From an uncultured beta proteobacterium (GTDB taxonomy: Bacteria > Pseudomonadota > Gammaproteobacteria > Burkholderiales > SG8-41), in contig CADECM010000002.1 in NCBI GenBank assembly GCA_902825845.1, positions 103,826 to 158,834 of the forward strand: a stretch of DNA of 55,009 nucleotides. The letters are read 5' to 3'. Each line of letters starts with the position of its first letter. Positions within the stretch are counted from its first letter, which is position 1. The notes under the pieces were generated by a model that made no database searches, was not told where the DNA came from, and saw only the letters and a program-made list of their open reading frames with translations. Both the position numbers and the translations under genes were made by a program. Positions 1 to 55,009 of this stretch are shown here, piece by piece.

Positions 1-1038
1 CACGCCGATTACGACAAGGTGCGCGCGCTGCATGCAGGCAAGAAGGGGCCGGAGCTGATTCCCATCGCTGAAGCGCGTGCCAACGCCTTCAAGACCGACT
101 GGAGCAAGCACGTGCCGGTCGCGCCGGCGTTCCCCGGCATGAAGCTGCTGAAAAACTACGATCTCTCGGAGATCGCCGAGTACATCGACTGGGGGCCTTT
201 TTTCCAGACGTGGGATCTGGCGGGTTCGTATCCGAAGATACTTGACGATGCCATTGTCGGGGCCGAGGCGAAAAAAGTGCTTGCCGATGCCCAGGCAATG
301 CTCAAAAAAATCATCGGCGGCAAATGGCTGCAGGCGCATGGCGTGCTGGGGTTGTTTGCGGCGAACAGTATTCATCACGGCGAAGACATCGAGATTTACG
401 GCGACGAAAAGCGCGCAACTCCCGTGATGACCTGGCACAATCTGCGTCAGCAGAATCGCAAGCCGACCGGCAATCCCAACTTGTGTCTGGGTGATTTTGT
501 CGCGCCGAAAGATTCTGGTGTCAGGGATTACATCGGCGCATTCGCGGTGACCGCGGGTGTGGGCATCGAGAAGAAGCTGGCCGAGTTCGAGAAAAAACAT
601 GACGACTACAACGCCATCATGCTCAAAGCCCTGGCCGACCGGCTGGCCGAGGCTTTTGCAGAACTGCTGCACAAGCGCGTGCGGCGCGAGTTCTGGGGCT
701 ATGCCAAAGACGAGCATCTCGACAATGATGCGATGATCGCTGAAAAATATCGCGGCGTGCGTCCCGCGCCGGGATATCCCGCATGTCCGGACCACACCGA
801 GAAAGGCGCGTTGTTCGAACTGCTCGACGCCAAACGCGCCGGCATCACGCTGACGGAAAGTTTTGCCATGTGGCCGGCGTCGTCGGTGAGCGGCTTTTAT
901 CTGGCGCACCGCCAAGCGCAGTATTTCGCGGTCGGCAAGATCGGCAAGGATCAGGCCGAAGATTACGCCAGGCGCAAGGGTATGCCGCTTGCCGAAGCCG
1001 AAACGTGGCTGGCGCCCGCCCTGGGCTATGAGCGCTGA
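1..1038 (+). CDS. metH: Cobalamin-dependent methionine synthase, C-terminal activation domain (partial, 5' end outside window)
   Basis: This is the 3' end of B12-dependent methionine synthase, which moves a methyl group from methyl-tetrahydrofolate to homocysteine in the cytoplasm. The 345 visible residues read in frame from base 1. They match the AdoMet-binding reactivation domain, which reductively methylates oxidised cobalamin. Hallmarks are RPAPGYPACPDHTEK at about residues 252-266 and ESFAMWPASSVSGFYL at about 285-300, followed by the typical end (QAEDYARRKGMP, then WLAPALGY). The B12-binding and substrate domains must lie upstream of the window. Its last 11 bases overlap the start of the next gene. 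Identification is from recognised motifs; completeness of the whole gene cannot be judged. Confidence 0.96.
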   Translation, partial: HADYDKVRALHAGKKGPELIPIAEARANAFKTDWSKHVPVAPAFPGMKLLKNYDLSEIAEYIDWGPFFQTWDLAGSYPKILDDAIVGAEAKKVLADAQAMLKKIIGGKWLQAHGVLGLFAANSIHHGEDIEIYGDEKRATPVMTWHNLRQQNRKPTGNPNLCLGDFVAPKDSGVRDYIGAFAVTAGVGIEKKLAEFEKKHDDYNAIMLKALADRLAEAFAELLHKRVRREFWGYAKDEHLDNDAMIAEKYRGVRPAPGYPACPDHTEKGALFELLDAKRAGITLTESFAMWPASSVSGFYLAHRQAQYFAVGKIGKDQAEDYARRKGMPLAEAETWLAPALGYER

Positions 1039-1804
1039 CCCGCGTTTCACGGATGCTGAGTGCGCGCAATTCGCGCGCGATGGTTACGCGATGGTGCGGG
1101 GTCTCGCGCCCGGTGCCACGGTGGCGCGCATGCGCGAAGTCGCCGCGGCGCATCTGGCCGAGGCGCGCCTGCCGGTGGAATTCGAAGCCGATACGCACTA
1201 TCCCGGCGCGCCGGCGTCGCGCAATGCGCCGGGCGGGCGCACCGTGCGCCGGCTGCTGCAGGCGTATGCCCGCGATGCGGTGTTTCGCGCTTGGGCGCTG
1301 TCGCCGCTGATCGCGCCGCGGCTGACGCAATTGCTGGGTCCGCGGGCGATGCTGTCGCAGGCGCATCACAACTGCATCATGACCAAGAATCCGGCGTTCA
1401 GCAGCGTCACGCAATGGCATCGAGATATCCGCTACTGGGCTTTTGAGAAACCAGAACTGGTGTCGGTGTGGCTGGCGCTGGGTGAAGAACGGCTCGATAA
1501 CGGCTGCCTGCTGCTGCTGCCGGGCACGCACCGCATGGAATTTTCAGAGCAGCGGCTGGATGACGCGCAATTTCTGCGCGCGGATCAGCCGGAAAGTCGC
1601 GCCCTGCTACAGACGCAAATCGCCGCGGAACTGCAGGCGGGAGATGTGCTGTTTTTTCATTGCCGGTTGTTTCATGCCGCAGGCAACAACCAGACCTCCG
1701 AGACCAAGTTTTCGGTAGTGCACACCTATCACGCGGCGGACAACCCGCCGCTGGCGGGTACCCGATCGGCGGCGTTGGCGGATGTGCCGCTACCGCAAGA
1801 ATAA
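1028..1804 (+). CDS. Phytanoyl-CoA dioxygenase (PhyH) family protein
   Basis: A 258-residue Fe(II)/2-oxoglutarate-dependent oxygenase of the PhyH family. The 2-His-1-carboxylate facial triad is visible: H131 and D133 in QWHRDIRYW, and the distal histidine H216 in LFHAAGNN. A core strand (LLLLPGTHRMEF) also fits the family. The ATG at 1028 lies inside the metH stop region (11-nt overlap), which suggests translational coupling; a longer in-frame start at 989 would only extend into metH and is unlikely. The substrate is unknown: PhyH members hydroxylate fatty acyl-CoAs, amino acids or natural products. A copy of the AT-rich boundary motif begins four bases after its stop. Confidence 0.85.
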   Translation: MSADPRFTDAECAQFARDGYAMVRGLAPGATVARMREVAAAHLAEARLPVEFEADTHYPGAPASRNAPGGRTVRRLLQAYARDAVFRAWALSPLIAPRLTQLLGPRAMLSQAHHNCIMTKNPAFSSVTQWHRDIRYWAFEKPELVSVWLALGEERLDNGCLLLLPGTHRMEFSEQRLDDAQFLRADQPESRALLQTQIAAELQAGDVLFFHCRLFHAAGNNQTSETKFSVVHTYHAADNPPLAGTRSAALADVPLPQE

Positions 1805-1807
1805 TTA

Positions 1808-1820
1808 TAAGTATCTGTTT
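1808..1820 (-). repeat. AT-rich boundary motif copy 1
   Basis: The minus strand reads AAACAGATACTTA, the core shared by ten sites in this window. It is extended by a small inverted repeat CTGTTT-TT-AAACAG (1815-1828). It lies four bases after the PhyH stop codon. Confidence 0.65.
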
Positions 1821-2006
1821 TTAAACAGTTTATAGGCCGCCGTGGTCGCGCAGACAACGGCGAGCGCGCTGGGCAGCCGTTGTGCCGGCGACATCGGTTC
1901 CGTAACGCGATGGTGTTGCCGGAGCGGAGACCGCAACGCCTTTGCGCCGCTGGTGGCCGGTTACTCGACCCGGATATTCTCGGTCCGAATTACCGCCGGA
2001 AGGCGC

Positions 2007-2201
2007 TCAACTGCGTACTTGAAAAAGACGGCAAAGGTCAGCGGCGATGCCTTGCAGGGTATCGCGCCGTGAGCCGCGTGCCGCCAACAATTGCGACAGC
2101 AGGGCGGCGCTGGATTTATTGGAAAATTCCTTGTCATCCATGCCGTAGCGGTCGTGGCCGGGTTGGCCGGGCTGCGCGCGCGGGGCTGCCGAATGGGGCA
2201 T
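2007..2201 (-). CDS. Possible small hypothetical protein
   Basis: A 64-residue minus-strand ORF that I do not recognise. Points in favour are GC-rich third positions, a GGAAA sequence about 10 bases before the ATG and no overlap with a better gene. The C-terminal half (SSAALLSQLLAARG, then IAADLCRLFQ) could form amphipathic helices. Points against are its small size and lack of family resemblance. It may equally be non-coding or a gene remnant. Confidence 0.25.
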   Translation of the reverse strand: MPHSAAPRAQPGQPGHDRYGMDDKEFSNKSSAALLSQLLAARGSRRDTLQGIAADLCRLFQVRS

Positions 2202-2364
2202 TTTGAGCTTGTTTCCGGGTTTACGTGGAATATACTAAGTATCGGGATGTTTACCTGTAACCGGAAAGTCGACTGCAGCGAATAGTCTGTAAGCAAGCGT
2301 GCCAGGCGACCGACCACTACCGGTGAAGCAACGAGATAGGGTGAGACCTTATGGTGAGATGTAG

Positions 2365-3624
2365 ATGAAAAACATCCTGGTGCTGTTTCCCAAGGACTGG
2401 GACCGCGAGGAACTCGATCAGCCCCGCTATCGTGGACGCTACGCCTTCCATTATGAGGGGTTTGATCTGTTCAGGTTCCCCGAGAATGCGCGGCTGATGA
2501 CGTTCGATGTGCGCCGATACATCGACAAGCTGGTTAAAAAGTATCGCGGGCGCATCGACGGCGTGCTCAGCAACAACGAGCACTTCGGCGCGCTGATTGC
2601 GGCGGTAGTGGCGCAGCGCCTGGGCCTGCCCGGCACCGACCCCGCAGTGATTATCGCTGCGCAGCACAAATATTATGCACGCTGCCTGCAGCAGAAGATC
2701 GTGCCTGAGGCCACGCCCCGTTTTTCGGTGTTTCCGTATAAAGTGGCCTCTGCCGCGGCCACCGGCTTGCCGTTTCCGTTTTACGTCAAGCCGGTGAAGG
2801 CCACCTTTTCGGTGCTCGCACGCCGGGTGGATGACTTTGCACAGTTGCAGTCGCACCTGCGCTTTAACGCGCTGGAGACGCTGATCCTGCACAAGCTGGT
2901 GACGCCGTTCAACGATCTGATGACGCGCTATACGCCGTTTTCGATCGACGCGCATCACCTGATCGCCGAAGAAATTCTCGACGGCGTACAGGTCAACGTC
3001 GACGGCTTCATGCATAACGGCAAGATCACGCTTCTCGGCATCGTGGATGAGGTAATGTATCCCGGCACGCAGGCGTTTTTGCGATTCGAATATCCTTCGC
3101 GGCTGCCGCCGGATGTGCTGGCGCGCATGAAAGCGCTCACCGAGAAGCTCTTCAACGGCATCGATTACGGCTACGGCTTTTTCAATGTCGAACTCATTTA
3201 CCAGCCGCAAACCGGCAGCATCCGTATTGTCGAAATCAATCCGCGCATGGCGTCACAGATTGTCAATCTCTATCGCCGGGTCGACGGCTACGATCCGTAC
3301 GAACTGCTGATCAGCCTGGCACTGGGTGACGCGCCCGCGGTTACCTTCGGCGCCGGCGTTTTCGGCGCCGCGGCCAGCTTCGTGTTTCGCCGCTTCGACG
3401 GGCGCGAGGTGACGCGCGTGCCGGGGCAGGCGCAACTGGCTTCGGTGCGCGAGCGCTACCCTGACGCGCGTTTGATGCTCTATCTCAAACGCGGCGCGAG
3501 CCTGGCGCGTGAAATGAAATGGCTGGGCAGCTATCGCTATGCGGTGCTCAATCTGGGCGGCGCCAGCGCCGAGGACCTGCACCAGCGCTACGACGACATC
3601 AGGCGCTCGCTGGCGTTTGAATAG
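2365..3624 (+). CDS. ATP-grasp domain-containing protein of unknown substrate
   Basis: A 419-residue soluble protein with an ATP-grasp fold, which activates a carboxylate as an acyl-phosphate and ligates it to an amine or thiol. The N-terminal part (about 1-115) looks like a preATP-grasp domain. FYVKPVKATFS (about 139-149) provides the nucleotide-binding lysine strand. VEINPRMASQIVNLY (about 289-303) is the Mg-ATP-binding end motif with conserved Glu, Asn and Arg. Length fits free-standing carboxylate-amine ligases. It is not purK, purD, carB or ddl by motif. No neighbouring biosynthetic cluster reveals its substrate. The Shine-Dalgarno sequence is weak (GGTGAG about 9 nt before ATG). Confidence 0.8.
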   Translation: MKNILVLFPKDWDREELDQPRYRGRYAFHYEGFDLFRFPENARLMTFDVRRYIDKLVKKYRGRIDGVLSNNEHFGALIAAVVAQRLGLPGTDPAVIIAAQHKYYARCLQQKIVPEATPRFSVFPYKVASAAATGLPFPFYVKPVKATFSVLARRVDDFAQLQSHLRFNALETLILHKLVTPFNDLMTRYTPFSIDAHHLIAEEILDGVQVNVDGFMHNGKITLLGIVDEVMYPGTQAFLRFEYPSRLPPDVLARMKALTEKLFNGIDYGYGFFNVELIYQPQTGSIRIVEINPRMASQIVNLYRRVDGYDPYELLISLALGDAPAVTFGAGVFGAAASFVFRRFDGREVTRVPGQAQLASVRERYPDARLMLYLKRGASLAREMKWLGSYRYAVLNLGGASAEDLHQRYDDIRRSLAFE

Positions 3625-3761
3625 GCCTCACGCGGCACATTGCGTTGCCGCGCGAGCTATGCCCGGCCTGACCGCCCGGACAGCGACAATTCCCGCCACC
3701 ACGTATGGCCGCATGCCCGGGTGCACGAGACGTGACGGGGTGGGCATAAATAATCATTTAA

Positions 3762-3774
3762 AAACAAATACTTA
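3762..3774 (+). repeat. AT-rich boundary motif copy 2
   Basis: Core AAACAAATACTTA, whose last A is the first base of the ATG of the DUF486 gene. The motif takes the place normally used by a ribosome binding site; no purine-rich Shine-Dalgarno sequence is visible. Confidence 0.65.
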
Positions 3775-4130
3775 TGAATATTACTCCGCAATATTCCATG
3801 GTGATATGCGCGTTGATGCTGACCGCGTCGAATGTCTTCATGACCTTCGCCTGGTACGGGCACCTCAAGCACCTCAACAGCAAACCGTGGTGGATCGCGG
3901 CGTTGATCAGTTGGGGCATCGCGTTGTTCGAATACCTGCTGCAAGTGCCGGCCAACCGCATCGGATATGGCCCGATGAATCTCGCGCAACTGAAAATCCT
4001 GCAGGAAGTCATCACCCTGGTGGTGTTTGTGGTGTTCGCCGTCGCTTACATGGGGCAGGAAATCCGCATCAACTATCTGTATGCGGCGCTGTGTCTGATG
4101 GGCGCGGTGTATTTCATCTTCAGCGCGTAA
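3774..4130 (+). CDS. DUF486 / DMT-family small integral membrane protein
   Basis: A 118-residue protein with four predicted transmembrane helices (about 7-25, 37-55, 73-92 and 98-116). It carries the typical DUF486 signatures TFAWYGHLKHLN (about 23-34) and EYLLQVPANRIGY (about 53-65). DUF486 proteins resemble half-size drug/metabolite transporter proteins, but no substrate is known. The start ATG is directly fused to an AT-rich boundary motif and lacks an obvious ribosome binding site. The gene stands alone and is followed by a long inverted repeat. Confidence 0.88.
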   Translation: MNITPQYSMVICALMLTASNVFMTFAWYGHLKHLNSKPWWIAALISWGIALFEYLLQVPANRIGYGPMNLAQLKILQEVITLVVFVVFAVAYMGQEIRINYLYAALCLMGAVYFIFSA

Positions 4131-4137
4131 TAAGAGC

Positions 4138-4229
4138 CAGTGAACAGTGAAGGTTGAACCGTAAGCAGCGGTGAAGCGGTTCTGACGCGGCCGTGCGCGT
4201 CTTTACGGTTCACGGTTCACGGTTCACTG
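4138..4229. repeat. Long imperfect inverted repeat between DUF486 and mpl
   Basis: The left arm at 4138-4164 and right arm at 4202-4229 pair over about 27 bases with few mismatches, around a 37-base loop. The right arm contains three tandem ACGGTTC units. It could fold into a long hairpin in RNA of either strand and act as a terminator or transcript-stabilising structure before mpl. There is no U-tract. Confidence 0.6.
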
Positions 4230-4245
4230 CGGTATCCTATGGCCC

Positions 4246-5601
4246 ATGCACATCCACATTCTTGGCATCTGTGGCACCTTCATGGGCGGCATTGCCGCCA
4301 TCGCGCGCACGGCGGGGCACACGGTAACGGGCTGCGACGCCAACGTCTATCCGCCGATGAGCACGCAGCTTGAGGCGCAGGGCATCACGCTGATCGAGGG
4401 CTTTGCCGCCGATCAGGTGAAGCTCAATCCCGACTTGTTTGTCGCGGGCAATGTAGTGGCGCGCGGCAACCCGCTGATGGAGGCGATTCTCAACCGTGGT
4501 TTGCCGTATACCTCCGGGCCGCAGTGGCTGGCGGAAAACGTGCTGCGCGACAAATGGGTGCTGGCGGTGGCGGGCACCCACGGCAAGACCACCACCACCG
4601 CCATGCTGGCGTGGATGCTCGAGCACGGCGGACTGAATCCCGGCTTTCTGGTCGGTGGGGTGCCGGAGAATTTCGGCATCTCGGCGCGTCTTTCGGGTGC
4701 GCCGTTTTTTGTGATCGAAGCCGACGAATACGACACCGCGTTCTTCGACAAACGGTCCAAGTTCGTACACTACCGGCCGCGCACCGCGATACTCAACAAC
4801 CTCGAATTCGACCACGCGGATATTTTTGCCGACCTCGCCGCCATTGAAACCCAGTTTCACCATCTGGTACGCACCGTGCCGGGCGAGGGCTTGATCGTCA
4901 GCAATGGCGGCGATGCGAATCTCGATCGCGTTCTGCAACGGGGCTGCTGGACGCCCGTCGAACGTTACGGTGTCAGCGCGGGCTGGCAGGCGGGAACGCG
5001 ATATGCGGACGGCTTTGCGGTGGCGTTCAACGGCGCGTCCCAGGGCCGTGTGCATTGGGACTTGCTGGGCGAACACAATGTCGCCAATGCACTGGCGGCC
5101 ATCGCCGCGGCGCGCCACGCGGGTGTGCCGTCCAAACTGGCGATCGAAGCACTGGCGACCTTCAAAAACGTCAAGCGCCGCATGGAAACCCGCGGTACGG
5201 CCAACGGCGTTACCGTGTATGACGATTTCGCACATCACCCTACCGCGATCGCCACCACCATTGCCGGCCTGCGCGCGAAGATAGGCAGGGCGCGATTGAT
5301 CGCGGTGCTGGAGCCGCGCTCCAACACCATGAAGCAGGGCGCACTCAAGGACCAGCTGGCCGCCAGTCTGGCGCAGGCGGACCGGGTGTTTTGCTACAGC
5401 ACGGGCCTTGGCTGGGATGCCGCGGCGGCGCTTGCGCCGCTGGGCGGGAAGGCCGCTGTGAGTGATCATTTCGATACCCTGCTCACGCAGCTTGCCGCCA
5501 CTGTGCGCGCGGGGGACCATGTGCTGATCATGAGCAACGGCGGATTTGGCGGCATTCACGGCAAACTGCTGGCCCGGCTGGCGGACCCCGCGCACGCATG
5601 A
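4246..5601 (+). CDS. mpl: UDP-N-acetylmuramate:L-alanyl-gamma-D-glutamyl-meso-diaminopimelate ligase
   Basis: A 451-residue cytoplasmic Mur-ligase-family enzyme that recycles the murein tripeptide by joining it to UDP-MurNAc. The N-terminal Rossmann segment begins HIHILGICGTFMGG (residues 2-15), characteristic of Mpl rather than MurC. The ATP loop is GTHGKTTTT (about 109-117). The central motif EADEYDTAFFDKRSKF is at about 157-172, and DDFAHHPTA at about 326-334 marks the C-terminal domain. Length is normal. Its stop overlaps the next ATG by four bases, indicating co-translation with the AAA ATPase. This supports a Gram-negative host with peptidoglycan recycling. Confidence 0.96.
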   Translation: MHIHILGICGTFMGGIAAIARTAGHTVTGCDANVYPPMSTQLEAQGITLIEGFAADQVKLNPDLFVAGNVVARGNPLMEAILNRGLPYTSGPQWLAENVLRDKWVLAVAGTHGKTTTTAMLAWMLEHGGLNPGFLVGGVPENFGISARLSGAPFFVIEADEYDTAFFDKRSKFVHYRPRTAILNNLEFDHADIFADLAAIETQFHHLVRTVPGEGLIVSNGGDANLDRVLQRGCWTPVERYGVSAGWQAGTRYADGFAVAFNGASQGRVHWDLLGEHNVANALAAIAAARHAGVPSKLAIEALATFKNVKRRMETRGTANGVTVYDDFAHHPTAIATTIAGLRAKIGRARLIAVLEPRSNTMKQGALKDQLAASLAQADRVFCYSTGLGWDAAAALAPLGGKAAVSDHFDTLLTQLAATVRAGDHVLIMSNGGFGGIHGKLLARLADPAHA

Positions 5602-7130
5602 ATGACCAACGTGATCTGACCCTGATTATTCGTTCGCGATTTCCGATCGTGCTGATCGAAACGCACGAAGAGACGCGCGTGATGACCCTGCTCGAACAGG
5701 TGGCGCGGCTCGAAGGGCAGGGCCTGTTTGTGTGGTCGGCGGCGGACGGCCTGCAGCGCCGCGACAACCCGCTGGCCGCCGCGCCAGGCAGCTACAGCGT
5801 GAGCAGCGTGCAGCGCGGACCGTATGGCAAAGGGCCAATTGCCGACACGCTGGCGATTGGCGGCGCGCTCAAGCATATCTACGCCACCAACTTCAACGGC
5901 ATGTATGTGCTGGTGGATGTGCACCCCTATCTCGAAGATCCGGTGCATCAGCGGCTGCTCAAAAGCATTGCGCAGGATTACGCGCGCGTGCCGCGCACGC
6001 TGGTGCTGGTGGCGCCGCGCCTGAACCTGCCGGAAGACTTGCTGCGCCTGGCGGCCCGTTTTGAACTCAAGCTGCCCGACACTGCGGCCATGCGCGAGCT
6101 GATCGACCGTGAAGCGCGTGAAGCCATTCGTTTCGGCGGCAATATCAGCGATGACCCCGAAGCAGTGACGCTGATCAGCCAGCATCTGGTGGGCCTGTGC
6201 ATGGAGGACGCGCGTCGTCTGGTACGGCAATGCCTTACCGAAGATGGGCGAATCACCTTGCAGGATGTTTCGCGCGTGCTGAGGGCCAAGCAGGAAAAGC
6301 TCGGCGCCGGCGGCGCGGTGCAGATGGAACTCGGCGTGGCGCAGCTCGGTGATGTGGCGGGGCTTGCCAATCTCAAGCGCTGGCTGGCGCAGCGGCGCGC
6401 AGCCTTTGTCGGCGATGCGGCGGCGATGGGACTGGAGCCGCCCAAGGGCGTGTTGTTGCTCGGCGTGCAGGGCGGCGGCAAGAGCCTTGCCGCCAAGGCG
6501 GTGGCGGGGGCCTGGCACCTGCCGCTGTTGCGGCTGGATTTTGGATCACTATTCGACAAGTGGCTGGGCGAAACCGAACGCAAGCTGCGCGAAGCGCTGA
6601 AATTCGCCGACAGCATGGCGCCGTGCGTGCTGTGGATGGATGAAATCGAAAAAGGCATTGCGCCGGGCGGAGCGGCCGATGGCGGCGAATCGCGGCGCTT
6701 GCTCGGCACACTGCTGACATGGATGGCGGAGCGCACCAGCAAGGTATTCATGGTGGCCACCGCCAATGACATCGAACACCTGCCGCCGGAGTTGATACGC
6801 AAGGGCCGCTTCGACGAGGTATTTTTTGTCGATCTGCCGGATGGCGCAACGCGCATGGAAATCTTTCGTGTGCATTTGTCGCGCCGCAAACTCGATCCGG
6901 CGAAATTCGATCTGGCCAAATTGGCGGACGCGACAGATGGATTTTCGGGCGCAGAAATCGAACAGGCGATCGTGTCGGGTCTGTACGAGGCGCACGCCAG
7001 CGGCAGGCCGCTGAATACCGTGCACGTGCTGACCGAGTCCGTGCGCACGCGACCGCTGTCGGTGGTGATGGCTGAAAAAATCGCCTCGCTGCGCGCATGG
7101 GCCGCGGAACGCACGGTGCCGGCCAATTGA
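5598..7130 (+). CDS. Ycf46-like AAA+ ATPase
   Basis: A 510-residue AAA+ ATPase resembling the bacterial/chloroplast Ycf46 family. The N-terminal 240 residues are a family-specific domain. Walker A is the variant GVQGGGKS (about 289-296), Walker B is VLWMDEIEKG (about 344-353), and the second region of homology includes ATANDIEHLPPELIRKGRFDE (about 387-407, quoted in parts). The C-terminal lid is helical. Ycf46 proteins have been linked to photosynthesis/CO2 use in cyanobacteria, but the bacterial role is unclear. It overlaps mpl by ATGA, so the two are probably made together; any functional link to cell-wall recycling is inference. Confidence 0.85.
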   Translation: MNDQRDLTLIIRSRFPIVLIETHEETRVMTLLEQVARLEGQGLFVWSAADGLQRRDNPLAAAPGSYSVSSVQRGPYGKGPIADTLAIGGALKHIYATNFNGMYVLVDVHPYLEDPVHQRLLKSIAQDYARVPRTLVLVAPRLNLPEDLLRLAARFELKLPDTAAMRELIDREAREAIRFGGNISDDPEAVTLISQHLVGLCMEDARRLVRQCLTEDGRITLQDVSRVLRAKQEKLGAGGAVQMELGVAQLGDVAGLANLKRWLAQRRAAFVGDAAAMGLEPPKGVLLLGVQGGGKSLAAKAVAGAWHLPLLRLDFGSLFDKWLGETERKLREALKFADSMAPCVLWMDEIEKGIAPGGAADGGESRRLLGTLLTWMAERTSKVFMVATANDIEHLPPELIRKGRFDEVFFVDLPDGATRMEIFRVHLSRRKLDPAKFDLAKLADATDGFSGAEIEQAIVSGLYEAHASGRPLNTVHVLTESVRTRPLSVVMAEKIASLRAWAAERTVPAN

Positions 7131-7138
7131 AGTAAATA

Positions 7139-7151
7139 TAACCATCTGTTT
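7139..7151 (-). repeat. AT-rich boundary motif copy 3
   Basis: The minus strand reads AAACAGATGGTTA. It lies between the AAA ATPase stop and the amidase start, immediately before the amidase ribosome binding site AAGG. Confidence 0.65.
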
Positions 7152-7165
7152 ATAAAGGATTAATT

Positions 7166-8338
7166 GTGAACATTCTTGACCGCGACACCCTCGGCGCCTT
7201 CTGCCGTCATACCCACGTTGAAATGGCCGGCGCGGCGGAGGGAGCGCTAGCGCGCCTGACATTTGGCCTGAAAGATATTTTCGATGTGGCCGGCCACAAG
7301 ACGGGCTTCGGAAACCCGGACTGGCTACGCACCCACGACGCCGCCAAGGTGCATTCGGTGGTGGCGAAAAAACTCCTCGATGCGGGCGCCACGCTTGCCG
7401 GCAAAACGCATACCGAGGAAATGGCGTTCAGCCTCACCGGCGAAAACGCGCACTACGGCACGCCGAAGAATGTTGCCGCACCGGGGCGCGTGCCCGGTGG
7501 TTCCTCCAGCGGCTCGGCCGCGGCGGTGGCGGGCAAGTTGGTGGATTTTGCGATCGGCAGCGACACCGGCGGATCGGTGCGCGCGCCGGCGAGTTTCTGC
7601 GGCATTTACGGCATACGCCCCACGCACGGCCGCGTGTCGCTGGAAGGCGTATGTCCGCTGGCGCCGGGCTTCGACACCTGCGGCTGGTTCGCGCGTGACG
7701 CCGGGCTGCTCGCACGCGTGGGCGATGTGCTGCTCGGCGGCAAGGCCAATGCGCACGGCCGCGTGTTGCTGGCGCAGGATGCGTACGCGCTGGCCACGCC
7801 CGAGGCGCAGCAGGCCTTGCAGCCCGCGCTGGAACGCGTGACGCGCGTGATCGGCAAAGCGGAAGCGGTGACCGTGAGCGCTGAGGGTTTGAACGAATGG
7901 TTTGAAGTATTTCGCGTGCTTCAGTTCGCGGAAATCTGGGACACGCACCGCGAATGGGTGACGCGCGTCAAGCCGCATTTCGGCGTTGCCATCGGCAAAC
8001 GCTTTGAAGCGGTGGCCAAGGTTAGCGCCGCTGAAGTCGCGCACATGACGCCGCAGCGCGAAGCCATCGCCGATCGCCTCGACAAACTGCTCGCCAATAA
8101 CGCCATCCTGCTGCTGCCCAGCGTGCCCGACATCGCGCCGCCGTTGAACTGCCCGCACGATCAAACCACGGCGTTTCGCGAGCGCGCGATGGGTATGCTG
8201 TGCATTTCCGGCATCGGACGGTTGCCGCAGGTGAGTCTGCCGCTGGCAACGCTCAACGGTTGTCCGCTGGGATTATCGATTGCGGCGGCGCGGGGCAACG
8301 ACGAGATGCTGCTCGACGTTGCACGGCGGATTGTCTGA
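7166..8338 (+). CDS. Amidase signature family hydrolase
   Basis: A 390-residue amidase-signature enzyme. The Ser-cisSer-Lys triad is visible: Lys36 in FGLKDIFD, cis-Ser113 in GGSSSGSAAA and nucleophile Ser137 in GSDTGGSVR. It is shorter than GatA (about 480), lacks GatB/GatC neighbours and resembles the stand-alone short amidases that act on small or indole-type amides. It starts with GTG, with AAGG eight bases upstream. The downstream PhzF gene starts 17 bases after its stop, so the two may be co-transcribed. Substrate unknown. Confidence 0.9.
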   Translation: MNILDRDTLGAFCRHTHVEMAGAAEGALARLTFGLKDIFDVAGHKTGFGNPDWLRTHDAAKVHSVVAKKLLDAGATLAGKTHTEEMAFSLTGENAHYGTPKNVAAPGRVPGGSSSGSAAAVAGKLVDFAIGSDTGGSVRAPASFCGIYGIRPTHGRVSLEGVCPLAPGFDTCGWFARDAGLLARVGDVLLGGKANAHGRVLLAQDAYALATPEAQQALQPALERVTRVIGKAEAVTVSAEGLNEWFEVFRVLQFAEIWDTHREWVTRVKPHFGVAIGKRFEAVAKVSAAEVAHMTPQREAIADRLDKLLANNAILLLPSVPDIAPPLNCPHDQTTAFRERAMGMLCISGIGRLPQVSLPLATLNGCPLGLSIAAARGNDEMLLDVARRIV

Positions 8339-8355
8339 CGGGGACCATTCAAGCC

Positions 8356-9210
8356 GTGCCAGGCTTTGCGTATTGCATCGTCAATGTTTTTGCCGAGGCC
8401 ACTGCCGCGCACCCGCGGCTCACCGGCAATCCACTGTGCGTGTTCGAAGACGCACGCGGCCTCGACACGCAAACCATGCAGGCCCTGGCGCAGCAGTTCA
8501 ATCTATCGGAAACCGTGTTCGTGCTGCCTTCGGACAAGGCCACCGCGCGCATTCGCATTTTCACCACGGCGTTTGAAATGCCCTTTGCCGGACATCCCAC
8601 ACTGGGCTCCGCGCATGTGGTGCGCGCGCTCACCGGCGCGGGTGATCAGCTCACCCTCGAAACCAACGCCGGCGTCATTCCGGTGACGGCGCGCGGCGAC
8701 GAATGGACGCTCACGGCCAATGCGCCTCTGACGCGCCCTTATGTTCGCTCCATGGCGGAACTGGCGCTGACGCTGGGCATTGATGCGGCCGATATCGCTG
8801 ACACGCCGCTGTGGGTGTCGACCGGTAACGAACAGTTGATTGTGCCACTCGCCAGCGCGGACGCAGTGCGGCGTTGCCACCCCGACACTGCGCGCGTGGC
8901 GGCGGAAACGACTGTAAAAGATGCCAGCAAAATCCTGGTGTGGGCAGATGCCGGCGGCGACGCGGTGCTGGCGCGGTTTTATTTTGTACGGCATGGCGTG
9001 CTGGGTGAGGACTACGGCACCGGCAGCGCGGCGGCCAATCTGGGCGGCTGGCATCTGGCGCGGCAATCGGCACTGCCGATGCGGCGCGTGATCCATCAGG
9101 GCGAACCGATCGCGCGGCCGGCGAGGCTGCAGCTGAATGTGGATGCGCAGGGCGCGATACGCGTCGGCGGTTTGGTGATGACACTGGGCGCGGGCACAGT
9201 GACGCTGTGA
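8356..9210 (+). CDS. PhzF family phenazine biosynthesis-like protein (epimerase/isomerase fold)
   Basis: A 284-residue protein with the duplicated hot-dog-like fold of PhzF, whose members isomerise small metabolites using a conserved glutamate. Seen here: TGNPLCVFEDA (about 23-33), LSETVFV with the probable catalytic Glu52, GHPTLGSAHV (about 78-87) and the second-half motif GTGSAAANLGGW (about 219-230). I chose the GTG at 8356, which places the usual short lead-in before the first strand and has GGGGA about 12 bases upstream; an upstream ATG at 8200 would run through the amidase gene. It is unlikely to make phenazine, as no phz genes are nearby. Confidence 0.88.
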   Translation: MPGFAYCIVNVFAEATAAHPRLTGNPLCVFEDARGLDTQTMQALAQQFNLSETVFVLPSDKATARIRIFTTAFEMPFAGHPTLGSAHVVRALTGAGDQLTLETNAGVIPVTARGDEWTLTANAPLTRPYVRSMAELALTLGIDAADIADTPLWVSTGNEQLIVPLASADAVRRCHPDTARVAAETTVKDASKILVWADAGGDAVLARFYFVRHGVLGEDYGTGSAAANLGGWHLARQSALPMRRVIHQGEPIARPARLQLNVDAQGAIRVGGLVMTLGAGTVTL

Positions 9211-9220
9211 CCGCCGCACC

Positions 9221-9670
9221 CTATTTCAGCAGTACCAGCTTCTGGCCGGTCCACTGATAGGTCACGCGCTTTTTCACGCTCGGACAGCAGCGCGCATCCT
9301 TCGGGCCGAGGGTCATGGTGTCGATGAAAATACTGGAACCGCGCACGCTGACGTTCTCGATCTGCCCCGCAAGGTCGGTGGTGATGGTGCGGTAGCTCCT
9401 GCCCTGATCGATAAAAACCGACAGCTTGGGCCGCCACCATGTCGGCCCCAGAATGGTCCATTGCAATACGATATCCGGCCGGCCGTCGCCGTTCACATCG
9501 GCGATGACATGCTGCCCGGCCGATGCGCTGCCATCTTCAAGTTTTTGTGACTTTAAAAACTGCTCGATCACGGTCTTGGCGCCGGTGTCGTCGAGCGCGT
9601 GCGCGGCAGGCGCTACTGAAAAAAGCACCAACGATACAGCGAGGCATAACGCTGGAGAAACAATACGCAT
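9221..9670 (-). CDS. Secreted hypothetical protein with a VCBS/FG-GAP-like Ca-binding loop
   Basis: A 149-residue protein with a clear signal peptide (MRIVSPALCLAVSLVLFSVA, cleavage near AHA-LD), so probably periplasmic. The mature part contains ADVNGDGRPDIVLQW, a calcium-loop motif found in FG-GAP/VCBS repeats, and a CC pair near residue 129. I chose the ATG at 9670 because it starts the signal peptide; a longer ORF from 9757 overlaps the promoter region of the opposite gene. It is transcribed against both neighbours. Function unknown. Confidence 0.72.
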   Translation of the reverse strand: MRIVSPALCLAVSLVLFSVAPAAHALDDTGAKTVIEQFLKSQKLEDGSASAGQHVIADVNGDGRPDIVLQWTILGPTWWRPKLSVFIDQGRSYRTITTDLAGQIENVSVRGSSIFIDTMTLGPKDARCCPSVKKRVTYQWTGQKLVLLK

Positions 9671-9808
9671 GACGGCTTGCCCTGGAAAATGGATGATAGC
9701 GGCTACTATGCGCTTTTTTGCGTCGAATTCAAGCGCACTACACCAGGCGGCGGGCAACGCACTAAAATAGCGCGCTGGGGACTAGGTTTAACCTTTCTGG
9801 AGAACACC

Positions 9809-10591
9809 ATGTATAACGATCAGGTCGGCGTCAGCATCGATGGGCATATCGCAACGGTGGAGTTGCGCCGGCCACCGAACAACTTTCTGGACATGGAATT
9901 GATCGGTCATCTGGCGACGGCGCTGGAGGATCTCGACAACAACATCATGGTGCGCAGCATCGTGCTGGCTGCGGCGGGCAAGCATTTTTGCGCTGGCGCA
10001 AATCTGGTGAAGCGCGTCGACGACGAAGCCGCGGGCAGGAAGGTCGTGTCGCAGCCGCGCCATCTGTATCACGAAGCGCAGCGTCTGGTGCAGACCAAAA
10101 AGCCCATCGTCGCCGCGGTGCACGGCAGCGCCATCGGCGCCGGGCTGGGCCTTGCGCTGGTGGCGGACTTTCGCGTGACCTGCAAGGAAGCGCGGCTGGC
10201 CGCGAACTTCTGCGCGCTCGGCTATCATCCTGGTTTCGGCATGACGTTTACCCTGCCGCGGCTGATCGGCCATCAGAAGGCCAAGTGGTTGTGTCTCACC
10301 GGCAAACGCGTGCCGGGTGATGAGGCGGTTGCGATGGGCCTTGCCGACCGTCTGGTCGAGCAGGACAAGGTGCGCGAGGTGGCCACTGAAATGGCGATGG
10401 AACTGGCCAAGTCGGGACCACTGGCGGTGCAGTCCGCGCGCGAGACCTTGCATTGTGATCTGTTTGCCGGGTTCCGCGCGGCGACCGAGCGCGAAGCCTT
10501 CATGCAGAACATGCTGCGCGAGACCAACGATTTCCGCGAAGGCGTGAAAGCCGGATTCGATCGTCGCGAGCCGGTGTTTACCGGAACCTGA
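9809..10591 (+). CDS. Enoyl-CoA hydratase/isomerase family protein lacking both canonical glutamates
   Basis: A 260-residue crotonase-fold protein. The first oxyanion-hole segment is GKHFCAGANL (57-66) and the second is AIGAGLGLALVADFR (108-122). In rat mitochondrial hydratase the catalytic glutamates lie in GGGCE and QPE; at the aligned positions this protein has G114 and F134. It may therefore catalyse something other than hydration, such as isomerisation, hydrolysis or C-C bond cleavage. The start ATG at 9809 has TGGAG upstream; the ORF extension to 9677 is not credible. It abuts queC directly. Family assignment is firm; substrate unknown. Confidence 0.85.
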   Translation: MYNDQVGVSIDGHIATVELRRPPNNFLDMELIGHLATALEDLDNNIMVRSIVLAAAGKHFCAGANLVKRVDDEAAGRKVVSQPRHLYHEAQRLVQTKKPIVAAVHGSAIGAGLGLALVADFRVTCKEARLAANFCALGYHPGFGMTFTLPRLIGHQKAKWLCLTGKRVPGDEAVAMGLADRLVEQDKVREVATEMAMELAKSGPLAVQSARETLHCDLFAGFRAATEREAFMQNMLRETNDFREGVKAGFDRREPVFTGT

Positions 10592-11302
10592 TTGACTACG
10601 CCGACGCGACACGGCAAAACCGCTGTCGTCCTGCTGTCCGGCGGGCTGGATTCCGCCACCGTGCTGGCGATGGCGCGCGAGCAGGGCTACGTCTGCCATT
10701 GCCTGTCGATGGACTACGGCCAGCGCCACCGCGCCGAGCTTGACGCCGCGGCGCGTGTGGCCGAGGCGCTGGGCGCGGCGCATCATCGCGTGGTCAAGAT
10801 CGACCTTGCCGGGTTCGGCGGCTCCGCGCTCACCGATGACAGCATCGCCGTGCCCACCGATGGCATCGCGCCGGGCATCCCGGTAACTTACGTTCCGGCA
10901 CGTAACACCATTCTGCTGTCGTTCGCGCTGGCGAACGCCGAAGTCGCCGGCGCCAATGATATTTTTTTCGGCGCCAACGCGGTCGATTACTCGGGCTATC
11001 CCGACTGCCGCCCCGACTACGTCAAGGCGTACGAGGCCATGGCCAATCTTGCAACGCGCGCGGCGATTGAAGGTCAGCGGCTGACCGTGCATACGCCAAT
11101 CATCGCCCTGTCCAAGGCCGACATCATTCGCACGGGCATTGCGCTGGGTGTCGATTACGCGCTGACAGTGTCGTGTTATCAGGCCACCACCGACGGGCTG
11201 GCCTGCGGCCAATGCGACGCGTGCCGGCTGCGCTGCGCGGGCTTTGAACAGGCCGCCGTCGCGGATCCGACACGATATAAAAAACTCAATAAAAACAAAT
11301 AG
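10592..11302 (+). CDS. queC: 7-cyano-7-deazaguanine synthase
   Basis: A 236-residue enzyme that converts 7-carboxy-7-deazaguanine to preQ0 with ATP and ammonia, for queuosine tRNA modification. The PP-loop is [10 protein letters not shown] (14-23). The C-terminal zinc site has C195, C205, C208 and C211 (SCYQ, then [12 protein letters not shown]). The likely start is TTG immediately after the stop of the preceding gene, implying translational coupling; no better ATG lies before the PP-loop. Other que genes are not in the window. The stop codon lies inside an AT-rich boundary motif, which encodes the last residues NKNK. Confidence 0.95.
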
Positions 11303-11305
11303 TTA
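11293..11305 (+). repeat. AT-rich boundary motif copy 4
   Basis: Core AAACAAATAGTTA overlapping the queC stop codon (TAG at 11300-11302), 22 bases before the next start. It contributes the terminal Asn-Lys residues of QueC. Confidence 0.65.
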
Positions 11306-11326
11306 TAGTATAATCTCCTGCGCATC

Positions 11327-12454
11327 ATGGCGTTTACCATCCATCATCAAATCCTTGCCGCCGTGTTCGTGATCGCCGTCATCATGGGCGCGGTCGCCAA
11401 CAAGACGCACTTTTGCACCATGGGCGCGGTGTCCGACTGGATCAACATCGGCGACACCGGCCGCATGCGTGCGTGGGTGCTGGCGATGGCGGTGGCGCTG
11501 CTCGGCGTGATCGCGCTCGAGGGCGCGGGCGCGATCAATCTCTACGGCGAAACCTTTCCGCCGTTTCGCAGCAGCAACTTTTCGTGGCCACGGCATGTGG
11601 CCGGTGGATTGATGTTCGGCATCGGCATGGTGCTCGCCAGCGGCTGCGGCAACAAGACCATGGTGCGCATCGGCAGCGGCAATCTCAAATCACTGGTCGT
11701 GCTGCTGGCGGGCATGGTGGCCTCGTACCTGATGCTGTGGTCGCCGCTGTATGAAAAAGCGTTTCTGCCGTGGATCCAGGCGGCGAGCATCAACCTTGCC
11801 CGGCACGGCATACCCACCCAGCATGCGGGCGACGTGGTCTCCGGATTGTTGCAGCAGGCGCCGTCAAAAACCAACAACATGGCGATCGCGCTGATGTTCG
11901 CCATGGGCCTGCTGATCTTTGTGTTCAGGTCGAAGGATTTTCGCGGGAGTTTCGACAACATTCTGGGCGGCACGGTGATCGGCCTGGCCATCGTGGCCGG
12001 CTGGTACCTGACCGGTGGCGCACCGGGGCAGGCGTGGAAGGACTACGCCGACATGGCCACCGACATTCCCAGCCGCGTGCAGGTGCAGTCCTACACCTTC
12101 GTCAGCCCCATGGGCGACACGCTGCATTATCTGCTCAACCCGACGCGAACTTCCCTTATCAACTTCGGCGTGGTGGCACTCGCCGGCGTGATCAGCGGCT
12201 CGTTTCTTTACGCCATTGCCACCCATAACTTTCGCATCGAATGGTTCGCTTCGGCCGGCGATTTTGTGAACCATGTCATCGGCGGCGCGTTGATGGGCGT
12301 GGGCGGCGTGCTGGCGATGGGCTGCACCGTGGGGCAGGCGATCACCGGCATGTCCACCCTCGCCATCGGCGCCATGTTGACATTTGTGGCCATAGTCGCG
12401 GGCGCCGTGGCGGCCATGAAATTTCAGTACTGGCGCATGCTGCGAGAAGCGTAG
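11327..12454 (+). CDS. YeeE/YedE family membrane transporter (sulfur-compound, TsuA-like)
   Basis: A 375-residue polytopic inner-membrane protein with about nine or ten hydrophobic helices. It has the three conserved cysteine motifs of the YeeE/YedE family: KTHFCTMGAVSD (about 26-37), LASGCGNKTMVRIG (about 104-117) and LAMGCTVGQAITG (about 327-339). In TsuA these cysteines pass thiosulfate across the membrane. No TusA/YeeD-like gene adjoins it here, so its substrate (thiosulfate or another sulfur compound) is inferred. It follows queC by 24 nt but is probably not functionally linked to it. Confidence 0.88.
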   Translation: MAFTIHHQILAAVFVIAVIMGAVANKTHFCTMGAVSDWINIGDTGRMRAWVLAMAVALLGVIALEGAGAINLYGETFPPFRSSNFSWPRHVAGGLMFGIGMVLASGCGNKTMVRIGSGNLKSLVVLLAGMVASYLMLWSPLYEKAFLPWIQAASINLARHGIPTQHAGDVVSGLLQQAPSKTNNMAIALMFAMGLLIFVFRSKDFRGSFDNILGGTVIGLAIVAGWYLTGGAPGQAWKDYADMATDIPSRVQVQSYTFVSPMGDTLHYLLNPTRTSLINFGVVALAGVISGSFLYAIATHNFRIEWFASAGDFVNHVIGGALMGVGGVLAMGCTVGQAITGMSTLAIGAMLTFVAIVAGAVAAMKFQYWRMLREA

Positions 12455-12485
12455 CGCATGCCCGCGCGCCAACGGGCTGCCGCGG

Positions 12486-12514
12486 TTGACCCACATACGC
12501 AGGGGCGGTAGAAT
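12486..12514 (+). promoter_or_regulatory. Sigma70-type promoter for tRNA-Lys
   Basis: A -35 box TTGACC (12486-12491) and a -10 box TAGAAT (12509-12514) are separated by exactly 17 bases. A GC-rich discriminator (CGCCCC) follows, typical of growth-rate- and stringent-controlled stable-RNA promoters. The tRNA begins about 15 bases after the -10 box. Confidence 0.75.
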
Positions 12515-12528
12515 TCGCCCCTTTTTGA

Positions 12529-12604
12529 GGGCGGTTAGCTCAGCCGGTAGAGCAGCGGACTTTTAATCCGTTGGTCGAGAGTTCGAATCTCTCACCGCCT
12601 ACCA
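12529..12604 (+). tRNA. tRNA-Lys (anticodon TTT)
   Basis: A 76-nt gene with an encoded CCA end. The acceptor stem pairs GGGCGGT with ACCGCCT (one G-U at the top). The D-arm is GCTCAGCCGGTAGAGC, the anticodon loop CTTTTAA carries TTT at 12562-12564, and the T-loop is TTCGAAT. The sequence closely follows bacterial tRNA-Lys(UUU). Confidence 0.98.
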
Positions 12605-12612
12605 GTGTTATC

Positions 12613-12645
12613 AAGGGGTTGCTGTCTTTTGGCGGCAACCCCTTT
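12613..12645 (+). terminator. Probable terminator after tRNA-Lys
   Basis: A perfect 10-bp stem, AAGGGGTTGC (12613-12622) with GCAACCCCTT (12635-12644), begins nine bases after the tRNA 3' end. The trailing T-tract is short (TTTGCATTT), so it is a plausible but not ideal intrinsic terminator. Confidence 0.55.
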
Positions 12646-12801
12646 GCATTTCGCGCGCTGGCGTTGCGGTCATTGGGCGGAAAATGTTGAATCTGATTCC
12701 GTTCGCCGCCGTGTTCTTTGCCGCAAGCCATTACCTCAGGCGCTGCCTCGACGGCCAGGGCGCGCACTGTGTTGATCTCTTGTGTCGGGGCGCGGCGGCC
12801 G

Positions 12802-13779
12802 TTATAGCGGCTTGGGCTTGAGCTTCATGCGGTGAATGAGATTCGCCCATTCTTCGATTTCTGCGCGCACGAACTTGCTGAACGCTTCGGGCGTGTCGCC
12901 GACCAGCGTTGAACCCTGGTCCGAAATCGCCTTGATCGTCGCGGGGTCCTTGAGCACGGCGGAAACCGACGTGAAAAACTGGCCGATGATGGCGTCGGGC
13001 ACGGCCGCCGGCGCGTAAACCCCGGTCCAGCCGCTCTTGTCGTAGCCGGGCACGCCGGCTTCGTCGATCGTAGGCAGGTCCGGCAATGCCGGTGTGCGCT
13101 GTTTGGACGAGACGGCCACGCAGCGCATGCGCCCGGCCTTGATAAAGGGCGGGACGGACAGCAGCCCGAGGAAGGATACCTGCACTTCCCCGCTCATCAG
13201 TCCGATCGCGGCCGCGCCGGCGCCTTTGTACGGCACCTGCTTCATGTTGATCTTGGCCATGTAATTGAAGAGCTCGGTGGTCAGATGCAGATTGCTGCCG
13301 ATGCCGGCGGACGAATACAGCACTTCCCCCGGACGCTTGCGCGCCAGATCCAGCAGCTGCTTCACGGTGGTCACGGGCATCGACGGGTGCAGGCACAGCA
13401 CCAGCGGCGTGGTTGCCAGATTGGTGACAGGTTTGAAATCCTTGATCGCGTCAAAGGGCAGGTTGGTATACAGACTCGGCACGAAGGTGAAACTGGCCGA
13501 GGTCACCAGATAGGTGTAGCCGTCCGGCGGTGCCTTGGCTGCGAGCGCGACGCCCACAATGCCGCCCGCACTGGGGCGATTGTCCACCGTGACGCTGGTC
13601 CCCAGCGACGCTTGCAGCCGGGGCTGCAAGGCGCGCGCGATCAGATCAGTACCCCCACCAGGGGAATAGGGCACGATAAAACGGATGGCCTTTTCGGGAT
13701 AGGCGCCGACGGCGGGGCGCAGCGGCGCGAAGGTTGCGATGAACGTGATGAACACCAATGCACAGGCGACGCGAAACAT
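12802..13779 (-). CDS. Bug/TctC-family periplasmic substrate-binding protein
   Basis: A 325-residue solute receptor of the tripartite tricarboxylate transporter type. It has a signal peptide (about 1-26) and the family motifs YPEKAIRFIVPYSPGGGTD (about 27-45), TVDNRPSAGG (about 64-73), PDGYT, VPYKGAG and DLPTIDEAGVPGY. Such proteins bind carboxylates or amides outside the inner membrane. No TctA/TctB membrane genes are in the window, which is usual for orphan Bug proteins. GGAGGAGA stands about 8 bases before the ATG. The ligand cannot be read from sequence. Confidence 0.93.
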   Translation of the reverse strand: MFRVACALVFITFIATFAPLRPAVGAYPEKAIRFIVPYSPGGGTDLIARALQPRLQASLGTSVTVDNRPSAGGIVGVALAAKAPPDGYTYLVTSASFTFVPSLYTNLPFDAIKDFKPVTNLATTPLVLCLHPSMPVTTVKQLLDLARKRPGEVLYSSAGIGSNLHLTTELFNYMAKINMKQVPYKGAGAAAIGLMSGEVQVSFLGLLSVPPFIKAGRMRCVAVSSKQRTPALPDLPTIDEAGVPGYDKSGWTGVYAPAAVPDAIIGQFFTSVSAVLKDPATIKAISDQGSTLVGDTPEAFSKFVRAEIEEWANLIHRMKLKPKPL

Positions 13780-14055
13780 GGATGCTTCTCCTCCGATGTT
13801 GCCTCACTTGTCCGGTGTCCGGCAGTGGATGCCGGCATCTGCCAATCGCATTCATGGCGCATGAGGCTGCGTCAAAGTAGTGGATTTCTGTACGCGTCGC
13901 AATCTGTAAGATTACGTGGGCAGACCTACGCAGGCGCTGCCCTGGGCCGCAGCTATTCGCGTCGCGCAGGTTCGCAGCGGTTGCACCGTGATCAAACGGC
14001 TGCGGTCACCCGCGAATACGCATTGCACGCAGCGGCGATTTGCCGGTGCGTTGAA

Positions 14056-15057
14056 TTACAGTCCACGCAGCTTCGAGGGGGAAAGTCCCGCGTCGCGCAC
14101 CACCTTTGCCCACGTGGCGACTTCCGTCTTGATCGTCTGCGCCATTGCCTCCGGGGTGGTGCCCGCAGGGACGAGGTAGAACGCGGCGAGACGCTGGCGG
14201 ATGTCGGGCAACGCGATCAATTTACGGATTTCCTGGTTGAGCCGCAGCACGGTCGCGGGCGGGGTGCGTGCCGGTGCGACGAGGCCGTACCAGCCTGTCA
14301 CGTCGTAGCCGGGGAATCCACTTTCGGCAATCGTCGGTAGATCGGGCGTGGCGGGCCAGCGTTGGGCGCTGGTAACGGCAACCGCGCGCAGCCGTTTGGT
14401 ATTTGCATGCGGGAGGGCGAGTCCCAGTGGCGCGAACATCAACTCGACTTCGCCGGTAACGAGGGCCGTGGCCGCCGGCGCGCCGCCCTTGTAGGCGACG
14501 TGCGTGATTTTCGTCCCAGTCATCGACTTGAACAGCTCGCCGGCAAGATGCAGCGTCCCGCCAACACCGGAACTGGCGTAGTTCAATTGCCCCGCCTTTT
14601 GTTTTGCCAGCGCCACGACGTCCCGGACCGTTTTCACCGGCAGCGAGGGATGCGCGACCAGGGTATATACGCCCGATGCGAGTATCGTCACGTAGCTGAA
14701 GTCCCGCGTGATGTCGTAGGGGACGTTGTCGTAAATGCCGGGGATGATGGTCGCGGAGGCGCTGATCATGGCCATGGTGTAGCCGTCCGGCGCTGCTGTG
14801 GCTGCGAGTTGGGTGCCGATGATGCTATTCGCGCCCGGCCGGTTGTCCACGGTCACGGGCACGCCCACATTCGCCGACAGCTTCTGCCCCACAATGCGCG
14901 CGATGGTATCGTTCGGGCCGCCCGCGGTGAAGCCGACGATGATCCGTATCGGCTTGCTGGGATACTCCTGGGACAGTGCCGGCGTTGCCAGCGTTGCGAG
15001 CAGCACACACGGCAGCGCCCGCTTTCGTTTTCCTGATGGAATCATCTGTATATCCAT
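14056..15057 (-). CDS. Bug/TctC-family periplasmic substrate-binding protein
   Basis: A 333-residue Bug protein if begun at the ATG at 15057, or 329 from 15045; a further upstream in-frame start (15129) would add an unlikely basic leader. The signal peptide KRKRALPCVLLATLATPALS precedes the mature start QEYPSKPIRIIVGFTAGGPND. Motifs VDNRPGANSIIG, PDGYTMAM, AYKGGAPA and DLPTIAESGFPGY confirm the family. It is co-oriented with the other Bug gene at 12802-13779, with a 276-nt gap, so the two may share regulation. Ligand unknown. Confidence 0.92.
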   Translation of the reverse strand: MDIQMIPSGKRKRALPCVLLATLATPALSQEYPSKPIRIIVGFTAGGPNDTIARIVGQKLSANVGVPVTVDNRPGANSIIGTQLAATAAPDGYTMAMISASATIIPGIYDNVPYDITRDFSYVTILASGVYTLVAHPSLPVKTVRDVVALAKQKAGQLNYASSGVGGTLHLAGELFKSMTGTKITHVAYKGGAPAATALVTGEVELMFAPLGLALPHANTKRLRAVAVTSAQRWPATPDLPTIAESGFPGYDVTGWYGLVAPARTPPATVLRLNQEIRKLIALPDIRQRLAAFYLVPAGTTPEAMAQTIKTEVATWAKVVRDAGLSPSKLRGL

Positions 15058-15427
15058 TCGATTCGGGTGGACAGGCCGGGCGGCGTCTATAGGATTCAAA
15101 TCACGCCGCTCGCCGGCTGCTACGGGCATCGGGTTTTCAATCGCCCGTCTTTATCTCCCCGCAGCCTAACTTTCGCCCGGCGAACCGTCAATCGCGGGCT
15201 TTGCCCGCGCGCCATTCGCCGCATGAAAAGAATTTCGCCAAGCACACGCCAGGCTCCCAGGCATAGGCCATCGGTCGGATTGTCGCGGCCGTGCCGGCGG
15301 TGCACGCTATGCCTGTAGCCATTCCCGTTCATGATCAGCGTCCGGCCGCGTAACCCGGGCGTCAATGACAATTCCCGGCACCTGGTGGTTGCGCCGCCGG
15401 ATGCCGCACTCAAAGGAGACAGCCGCA
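15058..15427. other. Divergent intergenic region, 370 nt
   Basis: It separates a minus-strand Bug gene from the secreted-protein gene and must hold both start regions. The only clear structure is a hairpin CGCGGGC-TTT-GCCCGCG at 15193-15209. I could not assign promoters with confidence. Confidence 0.55.
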
Positions 15428-17008
15428 ATGAGACTGTTCAGCACGAATACCGAGCGACATGTGTGGCGTATGTATTTAACCGCCTGCTTCGTCTTTATAT
15501 CCACGTCCGGTTACGGAGCCGGCACGGACAAGGGAGCCACGCGTCCGGCGCGAGCGGTTGCCGGATTGGACAACCCATGCGCGGCCGACGGCATCTGCAA
15601 TATCGGCGTGTGCAAGAGCGACCCGGACTGTCCGGCGTTCCCTAAAGTGGCACCAGTGCCGCTGCCCACCGCCGTCGTCAACACGACCTGCGGCGGCAAG
15701 GTCATTGTGCAGGCGACCGACTCTGCGCTCGGCGCCGCGGCAGCCAAAGTCGCGGCGCGCACGCCGAACTTCAACGTCGCGCAGAAGGTGAAGAACCCTG
15801 CCTTCTTCGATGCGCATCCGTCGGGTGCGCTCGCCACCGGTCACGCCGAGCTTAAGGGTTTCGGGGTCACGATGGTTCAGGGGAGCTGGCCCAAGGCGGT
15901 GGAGAACGCCTCGGGCGACCTCGACGACCCCACGCTGTTGTTCTTCAGGAAGGCGGACGGCAACCAGGACAACTGGGGGCTCATCGGGATGGGCTACAGC
16001 TTCCAATTTGCCACCGACAACCAGCCGTTTCCGACAAAGGTCCCGGGAATTCAGGGATCGATCTGGTGGATTCACGAGGCAGGATATCACCGCTCTCCCG
16101 GCGACGGCGGGTTCACCTGTGCGGTTTCCGCCGACGTGAAGTTCGGCCCTAGCCCTGACTCGGCTGGCTGTAACGGCATCGCCAGCGGGAATCTCAAGAC
16201 CCGTGAATTCCACGCCGACCACAAGCATGGCCGCTACTGGGCGGCGCACGTGTGGTTTGAGCCCGGCACGCTGCGCCCGACGATCGCCCTCACCGATCCC
16301 TGGTGCCGGCAGAGCGCGGCAGCCCTCACGGTTCCCGCGTGCGGGTTCTTCAAGCGCGGCACCTGCACGCCCCCCGTGGTGGTGAAAGCCACCGTGACGT
16401 TGACCGGCACCCCGGGCGACACCGGCGTGTCGGGAAAGACCGGCAGTGTTTTCGTTACCGCCGGCGGCGACAGCGCAACGCACGCCATGTATGGCCTATC
16501 GTCGAAAGAACGTTCGGACGAAGCGTGCCTTGTGACGGTGCGCAAGGAGCACGTCAACGACTCGACCAACGATACCGACCAGACGCAGAACTTGTGTGGG
16601 CCCAACGGCGCCACCTCGTCCGAGATCAAGGCCGAATTCAGCGACTCGAGCGTGCACGGCGTGCGCGCCTTCGTCACGGGTGTGCGGGTGTGCATGAATA
16701 ACGACAAGTCGCGTGTCAAAGGATTCAAGCTACGCGGCAGGAAGATCGACAATGCCGGCCAGTTGGTGGCACTGGCGGGCGGGGTGGCCGGCAGCGGCAC
16801 GGCAGGCGGATCGGAGGTCACGACCCACGTCATCACCGAGCCGTACGCGGTGCGCACCAACTGCGATGAGAAGGGCGGCTGGATGTCGTGGGCCGAATGC
16901 CCGGCCGGCAAGGTCGCGACCGCCGCCAGGCTGCACTATGGATCCGGCTCGCAGCCGCGCAGCCTGGTGGGAATCGCCCTGCAGTGTCGATCCGTCACCA
17001 CGCCATAG
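15428..17008 (+). CDS. Secreted Cys-rich protein of unknown function with lectin-like C-terminal repeats
   Basis: A 526-residue protein that I cannot assign. Seen: an N-terminal signal region (about 1-30, MYLTACFVFISTSGYGAG), a short Cys-rich segment CAADGICNIGVCKSDPDC (about 51-68), a large middle domain (about 95-300) rich in Trp, Gly and His (including GSIWWIHEAGYHR and HADHKHGRYWAAHVWFEPG), and a C-terminal region in which segments of the type CPAGKVATAARLHYG ... LVGIALQCRS occur. That pattern recalls secreted beta-prism or membrane-outer-layer-type domains. AAGGAG lies about 10 bases before ATG 15428. It is isolated between a Bug gene and the DUF4157 gene, which suggests an accessory locus. 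Confidence 0.7.
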   Translation: MRLFSTNTERHVWRMYLTACFVFISTSGYGAGTDKGATRPARAVAGLDNPCAADGICNIGVCKSDPDCPAFPKVAPVPLPTAVVNTTCGGKVIVQATDSALGAAAAKVAARTPNFNVAQKVKNPAFFDAHPSGALATGHAELKGFGVTMVQGSWPKAVENASGDLDDPTLLFFRKADGNQDNWGLIGMGYSFQFATDNQPFPTKVPGIQGSIWWIHEAGYHRSPGDGGFTCAVSADVKFGPSPDSAGCNGIASGNLKTREFHADHKHGRYWAAHVWFEPGTLRPTIALTDPWCRQSAAALTVPACGFFKRGTCTPPVVVKATVTLTGTPGDTGVSGKTGSVFVTAGGDSATHAMYGLSSKERSDEACLVTVRKEHVNDSTNDTDQTQNLCGPNGATSSEIKAEFSDSSVHGVRAFVTGVRVCMNNDKSRVKGFKLRGRKIDNAGQLVALAGGVAGSGTAGGSEVTTHVITEPYAVRTNCDEKGGWMSWAECPAGKVATAARLHYGSGSQPRSLVGIALQCRSVTTP

Positions 17009-17372
17009 GGCGTTCATGCGGGACCGGGCCATCTCGGCGGTACGCGAAATAAAATTTGCTTTTGCGGACAGCGAAGATACCGCATTGTAGGCCGGTGGAA
17101 CATAGAACGGGCTTTACCTGACTCGTAAAACAACACGTTAATGTCGAGACGTACGAATGCCAAACCAATGCGTCCCCTCCCTTGCGCGCAGTTTGCGCGG
17201 GGGAGGGTTAGGGAGGGGGCAAGCGGAGGAAGGAGTCAAATTGCGGCAGGTTCAACAGGCTTCGAAATTTCAGTGTCGTTGCCCTAAACGCATTCGGAAC
17301 CGCACTTGCCGTCGATGCGACAGTGAAAGACCTCCACAGGTTTGCCCCCGGGGACAGTTAGGCAACCGCAGC
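17009..17372. other. Convergent intergenic region, 364 nt, with a G-quadruplex motif
   Basis: No gene seen between the secreted-protein gene and the convergent DUF4157 gene. It contains a G-rich run at 17199-17219 with four G-tracts, preceded by a complementary C-rich run (17174-17181), and a weak relative of the AT-rich boundary motif at 17128-17140. Confidence 0.6.
17199..17219 (+). other. Putative G-quadruplex motif
   Basis: Four guanine tracts of 5, 3, 3 and 5 bases are separated by loops A, TTA and A on the plus strand. Such short loops favour a stable quadruplex. A C-rich partner upstream (CCCCTCCC, 17174-17181) could instead form a duplex hairpin. Confidence 0.55.
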
Positions 17373-18656
17373 TCAAGGCGCCGGACAAGCGGGCGTGTTG
17401 GTTCCATGCCCAAACAGGTCAGCCACAAAGCTCGCGAGGCATTCCGGATGGCGGAAATTGTGCAGCCGACCGCGCACACTGTGACTCGGATTGCCGAAAC
17501 GCACGTGCGCGCCTTCATGGATTAACAAAAGCGCCTGCCGCTCGGGTCCGGCGATGCGCCAAAAATCCGGGCAGAGAAAAATCACGCGCACCCCCTCACA
17601 GGCGGAGGCGGACCGGTCGCGGCAGTGTGTATCACAATCCGCGAATGTCGTTGCCCCGGTTATACACCGATACCTCATGGCGCCGGAATAGAGATCGGCA
17701 ATCGACTGCAAGCGCCCCGACAACCGATCCAATTCGGCCGCAAGCGCCTCGTTCAAGGTGGGTAACACGTCGCCCGTGAAACGGTTCTGAAAACCTCGGC
17801 CGCGCGCGGGCGGCAAGCCGAATCGTGCGGCAAACGCCTGTCCGACCGGATGGGCGGTGATGTCGATCCCGATCGTTGCAGAGGCCGATCCGGCGGCCGC
17901 AAGAATCGCTGCCGCTTGGGCCAATCCCGCGGCGTGCCCGTCAAGCGTCGTCAGGGTCGACGCCGGGTCGGCCGGCGCGCCGTTCACGTCCCCACGACAG
18001 TTGGTGCCGGCGACCGTCCGTTGAACCCGGGCAGCCACGCGTGCACCGTGCGCGCTTTGTTGCATCACATGCGTGAGCTCATGTGCCAATAACCGTTGCC
18101 CATCCGGGGTGCCGGGAGCATGGCGCTCGGTACCGAACACGACGTGCGACCCCACCGTGTATGCCAACGCACTGACCTCGCGAGCAGACTCCCGTGCCGC
18201 ACGATCCGTGTGGATGCGAACATGACTCAAATCCTGTCCAAAGCGGGGTTCAAAAAAATCCCGCACCGATGGACTCAACGGTTCCCCTGGTGCGCGAAGC
18301 GCGGCGTCGACGGACGCCGGCGCATCACTGCCGACGGCCCCTTCCGCTTTCCGTGATACGGCCACCGATTCCGCTTTCTCACACGCCGGACAAGTGGCGC
18401 CGCCATCCGCGCAAGCCGCACATGGCGGCCGCGCCATCGGCGCCGGCATGCGCATGACCTGCTCGGCCACGCGATCGGCTTCCTGTTCATACGCATCGCC
18501 CGGCTGGCTGATGGCGAGCTTGGCTTGGAGATAGCGGGGCACACCGGCGGAGACGCCATGTCCGTGACCCATGACCGTGGCAGTATCAACCGCCAAGTGG
18601 GTGTCCGGCACGCCGCGCTTCTTTTCAAGCGGCCTGGTAGCTAATACGGCTCTCAT
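17373..18656 (-). CDS. DUF4157-domain protein with a second C-terminal HExxH metallopeptidase-like domain
   Basis: A 427-residue protein. The DUF4157 domain spans about 120-205, with LSPSVRDFFEPRFGQDLSHV and the zinc motif HELTH at 192-196 (LLAHELTHVMQQ). A second HExxH, HEGAH at 380-384 (LLLIHEGAHVRFG), sits in a Cys-rich C-terminal domain (CITGATTFADCDTHC, then FLCPDFW) resembling deuterolysin-like (M35-type) metallopeptidases. A CxxC cluster near 78-91 (CAACADGGATCPAC) precedes DUF4157. DUF4157 is common on effectors and toxins loaded by extracellular contractile injection systems, where it acts as a leader or processing domain. No injection-system genes are in the window and there is no signal peptide. 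An effector-like role is inference. Confidence 0.78.
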   Translation of the reverse strand: MRAVLATRPLEKKRGVPDTHLAVDTATVMGHGHGVSAGVPRYLQAKLAISQPGDAYEQEADRVAEQVMRMPAPMARPPCAACADGGATCPACEKAESVAVSRKAEGAVGSDAPASVDAALRAPGEPLSPSVRDFFEPRFGQDLSHVRIHTDRAARESAREVSALAYTVGSHVVFGTERHAPGTPDGQRLLAHELTHVMQQSAHGARVAARVQRTVAGTNCRGDVNGAPADPASTLTTLDGHAAGLAQAAAILAAAGSASATIGIDITAHPVGQAFAARFGLPPARGRGFQNRFTGDVLPTLNEALAAELDRLSGRLQSIADLYSGAMRYRCITGATTFADCDTHCRDRSASACEGVRVIFLCPDFWRIAGPERQALLLIHEGAHVRFGNPSHSVRGRLHNFRHPECLASFVADLFGHGTNTPACPAP

Positions 18657-18899
18657 GTTGCGTGTGTCACCAAGATGTTATCAATCACCCCGACAGGTAG
18701 CGCCGAGGTCTTAGATTATCCTGCAGGCGGAGAACGGTACCAACCACCACGTCGCTCCAATGCTGTAGGGCAGGAGTGAAGAATGCGGCGATCAAGGGCA
18801 TGAATATAAGGGTTTTTTTGTCCAAAAGCGGTGGTGTGGATTTGAAACGCAAAATGCAACTCCGGGTGACTTCCAGGGGTAAGGCACATGGAGTCACGC
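18657..18899. other. Intergenic region upstream of the IS4-like remnant
   Basis: It holds no recognised gene. The segment from about 18835 to 18899 is probably the left end of the degraded insertion sequence (5' untranslated part of the transposase gene), but I could not define terminal inverted repeats. Confidence 0.4.
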
Positions 18900-19421
18900 A
18901 TGAATATCGGCAAGATACTGTTAGCGCTACTGATGGTGTATCTGCCTTGAAGCATATGTACCCGGAGCGTGGATCGACATGGCGGCGAGCGTTACGTGGA
19001 ATCGCTGATCTGTGCGGATCAATTTCGCGCGATGGTTTTTGCGCAATTGACCTACCGCGAGAGCCCGCGCGATATCGAGGTGTGCCTGTGGGCGCAAACT
19101 ACCAAGCGCTACCACATGGGATCTCGCCACGACATCAAACGCTCGACGCCGGCCGATGACAACGGAACGCGAAATTCGCGCAATTACGCAGAGTTCGCCC
19201 AGCGCTTGAATGCGCAAGCGCGTACTCTGTATGCGCGCGACAGCTTTGGCATCGAGTTGCAGAACACATGCTACGTGCCGGATTCGACCACCATCGATCG
19301 GTGTCGGTCGCTGCTTCCGTGGGCATTATTTCGCATCGCCAAGTCGGCGGTGAAGATCCATACCTTGCTTAATTGGCACGGCAACAGCACCAGCTTCATT
19401 CACATCCCTGAAGGCAAACAT
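18900..19421 (+). pseudogene. Degenerate IS4-family transposase, N-terminal fragment
   Basis: Reading from the ATG at 18900 gives MNIGKILLALLMVYLP, then a TGA at 18948-18950 where intact relatives have Trp. It continues in frame with VDRHGGERYVESL, FAQLTYRESPRDIEVCL, TTKRYHMG and KIHTLLNWHGNSTSFIHIPEGK. This is the N-terminal third of an IS4-type DDE transposase, including a degraded first catalytic region (YVPDSTTID where relatives have YALDSTTID). Similarity stops near 19421 and the remaining two thirds are absent. The element is a dead, truncated insertion-sequence relic. It stays in frame with the downstream exonuclease, so automatic callers may fuse the two. Confidence 0.85.
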
Positions 19422-19520
19422 TACTCCGGAATTCAGGGCGATACGATCAAGTTGTGTCATCGCCCGCGCCTCGGTGATGCGCGCCGCAATGGTAAGATCC
19501 TTTCTTTGATGGAAATTCAA

Positions 19521-20093
19521 ATGTATTTCTTCTTCGACACCGAAACCACCGGCATCCCAAAGAACTACAAGGCCCCGGCCAGCGATTTGAAAAACTGGCC
19601 GCGGCTGGTGCAGCTGGCGTGGCTGGTGGCGGATGACGCCGGAAACGAAATTACCAGCGCCGAGCACATCGTGAAGCCGGTGGGCTACACCATACCGGCC
19701 GCGGCGTCGAAAGTACACGGCATTACCACCGAACACGCGTTGCGGGACGGGCTGGAGATCAGGCAGGTACTGGATCTTGCCGTGAAGGACATCAGCGCCG
19801 CATCTTTGCTGATCGCGCACAACGTCGCCTTCGACGAAAAAATTGTCGGTTGCGAACTGTTGCGCGCGGGTTATCCCAATCACGTGGAGGCCAAACCGCG
19901 CCGCTGCACCATGCAGTCGTCCACCGACTATTGCCGCATACCCGGTCCCTACGGCAACAAGTGGCCCACGCTGCAGGAACTCCACCGCAAATTGTTCAAG
20001 GAAGACTTCACCGGCGCGCATCGCGCGCTGGCCGATGTGCGGGCCTGCGCCCGCTGCTACTTCGAGTTAAGGCGCCTCAAGGTCATGACCTGA
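19521..20093 (+). CDS. DnaQ-like DEDDh 3'-5' exonuclease
   Basis: A 190-residue exonuclease of the DnaQ/epsilon superfamily. Exo I is FFDTETTG with D6 and E8. Exo II is IAHNVAFDEKIVG (about 99-111). Exo III is GAHRALADVRACARCYFEL, with the catalytic His and Asp of the DEDDh type (about 167-185). It is predicted to trim single-stranded DNA or RNA 3' ends. The ATG at 19521 starts the first strand and has GGAA seven bases upstream; an ATG at 19509 would add four residues. An upstream in-frame extension belongs to the transposase relic and should not be included. It looks intact despite the neighbouring decayed element. Confidence 0.88.
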   Translation: MYFFFDTETTGIPKNYKAPASDLKNWPRLVQLAWLVADDAGNEITSAEHIVKPVGYTIPAAASKVHGITTEHALRDGLEIRQVLDLAVKDISAASLLIAHNVAFDEKIVGCELLRAGYPNHVEAKPRRCTMQSSTDYCRIPGPYGNKWPTLQELHRKLFKEDFTGAHRALADVRACARCYFELRRLKVMT

Positions 20094-20124
20094 CGGCGCC
20101 TTGGCCTTTGAACGGCACTTGACC

Positions 20125-20868
20125 TCAAGCTTTCTTGAGATTGCGCTCCCACAGATCGAATATCTTCGCCCACGATTGTTCGGACGCCGTCGGGTGATAG
20201 GACTGGCGCTCGGCGAAGCAATAGCCGTGCTGGGTGCCGGGCAGCACTTCAAGCGTGTGTCGGGTGCCGGCTTTCTTGAGCGCCTCCGACAGCGTGGGAA
20301 TCACATGCGCGGGCACCGAGCCGTCGGTTTCGGCGAATCCGTAATACAGTTCGCCCTTGATCTGGTCCACCAGCAGGTGTGGCGAATCCGGCTTGTCGGT
20401 GACGATATTCACGCCATAAAGTGATGCTGCCGCCAGCATGCGCGTGGGAAATCGAGCCGACACGGTAGTGATGTAGCAGCCGCTCATGCAATGGCCGACA
20501 CAGCCCACGGGCCCCGGTTTTACCTTGTCCTGCGCATCGAGCCAGGCAATTAAGCCGCCGGTGTCGTCAGCGACATCGGCATTGGTGAGGCTGTTCATCG
20601 AGGCTCTGATCACCGCGGACATCGCGTCATTGCGGCGCGGAATGTCGAAACGGCAGGTGCCCAGCCGGTAGTACATGTCGGGCAGCAGGCAGAAGTAGCC
20701 GTGTTTGGCGATGCGCCGTGCCATGTTGCATAATTCTTCGCGGAAGCCGGGCGCATCCATGTAGAAAATGATGCCGGGGTAGGCGCCCGGCGCGTCGGGA
20801 CAGGCGGCGAATGACGGGCATTTGCCGTACTTGGTGGTCACCAGTACATTTTGTTCAATCAGTGCCAT
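20125..20868 (-). CDS. Dienelactone hydrolase family protein
   Basis: A 247-residue alpha/beta hydrolase of the dienelactone hydrolase family, which in aromatic degradation opens dienelactones to maleylacetate. The Cys-Asp-His triad can be placed: C127 in GHCMSG, D182 in AETDGSVP and H214 in GTQHGYCF. Length is typical. AAGGAG stands upstream of the ATG. No chlorocatechol pathway genes adjoin it, so a general esterase or carboxymethylenebutenolidase role is possible. Confidence 0.9.
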   Translation of the reverse strand: MALIEQNVLVTTKYGKCPSFAACPDAPGAYPGIIFYMDAPGFREELCNMARRIAKHGYFCLLPDMYYRLGTCRFDIPRRNDAMSAVIRASMNSLTNADVADDTGGLIAWLDAQDKVKPGPVGCVGHCMSGCYITTVSARFPTRMLAAASLYGVNIVTDKPDSPHLLVDQIKGELYYGFAETDGSVPAHVIPTLSEALKKAGTRHTLEVLPGTQHGYCFAERQSYHPTASEQSWAKIFDLWERNLKKA

Positions 20869-21194
20869 GGGGGTTGCTCCTTGGGGGAAAGAATGGGGGG
20901 CTGCGAAACGTGCCGATTATTGCAGACGGCACGCAGGACAGGCAAAGGTTACGTGCCGTAATCCCGCCGGCTGAACCCGCGGTTCATTCCGCCGTGAGGA
21001 GGTCATCGTCATGACTCACACAAACGCTTGACGCCGGAGGAAAGGGCGTCGACCTCGAGGCCAGTCTCGCAGAAGCGCCGCTTGTTGGATCGATACCTGC
21101 CACTTTGTTCGAAGTCGCCGTTGAATCTGAATCGACAGGCGACTTAAGGCGAAGGCGGATGTGCCCCTGATTTGGGTGACGCAGGGCGTGGGGA
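20869..21194. other. Intergenic region, 326 nt, upstream of the dienelactone hydrolase
   Basis: It contains an inverted repeat CGTGCCG (20909-20915) / CGGCACG (20927-20933), with a third CGTGCCG at 20951-20957. These lie 41-90 bases upstream of the minus-strand hydrolase start and are candidate operator half-sites. No gene seen. Confidence 0.45.
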
Positions 21195-24116
21195 TCAAGA
21201 CATGCCGATGTATACACTGATGTCGACATCGTCAACAAATTCCGGTGCCAGGTACTTCTGCGCAAATTGCCGATACACACCCGACGTCAGGAAGAGATCG
21301 AAGAGATCGGCATCGATATGGTTGTCTTTTTTCATATGGTGCATGATGCGCACCGCATCGGACAATGTCTTGCCCTTCTTATAGGGTCGATCGGCGGCTG
21401 TAAGCGCCTCGAAAATGTCCGCGATCGCCATTACGCGAGCCTGCACACTCATGGCGTCGCGCGTCAGGCGCTTGGGATAGCCCGTGCCATCCATCTTTTC
21501 GTGATGTCCACCGGCGAGTTCAGGCACGCGTTTCAGATGCGAGGGGAATGGCAGCTCGGACAACATGACGATGGTCTGGACGATATGGTCGTTGATCACG
21601 TAACGCTCTTCATCGGTGAGCGTGCCTCGTGCAATTGACAGGTTATGCAGTTCTCCGCGGTTGTACTTGTAGGGCGGCACATTAAGCTTGAATCCCCAGG
21701 GGTTGTCGTTGGGTATGCGCTCCTGTTCGCGGCGTTCGATGAGATGTTCCGCCTTGTCGGCCAGCAAGGTCTCGGTCACGGGCAGCGGCAGCGCAGGGTA
21801 GTGAGCATTGCGCGCGGCCTCCTCCTGCGACACGCCGAGCCGGTCGTCGAGTGTGCGCAACCAGGTGCGCGCTGCAATGCGGTGTAATTTCTCGATTTTG
21901 TCCGGCGCCATGAATTCCCCACCCACATTGCATGCCGCGACGAAGGCGTACTCGTCGTCGAACTCTTGCCACAAAGCCTGTTTTTCAGCGCGCGCTTGCG
22001 CCGCGTCGGCGCCAGCCGCTATTTTTTTCAGGCATTCGATTTCGGCGTCCCGCTTCAGGACCTCAAAGCGCATGCGCACCAAATGGATGCGGTCGAAAAT
22101 CGTTTCCAGTTTGGTCGCTTTGTCCACCACGTATTCCGGGGTGGTGACCTTGCCGCAATCGTGCAGCCATCCCGCGATGTGCAACGCCTCCCATTCTTCG
22201 CTGTTCAGCTGGAACGTGGCAAATGGGCCGTGTTGGGCGTCGCAGGCCGCTTGTGCGAGCATTTTTGTCAATTCCGGTACGCGCTGACAATGCCCGTAGG
22301 TGTAAGGTGATTTTGCGTCGATGGCGCGCGCAATCAGGCCGATCAACGAATCCAGCAGCCGCTTCTGCGCCAGCAGCAGGCGCTGATTGTCGATCGCGGC
22401 CGCACCCGAGCCGGCGAATGCCTCCATCAGCGCGACGCGTTCCGCCGACGGCGGCGCGGCGCTGCCGGGGAAGAACAGGCATAACACGCCGATGATGTTC
22501 CCAACGCGGTTCGGCAGCGGAACGGTCATCAACTGTACGGGTGCCGCGCCAAAAGGCGTATCCAGAAACTCGAACCCTGGCGTTCGCTGCGTACCCAGCG
22601 CGTGCATGCGTGAGATCGCCGATGGACGCAGCGCTTCCGTCACCGGGTTACCCGTGTCGTCGAGCGCCATTTCAGGCAGATGCAGTGCCGGGCCGGATTG
22701 CCATTGCTGGGCCGCGGGCCGCAGCCTGTGGTCATTTTCGTCGTAAAGGTATACCACAGCGCCGTGGCCCCCCGCTGCTTCAAGCGCCTCCTTGATTACG
22801 CGCGCCAGCAGCCGGTCAAAATCGCGCTCGTTGGCAAGGGCTGTGGAGATGTCCAGGAAGTTGCGCAGCGTAACCTTCATTCGGGTCATGGCATTGCCCA
22901 GATCCTGAATCTCGGTAATGCGAGTGTGTATTTCGACGTTCGACGAAAAATCGAAGCGCTGAATGGCTGACGCATCCCGGGTGAGCGCCTGCAGGTTGCG
23001 TGCAATGTGGCGCGATACCAGCCATGTCGTCGGCACGGCCAGCAGGATGACCAGCAACGTGACCCAGACACCCTTTTGCAGCTGGGCGTTGGCACGCGTC
23101 AACAATTCGTCGCGCGGTACCGCCACGATCAGGTGGTTGGCATTGGCGTCACGGGATAGTTGCGCCACTTTGACCAGCCAGTGGCGCCCGCCCGACTCGA
23201 TCATGCGGCTCGCCAGGTATTTGGTGTGATCCGTTGCCGCCGTGGCCAGCACCGGCGGCAGGTCGGTTAGCGTGGCGGGACTTGCACTGTCAGCCGTCGC
23301 GGCACCGGACGAGCCGGAATAGCCAAGCACGTGACCGTCGCCGTTGACGATGGCCAGCAGCGATGACGGGCTCATGCGTGATCTCACGAGCGCCTGTGAG
23401 ATGGTGGTCAGCCGCACATCCGCAGCGGCAACCGCCCTGCCATTGTCCGCACGGCGCGCGAAGGTGATCCCCACCTTTCCCGTGGTAAAAAAGGCGAACG
23501 GTTTGGTGTGTATCAATTCGGCGGTTTTTTGCGCTTCGATGTACCAAGGTCTGGTCCGCGGATCGAAATTAAAGTCGGGGCGCGTGGTGTCGGAGAGCGG
23601 GCGCAGCCGGGTGTCAAGTGTCAAAAATCGTTCGGCGCCGGCAGCTTCGATGTGCTGCAACAGGTAGCGCGCGTCACGGTTGGCGTTGACCGCAGCGCGG
23701 TCCGCGTCGTCACGCAGCGCCCGCAGCAGAAAAAAATCACCATTCGCATAGCCGGCATAAATAGCCGCCAGCGGCTGATGCCTGTCGAGTGCGCGCGCCA
23801 TCGCGCGCAGCGTCGGCATGCGCGACTCGAAGTTGCTGGCTGCCATAATCGGAGCGGTGGACAGCCAGTCGACGACCATTTCCGCGGGCGCGCGTAACCG
23901 TGCGAGTTCGACAACGCTTTCGCGCTCCATGCGCTCGAACACTTCCTCTGCTCCGGTCAGCGCAATTTGTTTTTCCTGCAGGTAACTGTTCCAGCCGATC
24001 GCCGCGCTGGTTGCAAACACCAATAGCGAAAACAGCGTGGCAATATGGATGTAAAGCGGATGTTGCGCCCACAGGGCGGCGAGTTTGCCCAGCGGGCTGG
24101 TGCGGTCAGCCTTCAT
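21195..24116 (-). CDS. Membrane HD-GYP c-di-GMP phosphodiesterase-like sensor (Cache-like, HAMP, GAF, HD-GYP)
   Basis: A 973-residue inner-membrane signalling protein. Order: a transmembrane helix (about 24-46), a long periplasmic sensor of Cache type (about 47-345, with RPDFNFDPRTRPWY), a second transmembrane helix (about 347-368), HAMP, a GAF-like domain (about 425-590) and an HD-GYP domain. Catalytic residues are H652-D653 (LHDCGK) and HHEKMDGTGYP at 871-881. The family hydrolyses cyclic di-GMP. The spacing from HD to the GYP motif is about 219 residues, far longer than usual, because of an insertion rich in charged helices. The ATG at 24116 has GAGG five bases upstream. It is co-oriented with the GspE-like and MscS genes. 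Confidence 0.88.
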   Translation of the reverse strand: MKADRTSPLGKLAALWAQHPLYIHIATLFSLLVFATSAAIGWNSYLQEKQIALTGAEEVFERMERESVVELARLRAPAEMVVDWLSTAPIMAASNFESRMPTLRAMARALDRHQPLAAIYAGYANGDFFLLRALRDDADRAAVNANRDARYLLQHIEAAGAERFLTLDTRLRPLSDTTRPDFNFDPRTRPWYIEAQKTAELIHTKPFAFFTTGKVGITFARRADNGRAVAAADVRLTTISQALVRSRMSPSSLLAIVNGDGHVLGYSGSSGAATADSASPATLTDLPPVLATAATDHTKYLASRMIESGGRHWLVKVAQLSRDANANHLIVAVPRDELLTRANAQLQKGVWVTLLVILLAVPTTWLVSRHIARNLQALTRDASAIQRFDFSSNVEIHTRITEIQDLGNAMTRMKVTLRNFLDISTALANERDFDRLLARVIKEALEAAGGHGAVVYLYDENDHRLRPAAQQWQSGPALHLPEMALDDTGNPVTEALRPSAISRMHALGTQRTPGFEFLDTPFGAAPVQLMTVPLPNRVGNIIGVLCLFFPGSAAPPSAERVALMEAFAGSGAAAIDNQRLLLAQKRLLDSLIGLIARAIDAKSPYTYGHCQRVPELTKMLAQAACDAQHGPFATFQLNSEEWEALHIAGWLHDCGKVTTPEYVVDKATKLETIFDRIHLVRMRFEVLKRDAEIECLKKIAAGADAAQARAEKQALWQEFDDEYAFVAACNVGGEFMAPDKIEKLHRIAARTWLRTLDDRLGVSQEEAARNAHYPALPLPVTETLLADKAEHLIERREQERIPNDNPWGFKLNVPPYKYNRGELHNLSIARGTLTDEERYVINDHIVQTIVMLSELPFPSHLKRVPELAGGHHEKMDGTGYPKRLTRDAMSVQARVMAIADIFEALTAADRPYKKGKTLSDAVRIMHHMKKDNHIDADLFDLFLTSGVYRQFAQKYLAPEFVDDVDISVYIGMS

Positions 24117-24210
24117 GATCACCTCACGCGGTAATGCGCGTATGCAGGCGAAGGGTCGAAGTCATTCGCCCCCTCGGGGCTATGCCATTGCGGCAACAGC
24201 TGCTTCAATG

Positions 24211-24223
24211 TAACTTATTGATT
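24211..24223 (-). repeat. AT-rich boundary motif copy 5
   Basis: The minus strand reads AATCAATAAGTTA, a full match to the IHF consensus WATCAANNNNTTR. It lies in the gap between the GspE-like gene and the HD-GYP gene, about 95 bases before the HD-GYP start. Confidence 0.65.
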
Positions 24224-24242
24224 TTACGTGTTTTTTATCATC

Positions 24243-24258
24243 CCGCGGCTCGCCGCGG
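24243..24258 (-). terminator. GC-rich hairpin after the GspE-like gene
   Basis: A perfect 7-bp stem, CCGCGGC with GCCGCGG, around a 2-base loop, about 45 bases beyond the GspE-like stop on the minus strand. It has no U-tract, so it could be a weak terminator or an RNA-stability hairpin. Confidence 0.35.
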
Positions 24259-24300
24259 CTGTGCGATGTCGATGCGTCGAACAATTGTGCCGGCCGATCG

Positions 24301-26412
24301 CTAGCGCGCCAGCACAGCCTGGACGCGCGCAACGATGGTCTCAATGGTTACCGGTTTGACCAGGTAATCCGAAACGCCATGCTCCTGCAGCACGTGGCGC
24401 AATGCGAAATCACTTTCCGGAACGATAAGCAGCGTAGCCAGTCTTGACCATGCAAGTGCGCGACGCAGACGCCGCAGCACGTCGATGTTTCCGCCCGACG
24501 GTGACGCATCCAGATCGACGACGGCGAGCACGATGTTCTCGTTTTTCTCGACGATATCCCTTGCCGCTTCGGGAGAGTCGGTGGCATGGACATCGATCGC
24601 GATCTTTGCAAGTGCCGCCGAAATGGCGTCGCGTTCGTTACTGTTGATTTCGAACAGCAATATGCCAACGCCGGCGCGGATGGTGTCGCCCTCCGGCACC
24701 AGCGATGCCACGGCGCCGGCACGCAAGGGCCGTCCCAGCATGCGGGCAAGATCGCTCCAGAAACGCTGGCCGATCACACGCGCGGCTTCGCCGGCGGTGG
24801 TGTCGCCTGAAATCACGCGCATTGCCGCGCCGTGCGACAGGGAAGACAAAGGTCCCGTGGCCAGTTCGCGCAGTTTGGCCAGATTGTTGTGACCGCTCGC
24901 CAGCTGTTGGCCCAATTCCGGCGTCATTTCGACCACCTCGGTTACCGGTTGCCGTCCACGGTAACCCGCGCCCTTACAGGCTTCACATCCCACTGCCCGA
25001 TACATTGGCCGCTCACCCATCACCTCGAAAAACAGGCGTTCGTCGGGTAGCAGCGGCTCGGTTACCGGCACCCGGCAAGCCATGCACAATTTGCGGAACA
25101 GGCGCTGGGCCACGATGCCCGCGATGGCATCGGCAAGAATCGAGGGCTGAATACCGAGGTCGATCAGGCGGGGGATCGCCGTCAGCGCATCGTTGGTGTG
25201 CAGCGTGGACAATACCAGGTGTCCGGTAAGTGCCGCCTGCATGGCGATCTCGGCGGTCTCCGCGTCGCGAATTTCACCGATAAGTATCACGTCCGGATCC
25301 TGACGCAGTATCGAGCGCAGCGCGCTGGCGAAGGTCAGGCCGGCTTTGGGATTGATTTCGACCTGCGAAATGCCCGGCACACGATACTCGACCGGATTTT
25401 CGACGGTGATAATGCTGACGCCGATGCGGTTGATTTCCGCCAGCATGGAATAAAGCGTGGAGGTTTTGCCGGAGCCGGTGGGACCGGTTACCAGTACCAC
25501 GCCCGATGAATTCGCTGCCAGTTTGCGCAAAGACAGCTGCGCCGCTGTCGATAATCCCAGTCCGCTCAACCGATAGACGCGGCTCTGATCGAGAAAGCGG
25601 ATCACCAGCCGCTCGCCGCGGCTCGCCGGCAGGACCGATAGTCTGAGGTCGAAGTCCCGGCGGCCGATCACTAGCGACATGCGGCCATCCTGCGGCATGA
25701 GATCGTTGGTGGGGTCCATGCCGCCCTGTGCCTTGAAATAACGTATCAGCGCCTCCAGCACCGGCCCTGGGATAAACGTCAGCCGGAGTAATATGCCGTC
25801 GACGCGTACGCGTACCAGCCCGCCGCCGGTAAACGGTTGCAGATGGATGTCCGACGCGCCTGCCTTGATCGACTCGATCAGCAGCGAACGCGCGAGGCGC
25901 ACGATCGAATTTTCCTCGACGGGCCCCTGGCGCAGCGATTCTCCTTCTGTTGTCCACAGCAAGGTGCCGATGGTGGCCGCCTGATGTTCGGTTACGCGGG
26001 AGTAGGCGTTAACGATGGCTGCCTCGATCGCCTCCGGTGGCGCGACCAGAATTTTCAGCTTGCGGTCGGATACAAATTGCGCTCGCCGCAGTCCGTTCTC
26101 ATCGAAAGGCGAGGCGCACGCGACCACCAGCGTGCCGGCTTCTTCAAACAACGGCAGTAACAGATGCTCGCTGGCGAGCCGCTCGGGTATCAGCAGAACG
26201 GAAAATGATTCCGTCGATTCCAGGTTGGTCGCGACCTCTAGCCCCATTTCCCTGGCAATGGCATGTGCGATCGCCCAGCCATCAACACCAGCCGCTGCCG
26301 CGAGCTGGTTCCAGGCTGCTTTCAAGTTCGTCGCCTGCGTCAGCGACTGCAGGGCCTTGTGACCGGGGAATGCCCGATTCACGATCATATACAGCGTCGA
26401 AATGGTCGTCAT
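24301..26412 (-). CDS. GspE/PilB-type secretion ATPase fused to a receiver-like domain
   Basis: A 703-residue cytoplasmic protein. The N-terminal part (about 1-150) resembles the GspE/PilB N-terminal domain. The ATPase core has Walker A GPTGSGKTSTLYSML (about 306-320), the Asp box ITVENPVEYRVPG, Walker B RQDPDVILIGEIRD and the His box TGHLVLSTLHTNDA. A zinc-binding CxxC pair (CMAC, then CEACKGAGYRG) follows. After a linker, the last 125 residues resemble a CheY receiver with a possible phospho-Asp in LAVVDLDA and Lys in YLVKPV. The acidic pair near the start is not canonical. No type II secretion or type IV pilus genes are nearby. The start at 26412 is uncertain; an extension to 26481 is possible. 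Confidence 0.85.
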   Translation of the reverse strand: MTTISTLYMIVNRAFPGHKALQSLTQATNLKAAWNQLAAAAGVDGWAIAHAIAREMGLEVATNLESTESFSVLLIPERLASEHLLLPLFEEAGTLVVACASPFDENGLRRAQFVSDRKLKILVAPPEAIEAAIVNAYSRVTEHQAATIGTLLWTTEGESLRQGPVEENSIVRLARSLLIESIKAGASDIHLQPFTGGGLVRVRVDGILLRLTFIPGPVLEALIRYFKAQGGMDPTNDLMPQDGRMSLVIGRRDFDLRLSVLPASRGERLVIRFLDQSRVYRLSGLGLSTAAQLSLRKLAANSSGVVLVTGPTGSGKTSTLYSMLAEINRIGVSIITVENPVEYRVPGISQVEINPKAGLTFASALRSILRQDPDVILIGEIRDAETAEIAMQAALTGHLVLSTLHTNDALTAIPRLIDLGIQPSILADAIAGIVAQRLFRKLCMACRVPVTEPLLPDERLFFEVMGERPMYRAVGCEACKGAGYRGRQPVTEVVEMTPELGQQLASGHNNLAKLRELATGPLSSLSHGAAMRVISGDTTAGEAARVIGQRFWSDLARMLGRPLRAGAVASLVPEGDTIRAGVGILLFEINSNERDAISAALAKIAIDVHATDSPEAARDIVEKNENIVLAVVDLDASPSGGNIDVLRRLRRALAWSRLATLLIVPESDFALRHVLQEHGVSDYLVKPVTIETIVARVQAVLAR

Positions 26413-26562
26413 CTGAATTTCGCTTCGGGCAACGATTTGCCCGAATTCCGCAGTGCAGTTGTGATTCGGGAAGAATATCACCTCGTTACCGCAATATGTG
26501 ACGGGCGGTGACGCATCGGCGAGATGTCTGCCCGGCGCGGCCTGCGGCCTTGCTTTTCGGGA

Positions 26563-28209
26563 CTATTGCGGAGGCGCCGCTGCTGGTGGCGCATGCCAAC
26601 CGGACACCGGCACGGTTTTGGGTTCTTCCGGATCCTGTTCGTAGTGCGGCGACATGATTTGCACGTTGTATTTGTTAAACACGTCCTGAATCGCGGCGTG
26701 CAGATCACTGGTGATTCTGGCGCGCGTGGCAGGTCTGGCGGCGGATACATAAACCACCAGTTTATAGGCCACATAAAAATCGGACAAAGCCGTCTGCACG
26801 ACATAGGGGGCGGGCTCATGCGCAATTTCCGGTATGGCGGCTGCAGCCTCCAGCAGGATCGCGTGCACCTGCCGCCACGGCGTGTCGTAGCCGATGGTTA
26901 CAGAGGTGTCGAGCACAAAGCCGTTGCCTTTGGTCACCCGCGAATAATTGCGGGTGACGTTGGCAAGCACCAGCGCATTGGGCAGCGACACTTCCTCGCC
27001 GTGGCCGGTGCGCAGCCTTGTTACAAACAAGCCCAATTCCGTGACCGTGCCTTCGCAATCCTGGATACGCACGTATTCGCCCAGCAGCAATGCACGCGTG
27101 TAGACCAGGATCATGCCGCTGGCCGCCTGTCCGACCAGTCCCGAGGCGCCGATGGAAACCATCAGCCCGAGGATGACCGACAGGCCTTTGAACGCCTCCG
27201 TTTGCGCGCCCGGCAAGTATGGGTATGCCATGGCCAGCGCAAACAGCCACAGTGCCGCATTCGTGATGCGCCGCGTTGCGGGCGCGGTGTGCGTGTCCAG
27301 CATGCCCAGTTTGAGTTGTCCCGAGTCGATGTGGCTGAAAAATTCGGTGGACAGCTGCGTGGCAATCCACGCCGCCAGAAAAATGGTGATCGAAATAAAG
27401 ATGCCTGGAATTGCCCCTGCCGCTGCGATCAGTTTTTGTGTCAGCAAGCTTCCCAGCGATTGCGCGAGGCCTTCGCCGATTGCGCGCGTGTGCACGAATT
27501 GTTCCAGGCTGAAGGTGAGAAACACGAACACGACAAACAAGGACAGTATCCAGGCAAGCAACACACAGGATCGCGATGTTATGCCCAGAAGAAGGGCCGC
27601 CACTTTGGAACCCAATCCCGTGGCGGACAGTGTATTCAAGCGTTCCGTGAGGCGGGTGGTTACGCCCTGCCGCAGCACCTGAGAAAATTTCAGCAGCATC
27701 AACAGTGCGGCGGCCAGCGCGAACGCCGCGACGACGACCCTGAGCGCGGCGGTCGTCGTCGCGCGCGGGTCGCGGCTTTCGCGCGCTTCGGACCACGCTT
27801 TTTGCAGGGTGCGGGACGCGTTGTTCGCGAGTGCCTCGGGCGATTCTCCCGCCAGTTTGCGGGCGTCGCCGGCGGTCACCGTGAACATGGGTTGTCCGTC
27901 CAGTTCGACAAGCACGCCGTCTGTGGTGGATTTCACCGAGGTCCAGCCGTCCCCGGAGGTCTCGAAGGCAATTGCAATACGGTGGCGGGCGCCATCAGCG
28001 CGCTCGGCCGGTGTGAATGCGCCGAGCGTCGAGCGAAATACATGAATCGTGCGGTGGCCAATGATCAGCGGCGCTTCGTTGGCTGTCTCTGCGGAAATCG
28101 CGATGCCGTTCGCGTGAACCAACAGCGCCAACACAAAGAGGCGCGCCGCCATCAGTCTGTGATGCGTGCCCGCCGTGGGTCGTCCGCCGAGGAAAGCCTT
28201 CAATAACAT
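26563..28209 (-). CDS. MscS-family mechanosensitive ion channel with periplasmic N-terminal domain
   Basis: A 548-residue membrane protein. An N-terminal signal-like segment (MAARLFVLALLVHANGIAIS) leads to a periplasmic domain of about 110 residues, then about five transmembrane helices (from about 155). The MscS pore helix region is SIGASGLVGQAASGMILVYT (about 362-381) and is followed by the beta domain LLLGEYVRIQDCEGTVTELG and VSLPNALVLANVTRNYSR. Such channels open under membrane tension to release osmolytes. Starts at 28230 (GTG), 28209 (ATG) or 28152 (ATG, directly at the signal peptide) are all possible. It is co-oriented with the GspE-like gene. Confidence 0.87.
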   Translation of the reverse strand: MLLKAFLGGRPTAGTHHRLMAARLFVLALLVHANGIAISAETANEAPLIIGHRTIHVFRSTLGAFTPAERADGARHRIAIAFETSGDGWTSVKSTTDGVLVELDGQPMFTVTAGDARKLAGESPEALANNASRTLQKAWSEARESRDPRATTTAALRVVVAAFALAAALLMLLKFSQVLRQGVTTRLTERLNTLSATGLGSKVAALLLGITSRSCVLLAWILSLFVVFVFLTFSLEQFVHTRAIGEGLAQSLGSLLTQKLIAAAGAIPGIFISITIFLAAWIATQLSTEFFSHIDSGQLKLGMLDTHTAPATRRITNAALWLFALAMAYPYLPGAQTEAFKGLSVILGLMVSIGASGLVGQAASGMILVYTRALLLGEYVRIQDCEGTVTELGLFVTRLRTGHGEEVSLPNALVLANVTRNYSRVTKGNGFVLDTSVTIGYDTPWRQVHAILLEAAAAIPEIAHEPAPYVVQTALSDFYVAYKLVVYVSAARPATRARITSDLHAAIQDVFNKYNVQIMSPHYEQDPEEPKTVPVSGWHAPPAAAPPQ

Positions 28210-28475
28210 CAGCAATTTTTCACCAGCCAAATGTCGGGATTATTCCGCCGTAGCACGCATGATCACGAACGCGGGTGTTCAAGGCTATACAGCCAGATTG
28301 AGCTACGAGAAATCATCAACCACACGACTAGTGGACAGGCGCAGATGCCGGCATTCCGTGCCGCTTGCCTGGTCTGCAGCTACAGGCAGGTTGGAGCTTA
28401 AGCCACGCAAGTGTTAACGCCATGCCGCCAGCGCGCAGGATGGCGATGTGCCGTTCGGATCAGCGGCACAAGGTA

Positions 28476-29114
28476 CTAGCTGGCCAGCGCCACCTGCGGG
28501 TGCATGCCCTGCTTTTCCATCACCGACTGCAGCACTTCGTAGTAGTGCCAGCCGTTGATGCGGGTGCGGCCGAGGAATATCGTCGGGGTGCTGGTGATGC
28601 CGATGCGATGGGCCTGCTCTACCGCGTGCAGCGCGCGTTCCGCGTACTCGTGTTCCTGCAACGCGGTTTTCATTTCATGCTTGTCTAGGCCGATGCGGCC
28701 ACCGGCTTCCACCAGCGTGTCGATGTCGCCGATGTCGCGTTCTTCGGTCCACATCAGTTCGTAGAGCGCTGTCTTGTAGGCGAAGTCGAGATCGAAGTCG
28801 CTGGCGAATTCCAGCGCTTCGAACGCATGAAAACTGTATTGGCGCTTTTCTGGGAAGCGGATGCGGTCGTACAGCTCCGGCGCCATTTCCTTCATCCATG
28901 CGTTGCGGCGCTCGGCCTTTGCCGCGGCTTCGGGCGAGGCGTCGCGCGCGCAGCCTTCCGGTGGTGTGTCAGGGTGCAGCCAGTGCGGACGCCACAGCGG
29001 CTTTACGTTGTATTCACGCGCGAGGCGGTCGATCTGATCCACGGCCAGATAGCTGTACGGGCAGACAAAGTCCGCAAATACGGCAACGCGAAACGGTTCG
29101 GTAGGTGCAGTCAT
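28476..29114 (-). CDS. DsbA-family (FrnE-like) thioredoxin-fold oxidoreductase
   Basis: A 212-residue DsbA-like protein with the active-site motif CPYS (C18-S21, in ADFVCPYSYLA), a single-Cys CxxS variant as in FrnE and 2-hydroxychromene-2-carboxylate isomerases. The cis-Pro loop is GITSTPTIFLG (about 173-183). It has no signal peptide, so it is cytoplasmic. GGAGG is six bases before the ATG. CxxS members use glutathione or act as isomerases rather than disulfide oxidases. The substrate is unknown, though the catabolic surroundings suit an isomerase role. Confidence 0.87.
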   Translation of the reverse strand: MTAPTEPFRVAVFADFVCPYSYLAVDQIDRLAREYNVKPLWRPHWLHPDTPPEGCARDASPEAAAKAERRNAWMKEMAPELYDRIRFPEKRQYSFHAFEALEFASDFDLDFAYKTALYELMWTEERDIGDIDTLVEAGGRIGLDKHEMKTALQEHEYAERALHAVEQAHRIGITSTPTIFLGRTRINGWHYYEVLQSVMEKQGMHPQVALAS

Positions 29115-29207
29115 GTTAAGCCTCCGCTCTTGATTAGCTGCCCGCTATGCTAACGCGTCCGCGACGCGTGCAGGGCGCATTTTCCGGACCCAAAAAATAT
29201 TGATTGA

Positions 29208-29220
29208 AAACAGTAACTTA
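29208..29220 (+). repeat. AT-rich boundary motif copy 6
   Basis: Core AAACAGTAACTTA in the short gap between the stop of the cupin-like gene and the DsbA-like start, both on the minus strand. Confidence 0.6.
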
Positions 29221-29234
29221 TGTATAACGTATTG

Positions 29235-30005
29235 TCATATGGCACGCGCCATCGCCTCCGCGGCCGCGACGCCGAGACCGTCACCCTCGATGCCGCCCGC
29301 GAGCGCGTCTTCATCAAAGGTGAGAAACGCCACCGTCGCGCCAGCCTCGCCGGTGAGGATCGGTTCCACCGGCTTGTCGTCGCGCACGTAGCGAAAACCG
29401 GGTGCGCCGATTTCCTGGCCACCCATGAACACCGTACCTTCGAGCACCACCTCGTAGCGGCCAAACGCCGGCGCGGGCATCGACTGCGCAGCGTGCGCAG
29501 GGGTTCGCGTGACCACCGCAGCCGGTCCCATGCCGGGCGGCATCAAAAATTTGTAAGTGCCCTCTTCGACGCCGGGCAGCGGCTGCCATTCGCATTCGGC
29601 GGCGAGCGCCGCGTAGAGGCGGCCCTTCAGATTGATTTGCCGCCGCGCATCGTGGTTGGTCATCGCGATGATGCCGCCGGCGCGCGGATGCAGCACCAGC
29701 ATGTCGTGGCTGTTGGAGACCGCGAACGGGCCGTACGGCATCTTGTGATCGGTGTAGTGGATTGACAGCGCTTCCAGGTGCTTGACGCCGCGCGGAAAAT
29801 CCATCGCGCCCGACAGCAGCAACTGAAACTGCGAGGTGAGATGCATGTGCGCATACACCGACGGACAGTCGTCAAAGCGAAAACGCATCGCCTCCGGTCC
29901 GCCGTCTTCGCCGGAGAGCAGCAACTGGCAGGCGAACGTGATGCCCTCGGAACAGCTTTCCTTCCAGGGGGTGTTTGCCGAATCCACGATGTAGCAGCGT
30001 TGCAT
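29235..30005 (-). CDS. Hypothetical protein with cupin-like C-terminal half
   Basis: A 256-residue soluble protein that I do not recognise at family level. The C-terminal half (about 180-245, with FGRYEVVLEGTVFMGG, QEIGAPGFRYVRDD and TGEAGATVAFLTFDED) has the glycine and beta-strand spacing of a cupin, and the first half (HMHLTSQFQLLLSG) looks like a second, weaker cupin barrel. The start ATG at 30005 precedes the first conserved-looking residues; a longer in-frame ORF to 30440 runs antisense to the PrpD gene and is rejected. It is divergent from the catabolic operon starting at 30181, so it may be a regulator or ring-modifying enzyme of the same pathway. Confidence 0.65.
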   Translation of the reverse strand: MQRCYIVDSANTPWKESCSEGITFACQLLLSGEDGGPEAMRFRFDDCPSVYAHMHLTSQFQLLLSGAMDFPRGVKHLEALSIHYTDHKMPYGPFAVSNSHDMLVLHPRAGGIIAMTNHDARRQINLKGRLYAALAAECEWQPLPGVEEGTYKFLMPPGMGPAAVVTRTPAHAAQSMPAPAFGRYEVVLEGTVFMGGQEIGAPGFRYVRDDKPVEPILTGEAGATVAFLTFDEDALAGGIEGDGLGVAAAEAMARAI

Positions 30006-30180
30006 GTGAGGCACCGTCTCGTCAGGCCTTTCACTGAGCAGCCATTGTAGGCAAGCTGTGCGGCAGATGCAAAGCCGGAAAAATTCTTGTGCCGGGCGCG
30101 CCGGCCACAGTCGCGTTAACATGGCTGCTATTTCGTGCGCAGGTAATCCACATAGCAAGAATCCAGGAGCATCGAGGCAA

Positions 30181-31599
30181 ATGTCAGCAAACACGGCAAC
30201 AGCGTCCACGGCCATTCTGGCGCAATGGGCCGCCGCTTTCCGGCTGGAGCAGGCGCCCGCCGAGGTCATCGGGCGCATGAAGGCGCTGGTGCTGGATTTT
30301 CTGCGGGTGACCGCGGTGGGCGCACCGCTGCCGTGGAGCCGCTCGGCGCGGCAGGTCGCGCTGCAGCTGGGCGGCAAGGCGGAAAGCAGCCTGCTGCTGT
30401 GCGGCAGTCGCATCGACGCGGCGCGCGCGGCGTTTGTCAACGGCGCCTACGCACATGCCTGCGATCTGGACGACACGCACGTGGGCTCGATGCATCACGC
30501 CGGTGCGTCGATACTGCCGGCAGTGCTGGCGGTGGCGGAGCGCGAGGACTGCAGCGGGCGCGCCGCGCTGGAGGCGGCAATCATCGGTTACGAAGCGTCG
30601 CTGCGTATCGGATTGGCCACGCAGCCGGCGTTGTTTCAGCGCGGCTTCATGGCGACGCCAACCTGCGGCGCGATGGGCGCGGCGCTGGCGGTGGGCAAAT
30701 TGCTGGGGTTCAATGCGACGGACATGGCGGGCGCGCTGGGCGCGGCCGGCGCCTATGCCGGGGGGCTCGCGCAGTTTTATCACTCGGGCGGTGTCACCAA
30801 GCGGCTGAACGGCGCGCGCGGCGCAGAGTCGGGCGTGATGGCGGCGCTGCTGACGCAGGCGGGTATCTGGGGTCCGCGCGATATTCTGGAAGGCGAAGCA
30901 GGATTCTTCCGCGCGTTTTCGGGCGATGCCAAACCGGAAAAACTCACCGGCGATCTGGGCAGGGGTTTTCGCCTGATGGAAGTCAGCACCAAGATCCACG
31001 CGGGCGCGGGGCGTTTGCAGGCCACGGTGGACGCCGGACTCGCGCTGAGTTTTGAGCACAAGCTAGCGCCGGCGCAAATCGCCGACTGTGAGGTGGGTAT
31101 TCCGAAGGTGGTGCAGGGCCGGCTGACGCAGCTCGATCCCCCCGATTTGCAAAGCGCGCAGTTGTCGATCCCGTTCAGTCTGGCGATGGCGCTGGCGCTG
31201 GGCCGCACGCGCGGCGCGCAGGCGGCGCTGCGGCGCGAGGACTACGAAACGGCGCTGATGGATGCCGAGGTGCGCGCGCTGTCAAACCGCACGCGCTGCG
31301 TGCTGGATGCGGAAGTCGAGGCGGGCACCAACACCGAGGAAGTGCCCACGCGCGTCACCATCAAGCTGAAGGACGGCGCCACGCACGAGATGAAGATCGC
31401 GCACCCGCGCGGCAGCCCGCACCGGCGCATGAGCTGGGATGAGCTGTCGGCGTTGTTCCGCGACACGGTGGCGGACGCCATGCCCGCCGCCACCTTGACG
31501 CAGGTGCTGGACAAGGTGGCGGCGCTGGATCGGGATGCGAAACCGCGCGACATCATGCGTACCTACCTGGCCGCGCCGGGGTGGCTGGAAAAAAACTGA
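30181..31599 (+). CDS. MmgE/PrpD family protein
   Basis: A 472-residue member of the MmgE/PrpD family, whose founding members dehydrate 2-methylcitrate; others act on aconitate-like or itaconate-like acids. Family features are AYAHACDLDDTHVGSMHHAG (about 90-109), GYEASLRIGLA (about 138-148), the segment after GFMATPTCGAMGAALAVG (about 155-172) and KIHAGAGRLQATVDAG. The ATG at 30181 has GAGG eight bases upstream. It is the first gene of a seven-gene plus-strand run. No prpB/prpC genes adjoin it, so a methylcitrate role is unlikely. Confidence 0.9.
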   Translation: MSANTATASTAILAQWAAAFRLEQAPAEVIGRMKALVLDFLRVTAVGAPLPWSRSARQVALQLGGKAESSLLLCGSRIDAARAAFVNGAYAHACDLDDTHVGSMHHAGASILPAVLAVAEREDCSGRAALEAAIIGYEASLRIGLATQPALFQRGFMATPTCGAMGAALAVGKLLGFNATDMAGALGAAGAYAGGLAQFYHSGGVTKRLNGARGAESGVMAALLTQAGIWGPRDILEGEAGFFRAFSGDAKPEKLTGDLGRGFRLMEVSTKIHAGAGRLQATVDAGLALSFEHKLAPAQIADCEVGIPKVVQGRLTQLDPPDLQSAQLSIPFSLAMALALGRTRGAQAALRREDYETALMDAEVRALSNRTRCVLDAEVEAGTNTEEVPTRVTIKLKDGATHEMKIAHPRGSPHRRMSWDELSALFRDTVADAMPAATLTQVLDKVAALDRDAKPRDIMRTYLAAPGWLEKN

Positions 31600-31611
31600 T
31601 TTCGGGGGGAA

Positions 31612-32652
31612 ATGATGGACAAGCAAATCGCCGTGCTGAGCACGGGCGCCATCGGCAGCAGCGTGGGTGCCGATCTTTCCAACGCGGGCTTCAAGGTATG
31701 CCTGGTCGATCAATGGCCGGCGCACGTGGAGGCGATGAAGGCCAATGGCCTGCACGTCACCATGCCCGATTCGGAACTGAAGACCAAAGTCGAGGCCTAT
31801 CACCTGTGCGAGTTGTCATCGCTCAAACGCCAGTTCGACATCGTGTTGCTGACGGCGAAGTCGCACGACACGCGCTGGCTGTGCGAGTTCATCAAGCCGT
31901 ACTTGAAGGATGACGGCATGATCGTCGGCATGCAAAACGGCATGAATAATGCCGACATTGTCGACATCATCGGCAAGCCGCGCGTGATGGGCTGCGTGCT
32001 GGAACTGTCGGCGGAAGTGTTTACACCGGGCAGGGTGCAGCGCAATACCGATCAGGCGCACACCTGGATCGGTCTTGGGGAACTCGACGGCACCGTGACG
32101 CCGCGCCTGACCGAACTCGAACGCCTGCTCAAGCACTCGGCCAGCATTTCGATCTCGGACAACATCGAGGGCGCGAAGTGGACCAAGCTGGTGAACAGCT
32201 CGATGATCCTCGCGCCCTTCGGTGCGATGGCGCTGCAGTCGTGGCAGGCGGTGGAGATTCCGGCGGTGGTCGATCTGTGCGCCAAGCTGGCGAGCGAAAC
32301 GCTGCGCGTGGGCGCCGCGCACGGCTACAAGATCGAGGCGATCTTCGGCCTGAGTCCCGAGGAGTTCCTCGGGCCCGAGGAAAAAATCATCGACAAGCTG
32401 CTGTACACGATACTCGGCCACATGGGCAAGAAAGGTTCGCGTACCGCGCGCGGCGTGGTGTTTCAGGATTTCCTGAAAGGCCGCCGCACGGAAGCCAATC
32501 ATCTGAACGGCCACATTGCGCGCAAGGGCCGCGAGAAGAACATTCCCACACCCGCCAACGATGCGATTGTCGAGTTGTGCCGGCGCATCGAGCGTGGTGA
32601 ACTGAAACCCGACAGGTCGAATATCGACATCATCACCGGATTGATGGGTTGA
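31612..32652 (+). CDS. Ketopantoate reductase (PanE/ApbA) family oxidoreductase
   Basis: A 346-residue NAD(P)-dependent 2-oxoacid reductase family protein. The N-terminal Rossmann fold begins IAVLSTGAIGSSVGADLS (5-22), with a slightly altered glycine motif. FDIVLLTAKSHDTRW supplies the conserved Lys, MQNGMNN is the family NG motif, and KWTKLVNSS (about 185-193) carries the catalytic Lys and Asn region. It is longer than typical PanE (about 300) by a C-terminal extension. Its context in a catabolic operon suggests reduction or oxidation of a pathway 2-oxoacid or 2-hydroxyacid rather than pantothenate synthesis. GGGGGA precedes the ATG. Confidence 0.85.
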   Translation: MMDKQIAVLSTGAIGSSVGADLSNAGFKVCLVDQWPAHVEAMKANGLHVTMPDSELKTKVEAYHLCELSSLKRQFDIVLLTAKSHDTRWLCEFIKPYLKDDGMIVGMQNGMNNADIVDIIGKPRVMGCVLELSAEVFTPGRVQRNTDQAHTWIGLGELDGTVTPRLTELERLLKHSASISISDNIEGAKWTKLVNSSMILAPFGAMALQSWQAVEIPAVVDLCAKLASETLRVGAAHGYKIEAIFGLSPEEFLGPEEKIIDKLLYTILGHMGKKGSRTARGVVFQDFLKGRRTEANHLNGHIARKGREKNIPTPANDAIVELCRRIERGELKPDRSNIDIITGLMG

Positions 32653-32661
32653 ACGGCGCCC

Positions 32662-33645
32662 ATGAAAAATCGTTTTAAATCAATATCTTATGTAATTTCA
32701 ATGGCGTGCCCGCTGGCGCTGTACAGCACGCATGCATCATGCGCCGAGTCCTACCCCGCGCGGCCGATACGGCTGGTGGTGCCGTACTTTCCCGGTGGCA
32801 CGCCCGATCTGCAAGGCCGCTCGCTGGCGGAACAGTTGCGCGTGCGGCTTGGCCAGCCCATCGTCATCGACAATCGTCCGGGCGCCAACGGCAGCATCGG
32901 TGTGGGCATCGTCGCGCGCGCGCCGGCCGATGGTCATACGCTGCTGATTGCGCCGGTGGGCCCGTGGGTGGTCAACGCCTATCTCTACAAGCTCCCCTAC
33001 GATTTGCGCAACGATCTCACACCGGTGATTCACGTGTCCTCGGTGCCGGCGATTCTTGCGGTGAGCCTGAATGTGCCGGTGCATTCGGTGAAGGAGTTGA
33101 TCGCACTGGCGCGGCAGAAGCCCGGCGAACTCAATTACGCCTCCGCGGGCATTGGCGGCTTCGGGCACACGTCGGGGGCGTTGTTCTGCGTGATGACCGG
33201 CGTCAACATGACGCACGTGCCGCACAAGGGCGCCGTGGGCGTGCTGACCGATCTTGCCGGCGGTCATGTGCAGGTGTCGTTCAACGTGTCGTCGTCCACG
33301 TTGCCCTTTGTCAAAAGCGGCAAGGTGCGCGCACTTGCGGTGACCAGCAAGACACGCTCGGAATTCCTGCCCGATCTGCCCACCGTCGCGGAGACCGTGC
33401 CCGGCTATGAAAATCTGACCTGGAACGGCATCGGCGCGCCGGCGCGTACGCCGTCGGCGGTGATTGCGCGCCTCAATCGAGAAATTGGCGCCATTCTGAA
33501 ATCGCCGGAAATGACCGAGGCCGCGCGCGTGCAGGCCTACAGCCTGGTGGGCGGCACGCCGGCACAGTTCGCCGCGCATTTGCGCGCCGAGCACGCGAAA
33601 TTCGAAAAGCTGTTAAAGGAAGCGGGGATCAAACGTGCGGAATAA
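32662..33645 (+). CDS. Bug/TctC-family periplasmic substrate-binding protein
   Basis: A 327-residue Bug protein with a signal peptide (about 1-29) and mature motifs YPARPIRLVVPYFPGGTPD, VIDNRPGANGSIG, ADGHTLLIAP, PHKGAVG and DLPTVAETVPGY. Its first codons (KNRFKSISYVIS) are encoded by a copy of the AT-rich motif. It overlaps the next Bug gene by 11 bases, so two receptors are made from one operon, presumably for the acid degraded by it. No TctAB genes are present. Confidence 0.93.
   Translation: MKNRFKSISYVISMACPLALYSTHASCAESYPARPIRLVVPYFPGGTPDLQGRSLAEQLRVRLGQPIVIDNRPGANGSIGVGIVARAPADGHTLLIAPVGPWVVNAYLYKLPYDLRNDLTPVIHVSSVPAILAVSLNVPVHSVKELIALARQKPGELNYASAGIGGFGHTSGALFCVMTGVNMTHVPHKGAVGVLTDLAGGHVQVSFNVSSSTLPFVKSGKVRALAVTSKTRSEFLPDLPTVAETVPGYENLTWNGIGAPARTPSAVIARLNREIGAILKSPEMTEAARVQAYSLVGGTPAQFAAHLRAEHAKFEKLLKEAGIKRAE
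32678..32690 (+). repeat. AT-rich boundary motif copy 7 (inside signal-peptide codons)
   Basis: Core AATCAATATCTTA, a full match to the IHF consensus, at codons 6-10 of the Bug gene at 32662. Confidence 0.6.
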
Positions 33646-34615
33646 ATGGACTATCGGCACGGCGGCGGCGGCGATGTTGTTGCCGTCATTGATGCTGGCG
33701 CCCACCTCGGCTGCCCAATCCTATCCGCAGCGCCCGGTGCGTCTGGTGGTGGCCGTGTCTGCGGGCGGCAGCACTGATGTCATGGCACGCCTCATCGGCG
33801 CCAGACTCGGTGCGCGCATCGGGCAGCAGGTGGTGATCGACAATCGTCCCGGCGGCAGCAGCATTATCGGTTCCGAAATCGTGGCCAAGGCGCCGCCTGA
33901 CGGGCATACGCTGCAAATGGCATCGGGCTCGTTTGGCACGATCAGCAGTCTGTTCACCAAATTGCCGTTTGATGTGACCAGGGATTTTGCACCGGTGTGC
34001 CTGATCGCCACCTCGCCCTACGTGCTGGTGGTGCAGCCGTCGCTGCCGATCAAATCGGTGCCCGACCTCATCCGCTATGGCAAGGCCAATCCCGGCAAAC
34101 TCAACTACGCCGGGTCCACGCCGGGATCGCTGCAGCGGCTGGCGGGCGAGTTATTAAAGCGCACGGCGGGCTTCGACATGACCTATGTGCCGTACAAGGG
34201 CACCGGACCGATGTTGCCGGATCTGTTGGGCGGGCGGCTGCAGGCGGCGTTCGACAACGTGCTGATTCTCACGCCATACATCCGCAGCAACACGTTGCGC
34301 GGTATTGGCGTCACCAGCGCGAAGCGCTCGGCGTTGTTTCCGGAGTTGCCGACGATTGCCGAAAACGGTGTGCCGGGCTTTCACGCCGTGGGCTGGTTCG
34401 GCATTTTGTCGACAGGCAAAACGCCACAGCCGGTGATCAACAAGCTGAATGGCGCGCTGATGGCGATTATGCAGGAACCCGATATACGTGAACGCCTGAT
34501 CAAGCAGGGCGCGGAACCGCTGGGCGGCACGCCCGACGAACTGCGCCAGTACCTCGCGGCCGAAATTGCCAAGTGGGGCAAGGTGATTCGCGATGCGGGC
34601 ATCAAGGTTGAGTAA
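33635..34615 (+). CDS. Bug/TctC-family periplasmic substrate-binding protein
   Basis: A 326-residue Bug protein starting with GTG at 33635, inside the end of the preceding Bug gene, with AAAGGA upstream. The signal peptide runs to about residue 27 (TSAAQSYPQ). Motifs: PVRLVVAVSAGGSTDVMARL, VIDNRPGGSSIIG, PDGHTLQMA, VPYKGTGPMLPDLLGG and ELPTIAENGVPGF. It is closely related in motif detail to the Bug gene at 49343-50371 (the shared VPYKGTGPM/IPYKGTGPM and PDLLGGRLQ segments), which suggests a recent family expansion. Confidence 0.93.
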   Translation: MRNKWTIGTAAAAMLLPSLMLAPTSAAQSYPQRPVRLVVAVSAGGSTDVMARLIGARLGARIGQQVVIDNRPGGSSIIGSEIVAKAPPDGHTLQMASGSFGTISSLFTKLPFDVTRDFAPVCLIATSPYVLVVQPSLPIKSVPDLIRYGKANPGKLNYAGSTPGSLQRLAGELLKRTAGFDMTYVPYKGTGPMLPDLLGGRLQAAFDNVLILTPYIRSNTLRGIGVTSAKRSALFPELPTIAENGVPGFHAVGWFGILSTGKTPQPVINKLNGALMAIMQEPDIRERLIKQGAEPLGGTPDELRQYLAAEIAKWGKVIRDAGIKVE

Positions 34616-34617
34616 TA

Positions 34618-34630
34618 TAACCTATTGATT
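34618..34630 (-). repeat. AT-rich boundary motif copy 8
   Basis: The minus strand reads AATCAATAGGTTA, a full match to the IHF consensus, extended by the inverted repeat ATTGATT-TT-AATCAAT (34624-34639). It lies between the second Bug gene and the acyl-CoA synthetase gene. Confidence 0.65.
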
Positions 34631-34658
34631 TTAATCAATTATTTTTGATGGATTTCGC

Positions 34659-36764
34659 ATGAGCCGTTTTGAGCGACTTTTCAATCCGCGCGGCGTGGCG
34701 ATCGTCGGCGCCACCGAAGACACCATACGCGCCGGCGGACAGGCGCTGGAGGCGATCACCAGTCACGGCTACAGCGGCAACATTTTTCCGGTGAATCCGA
34801 ACTACGACACGCTGATGAAGCTGCGCTGCTACAAGTCGCTGGCCGACATCGACCAGACGTGCGACGTGGCAGTTATCGCGATTCCCGCCAAACACGTACC
34901 CGGCATCATCGAGCAATGCGGTGCCAAAGGCATCCCGTTTGCGGTGGTGCTCGGCGGCGGCTTTCGCGAAGTGGGCGCCGACGGCATGGAAAACGAAAAG
35001 CGCATGCTGGCAGCTGCAAAAAAGGGCGGCGTGCGCATCATCGGACCCAACTGTCTGGGGCTGGTCAACATCCATCAGAATATATATACCGGCTTCGGCA
35101 GCATCACCAAACCGCCGCAATTGAAGCCGGGGCCGGTGTCGGCAGTGATCCAGAGCGGCGGTTTCGGCAACAGCGTGGTGATCCAGACCGGCGGCGCGCG
35201 CGTGGGCTTTCGCTACGTGGTGGCGAGCGGCAATGAAAGCGACATTCAGGCGCCCGAGCTGATCGATGCCTTCGTCGACGACCCCGAAACCCGGGTGATC
35301 CTGGCGTACCTTGAGGGTGTGGCCGATGGCCGTGCGCTGATGGCGGCGGCGCGGCGCGCGCTGGCGGCCGGCAAGCCGGTGATCATCCTCAAGGCCGGCA
35401 ATACCACACAGGGCCTGAAGGCGGCGGCGTCGCACACGGCCAATCTCACCAGCAGCTACGATGTGTTTCGCGCGGCGTTCAGGCAATGCGGCATCATCGA
35501 GGTGCAGGATACGCACGAGGCCGGCGACTACGCGCAATGCTTTGCATCGGGCCGGCTCGCCAAGGGACGCAACGTGGTGGTGATGGGCGGCTCCGGCGGT
35601 TCAGCGGTGGGGTTTTCCGATGCCGCGGATGAAATGGGTCTGAAGCTGGTGCCGCTTTCCGACAAGACCATGGCCGTACTGCGCGAGTGTCTGCCCAACG
35701 TGGCCTCGCTGGAGAACCCGGTCGATTACGCCGCGGGCTTCATCAGCGACAAGAACATGCCGCGCTATCAGCGCGCGCTCGACGCCGTGCTCGCCGACCC
35801 CGACGTGCATCAAGTCGGCATGCTGTTCGCCACGACGACCGGACGCACCATGTTCAACGGCGTGCAGGGCGTAGTGGAGGCAATGAAACATACCGACAAA
35901 CCGATTCTGGCGTTCTGTTCGATTCCCTACGAAGCGGGACGGGAAGGCTTCGATCTCATCGCCGAACATGGCATTCCCATGCAGCCGTCGCCGCGCCGCG
36001 TCGCGTACGCGATGGGCAAGCTCGCGGACTATTACGACGTGCTGCAGCAGCGCGAGCGCATTTGCAATCCGCCGCAGCCAAAACCACGCGCGCTGCCGCC
36101 GCTGCCTGCAGGCGCTGCCACGCTGGATGAGGCCGAAAGCAAGAATGTGCTGCGCGCCTTCGGCGTGCCGGTCACCCGGGATGTGCTGGTGGCGCCGGGC
36201 GCGGCCGTGCCTGCAAGCGTAAAGTTTCCGGTCGCGGTCAAAATCGCCTCGCGCGATATTGCGCACAAATCCGACATCGGCGGCGTGCGTCTCAATGTGC
36301 CGGATACAACGCAACTCGAAAAGGCCATGTCCGAGGTGCTGGCCAATGCGAAGCGTGCAGTGCCCACGGCGAACATCGCCGGCACCATCGTGGCGGAAAT
36401 GATCACCGACGGCTTGGAGACCATCGTCGGCGTGGTCAACGATGCCTGCTTCGGGCCAGTGGTGGCTTTTGGTCTGGGCGGTATCCTCGCCGAAACCATC
36501 CGCGACGTTACCTACCGCGTGGCACCCTTTGACAAGATCGAGGCGCTGTCGATGATCCGCGAAATCCGAGGCGCAAAATTGTTCGACGGTGTGCGCGGCC
36601 AGCCCGCGCGCGACGTGGACGCGCTGGCCAATCTGCTGGTGGCGGTGTCGGATATGGCGTGGCTCATGCGCGAGCGCGTGGCGGAGATGGACATCAATCC
36701 GGTGCTGGTGCGGCTGGCGGGCAAAGGCGTTATTGCCGCAGACGCGTTGGTGGTGTTGAAGTAG
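34659..36764 (+). CDS. NDP-forming acyl-CoA synthetase (acetate-CoA ligase family)
   Basis: A 701-residue fused ADP/NDP-forming acyl-CoA synthetase, making acyl-CoA from a free acid with ATP via a phospho-histidine. The N-terminal CoA-binding domain starts LFNPRGVAIVGATED (about 7-21). The ligase-CoA domain includes the active-site histidine H259 in AAASHTANL. The C-terminal ATP-grasp domain (about 480-701) has VKIASRDIAHKSDIGGVRL and the end motif MDINPVLV. Both subunits (alpha and beta) are present in one chain. In this operon it probably activates the imported carboxylic acid or releases energy from its CoA ester. Confidence 0.92.
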   Translation: MSRFERLFNPRGVAIVGATEDTIRAGGQALEAITSHGYSGNIFPVNPNYDTLMKLRCYKSLADIDQTCDVAVIAIPAKHVPGIIEQCGAKGIPFAVVLGGGFREVGADGMENEKRMLAAAKKGGVRIIGPNCLGLVNIHQNIYTGFGSITKPPQLKPGPVSAVIQSGGFGNSVVIQTGGARVGFRYVVASGNESDIQAPELIDAFVDDPETRVILAYLEGVADGRALMAAARRALAAGKPVIILKAGNTTQGLKAAASHTANLTSSYDVFRAAFRQCGIIEVQDTHEAGDYAQCFASGRLAKGRNVVVMGGSGGSAVGFSDAADEMGLKLVPLSDKTMAVLRECLPNVASLENPVDYAAGFISDKNMPRYQRALDAVLADPDVHQVGMLFATTTGRTMFNGVQGVVEAMKHTDKPILAFCSIPYEAGREGFDLIAEHGIPMQPSPRRVAYAMGKLADYYDVLQQRERICNPPQPKPRALPPLPAGAATLDEAESKNVLRAFGVPVTRDVLVAPGAAVPASVKFPVAVKIASRDIAHKSDIGGVRLNVPDTTQLEKAMSEVLANAKRAVPTANIAGTIVAEMITDGLETIVGVVNDACFGPVVAFGLGGILAETIRDVTYRVAPFDKIEALSMIREIRGAKLFDGVRGQPARDVDALANLLVAVSDMAWLMRERVAEMDINPVLVRLAGKGVIAADALVVLK

Positions 36765-36782
36765 ACGACAGGAGGTTCGCAA

Positions 36783-37883
36783 ATGAACAGCGAAGGCATC
36801 GTGCTCTACGGCGTCGGCGACGTCGGCCCCATCCACGAACCTGTGGAGGCGTACAGCACACTCGCACGTTCGACGTTGGCCGCGGCCGATATTCGTTTCG
36901 GCCAGTGCGAGCGCGTGTATTCCGAACGCGGTGCGCTGCAATTGCATTCGGGCGGCGCACACAGCCGCGTGCATCCGCGTCTGGCTTCGGTATTCGACGA
37001 CTGCGGTTTTGACGTGGTGTCGGTGGCGAGTAACCACGCGATGGATTGGGGCCCGGATGCGCTGCTCGACACCATCGCGTTGTTCGACAAAAAAGGCATC
37101 CGGACGGTGGGCGCCGGACGCAATCTGGCTGAAGCGCGGCGACCCGTGGTGATCGAAAAAAACGGCGTGCGGGTCGCGTTTCTTGCCTACTGCACGATAC
37201 TCAACGAAGGCTATGCCGCCGGACCCGACAAGGCAGGCATCGCGCCGTTGCGCGCGCATACCTACTATCAATGCGTCGACTATCAGGCCGGGGTGCCGCC
37301 GAAGGTGGTCACGGTGCCGTACGAGGAAGACCTTGCGGCAATGGTGAGCGACATCGCCGCGGCCAAGGCGCAGGCCGACGCGGTGGTCGTCTCGCTGCAT
37401 TGGGGCATACACTTCGTGCCGCGCCTGGTCGCGGACTACCAACCGGCAGCGGCGCAGGCGGCGTTTGCCGCGGGCGCTGACCTGATTCTGGGCCACCATG
37501 CGCATACGCCCAAGGCCATCGGCGTGCACGGCGGGAAAACCTGTTTTTACAGCCTGTCCAATTTCATCATGTCGTCCTCGGCCAAGAGCGCGGAGTCGGG
37601 CCGAGCCTTCGAGAAAAAATACGGCGTAAGACTGGATCCTGGCTACCCGCATCTGCCCTATGGCGAAGACGCCAAACGCAGCCTGATTGCCAAAGCGGTG
37701 ATCGGCAGGGGCGGCGTGCAGAAAACCGCCTTCCTGCCGGTGCTGATTGACACGCAGTTGCGGCCCGAGGTGCTGAAGGGCGGCGATGCGCGGTTTGCGG
37801 ATGCGCTGCGTTTTATGGAATGGGTATCGGAAGATTTCGATCACGAGTTCACGGCGGAAGGCGATGAAATTGTCGTCGCCTGA
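36783..37883 (+). CDS. CapA family protein (calcineurin-like poly-gamma-glutamate synthesis fold)
   Basis: A 366-residue CapA/PgsA-type protein with a metallophosphatase fold. Seen: YGVGDVGPIHEP (about 9-20, the Asp metal ligand), VVSVASNHAMDWG (about 79-91, the NH signature), SLHWGIHFV (about 204-212) and LILGHHAHTPKAIG (about 235-248). No signal peptide or membrane anchor is seen, unlike capsule CapA, so it is probably cytoplasmic. AGGAGG stands seven bases before the ATG. Its presence in a catabolic operon is a recurring but unexplained context for this family; it may be a phosphoesterase or amide hydrolase. Confidence 0.88.
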   Translation: MNSEGIVLYGVGDVGPIHEPVEAYSTLARSTLAAADIRFGQCERVYSERGALQLHSGGAHSRVHPRLASVFDDCGFDVVSVASNHAMDWGPDALLDTIALFDKKGIRTVGAGRNLAEARRPVVIEKNGVRVAFLAYCTILNEGYAAGPDKAGIAPLRAHTYYQCVDYQAGVPPKVVTVPYEEDLAAMVSDIAAAKAQADAVVVSLHWGIHFVPRLVADYQPAAAQAAFAAGADLILGHHAHTPKAIGVHGGKTCFYSLSNFIMSSSAKSAESGRAFEKKYGVRLDPGYPHLPYGEDAKRSLIAKAVIGRGGVQKTAFLPVLIDTQLRPEVLKGGDARFADALRFMEWVSEDFDHEFTAEGDEIVVA

Positions 37884-37913
37884 CCAATCCTCCAACACAA
37901 CAAGGTCATCATC

Positions 37914-38663
37914 ATGCAACTTGAACTGAACGGCCGCAACGCCATCGTTGCCGGCGGCTCGCGCGGCATAGGCCGCTCGATCGCACTGGCCTTTGCGCGT
38001 GCCGGCGCCAATGTGTCGATCTGTGCCCGCGGCGAAGCCGCCCTGCGTGCCACTGCGGCGGAACTGAAGGATTGCGGCCACAAGGTGCATGCCGCCCCCT
38101 GCGACCTTGCCGATGGGCCGGCGGTGGCACAATACATCACCGCCGCGGCGCAGGCGCTCGGCGGAATCGACACGCTGGTCAACAACGCCTCCGGTTTTGG
38201 TCTCAGTGATGATGAGGCCGGCTGGTCGGCCAGCGTCAACGTCGACCTGCTGGCGCCGGTGCGCGCGTCACGCGCGGCACTGCCGTACCTGGAACGCTCG
38301 CAAGGGTCGATCATTCACATCTCGTCGATCTCCGGGCTGCAGCACAGCGCGCGTACCCCGCCGTACGGCGCGGTCAAGGCCGCGCTGATTCAGCTCACGC
38401 TGTCGCAGGCCGCGTCACTGGCGGCCAAACACATCCGCGTGAACTGCATTGCGCCCGGCTCCATCGAGTTTCCCGGCGGTTCGTGGGAACAGCGAAAGAC
38501 CACCGCCCCCGAACTCTATAATGCCATCCTGCGCAGTATTCGCTTCGGCCGGCTGGGCACGCCTGAAGAAATCGCCAACGTTGCACTATTCCTTGCGAGC
38601 AGCGCGGCGAGCTGGGTTACCGGCCAGACCATTGCGGTGGATGGCGGGCAGATGCTGGGGTGA
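37914..38663 (+). CDS. Short-chain dehydrogenase/reductase (SDR)
   Basis: A 249-residue classical SDR. The NAD(P)-binding motif is GGSRGIGR (14-21), with NNASG (about 91-95). The catalytic triad is Ser in HISSIS (about 137-142), Y151 and K155 in PYGAVKAA, and the C-terminal signature is TGQTIAVDGGQ. It is predicted to oxidise or reduce a hydroxyl/keto group. It is the last gene of the 30181-38663 plus-strand run. Confidence 0.92.
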   Translation: MQLELNGRNAIVAGGSRGIGRSIALAFARAGANVSICARGEAALRATAAELKDCGHKVHAAPCDLADGPAVAQYITAAAQALGGIDTLVNNASGFGLSDDEAGWSASVNVDLLAPVRASRAALPYLERSQGSIIHISSISGLQHSARTPPYGAVKAALIQLTLSQAASLAAKHIRVNCIAPGSIEFPGGSWEQRKTTAPELYNAILRSIRFGRLGTPEEIANVALFLASSAASWVTGQTIAVDGGQMLG

Positions 38664-38850
38664 GCAGATGTGACCATGCCTGCGCTCACGACCGGTTTTG
38701 TGGCAAGGTGGATTGAAACATCGGTCGCCGGTAAAATGGCGGGGACGTCAGACGCAGGCCGGGCGCGACGGACGCCGAGCGGCGTTGAAATTTTTTGCTC
38801 GGGGCAATGCCGTCGCTGCCTTCCCGATCATCGAACTGGAGCACGTCAAT

Positions 38851-39045
38851 ATGAGCGATGAAGTCACTTCCCACGCGGCGTCGGACCCCGAGCCCGTGCC
38901 GCCGCGCGAGCCCGAGGCCATCGAATGCTGCGGTAGCGGTTGTGCCCCGTGCGTCTACGATGTGTATTGGGAGGCCGTGTCTGTGTATGAGGCGGAGCTC
39001 GAAGCGTGGCAGGCCCGTAACGGCAAGAAGGCCGCGAGCAACTGA
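38851..39045 (+). CDS. Small Cys-rich oxidoreductase-like domain protein
   Basis: A 64-residue protein with the motif ECCGSGCAPCVYDVYWEAV (about 25-43), that is CCxxxCxxC followed by YDxYW. This matches the oxidoreductase-like (OXLD1-type) N-terminal domain found as a stand-alone protein in proteobacteria. The motif suggests metal or Fe-S binding; its function is unknown. I chose the ATG at 38851, with TGGAG upstream; a longer ORF from 38698 has a non-conserved leader. A hairpin follows directly. Confidence 0.8.
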   Translation: MSDEVTSHAASDPEPVPPREPEAIECCGSGCAPCVYDVYWEAVSVYEAELEAWQARNGKKAASN

Positions 39046-39055
39046 CCTGCCGGCT

Positions 39056-39080
39056 TGACCGCGCGCACGCTACGCGGTCA
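39056..39080. terminator. Bidirectional hairpin between convergent genes
   Basis: A perfect 8-bp stem, TGACCGCG (39056-39063) with CGCGGTCA (39073-39080). It begins 11 bases after the small Cys-rich gene, and its loop contains the stop codon of the convergent LLM gene. Confidence 0.5.
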
Positions 39081-40008
39081 GGGACTCTCGCACTTTTGCA
39101 AAGATGTCCATATGCCGCTCGTGGTCGCCGGCAAAGCGCAACACCAGCGTACGCGCCCCTTCCTGCACGTAGCCGTTGATCCAGTCCGTTGCCGCTGCGG
39201 CGGTACCCGAGAAACAGGCTTGGCGTTTTTTCAGCAGGTCGGGCCGCTGGCCGTAGTAGGCTGACAGGAACTCGTTGATGCGGCTCTCGGCCTTGCCGGC
39301 GTTTTCATCGACGGCGAGGGTGAGGTAGATTGCCGGTTCCACTGCATTTGGCTGCCGTCCCGCTTCGCGCATGATGGCCTGTACCTGGCGCCACTGCTCG
39401 CCCCAGCGCTTGGCATCGGGGCCGGTAGGGAACCAGCCGTCAAAGTGCTTTCCCGCGCGCTCCAGTGCGGCGGGTACTGAACCGCCACCCCAGATCGGCG
39501 GCCCGCCTGCCTGATGTGGCGTGGGCCCGAGTACACCCTGTTCGACATGCCAGCGACCGTCCCAGTCGACGGGCTTGCCCGACCACAGTGCCTTGCACAG
39601 ACGCATGCCTTCCATCAACGTGCCGACGCGCTTTTCGAACGGCACGCCGGCGGCGCGGAACTCGGCGCGGATGTTGGGGACATCGGTGGCAATGCCGACA
39701 CCCAGAATCACGCGGCCCGAACTGACCTGATCCAGTGTGGCGACCTGATGCGCGAGCAGCACCGGGTTGCGCAAGGCCGGCAGCAGCACAGCGGTGCCCA
39801 GTTTGACGCGCCGGGTGCGCCCCGCGACGCCCGCCAGCAGCGTGATCGGCTCATGGCGCGGACGCGCGAGCAGGGAATCACCGACCCACACCGAGTCGTA
39901 ATTGAGTTTCTCCGCGCGCTCTGCCAGCGCCAGCAGCGGCTCACCGCCGGGGCGGCCTTCCATGATGTTCTCGCGCGTGGGCAGCAGGTATCCGATGTGC
40001 AGGGCCAT
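39070..40008 (-). CDS. LLM class (luciferase-like) flavin-dependent oxidoreductase
   Basis: A 312-residue TIM-barrel flavin/F420-type oxidoreductase of the bacterial luciferase-like family. Features: LHIGYLLPTRENIM at the N-terminus, YDSVWVGDSLLARPRHEP (about 37-54), VKLGTAVLLPALRNPVLLAHQ (quoted at about 68-87) and GRVILGVGIATDVPN (about 96-110). The ATG at 40008 has AAGGACGGA upstream and begins the first strand; an ORF extension to 40128 is not supported. Substrate unknown. Divergent from the VOC protein gene, with which it may share regulation. Confidence 0.88.
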   Translation of the reverse strand: MALHIGYLLPTRENIMEGRPGGEPLLALAERAEKLNYDSVWVGDSLLARPRHEPITLLAGVAGRTRRVKLGTAVLLPALRNPVLLAHQVATLDQVSSGRVILGVGIATDVPNIRAEFRAAGVPFEKRVGTLMEGMRLCKALWSGKPVDWDGRWHVEQGVLGPTPHQAGGPPIWGGGSVPAALERAGKHFDGWFPTGPDAKRWGEQWRQVQAIMREAGRQPNAVEPAIYLTLAVDENAGKAESRINEFLSAYYGQRPDLLKKRQACFSGTAAAATDWINGYVQEGARTLVLRFAGDHERHMDIFAKVRESLTA

Positions 40009-40222
40009 GATGTTCCGTCCTTTGTAGTTGCTTTGTCGGTCCCATTCCTGCGCAAGCACGAACAGCGCAGTGCCAGGGGCAGCATGTGGTGAAAGATGAT
40101 CGAGAACGCGATTGAAGTCAACCGTCATTGCGATGCAAAAGCGCTCGCGTTACCGCGGATCGTTTCCGCATCGGCGGCAACGGCGCTACACTGTCCGCTT
40201 TCGCAACCCGCCGGAGTCCGTG

Positions 40223-41110
40223 ATGTTTACCCGCATCGACCATGTGATGATCTGCGCAGCCGATCTGCAACAAGCGACCGAGCAGTACCGCAAGCTGGGA
40301 TTTAACATGTTCGCGGGCGGCGCACATCCGGGCAAGGGCACGCACAACGCGATTGGGCTTAACAACGAAGACTATCTTGAACTGCTGGCGGTGCGTGATG
40401 CGGCCGAATACGCGGCGTCGGGAAAGCCCGGCACCTGGAATACCGGCCTCACGGACTTTGTCGCGGCGGGCGGCGGCATCCGTTTCATAGCGATCCAGAG
40501 CGACGACCTTGCCGCGGACGTGGCCGCGATGCGCGCGCGCGGTGTCGACGTCGGCGATGCGGCAGACGGCAGCCGCCGCACCCCGGCGGGACTGGAGCTG
40601 AAATGGAAATCGGCGCTGCTGGGCGCGAAAAACCCGCTGCCGCTGTTCTTTATTCAGCATGTGACACCGATGGCACAGCGCCGGCAGCAGATGCCGGTGA
40701 GCGGCAGTCATCCCAACGGTGTCTACACGCTGGAGCGCGCCTATATCGTCACGCGCGATGTCGAATCCACCGCCGCGCAGTACGCGAACGTGTTGGGTCT
40801 GCCGCAGCCGAAGACAGTCAAGGGCACGGTGATCATGTCAGACATGTCGGTGTTCCAGTTGGGCGAGCATGGACTCGGCGTGGTGCAGCCCTATGCTGAC
40901 GGCCCTGCTGCTGACGCGCTGCAGCGCCGTGGCCCCGGTCCGTTCCAGGCGCTGTACCGCACCGCCAGCATGGCTGCGGCCGAACGCTGGATGCAGGCAC
41001 AAGGCATGCCGCCGCTGCAAAAGGGTGTGCGCAACACCGGTGAAGTGGCAATGCTCGCCACGCCGGCCGAGGCCTGCGGGGCTTATATCGGGTTTGTCGG
41101 GCCGCAGTAG
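40223..41110 (+). CDS. VOC superfamily / glyoxalase-like domain protein
   Basis: A 295-residue protein with two vicinal-oxygen-chelate halves. The first begins FTRIDHVMICAADLQQATEQ (2-21), with the metal-type His in IDHV, and ends near 160. The second contains LERAYIVTRDVESTAAQYAN (about 172-191). The N-terminal half resembles the glyoxalase-like family found in catabolic clusters (a metal-dependent isomerase or dioxygenase fold). GGAG lies upstream of the ATG at 40223. Function not assignable. Confidence 0.8.
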   Translation: MFTRIDHVMICAADLQQATEQYRKLGFNMFAGGAHPGKGTHNAIGLNNEDYLELLAVRDAAEYAASGKPGTWNTGLTDFVAAGGGIRFIAIQSDDLAADVAAMRARGVDVGDAADGSRRTPAGLELKWKSALLGAKNPLPLFFIQHVTPMAQRRQQMPVSGSHPNGVYTLERAYIVTRDVESTAAQYANVLGLPQPKTVKGTVIMSDMSVFQLGEHGLGVVQPYADGPAADALQRRGPGPFQALYRTASMAAAERWMQAQGMPPLQKGVRNTGEVAMLATPAEACGAYIGFVGPQ

Positions 41111-41114
41111 CGGC

Positions 41115-41140
41115 AATGCCGCGCCCGGCGGCGCGGCATT
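41115..41140. terminator. Bidirectional terminator-like hairpin
   Basis: A perfect 10-bp GC-rich stem, AATGCCGCGC with GCGCGGCATT, around a 6-base loop, placed between the convergent VOC and aldolase genes. Confidence 0.55.
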
Positions 41141-41153
41141 ACCCGGCGAAGTC

Positions 41154-41957
41154 TCAGTAACCGCCCTTGTCTGGCGCGCCCACCGGCACCAGCGGTGTCC
41201 AGCCGGTCAGGCGGCCGACTTCAGCCTTGAAGAAACTCGCCATGCCGCCGCGGTCGGTGCCCAGCATCACCATCTGAAAGCCCTGGTCGAGAAAACGCTG
41301 GGTGAACTTGGAGCTGGCGGTGTGCACACCGGCGATCTTCTTGTGGCGTTTGCAGGCGTCGAGAATACGGTTGACGGTGGCCACATGCTTGGGATCATCG
41401 TTGTCCATGATCGGCGGCAGCCCCAGCGCCAGCGCGAGGTCGGTCGGTCCGATGTAGGCCGCATCCACGCCCGGCGTGGAGATGATTTCATCCATCTTCT
41501 CGATGCCTTCGGGCGTTTCAATCATCACCACACAGGCGACTTCGTCGTTGGCATGCTTCTGGTAATCGGGGCCGCCATAGAGCAGCACGCGGTTGGGGCC
41601 GTTGCTGCGCATGCCGGCCGGCGGATAGCGGCAGGCCGCCACCGCGCGCTCGGCTTCGGCGCGGTTGCTCACCATTGGCACGATCACGCCGTAGGCACCG
41701 GCATCGAGTACCTTCATGATCATCGACGGCTCGTTCCATGGCACGCGCACGAACGGCATGGTATTGGTGGTGGAAATCGCAGTGAGCATGTTCACCGCAT
41801 CCGAATAGTCGATGCAGCCATGCTGCATGTCGACGCACAGCCAGTCGAAGCCGATGTGGGCCATCACCTCCGCCGGAAACGCGTGGGGAATCGACAGCCA
41901 GCCGCCTACCGCCGGCTTGCCCTCCCGCCACAGTTTTTTAACTCGATTGATACGCAT
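41154..41957 (-). CDS. HpcH/HpaI family class II aldolase
   Basis: A 267-residue aldolase of the HpcH/HpaI family, which cleaves 2-keto-3-deoxy acids to pyruvate and an aldehyde using a divalent metal. Motifs: FDWLCVDMQHGCIDY (about 37-51), VIVPMVSNRAEAERAV (about 90-105), VVMIETPEGIEKMDEI with the metal-binding Glu (about 143-158) and GVDAAYIGPTDLALALG with the metal-binding Asp (about 163-179). AAAGGA stands before the ATG. It lies 34 nt downstream of the GMC oxidoreductase gene on the same strand and may act on a product of that dehydrogenase. Confidence 0.92.
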   Translation of the reverse strand: MRINRVKKLWREGKPAVGGWLSIPHAFPAEVMAHIGFDWLCVDMQHGCIDYSDAVNMLTAISTTNTMPFVRVPWNEPSMIMKVLDAGAYGVIVPMVSNRAEAERAVAACRYPPAGMRSNGPNRVLLYGGPDYQKHANDEVACVVMIETPEGIEKMDEIISTPGVDAAYIGPTDLALALGLPPIMDNDDPKHVATVNRILDACKRHKKIAGVHTASSKFTQRFLDQGFQMVMLGTDRGGMASFFKAEVGRLTGWTPLVPVGAPDKGGY

Positions 41958-41991
41958 GCGGTGTTCCTTTCAGTGTGGGCCCGTTGGTCTG

Positions 41992-43755
41992 TCAAACCAT
42001 CAATTGTCCCGCCGGCTTCTGCAGGTATTCCTTCAAACCGTCCGCGGCCCAGCATGCCAGCATGCCGATGGTTTCGGTCGGCCCCACCGCGCCGTTCTGA
42101 GGGAACGCGCTGCCGCCGACCACAAACACGTTCGGCACGTCCCACGATTGCAGGTACTTGTTGACGACGCTGGTTGCAGGGTCTGCGCCCATCGCAGCGC
42201 CGCCCATGTTGTGCGTGCTTTGGTACGGCACGATGGTGTACTTGGTGTAAGGCTCGCGCACACTGTAGCTTGACGGATTCATCGCCTTGGCGATTTCCAC
42301 GCATTTCTTGTTCATGAAATGCAGCATCTTTTGCTCGTTCTGATGCCAGTCGAAGGTCATGCGCAGCAGCGGCAGGCCGTTGGAATCACGATACGTGGGA
42401 TCGAGATCGAGGTAATGCCCGCGATAGCTCTGGCACGAGCCGTGGATGCCGATGCTGAACGCGCGGCGATAGTTGTGTGCAACCGCTTTCTTCCATTCGC
42501 CGCCCCAGCGCGGCGTGCCGTGCGGCACCGGCTTGGACTTGATCGGCGTGGCGCCGGCGCTGGACACCGCGACATAGGCGCCGCCGACGAAGCCCAGATC
42601 GCTGCGGTCGAGTGCATCACCGTCCAAATCCGAAATGGAGGTGTTGACCATGCCGCCGCCAATGAACGGATTGAACTCCTTGTCGTCAAAGAATACCTCC
42701 ACTCTGCCGCCGGTCTGGTAGGAATAATTGCGGCCCACCACCCCGGTGTTGGCAATCGGGTCATAGGGTTTGCCAATGCCCGAGAGCAGCAGCAGACGCG
42801 TGTTATTGAAGCAGTATGTCGCGAGAATCACGGTGCCTGCCGGCTGCTCGACCTCGCGCCCGCGCGCGTCGATGTAGGTGACGCCGGTCGCCTGCTTGCC
42901 GGTGGAATCGGTGTTGATCTTGATCACATTGCACAGCGGGCGCAGCTCGAAGTTTTCCTGCTTGATCAGTGACGGCATCACCGCCGTCAGCGGATTGGCC
43001 TTGGCGCCCTGCGAGCAGGCGTGGCTGCTGCAAAAACCGCCGCGCGCGCATTCGCCGAGGAAGTTCTTGTAGAGATTCATGTAATCGCGGGTCATCGCTG
43101 CCGCCGGCCCCTGGAACGGCGTGTAGCCCAGTTCGGTCGCGGCTTTGGCGAACAATTGTCCCTGCGGCGTTGGGCGCGTCGGCGGATTCGGATATTCGCG
43201 CGAACGCGGGCCTTCGTGAGGATTGCCGCCAGGCTGGATGTCACCGTTCAGGTTGCCGGCCTTGCCGCCGACACCGTAGATATGTTCGAACTGGTCGTAA
43301 TACGGCTCGAATTCCTCGTAAGAGACACCCCAGTCCTGACTGGTGCAGTCGCCGGGGAAAAAGGTCTTGCCATGTTTCGCTTCAAGGTTGCTGCGAATTT
43401 CAAAGTCGTACGGCAGGAAGCGCCGCGCGTTGCAGCCCCAGTGCAGCGCCGTGCCGCCGACGATTTCGCCGGGTTTGAACGAACCCAGTTCGCGCATCGG
43501 CAGCGCGGTCTCGCGCAAATTGTTGCGAAAGGAGATCGTCTCGCGCGACAAGTTCTGGAAAATGTCGCTATGGCGATCGTATTTCAGTTCGTCGTGCACA
43601 TAGGGCATGACGAAATCCTGCTGCGGCGTGGCCATGCGTCCGCGCTCCAGACACAGCACCTGATGGCCCGCCGCGGCGAGCTCCATGGAGATAATCGAAC
43701 CGACAACGCCACTGCCGATTACCACTACTTCAACGGGATTGAGTTTCGTCGTCAT
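41992..43755 (-). CDS. GMC-family oxidoreductase, gluconate-2-dehydrogenase-like flavoprotein subunit
   Basis: A 587-residue GMC flavoenzyme. The FAD motif is VVVIGSGVVGSIISMELAA (9-27), ending in CLERG. GGTALHWGC (about 99-107) and the C-terminal HNMGGAAMGADPATSVVN with active-site His (about 520-537) match the large subunit of membrane gluconate/sorbitol dehydrogenases. It starts two bases after the stop of the subunit-III-like gene, so the pair is one complex. No cytochrome c subunit gene follows, so electrons may go to a separately encoded cytochrome. Substrate probably a sugar acid or alcohol (inference). Confidence 0.9.
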   Translation of the reverse strand: MTTKLNPVEVVVIGSGVVGSIISMELAAAGHQVLCLERGRMATPQQDFVMPYVHDELKYDRHSDIFQNLSRETISFRNNLRETALPMRELGSFKPGEIVGGTALHWGCNARRFLPYDFEIRSNLEAKHGKTFFPGDCTSQDWGVSYEEFEPYYDQFEHIYGVGGKAGNLNGDIQPGGNPHEGPRSREYPNPPTRPTPQGQLFAKAATELGYTPFQGPAAAMTRDYMNLYKNFLGECARGGFCSSHACSQGAKANPLTAVMPSLIKQENFELRPLCNVIKINTDSTGKQATGVTYIDARGREVEQPAGTVILATYCFNNTRLLLLSGIGKPYDPIANTGVVGRNYSYQTGGRVEVFFDDKEFNPFIGGGMVNTSISDLDGDALDRSDLGFVGGAYVAVSSAGATPIKSKPVPHGTPRWGGEWKKAVAHNYRRAFSIGIHGSCQSYRGHYLDLDPTYRDSNGLPLLRMTFDWHQNEQKMLHFMNKKCVEIAKAMNPSSYSVREPYTKYTIVPYQSTHNMGGAAMGADPATSVVNKYLQSWDVPNVFVVGGSAFPQNGAVGPTETIGMLACWAADGLKEYLQKPAGQLMV

Positions 43756-43756
43756 G

Positions 43757-44407
43757 TTAGACCTTCTTGATCATGATGTGTTTGGGGAAGCCCTGTGCAT
43801 CAACCTGCGCCTTGCCTTGCTGAATATCCAGAATGCTCACTGGCTCTGCGCGGTATATCTCGGGGTTGTCCAGATGCGCGCTGTAGGTGCCGGACGCGAC
43901 GCCGGGGAAGCCGAGCAGTTTCCAGCCTACCTTGTCGTGATTGCCGCCATACATCGGGTCGGCAAAGAAACCTTCTTCGGTGTTGCGCCACAGAAGGTCG
44001 AAAAAGACTTTGCTCGACAGCGACGGCAGATCCACCTTGCCGTGTTCCAGCGTCTTCAGCACATCGTCCTGCTGTTCGCCGGAGAGGTTCTCGAATGTTT
44101 TGTCGTATTGTTTGCTGCAATAATCGTTGGTCTCGCGGATGCCGGCGCGATAAAGCTCTTGCGGCGTTAAACGCGACTGGTAGCCCTGCTGCGGCGTTCC
44201 CTCCATCCACGGCCCTGAGCGATAGTTGCGGCCATGCACGCCCCACACGCCGCTTAATTGGCGATCAATATAAACACTGACGCGGGCTTCCCTGCCTCCC
44301 GGCCCCAGATCGTCGGGCGGAATCAGGCGGTCGGCCGCCGCGTCAAGAAAGCGTACTTCCGGTTGCGTCAAATAAACGTAGGCATGTGGAATTGCGGAAT
44401 CTGCCAT
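43757..44407 (-). CDS. Gluconate 2-dehydrogenase subunit 3 family protein
   Basis: A 216-residue small subunit of a GMC dehydrogenase. Typical features: YLTQPEVRFLDAAADRLIPP (about 12-31), YIDRQLSG (about 46-53), GIRETNDYCSKQYDKTFENL (about 88-107) and the late motif DPMYGGNHDKVGWKLLGFPG (about 149-168). Many members carry a Tat signal; none is visible in this chain, where MADSAIPHAY starts the protein. GGGAG is upstream of the ATG at 44407. It is the first gene of a minus-strand unit followed by the flavoprotein and the HpaI aldolase. Confidence 0.88.
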   Translation of the reverse strand: MADSAIPHAYVYLTQPEVRFLDAAADRLIPPDDLGPGGREARVSVYIDRQLSGVWGVHGRNYRSGPWMEGTPQQGYQSRLTPQELYRAGIRETNDYCSKQYDKTFENLSGEQQDDVLKTLEHGKVDLPSLSSKVFFDLLWRNTEEGFFADPMYGGNHDKVGWKLLGFPGVASGTYSAHLDNPEIYRAEPVSILDIQQGKAQVDAQGFPKHIMIKKV

Positions 44408-44606
44408 TCTCGATTCTCCCAAAATATGGACACACTGGCGGCAGCCCGGGGCGCCGTGCTCGGCACCGGCTCCGCAGTCCGCGCATTATACCGGCCATCG
44501 ATGCGGCTTGGCGTGCGTGTTCCCGATTCACGTGTGCCTTGCAAAGTCCACTTCGCGGGGCTACGAATCGGACTAGAATTCCGTGATTCACGCAAAGGAG
44601 AATGCC

Positions 44607-45650
44607 ATGAGCTTGCGTCTGGGATTGACCACGGGCGGGGCCGACGGCCCCGCGTTGATTGCGCTGGTGCGCGAAGCGGAGCAGCTCGGTTTTGACTCGA
44701 CCTGGAGCGGTGAATCGTATGGCGTGGATGCAGTGACGCGCCTCGCGTGGCTGGGCGGGCAAACCACGCGCATCAAGCTTGGCTCGTCGATCCTGCAAAT
44801 TCCGGCACGTTCGCCCGCGCTCACGGCGATGACGGCGATCACACTGGATGCGCTGACCGGCGGGCGGTTTATTTTGGGACTTGGACCGTCGGGCCCGCAG
44901 GTGGTGGAGGGCTGGTACGGTGTTCCATACGGCAAACCGTTGACGCGCCTGCGCGAATACATTGCCATCGTGCGTCAGGTGCTGGCGCGCGAGGCGCCAC
45001 TGACCTTTAACGGCGAGCACTACCAGATACCGTACAAGGGGCCAGGCTCAACCGGACTCGGCAAACCGTTGAAGTGCATCCAGCATGGCCGCCGCGACAT
45101 GAAGATTTACACCGCGGCGGTGAGCCCCGCCGGGCTTGCGTGCGCGGGTGAGGTGGGCGACGGCGTGCTGCCCCTGTTCATGGACCCGGAACGCGATGAT
45201 TTGATCAAGCCGCATGTCACCAAGGGCATGCAGCGCGCCGGGCGCGCGGTGGATTTCTCGCAATTCGACATCGCGCCCTTCGTGCCAGTGCATGTTGGCG
45301 ACGATCTGACGGCATGCCGCCAGCCGGTGAAGGAGTGGCTTGCGCTGTACATCGGCGGCATGGGCGCGCGCGGCAAGAACTTCTACAACGATAATGCGGT
45401 GCGCATGGGTTATGCCGCCGAGGCGGCGAAGATTCAGGACCTCTATCTCGCCGGCAAAAAAACCGAGGCCGCCGCCGCCGTGCCGGACCGGCTGGTCGAC
45501 GCCGTGGCGCTGGTGGGGCCGCCCGCGCGCATACGCGAACGGCTTCAGGTGTGGAAGGCGGCCGGCGAACGTGGCAGCGTCGGCACCATGATTTTGATGA
45601 AAACCGATATTGCGGGATTGCGGCTGGTGGCCGACGGCGTATTGGGTTGA
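44607..45650 (+). CDS. LLM class flavin-dependent oxidoreductase
   Basis: A 347-residue luciferase-like oxidoreductase. MSLRLGLTTGGADGPALIAL opens the barrel, followed by LGFDSTWSGESYGVDAVT (about 28-45), IKLGSSILQIPARSPALTAM (about 59-78) and GRFILGLGPSGPQVVEGWYG (about 88-107). The pattern fits F420-type members named for methylene-tetrahydromethanopterin reductase, often seen as FMN enzymes in proteobacterial catabolic clusters. AAAGGAG is nine bases before the ATG at 44607. It is divergent from the GMC pair and convergent with the MBL-fold gene. Confidence 0.88.
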   Translation: MSLRLGLTTGGADGPALIALVREAEQLGFDSTWSGESYGVDAVTRLAWLGGQTTRIKLGSSILQIPARSPALTAMTAITLDALTGGRFILGLGPSGPQVVEGWYGVPYGKPLTRLREYIAIVRQVLAREAPLTFNGEHYQIPYKGPGSTGLGKPLKCIQHGRRDMKIYTAAVSPAGLACAGEVGDGVLPLFMDPERDDLIKPHVTKGMQRAGRAVDFSQFDIAPFVPVHVGDDLTACRQPVKEWLALYIGGMGARGKNFYNDNAVRMGYAAEAAKIQDLYLAGKKTEAAAAVPDRLVDAVALVGPPARIRERLQVWKAAGERGSVGTMILMKTDIAGLRLVADGVLG

Positions 45651-45656
45651 GCGTGC

Positions 45657-46475
45657 TCAGATGAGCCGGTAGACGTCTTCCGTCGCGGCCACCCGGCCTT
45701 CCGTTTCGAGTTTGATCAGGTGGCTCTGGATCTGGTTTCGCGCCAGATGCCGCACGCCTTCCTTCACACTGGCGTAGAGGATGCCGGCCATCTGTTCCAC
45801 GCTGCGCGGGCGCTCCCGCAGCAGTGACACGATCTGCTGTTCGCGTTGTTTGCGGTGCTGAATCAGGCCGTCGAGTTTTCCGCGCGGATTTTCCACCACC
45901 GGCCCCTGGCCCGGATAAATGACGGCCGGCTCGTAGCGCAGGAATTTTTCCATGGTCTGCAGATACAGCACGATCTCGCCCTCGCCAGGATTGACCACCG
46001 AGCTGCCGTTGCCCATGACATTGTCGCCGGTAAACAGCGCGCGGGTCTCGCGGATAAAAATAGCCATGCTGCCATAGGTGTGGCCGGGCGCATCGAGAAA
46101 CTCGATGGTTAGATTGCCGAGGCTCAGCGTTTCGCCGTCGCGCACGGGCTGGATCACTCCAGCGCCCTGCATGCGCGCCTCGATCTCCGGTTTTTCCACC
46201 CACGACGCAATGATGGGTGCGCCGCCACACGCCTTCTGAATGGCGGGTGCATTTTCCCAGTGCGGCGTATGGCGGTGCGTGACGGCGATGCCCTTGAGCG
46301 GGGGCTTGCCGAGTTTTTCCCAGTAGCCAATGCGGGCCTGCGCTTCGCCGGGCCGGTTCCAGCCGGCGTCGACGAACAGACTGCCCTGTGTGCCGACGAT
46401 CAGATAGGTGTTGGTGACACCGGTCGCATGTTGCAGGTCGGTGACGATGTTATGAATGCCAGGCGCAATTTCCAT
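45657..46475 (-). CDS. Metallo-beta-lactamase-fold protein (LACTB2-like) with altered metal site
   Basis: A 272-residue MBL-fold protein with a C-terminal winged-helix segment (about 215-272), the layout of LACTB2/glyoxalase-II-like hydrolases. The expected HxHxDH motif reads H67-R-H69-T-P71-H72, with Pro in place of the metal-binding Asp. The late PGHG motif reads PGQG (YPGQGPVV). The other ligands are present: GHTYGS (His) and FTGDN (Asp). The changes suggest a one-metal site, a changed reaction or loss of catalysis. AGGAG is seven bases before the ATG. Confidence 0.85.
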   Translation of the reverse strand: MEIAPGIHNIVTDLQHATGVTNTYLIVGTQGSLFVDAGWNRPGEAQARIGYWEKLGKPPLKGIAVTHRHTPHWENAPAIQKACGGAPIIASWVEKPEIEARMQGAGVIQPVRDGETLSLGNLTIEFLDAPGHTYGSMAIFIRETRALFTGDNVMGNGSSVVNPGEGEIVLYLQTMEKFLRYEPAVIYPGQGPVVENPRGKLDGLIQHRKQREQQIVSLLRERPRSVEQMAGILYASVKEGVRHLARNQIQSHLIKLETEGRVAATEDVYRLI

Positions 46476-46517
46476 GCGGGACTCCTGATGCTGGCAAATT
46501 CCAGCGCGCCGATGAAC

Positions 46518-46544
46518 GGCCTGCAGCCGTTGCGGCTGCAGGCC
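46518..46544. terminator. Perfect 12-bp hairpin between amidohydrolase and MBL genes
   Basis: GGCCTGCAGCCG-TTG-CGGCTGCAGGCC forms a perfect stem with a three-base loop, 19 bases after the minus-strand amidohydrolase stop. There is no U-tract; it could terminate or shield the upstream message. Confidence 0.5.
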
Positions 46545-46562
46545 ATCCGGGGCTTTGCGGTG

Positions 46563-47693
46563 CTACAGCTTATAGAGCTTTGCGGTGTTGTCGACCAGCA
46601 CCTGCTTGCGCTCAGCGTCGGGAACGCCATCGAAACAGCGCGCGATTGACTTGCGGCTTTCCGGCCAGGTGGAGGTGCCCAGCGGAAAGTTCGTGCTCCA
46701 CAGAATGCTGTTCAGGCCGATGTGCTGCCGGGTCTTCATGCCCGTGGTATCGAACCATCCCACCATATGGCAGTTGCGCTTGAACAGCTGGGACGGCGTC
46801 AGATCATAGCCTTCGGTGTTGATGCGCTGGCGTTCGAACTGATGGTCGGCGAGTTCCAGTTCGTACGCGCACCATGCGAGCGAGGTTTCCGAGAACACCA
46901 CCTTGAGCTTGGGAAAGCGATGCAGGATCTGCGAATACAGGAAGTTGGCCACGATCAGCACCGAACTCACCGGGCGCGTAATCGCTTCCAGCGCGGCGGC
47001 CACTTCCGTGGTGAATCCCTGATACGGGGGAAACTGGATCTCGCGCGACGCGCCGGAGTGAAAGCACACCGGCACATCGAGTTCCTGACAGGCTGCCCAG
47101 ATCGGATCGTAGACGGCTTCGTTGATGTGCGGCAATTTGCGCAGCATCATCGGCACCGATGGCATCACCACGCCGCGATGTCCCCTGCCTACCGCGCGGC
47201 GGATTTCCTTGGCGGCGGCTTCCGGTGGCGCCAGCGGTATGATGCACTGGGGCACGAAGCGCGGACTGACGGCGGCCCATTCATCGATCAGCCAGTCATT
47301 GTAGGCCTGGCTGCAGGCGAGTTCGAGTTCGGGGTCTTCAATGGTTCCGAACGCTTCTCCGGCACGTCCCGCCACGGTGGGGTAGAGCACGGAATAGTCG
47401 ACGCCATCCACGTTCATCGCTGTGAGCCGCTCGCCCGGCACATAGGCGGCCTTGGGCACGTCCGCCCAGCGCTGAGGCTCCCGCGCGCGATCGGGCATGG
47501 CGGCACCGGCCAGGGCCACGCCCCGCATATCGGCCTTCTTCCCGTCGATCATCCAGCATTCCGTGCCATCCGCCTGTTTGGCGACGTGCGGAATGCGATC
47601 ACCCCACTTTTCCTTCGACATGCGTTTGGTCCAGACCTCGGGGTGTTCCTGCACGTGGTCGTCGGCGCTGATGAATCCGTATTTGAGTTCCAT
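46563..47693 (-). CDS. Amidohydrolase_2 family protein with Asp-to-Asn at a predicted metal site
   Basis: A 376-residue TIM-barrel amidohydrolase related to ACMSD/gamma-resorcylate decarboxylase. It starts YGFISADDHVQEHPEVW with the DxH-type motif, then RGVVMPSVPMMLRKLPHINE, VCFHSGASREIQFP and ELADHQFERQR. At the position where its neighbour has ESDFPH, this protein has STNFPL (N335), so the usual metal/acid Asp and the following His are replaced. It is adjacent to and clearly paralogous with the next gene (shared RMSKxKWGDxIP and STWPESR/STYPESR). It may be a partner subunit or a divergent enzyme. Confidence 0.87.
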   Translation of the reverse strand: MELKYGFISADDHVQEHPEVWTKRMSKEKWGDRIPHVAKQADGTECWMIDGKKADMRGVALAGAAMPDRAREPQRWADVPKAAYVPGERLTAMNVDGVDYSVLYPTVAGRAGEAFGTIEDPELELACSQAYNDWLIDEWAAVSPRFVPQCIIPLAPPEAAAKEIRRAVGRGHRGVVMPSVPMMLRKLPHINEAVYDPIWAACQELDVPVCFHSGASREIQFPPYQGFTTEVAAALEAITRPVSSVLIVANFLYSQILHRFPKLKVVFSETSLAWCAYELELADHQFERQRINTEGYDLTPSQLFKRNCHMVGWFDTTGMKTRQHIGLNSILWSTNFPLGTSTWPESRKSIARCFDGVPDAERKQVLVDNTAKLYKL

Positions 47694-47705
47694 GGTGTTG
47701 TCCGC

Positions 47706-48875
47706 TTACGAGGCTAGGTTGTAAAGGCGCATGGCATTGCCATACAGCAATTGATTGCGTTCGGCTTCCGGCACGCCTTGCAGCGTACGCTCTACAAACT
47801 GCCGCGACTCTGGGTAGGTGGAGGTGGAGTGCGGGAAATCCGATTCCCACATGATGTTGTCGATGCCCACAAGATGCCGCAATTCGATGCCGGCGCGCTC
47901 ATACCAGAAATCGACATAGATCTGGCGTTTGAACAACTCGCTCGGCCGCGTGACGATGCCCTGTGTCCACAGGTGGCGGCGCTCCCATTCGTGGTCGCAG
48001 GCTTCGAGCACGTAATTCACCCAGCCCACGCCGGTTTCCGCGCACACCACTTTCAGCCGCGGGAATCGATCCAGCACGCCCGAGAAAATCAGATTGGGTA
48101 TGAACTGCGCCTGAATGGAAAAATTACCCGACGGGCCGTAAGCCTGACCCTGATTGGGCGTGTAGCCACGCCAGCGCGGAATCGACAGCCGCAGGCCGGC
48201 GCCCGAATGCCAATGCAGCGGCGCGTTCAAATCCTGACACGCCGCCCACAGCGGATCCCACCACGGATCGTTGAAATGCTTGAAGCCTTCGCGCGTGCGG
48301 CTGGGCTCCGCCAACATGACGACACCGCGATGTCCGATCTTGACCGCGCGTTCGACTTCTTTCGCGGCCGCTTCCGCGCCGCTCAAGTACGGGATGAGCG
48401 CAAGGGGCACCAGGCGGTCGCTGACCTGACCCCACTCGGCAAGTCCGTCGTTGTAGGCGCGCACGCATTCCAGTTCAAACTCGGCGTCCCCTTGCAGCAT
48501 GGTGCCGCTCTGGATCGGATCATTGGGAAACAGGATTTCGCCATCGACGCCATCGTGGTCCATCGCCTTGACGCGTTCCGCCGGATCGTAGACGCTCCTG
48601 GGCACTTCTTCCCAGCGCTGCGGAAACGTCCGGCGCAGCGGGTCGCCCATCGCGGTGGGGCAGTTCACCGTGCCGCGTTCGCCCACCACCTTGCCATTGA
48701 CGAACCAGCGTTGAACCGGTTTGTCGGAAGCGCGGATCATGTGCGACTTGTCAGTGGTTTCGCGCAATTGCGGAATGGCGTCGCCCCATTTCGCCTTGGA
48801 CATGCGTTTGGTCCAGTTGTCCTTGTCGAGTTGCGCGTGCGAATCGCAACTGATCAAACCGTGCTTGATCTTCAT
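47706..48875 (-). CDS. Amidohydrolase_2 family protein
   Basis: A 389-residue metal-dependent amidohydrolase or decarboxylase of the ACMSD-like group. MKIKHGLISCDSHAQLDKDN opens with the metal motif. RGVVMLAEPSRTREGFKHFN, LHWHSGAGLRLSIP (metal His), AETGVGWVNYVLEACDHEWE and MWESDFPHSTSTYPES with D346 complete the site. AAGGAG is nine bases before the ATG. The tandem paralogue at 46563-47693 starts 12 bases after its stop. The substrate is probably a cyclic or aromatic acid or hydrolysable ring (inference from family). Confidence 0.9.
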   Translation of the reverse strand: MKIKHGLISCDSHAQLDKDNWTKRMSKAKWGDAIPQLRETTDKSHMIRASDKPVQRWFVNGKVVGERGTVNCPTAMGDPLRRTFPQRWEEVPRSVYDPAERVKAMDHDGVDGEILFPNDPIQSGTMLQGDAEFELECVRAYNDGLAEWGQVSDRLVPLALIPYLSGAEAAAKEVERAVKIGHRGVVMLAEPSRTREGFKHFNDPWWDPLWAACQDLNAPLHWHSGAGLRLSIPRWRGYTPNQGQAYGPSGNFSIQAQFIPNLIFSGVLDRFPRLKVVCAETGVGWVNYVLEACDHEWERRHLWTQGIVTRPSELFKRQIYVDFWYERAGIELRHLVGIDNIMWESDFPHSTSTYPESRQFVERTLQGVPEAERNQLLYGNAMRLYNLAS

Positions 48876-49342
48876 GGCGTTTTCTCCTTCGGCCGGGTGT
48901 GGAAAGACATATCAGCCGCCAATCCTCCTGAAAGTGCAGATGAATGCAGATGCGCGAGCTGGCGGGAGCGCTCGTGTCGGCAAGTCTTGCACCATCTCCA
49001 GTCGCCTGATGCAGAGATGGAACTGCGCGATTATGGTCCTCGATTGGAACAGAAGAAAATCAGCCAGCCGGGGACGGCGCGGTTGATTATATAGCGCGAT
49101 CAGCGACGCGAAAACCAAAATGGAGCCGTGCAAAGGCAATGGTACTAAGGTGCCATATGTTGAACCATTTCATGCCGGCACGGGCTTAGCGCACGCTTGT
49201 GAGTGCTTCTTGCGTTGCCGCACGTACTTGTGCCCAAGGCTTAGGGTGCGACACGATACGAACTCAGGTGCTGCGCCGTGCCGTCGTGCGTCCACATGAT
49301 TCGAGTGCAGGCGCCGTCGCGGCCGCTCCGTCCCGCGAACGT
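48876..49342. other. Intergenic region, 467 nt
   Basis: It separates the amidohydrolase pair from the Bug/selenoprotein operon, both on the minus strand. No gene is recognised; short ORFs here look like shadows without conserved features. It must hold the promoter of the amidohydrolase pair and the end of the upstream operon, but I see no clear terminator or promoter. Confidence 0.5.
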
Positions 49343-50371
49343 TCATTCCGCTTTCAGGCCCGCATCCTGAATGACCTTGCGCCACGCCGGCACTTCGCGC
49401 GCAAGCTGGCGCCGCAGGTCATCGGGTGTACCGGGCAGCGGCGTCGCGCCCAGCGCCAGCAAGCGTTCGCGCGTATCCGGTGTGCCGAGGATGGTCAGGA
49501 TTTCCGCGTTGAGTCTGGCGATGATTTGCGGCGGCGTCTTCAGGGCCACATACATGCTGAACCAGCCGCTGGTGTCGAAGCCCGGGAAACCGGATTCGGC
49601 GATCGACGGGACATCCGGCAACAGCGGCGTGCGTTTGGCGGTCGTCACCGCGAGCGCGGCCAGTGCGCCGAGCTTCACGTGTTGTGTCAGTACCAGCACG
49701 TTGTCGAATGCGACCTGCAGGCGTCCGCCGAGCAGGTCCGGCATCATTGGACCGGTACCTTTGTAAGGAATAAAAACCATTTCAATCCCGGCCAGCCGCT
49801 TGAACATCTCGCCGGACAGGTGCTGTACTGCGCCCGGCGCAGATGCGCCCCATGAAATTTTTCCTGGACGCGGTTTGGCATAAGCGATCAGCGCCTGCAC
49901 GTTCCTGACGCCCAGCGAGGGATGCGCAACCATGAGATAGGGCGTTGTCGCCACCAGCGCCAGCGGCTGCAGGTCGCGTTGCACGTTGAACGTCGAATTG
50001 CGGTAAAGATTGCCAACGATGCTGATCGACGAACCCGAAATCAGCAGCGTGTAGCCGTCGGGCTGCGACTTGGACACCAGTTCCGCGGCGATGATGCCGC
50101 TGACGCCCGGACGATTGTCGACTACCACCTGCTGGCCGAGGCGCTCGGACAGCTTGGCGCCGACGAGACGTCCCACCAGATCGGTGCTGCCGCCCGGCGC
50201 AAAGCCCACGATGAGACGGATTGGCCGTGCCGGGTAATTCTGCGCAGCGACCAACGCAGGCGTGATGCATAGCGAGACCGCGAGCGCCAAACCATGCCAC
50301 CGCGCCAATGACGCCGGTGCCGCAACCGCGGCAGCGGCACGACGTGCGTATAAGGATAAGAAGGTCATCAT
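49343..50371 (-). CDS. Bug/TctC-family periplasmic substrate-binding protein
   Basis: A 342-residue Bug protein with a long signal region (cleavage near residue 42, ALVAAQNYP). Motifs: YPARPIRLIVGFAPGGSTD, VVDNRPGVSGIIA, PDGYTLLISG, IPYKGTGPMMPDLLGG and DVPSIAESGFPGF. It starts 24 bases after the stop of the 369-aa gene, and that gap is filled by an AT-rich motif rather than a recognisable ribosome binding site. It is the last gene of the selenoprotein operon, suggesting that the receptor imports or senses the compound handled by that system. Confidence 0.92.
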   Translation of the reverse strand: MMTFLSLYARRAAAAVAAPASLARWHGLALAVSLCITPALVAAQNYPARPIRLIVGFAPGGSTDLVGRLVGAKLSERLGQQVVVDNRPGVSGIIAAELVSKSQPDGYTLLISGSSISIVGNLYRNSTFNVQRDLQPLALVATTPYLMVAHPSLGVRNVQALIAYAKPRPGKISWGASAPGAVQHLSGEMFKRLAGIEMVFIPYKGTGPMMPDLLGGRLQVAFDNVLVLTQHVKLGALAALAVTTAKRTPLLPDVPSIAESGFPGFDTSGWFSMYVALKTPPQIIARLNAEILTILGTPDTRERLLALGATPLPGTPDDLRRQLAREVPAWRKVIQDAGLKAE

Positions 50372-50385
50372 AAAAAGTTGTTTAA

Positions 50386-50398
50386 AAACAGATGGTTA
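50386..50398 (+). repeat. AT-rich boundary motif copy 9
   Basis: Core AAACAGATGGTTA on the plus strand. It overlaps the stop codon of the 369-aa gene (50396-50398) and fills the gap to the Bug start, both on the minus strand. Confidence 0.65.
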
Positions 50399-51505
50399 CG
50401 AAATAGTCTGCCACGGCGAGCCATCCTTGCGCAAAATCGGCACGGTAACATTCTCGGACGCCAGCCGCGTCTGCACCGACAGGCTGTGGGTGCCGGCGCC
50501 GCCCATCACCACAATCACGATGTCTTCCGGCCTGTCGGCGATCGGCACGCGCGCGTCGGGATCGAAGTCGGCGTAAAGCTTGAGCAGCTTCTTGCTGAAG
50601 CTGGTCAGATTGCCGCGCGGAATGCTGCCGAATGGAATGCGCGCCTGTTCCCAGACAAAGCGTTTCACTTCGGCCTTGCTGTAGCCCCCATTGGCCAACA
50701 GGCGCGCGTGCTGCGGACACAGGATCAGCAGCGGCTGGCCCTCGCCGTTGGTGTTGCGGTTGCCCACATAGGCAATGGACGAGGCGATGGTGCGCAGCAA
50801 ATCCTTTGCCGTCTGCGATCCCCCGTTGTCGTCGATCATCGCGGCCGGGCAGGCGGGGATCAGCGTTACCGTGCTGGTGTCGGCCGCGAACCCGCGTTCC
50901 ACGTGCAGCGGTTGCCACGGGTTCTCGTCTTCGTTTTCCGCGATGCAGTGTTCGAAGCGCGCGATGTGTCCCTGCGTGTGGATATTGATCGAGCCCGGCG
51001 TGCCGCCGATGTTGATCAGGCACAACTGCAGCGCGCGGCCGATGGTGCTGGTGGCCTGCCAGCGGCTGCCGGTGTGGTTGTAGCCGTAGTTGAGATCGAT
51101 TGCCTTCACCACCGGGCCGTTGACGATGGGCAGCGGCGACGTGTTGTGGGTGGAGGTCTGCACCGCGTCGAGATTAAATTTTGCATCGGCCACGCCCTTG
51201 ACGCAGGCGATCAGCAGCGGCAGGTATTCCGGCCTGCAGCCCGCCATCACCGCGTTGGCGGCGATTTTTTGTACCGTCGCCTGACCATGTTTGGGCGCCA
51301 GCGTACCGATCACATCGTCGCGTCCATAACCCAGTTCGCGTTCGACATACGCGGTCATCGCCGCCACGCGCGCCTCGGTCGGCGGCACGATCGGCAGGCC
51401 GTCGGTGAGATCGTGTTCGAGAAACCACGCGTTGATCGCTTCCCACGAATCTTCGAGCTCGAGTATCGGTGCGTCGCTGATGCCGGCTTTGAGTGGCGCG
51501 TTCAT
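50396..51505 (-). CDS. Uncharacterised 369-aa protein encoded with the UGSC selenoprotein
   Basis: I do not recognise an enzyme family. The 369-residue protein is soluble, with no signal peptide or membrane helix. Conserved-looking segments are LTDGLPIVPPTEARVAAM (about 33-50), NAVMAGCRPEYLPLLIACV (about 84-102), STHNTSPLPIVNGPV (about 117-131) and VVMGGAGTHSLSVQ (about 340-353). Several isolated Cys residues (in AGCRPE, LIACVKG, CLINIGG, EHCIAEN, PACPAAM and LCPQH) could serve redox chemistry. Its ATG overlaps the selenoprotein stop (ATGA), so the two are translationally coupled and probably act together. From memory, homologues occur beside UGSC genes; a search is needed to confirm. Confidence 0.75.
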   Translation of the reverse strand: MNAPLKAGISDAPILELEDSWEAINAWFLEHDLTDGLPIVPPTEARVAAMTAYVERELGYGRDDVIGTLAPKHGQATVQKIAANAVMAGCRPEYLPLLIACVKGVADAKFNLDAVQTSTHNTSPLPIVNGPVVKAIDLNYGYNHTGSRWQATSTIGRALQLCLINIGGTPGSINIHTQGHIARFEHCIAENEDENPWQPLHVERGFAADTSTVTLIPACPAAMIDDNGGSQTAKDLLRTIASSIAYVGNRNTNGEGQPLLILCPQHARLLANGGYSKAEVKRFVWEQARIPFGSIPRGNLTSFSKKLLKLYADFDPDARVPIADRPEDIVIVVMGGAGTHSLSVQTRLASENVTVPILRKDGSPWQTIS

Positions 51506-52101
51506 GCGGCCCCCGTTCCGGCGCGCGCGGCCGGATGCGCGAAATTGACGTGCGTATGCGGCTCCTGCGGACCCATGCCGGTGAGTTGTTCGACCACGAT
51601 CGGATAGGCCGCCGCCGCGAGTTCGCGCACTTCATCCGGCGTGAGGTCGTTCAGCGGATGCGGCGTCACCAGCAGCGGCAGCGCCGCCATCTGCAGATTT
51701 TTCGCCGCCAGATGGCCATGCGTGAGAAACGCCGTCGACACCACGGTCGATGTGGGTACGCCGCGTTTCTCAAGATACACCGAGTCGTGGATACACCACG
51801 ACGTGCAGCCGCCTCAGTCGCCCCAGGCGTTGACCAGCGCCTGCACCTTGCCTTCGAGTTCATTGGCGATCAGCTTGCTGGAGGTGAAGTCCTTGCGCAC
51901 CGTGTGCGTGGTCAGCCCGTTGAAATCCGCGCGCAGCTGTTCCTCGATGTATTGAATGAACAGCCCGGCATTGGGCTTGATGTTGTCGATAAAGCCGATG
52001 GATTTGCCGTTCAGTGTCTCCAGCCGCCGTGCCAGCGCGATGCGCTCGGCGGCGCGCTGCCCGACGGGATTGACGATACGGATCGTATTGGGTGCGTTCA
52101 C
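51502..52101 (-). CDS. UGSC-type selenoprotein (in-frame TGA read as selenocysteine)
   Basis: A 199-residue protein if the TGA at 51814-51816 encodes selenocysteine (residue 96). Either side of it the frame is continuous and the translation reads WGD-U-GGCTSWCIHD, a UGGC variant of the UGSC redox motif, with Cys at 99 and 103. The upstream half (1-95: IRIVNPVGQ, KSIGFIDNIKPNAG, LIANELEGKVQALVNAWGD) and downstream half (SVYLEKRGVPTSTVVS, LPLLVTPHPLNDL) belong to one known family, named UGSC (seleno)protein, whose other members have Cys or Sec here. It starts with GTG, with GGGGAG eight bases upstream. A hairpin with SECIS properties follows the TGA. The alternative, a pseudogene with a premature stop, is less likely. 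Confidence 0.85.
51784..51802 (-). promoter_or_regulatory. Candidate bacterial SECIS element
   Basis: On the minus strand, 11 bases after the TGA, GTCGTGG (51802-51796) pairs perfectly with CCACGAC (51790-51784) around the loop TGTAT (51795-51791). The loop lies 18 nt from the TGA and has G among its first two bases, both matching described bacterial SECIS rules. It would recruit SelB and Sec-tRNA. Confidence 0.75.
51814..51816 (-). other. Recoded TGA codon (Sec96)
   Basis: This TGA interrupts an otherwise open frame exactly at the U position of the UGSC/UGGC motif. Read as a stop it would leave two short ORFs of 95 and 92 residues. Confidence 0.8.
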
Positions 52102-52116
52102 AGTGATTCTCCCCGA

Positions 52117-52665
52117 TTACTTCGGCAGTGGATCATAGTTGTCCGGCGCCGGTACTTCCAGCGCGCTGGTGATGCCGCATAACATGCTGTAGTAATTGAT
52201 GACGGTAGTGAGTTCCACGATCCACTGCGGGCTGCGCCCTTTGCCCAGCGCATCGAAGGTCGGCTGATCGACGCGGTTGGTGCGCATCAGTTGCTCGGCG
52301 TAAGCCGCGACTTCGCGGTCGCCGGCGGGGAAACTCGCGGGCGCCGCGCGGTTGCGGATCAGCTCGATCACCGCATCCGGCACGCCGTTGCGGCGCGCGG
52401 CGTTGACCTGCGCACCCCACACGTACACGCCCTGGCGCTCGCGCGCCGCGATCAGAATGCCCACCGAGCGCACACGCGGTTCGACAATGGAGTTTTCGCG
52501 GAAATAATCGCCGACGCCGAACGCCGGCCACGCCATTTTCGGACTGTGCAGCAATACACTGGCCGGGCCACGCACCCCGCCAAAAACTTTGGTCACGTGA
52601 TCGACCAGATCGTGATGTTCGGAAGGGACATCGGCTTTGGATGCGATGGCGGGGATGCGGGGCAT
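52117..52665 (-). CDS. Carboxymuconolactone decarboxylase (AhpD-like) family protein
   Basis: A 182-residue helical protein of the carboxymuconolactone decarboxylase fold. The core is PRVRSVGILIAARERQGVYVWGAQVNAARRNGVPDAVIELI (about 65-105, quoted in parts), with the EW-H region replaced by VYVWGAQ. It lacks the CxxC redox pair of AhpD and the usual His, so it is neither a typical peroxidase reductant nor a typical decarboxylase. AGGAG is nine bases before the ATG at 52665; a start at 52707 is possible. It is the first gene of the operon, 15 bases ahead of the selenoprotein gene. Confidence 0.82.
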   Translation of the reverse strand: MPRIPAIASKADVPSEHHDLVDHVTKVFGGVRGPASVLLHSPKMAWPAFGVGDYFRENSIVEPRVRSVGILIAARERQGVYVWGAQVNAARRNGVPDAVIELIRNRAAPASFPAGDREVAAYAEQLMRTNRVDQPTFDALGKGRSPQWIVELTTVINYYSMLCGITSALEVPAPDNYDPLPK

Positions 52666-52821
52666 GGCGGCGTACTCCTGTGGTGTTGTGAGCTCGGGGT
52701 GGATCATCGGCGCGTGTGGTGCCGGACGTCAAGCGCGCACGGTGCCCTTGCGTTATGCTTCGCCCACGGGCCCCGACGGTTTTGGGGCGGCTATGTCGCA
52801 CATACCGGGAGTAGCGTATCC

Positions 52822-53841
52822 ATGAGACTGTCCGTACTCGATCAATCCACCGCGTCACGCGGCAAGCCGCAGGATCTCGCCATTCGCGAAACGCTGGCGC
52901 TCGCCCGACACTGCGACGCGCTGGGTTACCACCGTTACTGGGTGTCGGAGCACCACAACTCCGGCAACATCGTCGGCACCGCGCCGGAAGTCCTGATGTC
53001 GGCGATCGCCGCCACCACCCCGCGCATTCGCGTCGGCAGTGCCGGCGTGATGCTGCCGCATTACTCCGCGTTCAAGGTGGCGGAACAGTTTCGCGTGCTG
53101 GAGGCAATTGCACCGGGGCGCATTGATCTCGGTCTCGGCCGCGCGCCGGGCTCGGACCGGCTGACCTCGCTCGCCATCAACCCCAATCCGCAGGACGTGC
53201 ATGACCAGTTTCCGCAGCAGGTGCAGGAGCTGCGCTGCTGGGTGCGGGGCGAGCCGCTGCCCGACGGCCACCCGTTTGCGCGCGTGGTGGCGCACCCCAC
53301 CGGCGCGACCGCACCGGAAATGTGGATGCTGGGCAGCTCCGACTACGGCGCGCAGCTGGGCGCGTATCTCGGCATGCCGTATGCGTTCGCGTATTTTTTC
53401 AGCTACGGCTATGACGTCGATCAGGCGCTGGCGCTGTATCGCAAAAGCTATCGGCCCAGCGAACGCCACCCCAAACCGCAGTGCACCATCTGCGTGTGGG
53501 CGCTCGCGGCAGACACCGAGGCGGAAGCGCTGTTTCAATTCAAGTCGCGCGAGCACGCCATGCTCGAGCGCGAAGTGGGCATACGGCGCCCGCTGATATC
53601 GCCCGAGGAGGCCGCCGCACACGAACTCTCGCCGCGTGAGCAGGCGTTCGTGGACAATCTGCGTCGCAATGCGGTGGTCGGCTCCGTTGAACAAGTGAAG
53701 GAAAAGCTCGATGCCCTGGCAAAGCGCCTCGATCTCGATGAACTGGTGGTGGTGACCTGGACCTACGATCCCGCGCCGCGCATGCGCTCGTATGAATTGC
53801 TGGCGCAGGCGTATGGCCTGCAGGCATCGCCAAAGGCATGA
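52822..53841 (+). CDS. LLM class flavin-dependent oxidoreductase (alkanal monooxygenase-like)
   Basis: A 339-residue luciferase-like monooxygenase. Features: MRLSVLDQSTASRGKPQDLA (1-20), YHRYWVSEHHNSGNIVGTAP (about 34-53, the EHH motif), IRVGSAGVMLPHYSAFKVAE (about 68-87) and GRIDLGLGRAPGSDR (about 97-111). It is the type named alkanal monooxygenase-like (MsnO8 family). The ATG at 52822 has GGGAG upstream. It is divergent from the selenoprotein operon across a 156-nt gap and overlaps the following Bug gene by four bases. Confidence 0.9.
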   Translation: MRLSVLDQSTASRGKPQDLAIRETLALARHCDALGYHRYWVSEHHNSGNIVGTAPEVLMSAIAATTPRIRVGSAGVMLPHYSAFKVAEQFRVLEAIAPGRIDLGLGRAPGSDRLTSLAINPNPQDVHDQFPQQVQELRCWVRGEPLPDGHPFARVVAHPTGATAPEMWMLGSSDYGAQLGAYLGMPYAFAYFFSYGYDVDQALALYRKSYRPSERHPKPQCTICVWALAADTEAEALFQFKSREHAMLEREVGIRRPLISPEEAAAHELSPREQAFVDNLRRNAVVGSVEQVKEKLDALAKRLDLDELVVVTWTYDPAPRMRSYELLAQAYGLQASPKA

Positions 53842-54878
53842 ATGTCATGCCAAAAATATTCAGTAAAAACAAATACTTACGTTTTTTCGTTGTGCTGCTG
53901 CTGCCGGCCGCCGTGGGCGCCGCTGCGCCAGCGTCCGGCGCTGCGCCGGATGCGGCCGGCGATTATCCGAACCGCCCCATCCGCTACATCCTGCCCGGCG
54001 GTCCCGGCTCCAGTGCCGATCTCTTCAGCCGCATTCTCACCGCCAAGCTGAGCGACATCCTCGGCCAGCAGGTGGTGGTGGACAGCCGCCCCGGCGCGGG
54101 CGGCATGCTCGGCATCGACATCGCTTCCAAGGCCACGCCCGACGGCTACACCATTGCGCGCGGCAACCTGCCGGCATTGGCCATCGCGCCGCACGTCTAC
54201 AAAAAAATGCCGTACGACGCGTTGAAGGATTTGCTGCCGGTATCACTCACCGATGTCAGCCACAACCTGCTGGTGGTGAACCTGTCGGTGCCGGCGCACA
54301 GCATGAAGGAACTGATCGCGCTGTTGAAGGCCAAGCCCGATCAACTGATCATGGCCTCGCCTGGCGTGGCCTCGGGCGGACATCTCGCGGGCCTGCTGTT
54401 CACCAGCATGGCCGGCGTGCGCGCGCTGCACGTGCCGTACAAGAGCGCGGGCCTGTCCATCCTCTCCGTCGTTGCCAACGAATCGCAGTGGACCTTCACC
54501 TCCATCGGCGCACCGCTGCCGCATGTACGCGCGGGACGCCTGCGGGCGTTGGCGGTGGGTGGTGAAAAGCGAGCCATCCCCTTCCCGGACGTGCCCACGG
54601 CGGCGGAAGCCGGCCTGCCCGGCTATTACTCGATGGGCTGGGCCGGCGTGGTGGTGCCCAAAGGCACGCCCAAGCCGATCATCGCCCGCCTCAACGCCGC
54701 CACCATCAAGGCACTGAACGCGCCGGATCTGCAAAAACAGTTTCTGACCCAGGGCGCCGAACCCTCGCCCGGCACGCCCGAAGCGTTCGCGCGCTTCATC
54801 CGCGCGGATTACGACCGCATCGCCAAGCTGGCGAAGGGTAAGCGTGATCCCAAGGCCGTCTGGCGCGCTGAGGCGTAG
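53838..54878 (+). CDS. Bug/TctC-family periplasmic substrate-binding protein
   Basis: A 346-residue Bug protein translated from an ATGA overlap with the LLM oxidoreductase. The signal peptide is FFVVLLLPAAVGAAAPASGA (about 16-35). Motifs: YPNRPIRYILPGGPGSSAD, VVDSRPGAGGMLG, PDGYTIARGN, VPYKSAG and DVPTAAEAGLPGY. The codons just before the signal core (SKNKYLR) are formed by a copy of the AT-rich motif. Co-expression with a flavin oxidoreductase suggests a ligand degraded by that enzyme. Confidence 0.93.
   Translation: MNVMPKIFSKNKYLRFFVVLLLPAAVGAAAPASGAAPDAAGDYPNRPIRYILPGGPGSSADLFSRILTAKLSDILGQQVVVDSRPGAGGMLGIDIASKATPDGYTIARGNLPALAIAPHVYKKMPYDALKDLLPVSLTDVSHNLLVVNLSVPAHSMKELIALLKAKPDQLIMASPGVASGGHLAGLLFTSMAGVRALHVPYKSAGLSILSVVANESQWTFTSIGAPLPHVRAGRLRALAVGGEKRAIPFPDVPTAAEAGLPGYYSMGWAGVVVPKGTPKPIIARLNAATIKALNAPDLQKQFLTQGAEPSPGTPEAFARFIRADYDRIAKLAKGKRDPKAVWRAEA
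53867..53879 (+). repeat. AT-rich boundary motif copy 10 (inside signal-peptide codons)
   Basis: Core AAACAAATACTTA, identical over all 13 bases to copy 2, here coding for residues Asn-Lys-Tyr-Leu near the start of the Bug protein. Confidence 0.6.
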
Positions 54879-54887
54879 AGAGCGAGG

Positions 54888-54921
54888 ATAGGTGTCCACG
54901 TAAAAGAAGGTGGACACCTAT
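54888..54921. repeat. Perfect 12-bp inverted repeat at the start of the right-edge gene
   Basis: ATAGGTGTCCAC (54888-54899) and GTGGACACCTAT (54910-54921) flank a 10-base loop. The right arm ends inside the ATG of the next gene. It could be the terminal repeat of an insertion sequence or a hairpin controlling its first gene. Confidence 0.65.
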
Positions 54922-55009
54922 GACGGAGAAGTACACTGAGTCGGGCACGAAGCTGATCACCGGCCACAAGCGCGATGGCCGCTGCATCTACAGCAAACAG
55001 GGTAAGCGG
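54920..55009 (+). CDS. Probable IS66-type accessory protein (partial, 3' end outside window)
   Basis: Thirty codons are visible from ATG 54920, ending at the window edge. The segment GHKRDGRCIYSKQGKR (residues 15-30) resembles the start of IS66-family OrfA/TnpA-like proteins, which begin with a basic RDGR-Y region before a helix-turn-helix. The start codon lies in a perfect inverted repeat, as expected near the end of a mobile element. The rest of the element is not in the window, so the call is tentative. Confidence 0.45.
   Translation, partial: MTEKYTESGTKLITGHKRDGRCIYSKQGKR

Follow-up and report, generated by a model that had tools for sequence, protein, structure and literature searches.

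A gene for a putative selenoprotein was identified on the minus strand of a 55,009-nucleotide stretch of DNA (the window) from an uncultured beta proteobacterium. The gene is a UGGC-type member of the already known UGSC family. It is almost certainly intact, with selenocysteine (Sec) predicted to be incorporated at an in-frame TGA. The surprise lies beyond the window coordinates, in the scale and the modular organisation of the UGSC family. The UGSC gene is followed by a gene for a conserved partner protein, and the reading we lean towards is that the two products form a Sec-dependent, GrdB-like reductase for an imported small molecule.

The UGSC gene and its in-frame TGA

The following features were located on the window:
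51502..52101, minus strand: UGSC-family selenoprotein gene of the UGGC type, from a GTG start at 52101 to a TGA stop at 51502-51504, 199 residues including U96
51814..51816, minus strand: in-frame TGA, predicted Sec codon, the aligned codon being TGA in 81 of 84 homologous domains
51784..51802, minus strand: SECIS hairpin, with a 7-bp stem (51802-51796/51790-51784) around the loop TGTAT, at a distance of 18 nt from the TGA

The TGA at 51814-51816 separates two ORFs that share a frame on the minus strand, 51814-52101 (95 aa, starting with GTG) and 51502-51780. A sequence-only reading of the window had joined them through this codon, and the joined translation of 199 residues, WGD-U-GGCTSWCIHD around residue 96, was found to be as proposed. 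Both halves were predicted to be coding by a codon-usage gene caller blind to their link, with scores of 31 and 22. The downstream half was also checked for decay and showed none, being conserved in 22 orthologues and part of a confidently predicted fold (pLDDT 93.7). The frame stays open for 103 codons past the TGA (P ~0.05), so the length of the ORF alone is weak evidence.

The joined product matched the Pfam family PF24696 (UGSC) with 143.6 bits, against a gathering cut-off of 25, over positions 2-171 of the 172 in the profile. U96-G-G-C fits the motif rule of PF24696, which is Sec or Cys followed by GxC. With C in place of U, the product reached 121.4 bits against NCBIfam NF041046 and missed the curated cut-off of 125; the gene is therefore filed under PF24696 and not under the narrower NF041046 model. 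Database relatives numbered 16, and ten of these are pieces of 111-126 residues that cover 37-48% of the query. Both results fit the earlier expectation that standard annotation would miss a gene of this kind. Compared with the described UGSC family (PF24696, NF041046 and the GOS UGSC-containing protein), the window gene has the same domain and the same Sec position, and there is a precedent for fusion, whereas its motif is UGGC and its score falls just under the NCBIfam naming cut-off. The source assembly comprises 6.04 Mb in 207 contigs, with the window at 103826-158834 of contig C2, and the closest named records are mostly betaproteobacterial MAGs. Six loci (L052, L054, L057, L071, L088 and L092) come from environmental-looking MAGs labelled Bordetella parapertussis, and these labels look misassigned.

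Homologues were collected as 85 UGSC domains in 80 loci, 84 of which include the motif column. The codon in this column was TGA in 81 domains, TGC in two (Planotetraspora and Nocardia) and TCT in one; thus residue 96, for which Sec had been predicted, is Sec or Cys in the homologues save one clearly altered copy. Sec/Cys96 is the sole invariant column of a 56-row alignment, in which P12, G97, C99, G114, F125, H148 and P149 also reach 90%. UGGC was found in 27 of the 84 domains; within the window's own group, 21 of the 22 loci that could be read have it, the remaining one being UGAC. The variant singled out by the sequence-only reading is thereby a conserved sub-motif rather than a one-off. Besides UGSC and UGGC, the motifs UGAC, UGTC, UATC, USTC, UGSS, UGTS, UGNC and UGLC were observed. 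In UGSS (L019, on contig C46 of the source genome) and UGTS (L092), Sec is kept and the resolving Cys is gone.

The hairpin has a perfect stem of 7 bp (GTCGTGG/CCACGAC) and a 5-nt loop, TGTAT, with G in the second position, and the loop begins 18 nt past the TGA. Stem, loop, early G and spacing are all as first described from the letters, and they lie inside the limits that the available text of PMC13188914 gives for bacterial SECIS elements, namely a stem of 4-16 bp, a loop of 3-9 nt with G as its first or second base, and a distance of 16-37 nt. A loose hairpin rule was passed by 105 of 105 sequences, three of which have Cys (two) or Ser (one) in place of Sec; since it is passed even without the TGA, a hairpin within the limits proves nothing by itself. 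Selection was instead seen in the codons and in the pairing. Among 22 orthologues (the window and 21 loci), a single synonymous codon prevailed, at a mean of 0.99, at the five hairpin positions open to this test. The 80 further conserved codons used for comparison had 0.68, and only one of them was fixed; a result as extreme did not arise in any of 100,000 permutations. The seven stem pairs were standard in 81.8% of cells in 76 distinct TGA sequences (of 102), against 23.7-49.2% when the register was slid. The covariation score in register was 0.306, against 0.147 +/- 0.015 for shuffled alignments (0 of 500 as high) and at most 0.193 for slid ones; such scores are inflated by kinship among the sequences, a kinship that the slid controls retain. 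The innermost stem pair is G-C in 41 sequences and C-G in 31. Weaker measures of covariation were matched by some shuffles (changes on both sides in 84 of 500, further pair types in 30 of 500). The hairpin is under RNA-level selection, by its frozen synonymous codons and its fixed-register covariation.

The machinery for Sec, proposed earlier as a check on the TGA, was found complete for the three components searched for in the source genome: selA (563 bits), selB (455 bits) and tRNA-Sec (77 bits) lie in one cluster on one contig. A thioredoxin-reductase-like gene, scoring below its NCBIfam cut-off, lies within the selA-selB cluster, and the UGSC copy L024 is found some 300 bp away from the cluster. 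A Pyr_redox_2 gene adjoins a further copy (L028). In genomes of the same family, selB was over its cut-off in 66 of 74, and six of the remaining eight are less than 90% complete.

It is highly improbable that the TGA is a true stop, which would leave a pseudogene or two separate short genes. Mechanical annotation does give two ORFs, and a GTG is present in the second half, but this reading is already contradicted: each of the 21 UGSC copies of the source genome has a single TGA, which lies at the motif, the codons of the hairpin are frozen and its stem covaries, two Actinobacteria have Cys at the same column, a confident structural model spans the joint, and the Sec machinery is present. Hardly credible is a TGA read as some other residue, by suppression or reassignment, for which nothing speaks beyond the open frame; TGA, an ordinary stop in the source genome, ends 156 of the 324 called genes with a stop there and 302 of 752 called genes in stretches of a Chloroflexi genome described below (UGSC first halves, at most 21 and at most 76, being counted), and Cys is the only alternative at the column besides the one altered copy.

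Copy number of the UGSC family

The source genome contained 21 UGSC matches. The family was found in all 74 searched genomes of the taxonomic family, with from one to at least 40 matches each, and in 3 of 229 genomes across the class, the source genome counted. In one relative (G050; 98% complete, 2% contaminated), 58 matches were found, of which 51 have exactly one TGA; the seven others have an extra stop or no TGA, and some of them are pieces. In 30 loci of this relative, 32 of 34 UGSC matches extend to the motif, and all 32 have TGA there. At least six of the seven stem pairs are kept in 29 of these 32, and the closest other sampled copy is 33-69% identical.

The highest number was observed in a Chloroflexi MAG of 5.0 Mb, NC_groundwater_644, which was reached via locus L080. 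At least 148 UGSC matches were found in it (148 of 148 scored, from 208 candidates). Among the 78 matches listed, 75 have one TGA and three have two; some of the 70 further matches may be pieces. A total of 1.04 Mb of the approximately 5.0 Mb was read, in stretches partly picked for known copies, and gave 77 UGSC matches, one of them partial, with TGA at the column in 76 of 76 full domains. No pair of these re-read copies was more than 79% identical, which argues against strain mixing. Individual TGA-bearing places in this genome amount to 119, namely the 76 re-read and 43 listed outside those stretches. The search for selA, selB and tRNA-Sec gave none in the 1.04 Mb, so support for the Sec reading in the Chloroflexi genome comes from the motif, the partner and the hairpin; only part of the copies keep the hairpin in its fixed register.

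Dense groups of UGSC genes were also observed in this Chloroflexi genome (G193). Its 350,501-bp contig C99 (L207-L224) carries 25 UGSC genes and 24 partner matches, and ARAGORN finds no tRNA gene on it; this contig may be a plasmid or a special region. The first 60 kb of its contig C97 (L255-L257) hold 13 UGSC genes, the densest among the longer stretches.

The selenoproteome of the Olavius algarvensis Delta 1 symbiont reportedly spans many families. This symbiont and a Methylomirabilota MAG resemble the present genomes in having many Sec genes each, whereas here one family alone accounts for 21 and 51 one-TGA genes and for at least 148 matches. The largest bacterial selenoproteomes named in the available text of the review PMC13188914 are those of the same two organisms, with at least 57 selenoproteins for the symbiont and 63 for the MAG. 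No bacterial selenoproteome above 63 was found in the open-access literature, the figure of 63 being taken from that review.

The partner protein and the neighbouring genes

Three further genes surround the UGSC gene on the same strand:
50396..51505, minus strand: partner gene, 369 aa, without a sequence match in Pfam, NCBIfam or PDB
49343..50371, minus strand: TctC-type substrate-binding protein (PF03401, 196.7 bits), directly downstream of the partner
52117..52707, minus strand: carboxymuconolactone decarboxylase-like (CMD) gene (PF02627, 25.3 bits), upstream of the UGSC gene

The ATG of the partner gene and the UGSC stop codon share two bases (ATGA), and translation of the two is therefore probably coupled. 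The association was found to be close to obligate. Of the 21 UGSC copies in the source genome, nine are fused to the partner domain and ten have it beside them, upstream or downstream; of the remaining two, L020 is without a partner nearby and one is cut by a contig end. Conversely, 19 of the 21 partner matches in the source genome sit with a UGSC copy. The two others lie at a contig end (C73) and on a contig (C126) without UGSC in its first 5 kb. In the Chloroflexi stretches the partner was within 1.8 kb of 75 of 76 UGSC domains. Partner homologues number at least 6,585, among 7,998 candidates scored. The partner has near-invariant residues of its own, and searches of Pfam, NCBIfam and PDB sequences together with profile comparison gave no relative of known function.

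In the available text of PMC2398784, UGSC is already reported as fused to an unnamed domain, Unknown_1, which would be the same domain as the present partner. A fused relative (L085) was modelled with AF2 at a pLDDT of 90.2 and a pTM of 0.91, by which the overall arrangement of UGSC and partner is predicted with confidence. Rows of three fused UGSC-partner genes were seen at L081:254-7107 and L084:3311-8759, and the first copy in L081 has neither Sec nor Cys (TCT, SGVY). In the open-access UGSC literature searched, as far as its text was available, no description was found of the copy number per genome, the near-obligate partner, the solute-binding neighbours or the kinship to GrdB/PrdB.

The TctC gene travels with the UGSC-partner pair in close orthologues. 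Of 24 orthologous loci, 12 have it directly behind the partner, with an identity of 68-86%, and some of the others end too early to tell. Around all UGSC copies of the source genome no clear enrichment of TctC was seen, with 34 found and about 27 expected as computed from 447 first-look candidates. TctC genes are abundant in this genome, since 150 of the 150 candidates scored with PF03401 were matches (at least 150, from the 447 first-look candidates in 6 Mb), so that an enrichment around UGSC copies is not visible. The CMD gene was at its upstream place in 4 of 24 loci, at 72-74% identity; its conservation in only a few of the closest loci makes the association weak.

In the Chloroflexi stretches another type of solute-binding protein was found beside the UGSC copies. 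Among neighbours of 120-600 aa, no farther off than two genes and 1.5 kb, SBP_bac_5 accounted for 60 of 112; among genes at a distance of over 6 kb it accounted for 8 of 110, with a Fisher p of 1.1e-14 calculated over tandem copies that are not independent. One UGSC-partner pair of the source genome (L043, contig C56) is part of a long run of genes on the same strand; it is flanked by aspartate dehydrogenase, XdhC, a PEP mutase-like gene and TctC to one side and by chemotaxis genes to the opposite side.

Proposed function and its alternatives

The AF2 model of the UGSC product consists of five successive beta-alpha units, with Sec after strand three, just before the next helix. The top structural matches were common folds of the Rossmann, LacI and flavodoxin-like types. 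A more specific relation was obtained by profile comparison with hhalign: UGSC against 40 diverse GrdB/PrdB-like sequences gave 93.9%, with a pairwise E of 1.6e-7 and Sec aligned on Sec. Among subsets of these, four full GrdB alone gave 91.5% and the other two gave 38.3% and 43.5%. A first comparison, with 20 close Cys forms, had given 30.3%. As decoys, 40 reversed or column-shuffled profiles reached at most 1.1%. Ten neighbour families were also used as decoys, eight of which gave 0.7% or less, one, an unrelated family of four genes, 32.3%, and one 82.7%; this last family contains fused UGSC pieces and is therefore no decoy. Judged from these alignments, the Sec domain of UGSC probably shares common descent with GrdB and PrdB.

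UGSC and the Sec subunits GrdB and PrdB, the latter of D-proline reductase, are alike in UxxC, in the position of Sec and in a following (E)xxGI(P/A)T stretch. UGSC differs from GrdB/PrdB (PF07355) in having no single-sequence Pfam match and no GrdE-like pyruvoyl subunit. When the UGSC product was searched as a single sequence, PF07355 (GRDB) gave no match up to E 10 and only PF24696 was reported. The partner gave 0.1% against five GrdE-like proteins beside GrdB, which were taken as GrdE from their position, and 0.4% against the N-terminal part of GrdB. The partner is thus unlike both, and a pyruvoyl mechanism is not supported.

Genes closer to the known reductases were observed as well. The source genome has a PrdB-like gene (L131, about 91.9 kb on contig C4) with an in-frame TGA at UPNC, found also in relatives, and it is predicted to be a further selenoprotein. 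Full-length GrdB-like genes with TGA were found in relatives of the family (L174, L175 and L176); in these, Ser replaces the second Cys of UGTC (UGTSTRCG), and the genes adjoin likely grdE-type genes.

The reductase that we favour would operate as follows. SelB with Sec-tRNA would read the TGA at the hairpin, as the machinery and the RNA-level selection suggest. The resulting Sec, at the start of a helix in the predicted Rossmann/flavodoxin-like domain, would occupy the position that, by the profile alignment, belongs to the Sec of GrdB (glycine reductase) and PrdB (D-proline reductase). The partner domain may bind the substrate, and the selenolate would then attack it with reductive cleavage of a C-X bond. 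Cys99 could resolve the selenenyl-sulfide formed, and a system of the thioredoxin-reductase type could reset the enzyme. Each copy of the pair may have a different substrate, imported by the neighbouring solute-binding protein, as the association in the Chloroflexi genome would suggest.

An alternative is a selenoprotein that is not substrate-specific and acts as a general thiol-disulfide/peroxide oxidoreductase, thioredoxin-like as in the 2008 GOS paper. UxxC is a redox motif. In the window a CMD gene, which we take to belong to the superfamily of AhpD, lies upstream of the UGSC gene. The AF2 model, however, with its five beta-alpha units, has its best structural matches among Rossmann, LacI-type and flavodoxin-like folds, although these matches leave room for a thioredoxin fold, and L019 with its UGSS does without the second Cys. 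Tens to more than 100 divergent copies, nearly all partnered and in one phylum often adjoining a solute-binding protein, make a general redox role hard to credit, and we consider it unlikely.

The same loss of the second Cys bears on another alternative, in which the Sec domain would supply a nucleophile or a metal ligand to a non-reductive reaction of the partner, such as that of a lyase, a transferase or a hydrolase. Sec is near-invariant, yet the second Cys is dispensable in L019 (UGSS) and L092 (UGTS), and the partner combines near-invariant residues with the lack of any relative of known function in the searches above. Against this reading, the second Cys is retained in 82 of 84 homologous domains and in 76 of 76 Chloroflexi domains, which points to a Sec-Cys redox couple. 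A non-reductive role is accordingly improbable.

Evenly balanced, in our judgement, is the wider proposal that UGSC-partner pairs constitute a modular selenium enzyme platform, each copy reducing a different imported compound together with its own solute-binding protein. UGSC is listed among the selenoproteins of largely uncharacterized function in the available text of a 2026 review (PMC13188914), and its function is now directly testable, as a partner, a likely chemistry and a substrate route by way of the adjacent binding protein can be named. The genes are cut at the TGA by annotation, so if the platform reading holds, MAGs of betaproteobacteria and Chloroflexi contain a catabolic repertoire that is being missed. 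UGSC alone would then give the Chloroflexi groundwater bacterium well over 100 selenoproteins. This would be roughly double, or more than double, the largest number found in print for a bacterium (63, in the text available), and the number of selenoproteins known per bacterial genome would rise from 63 to well over 100. Selenium would in that case serve as a general catalytic platform for the degradation of many compounds, and not for a few redox tasks.
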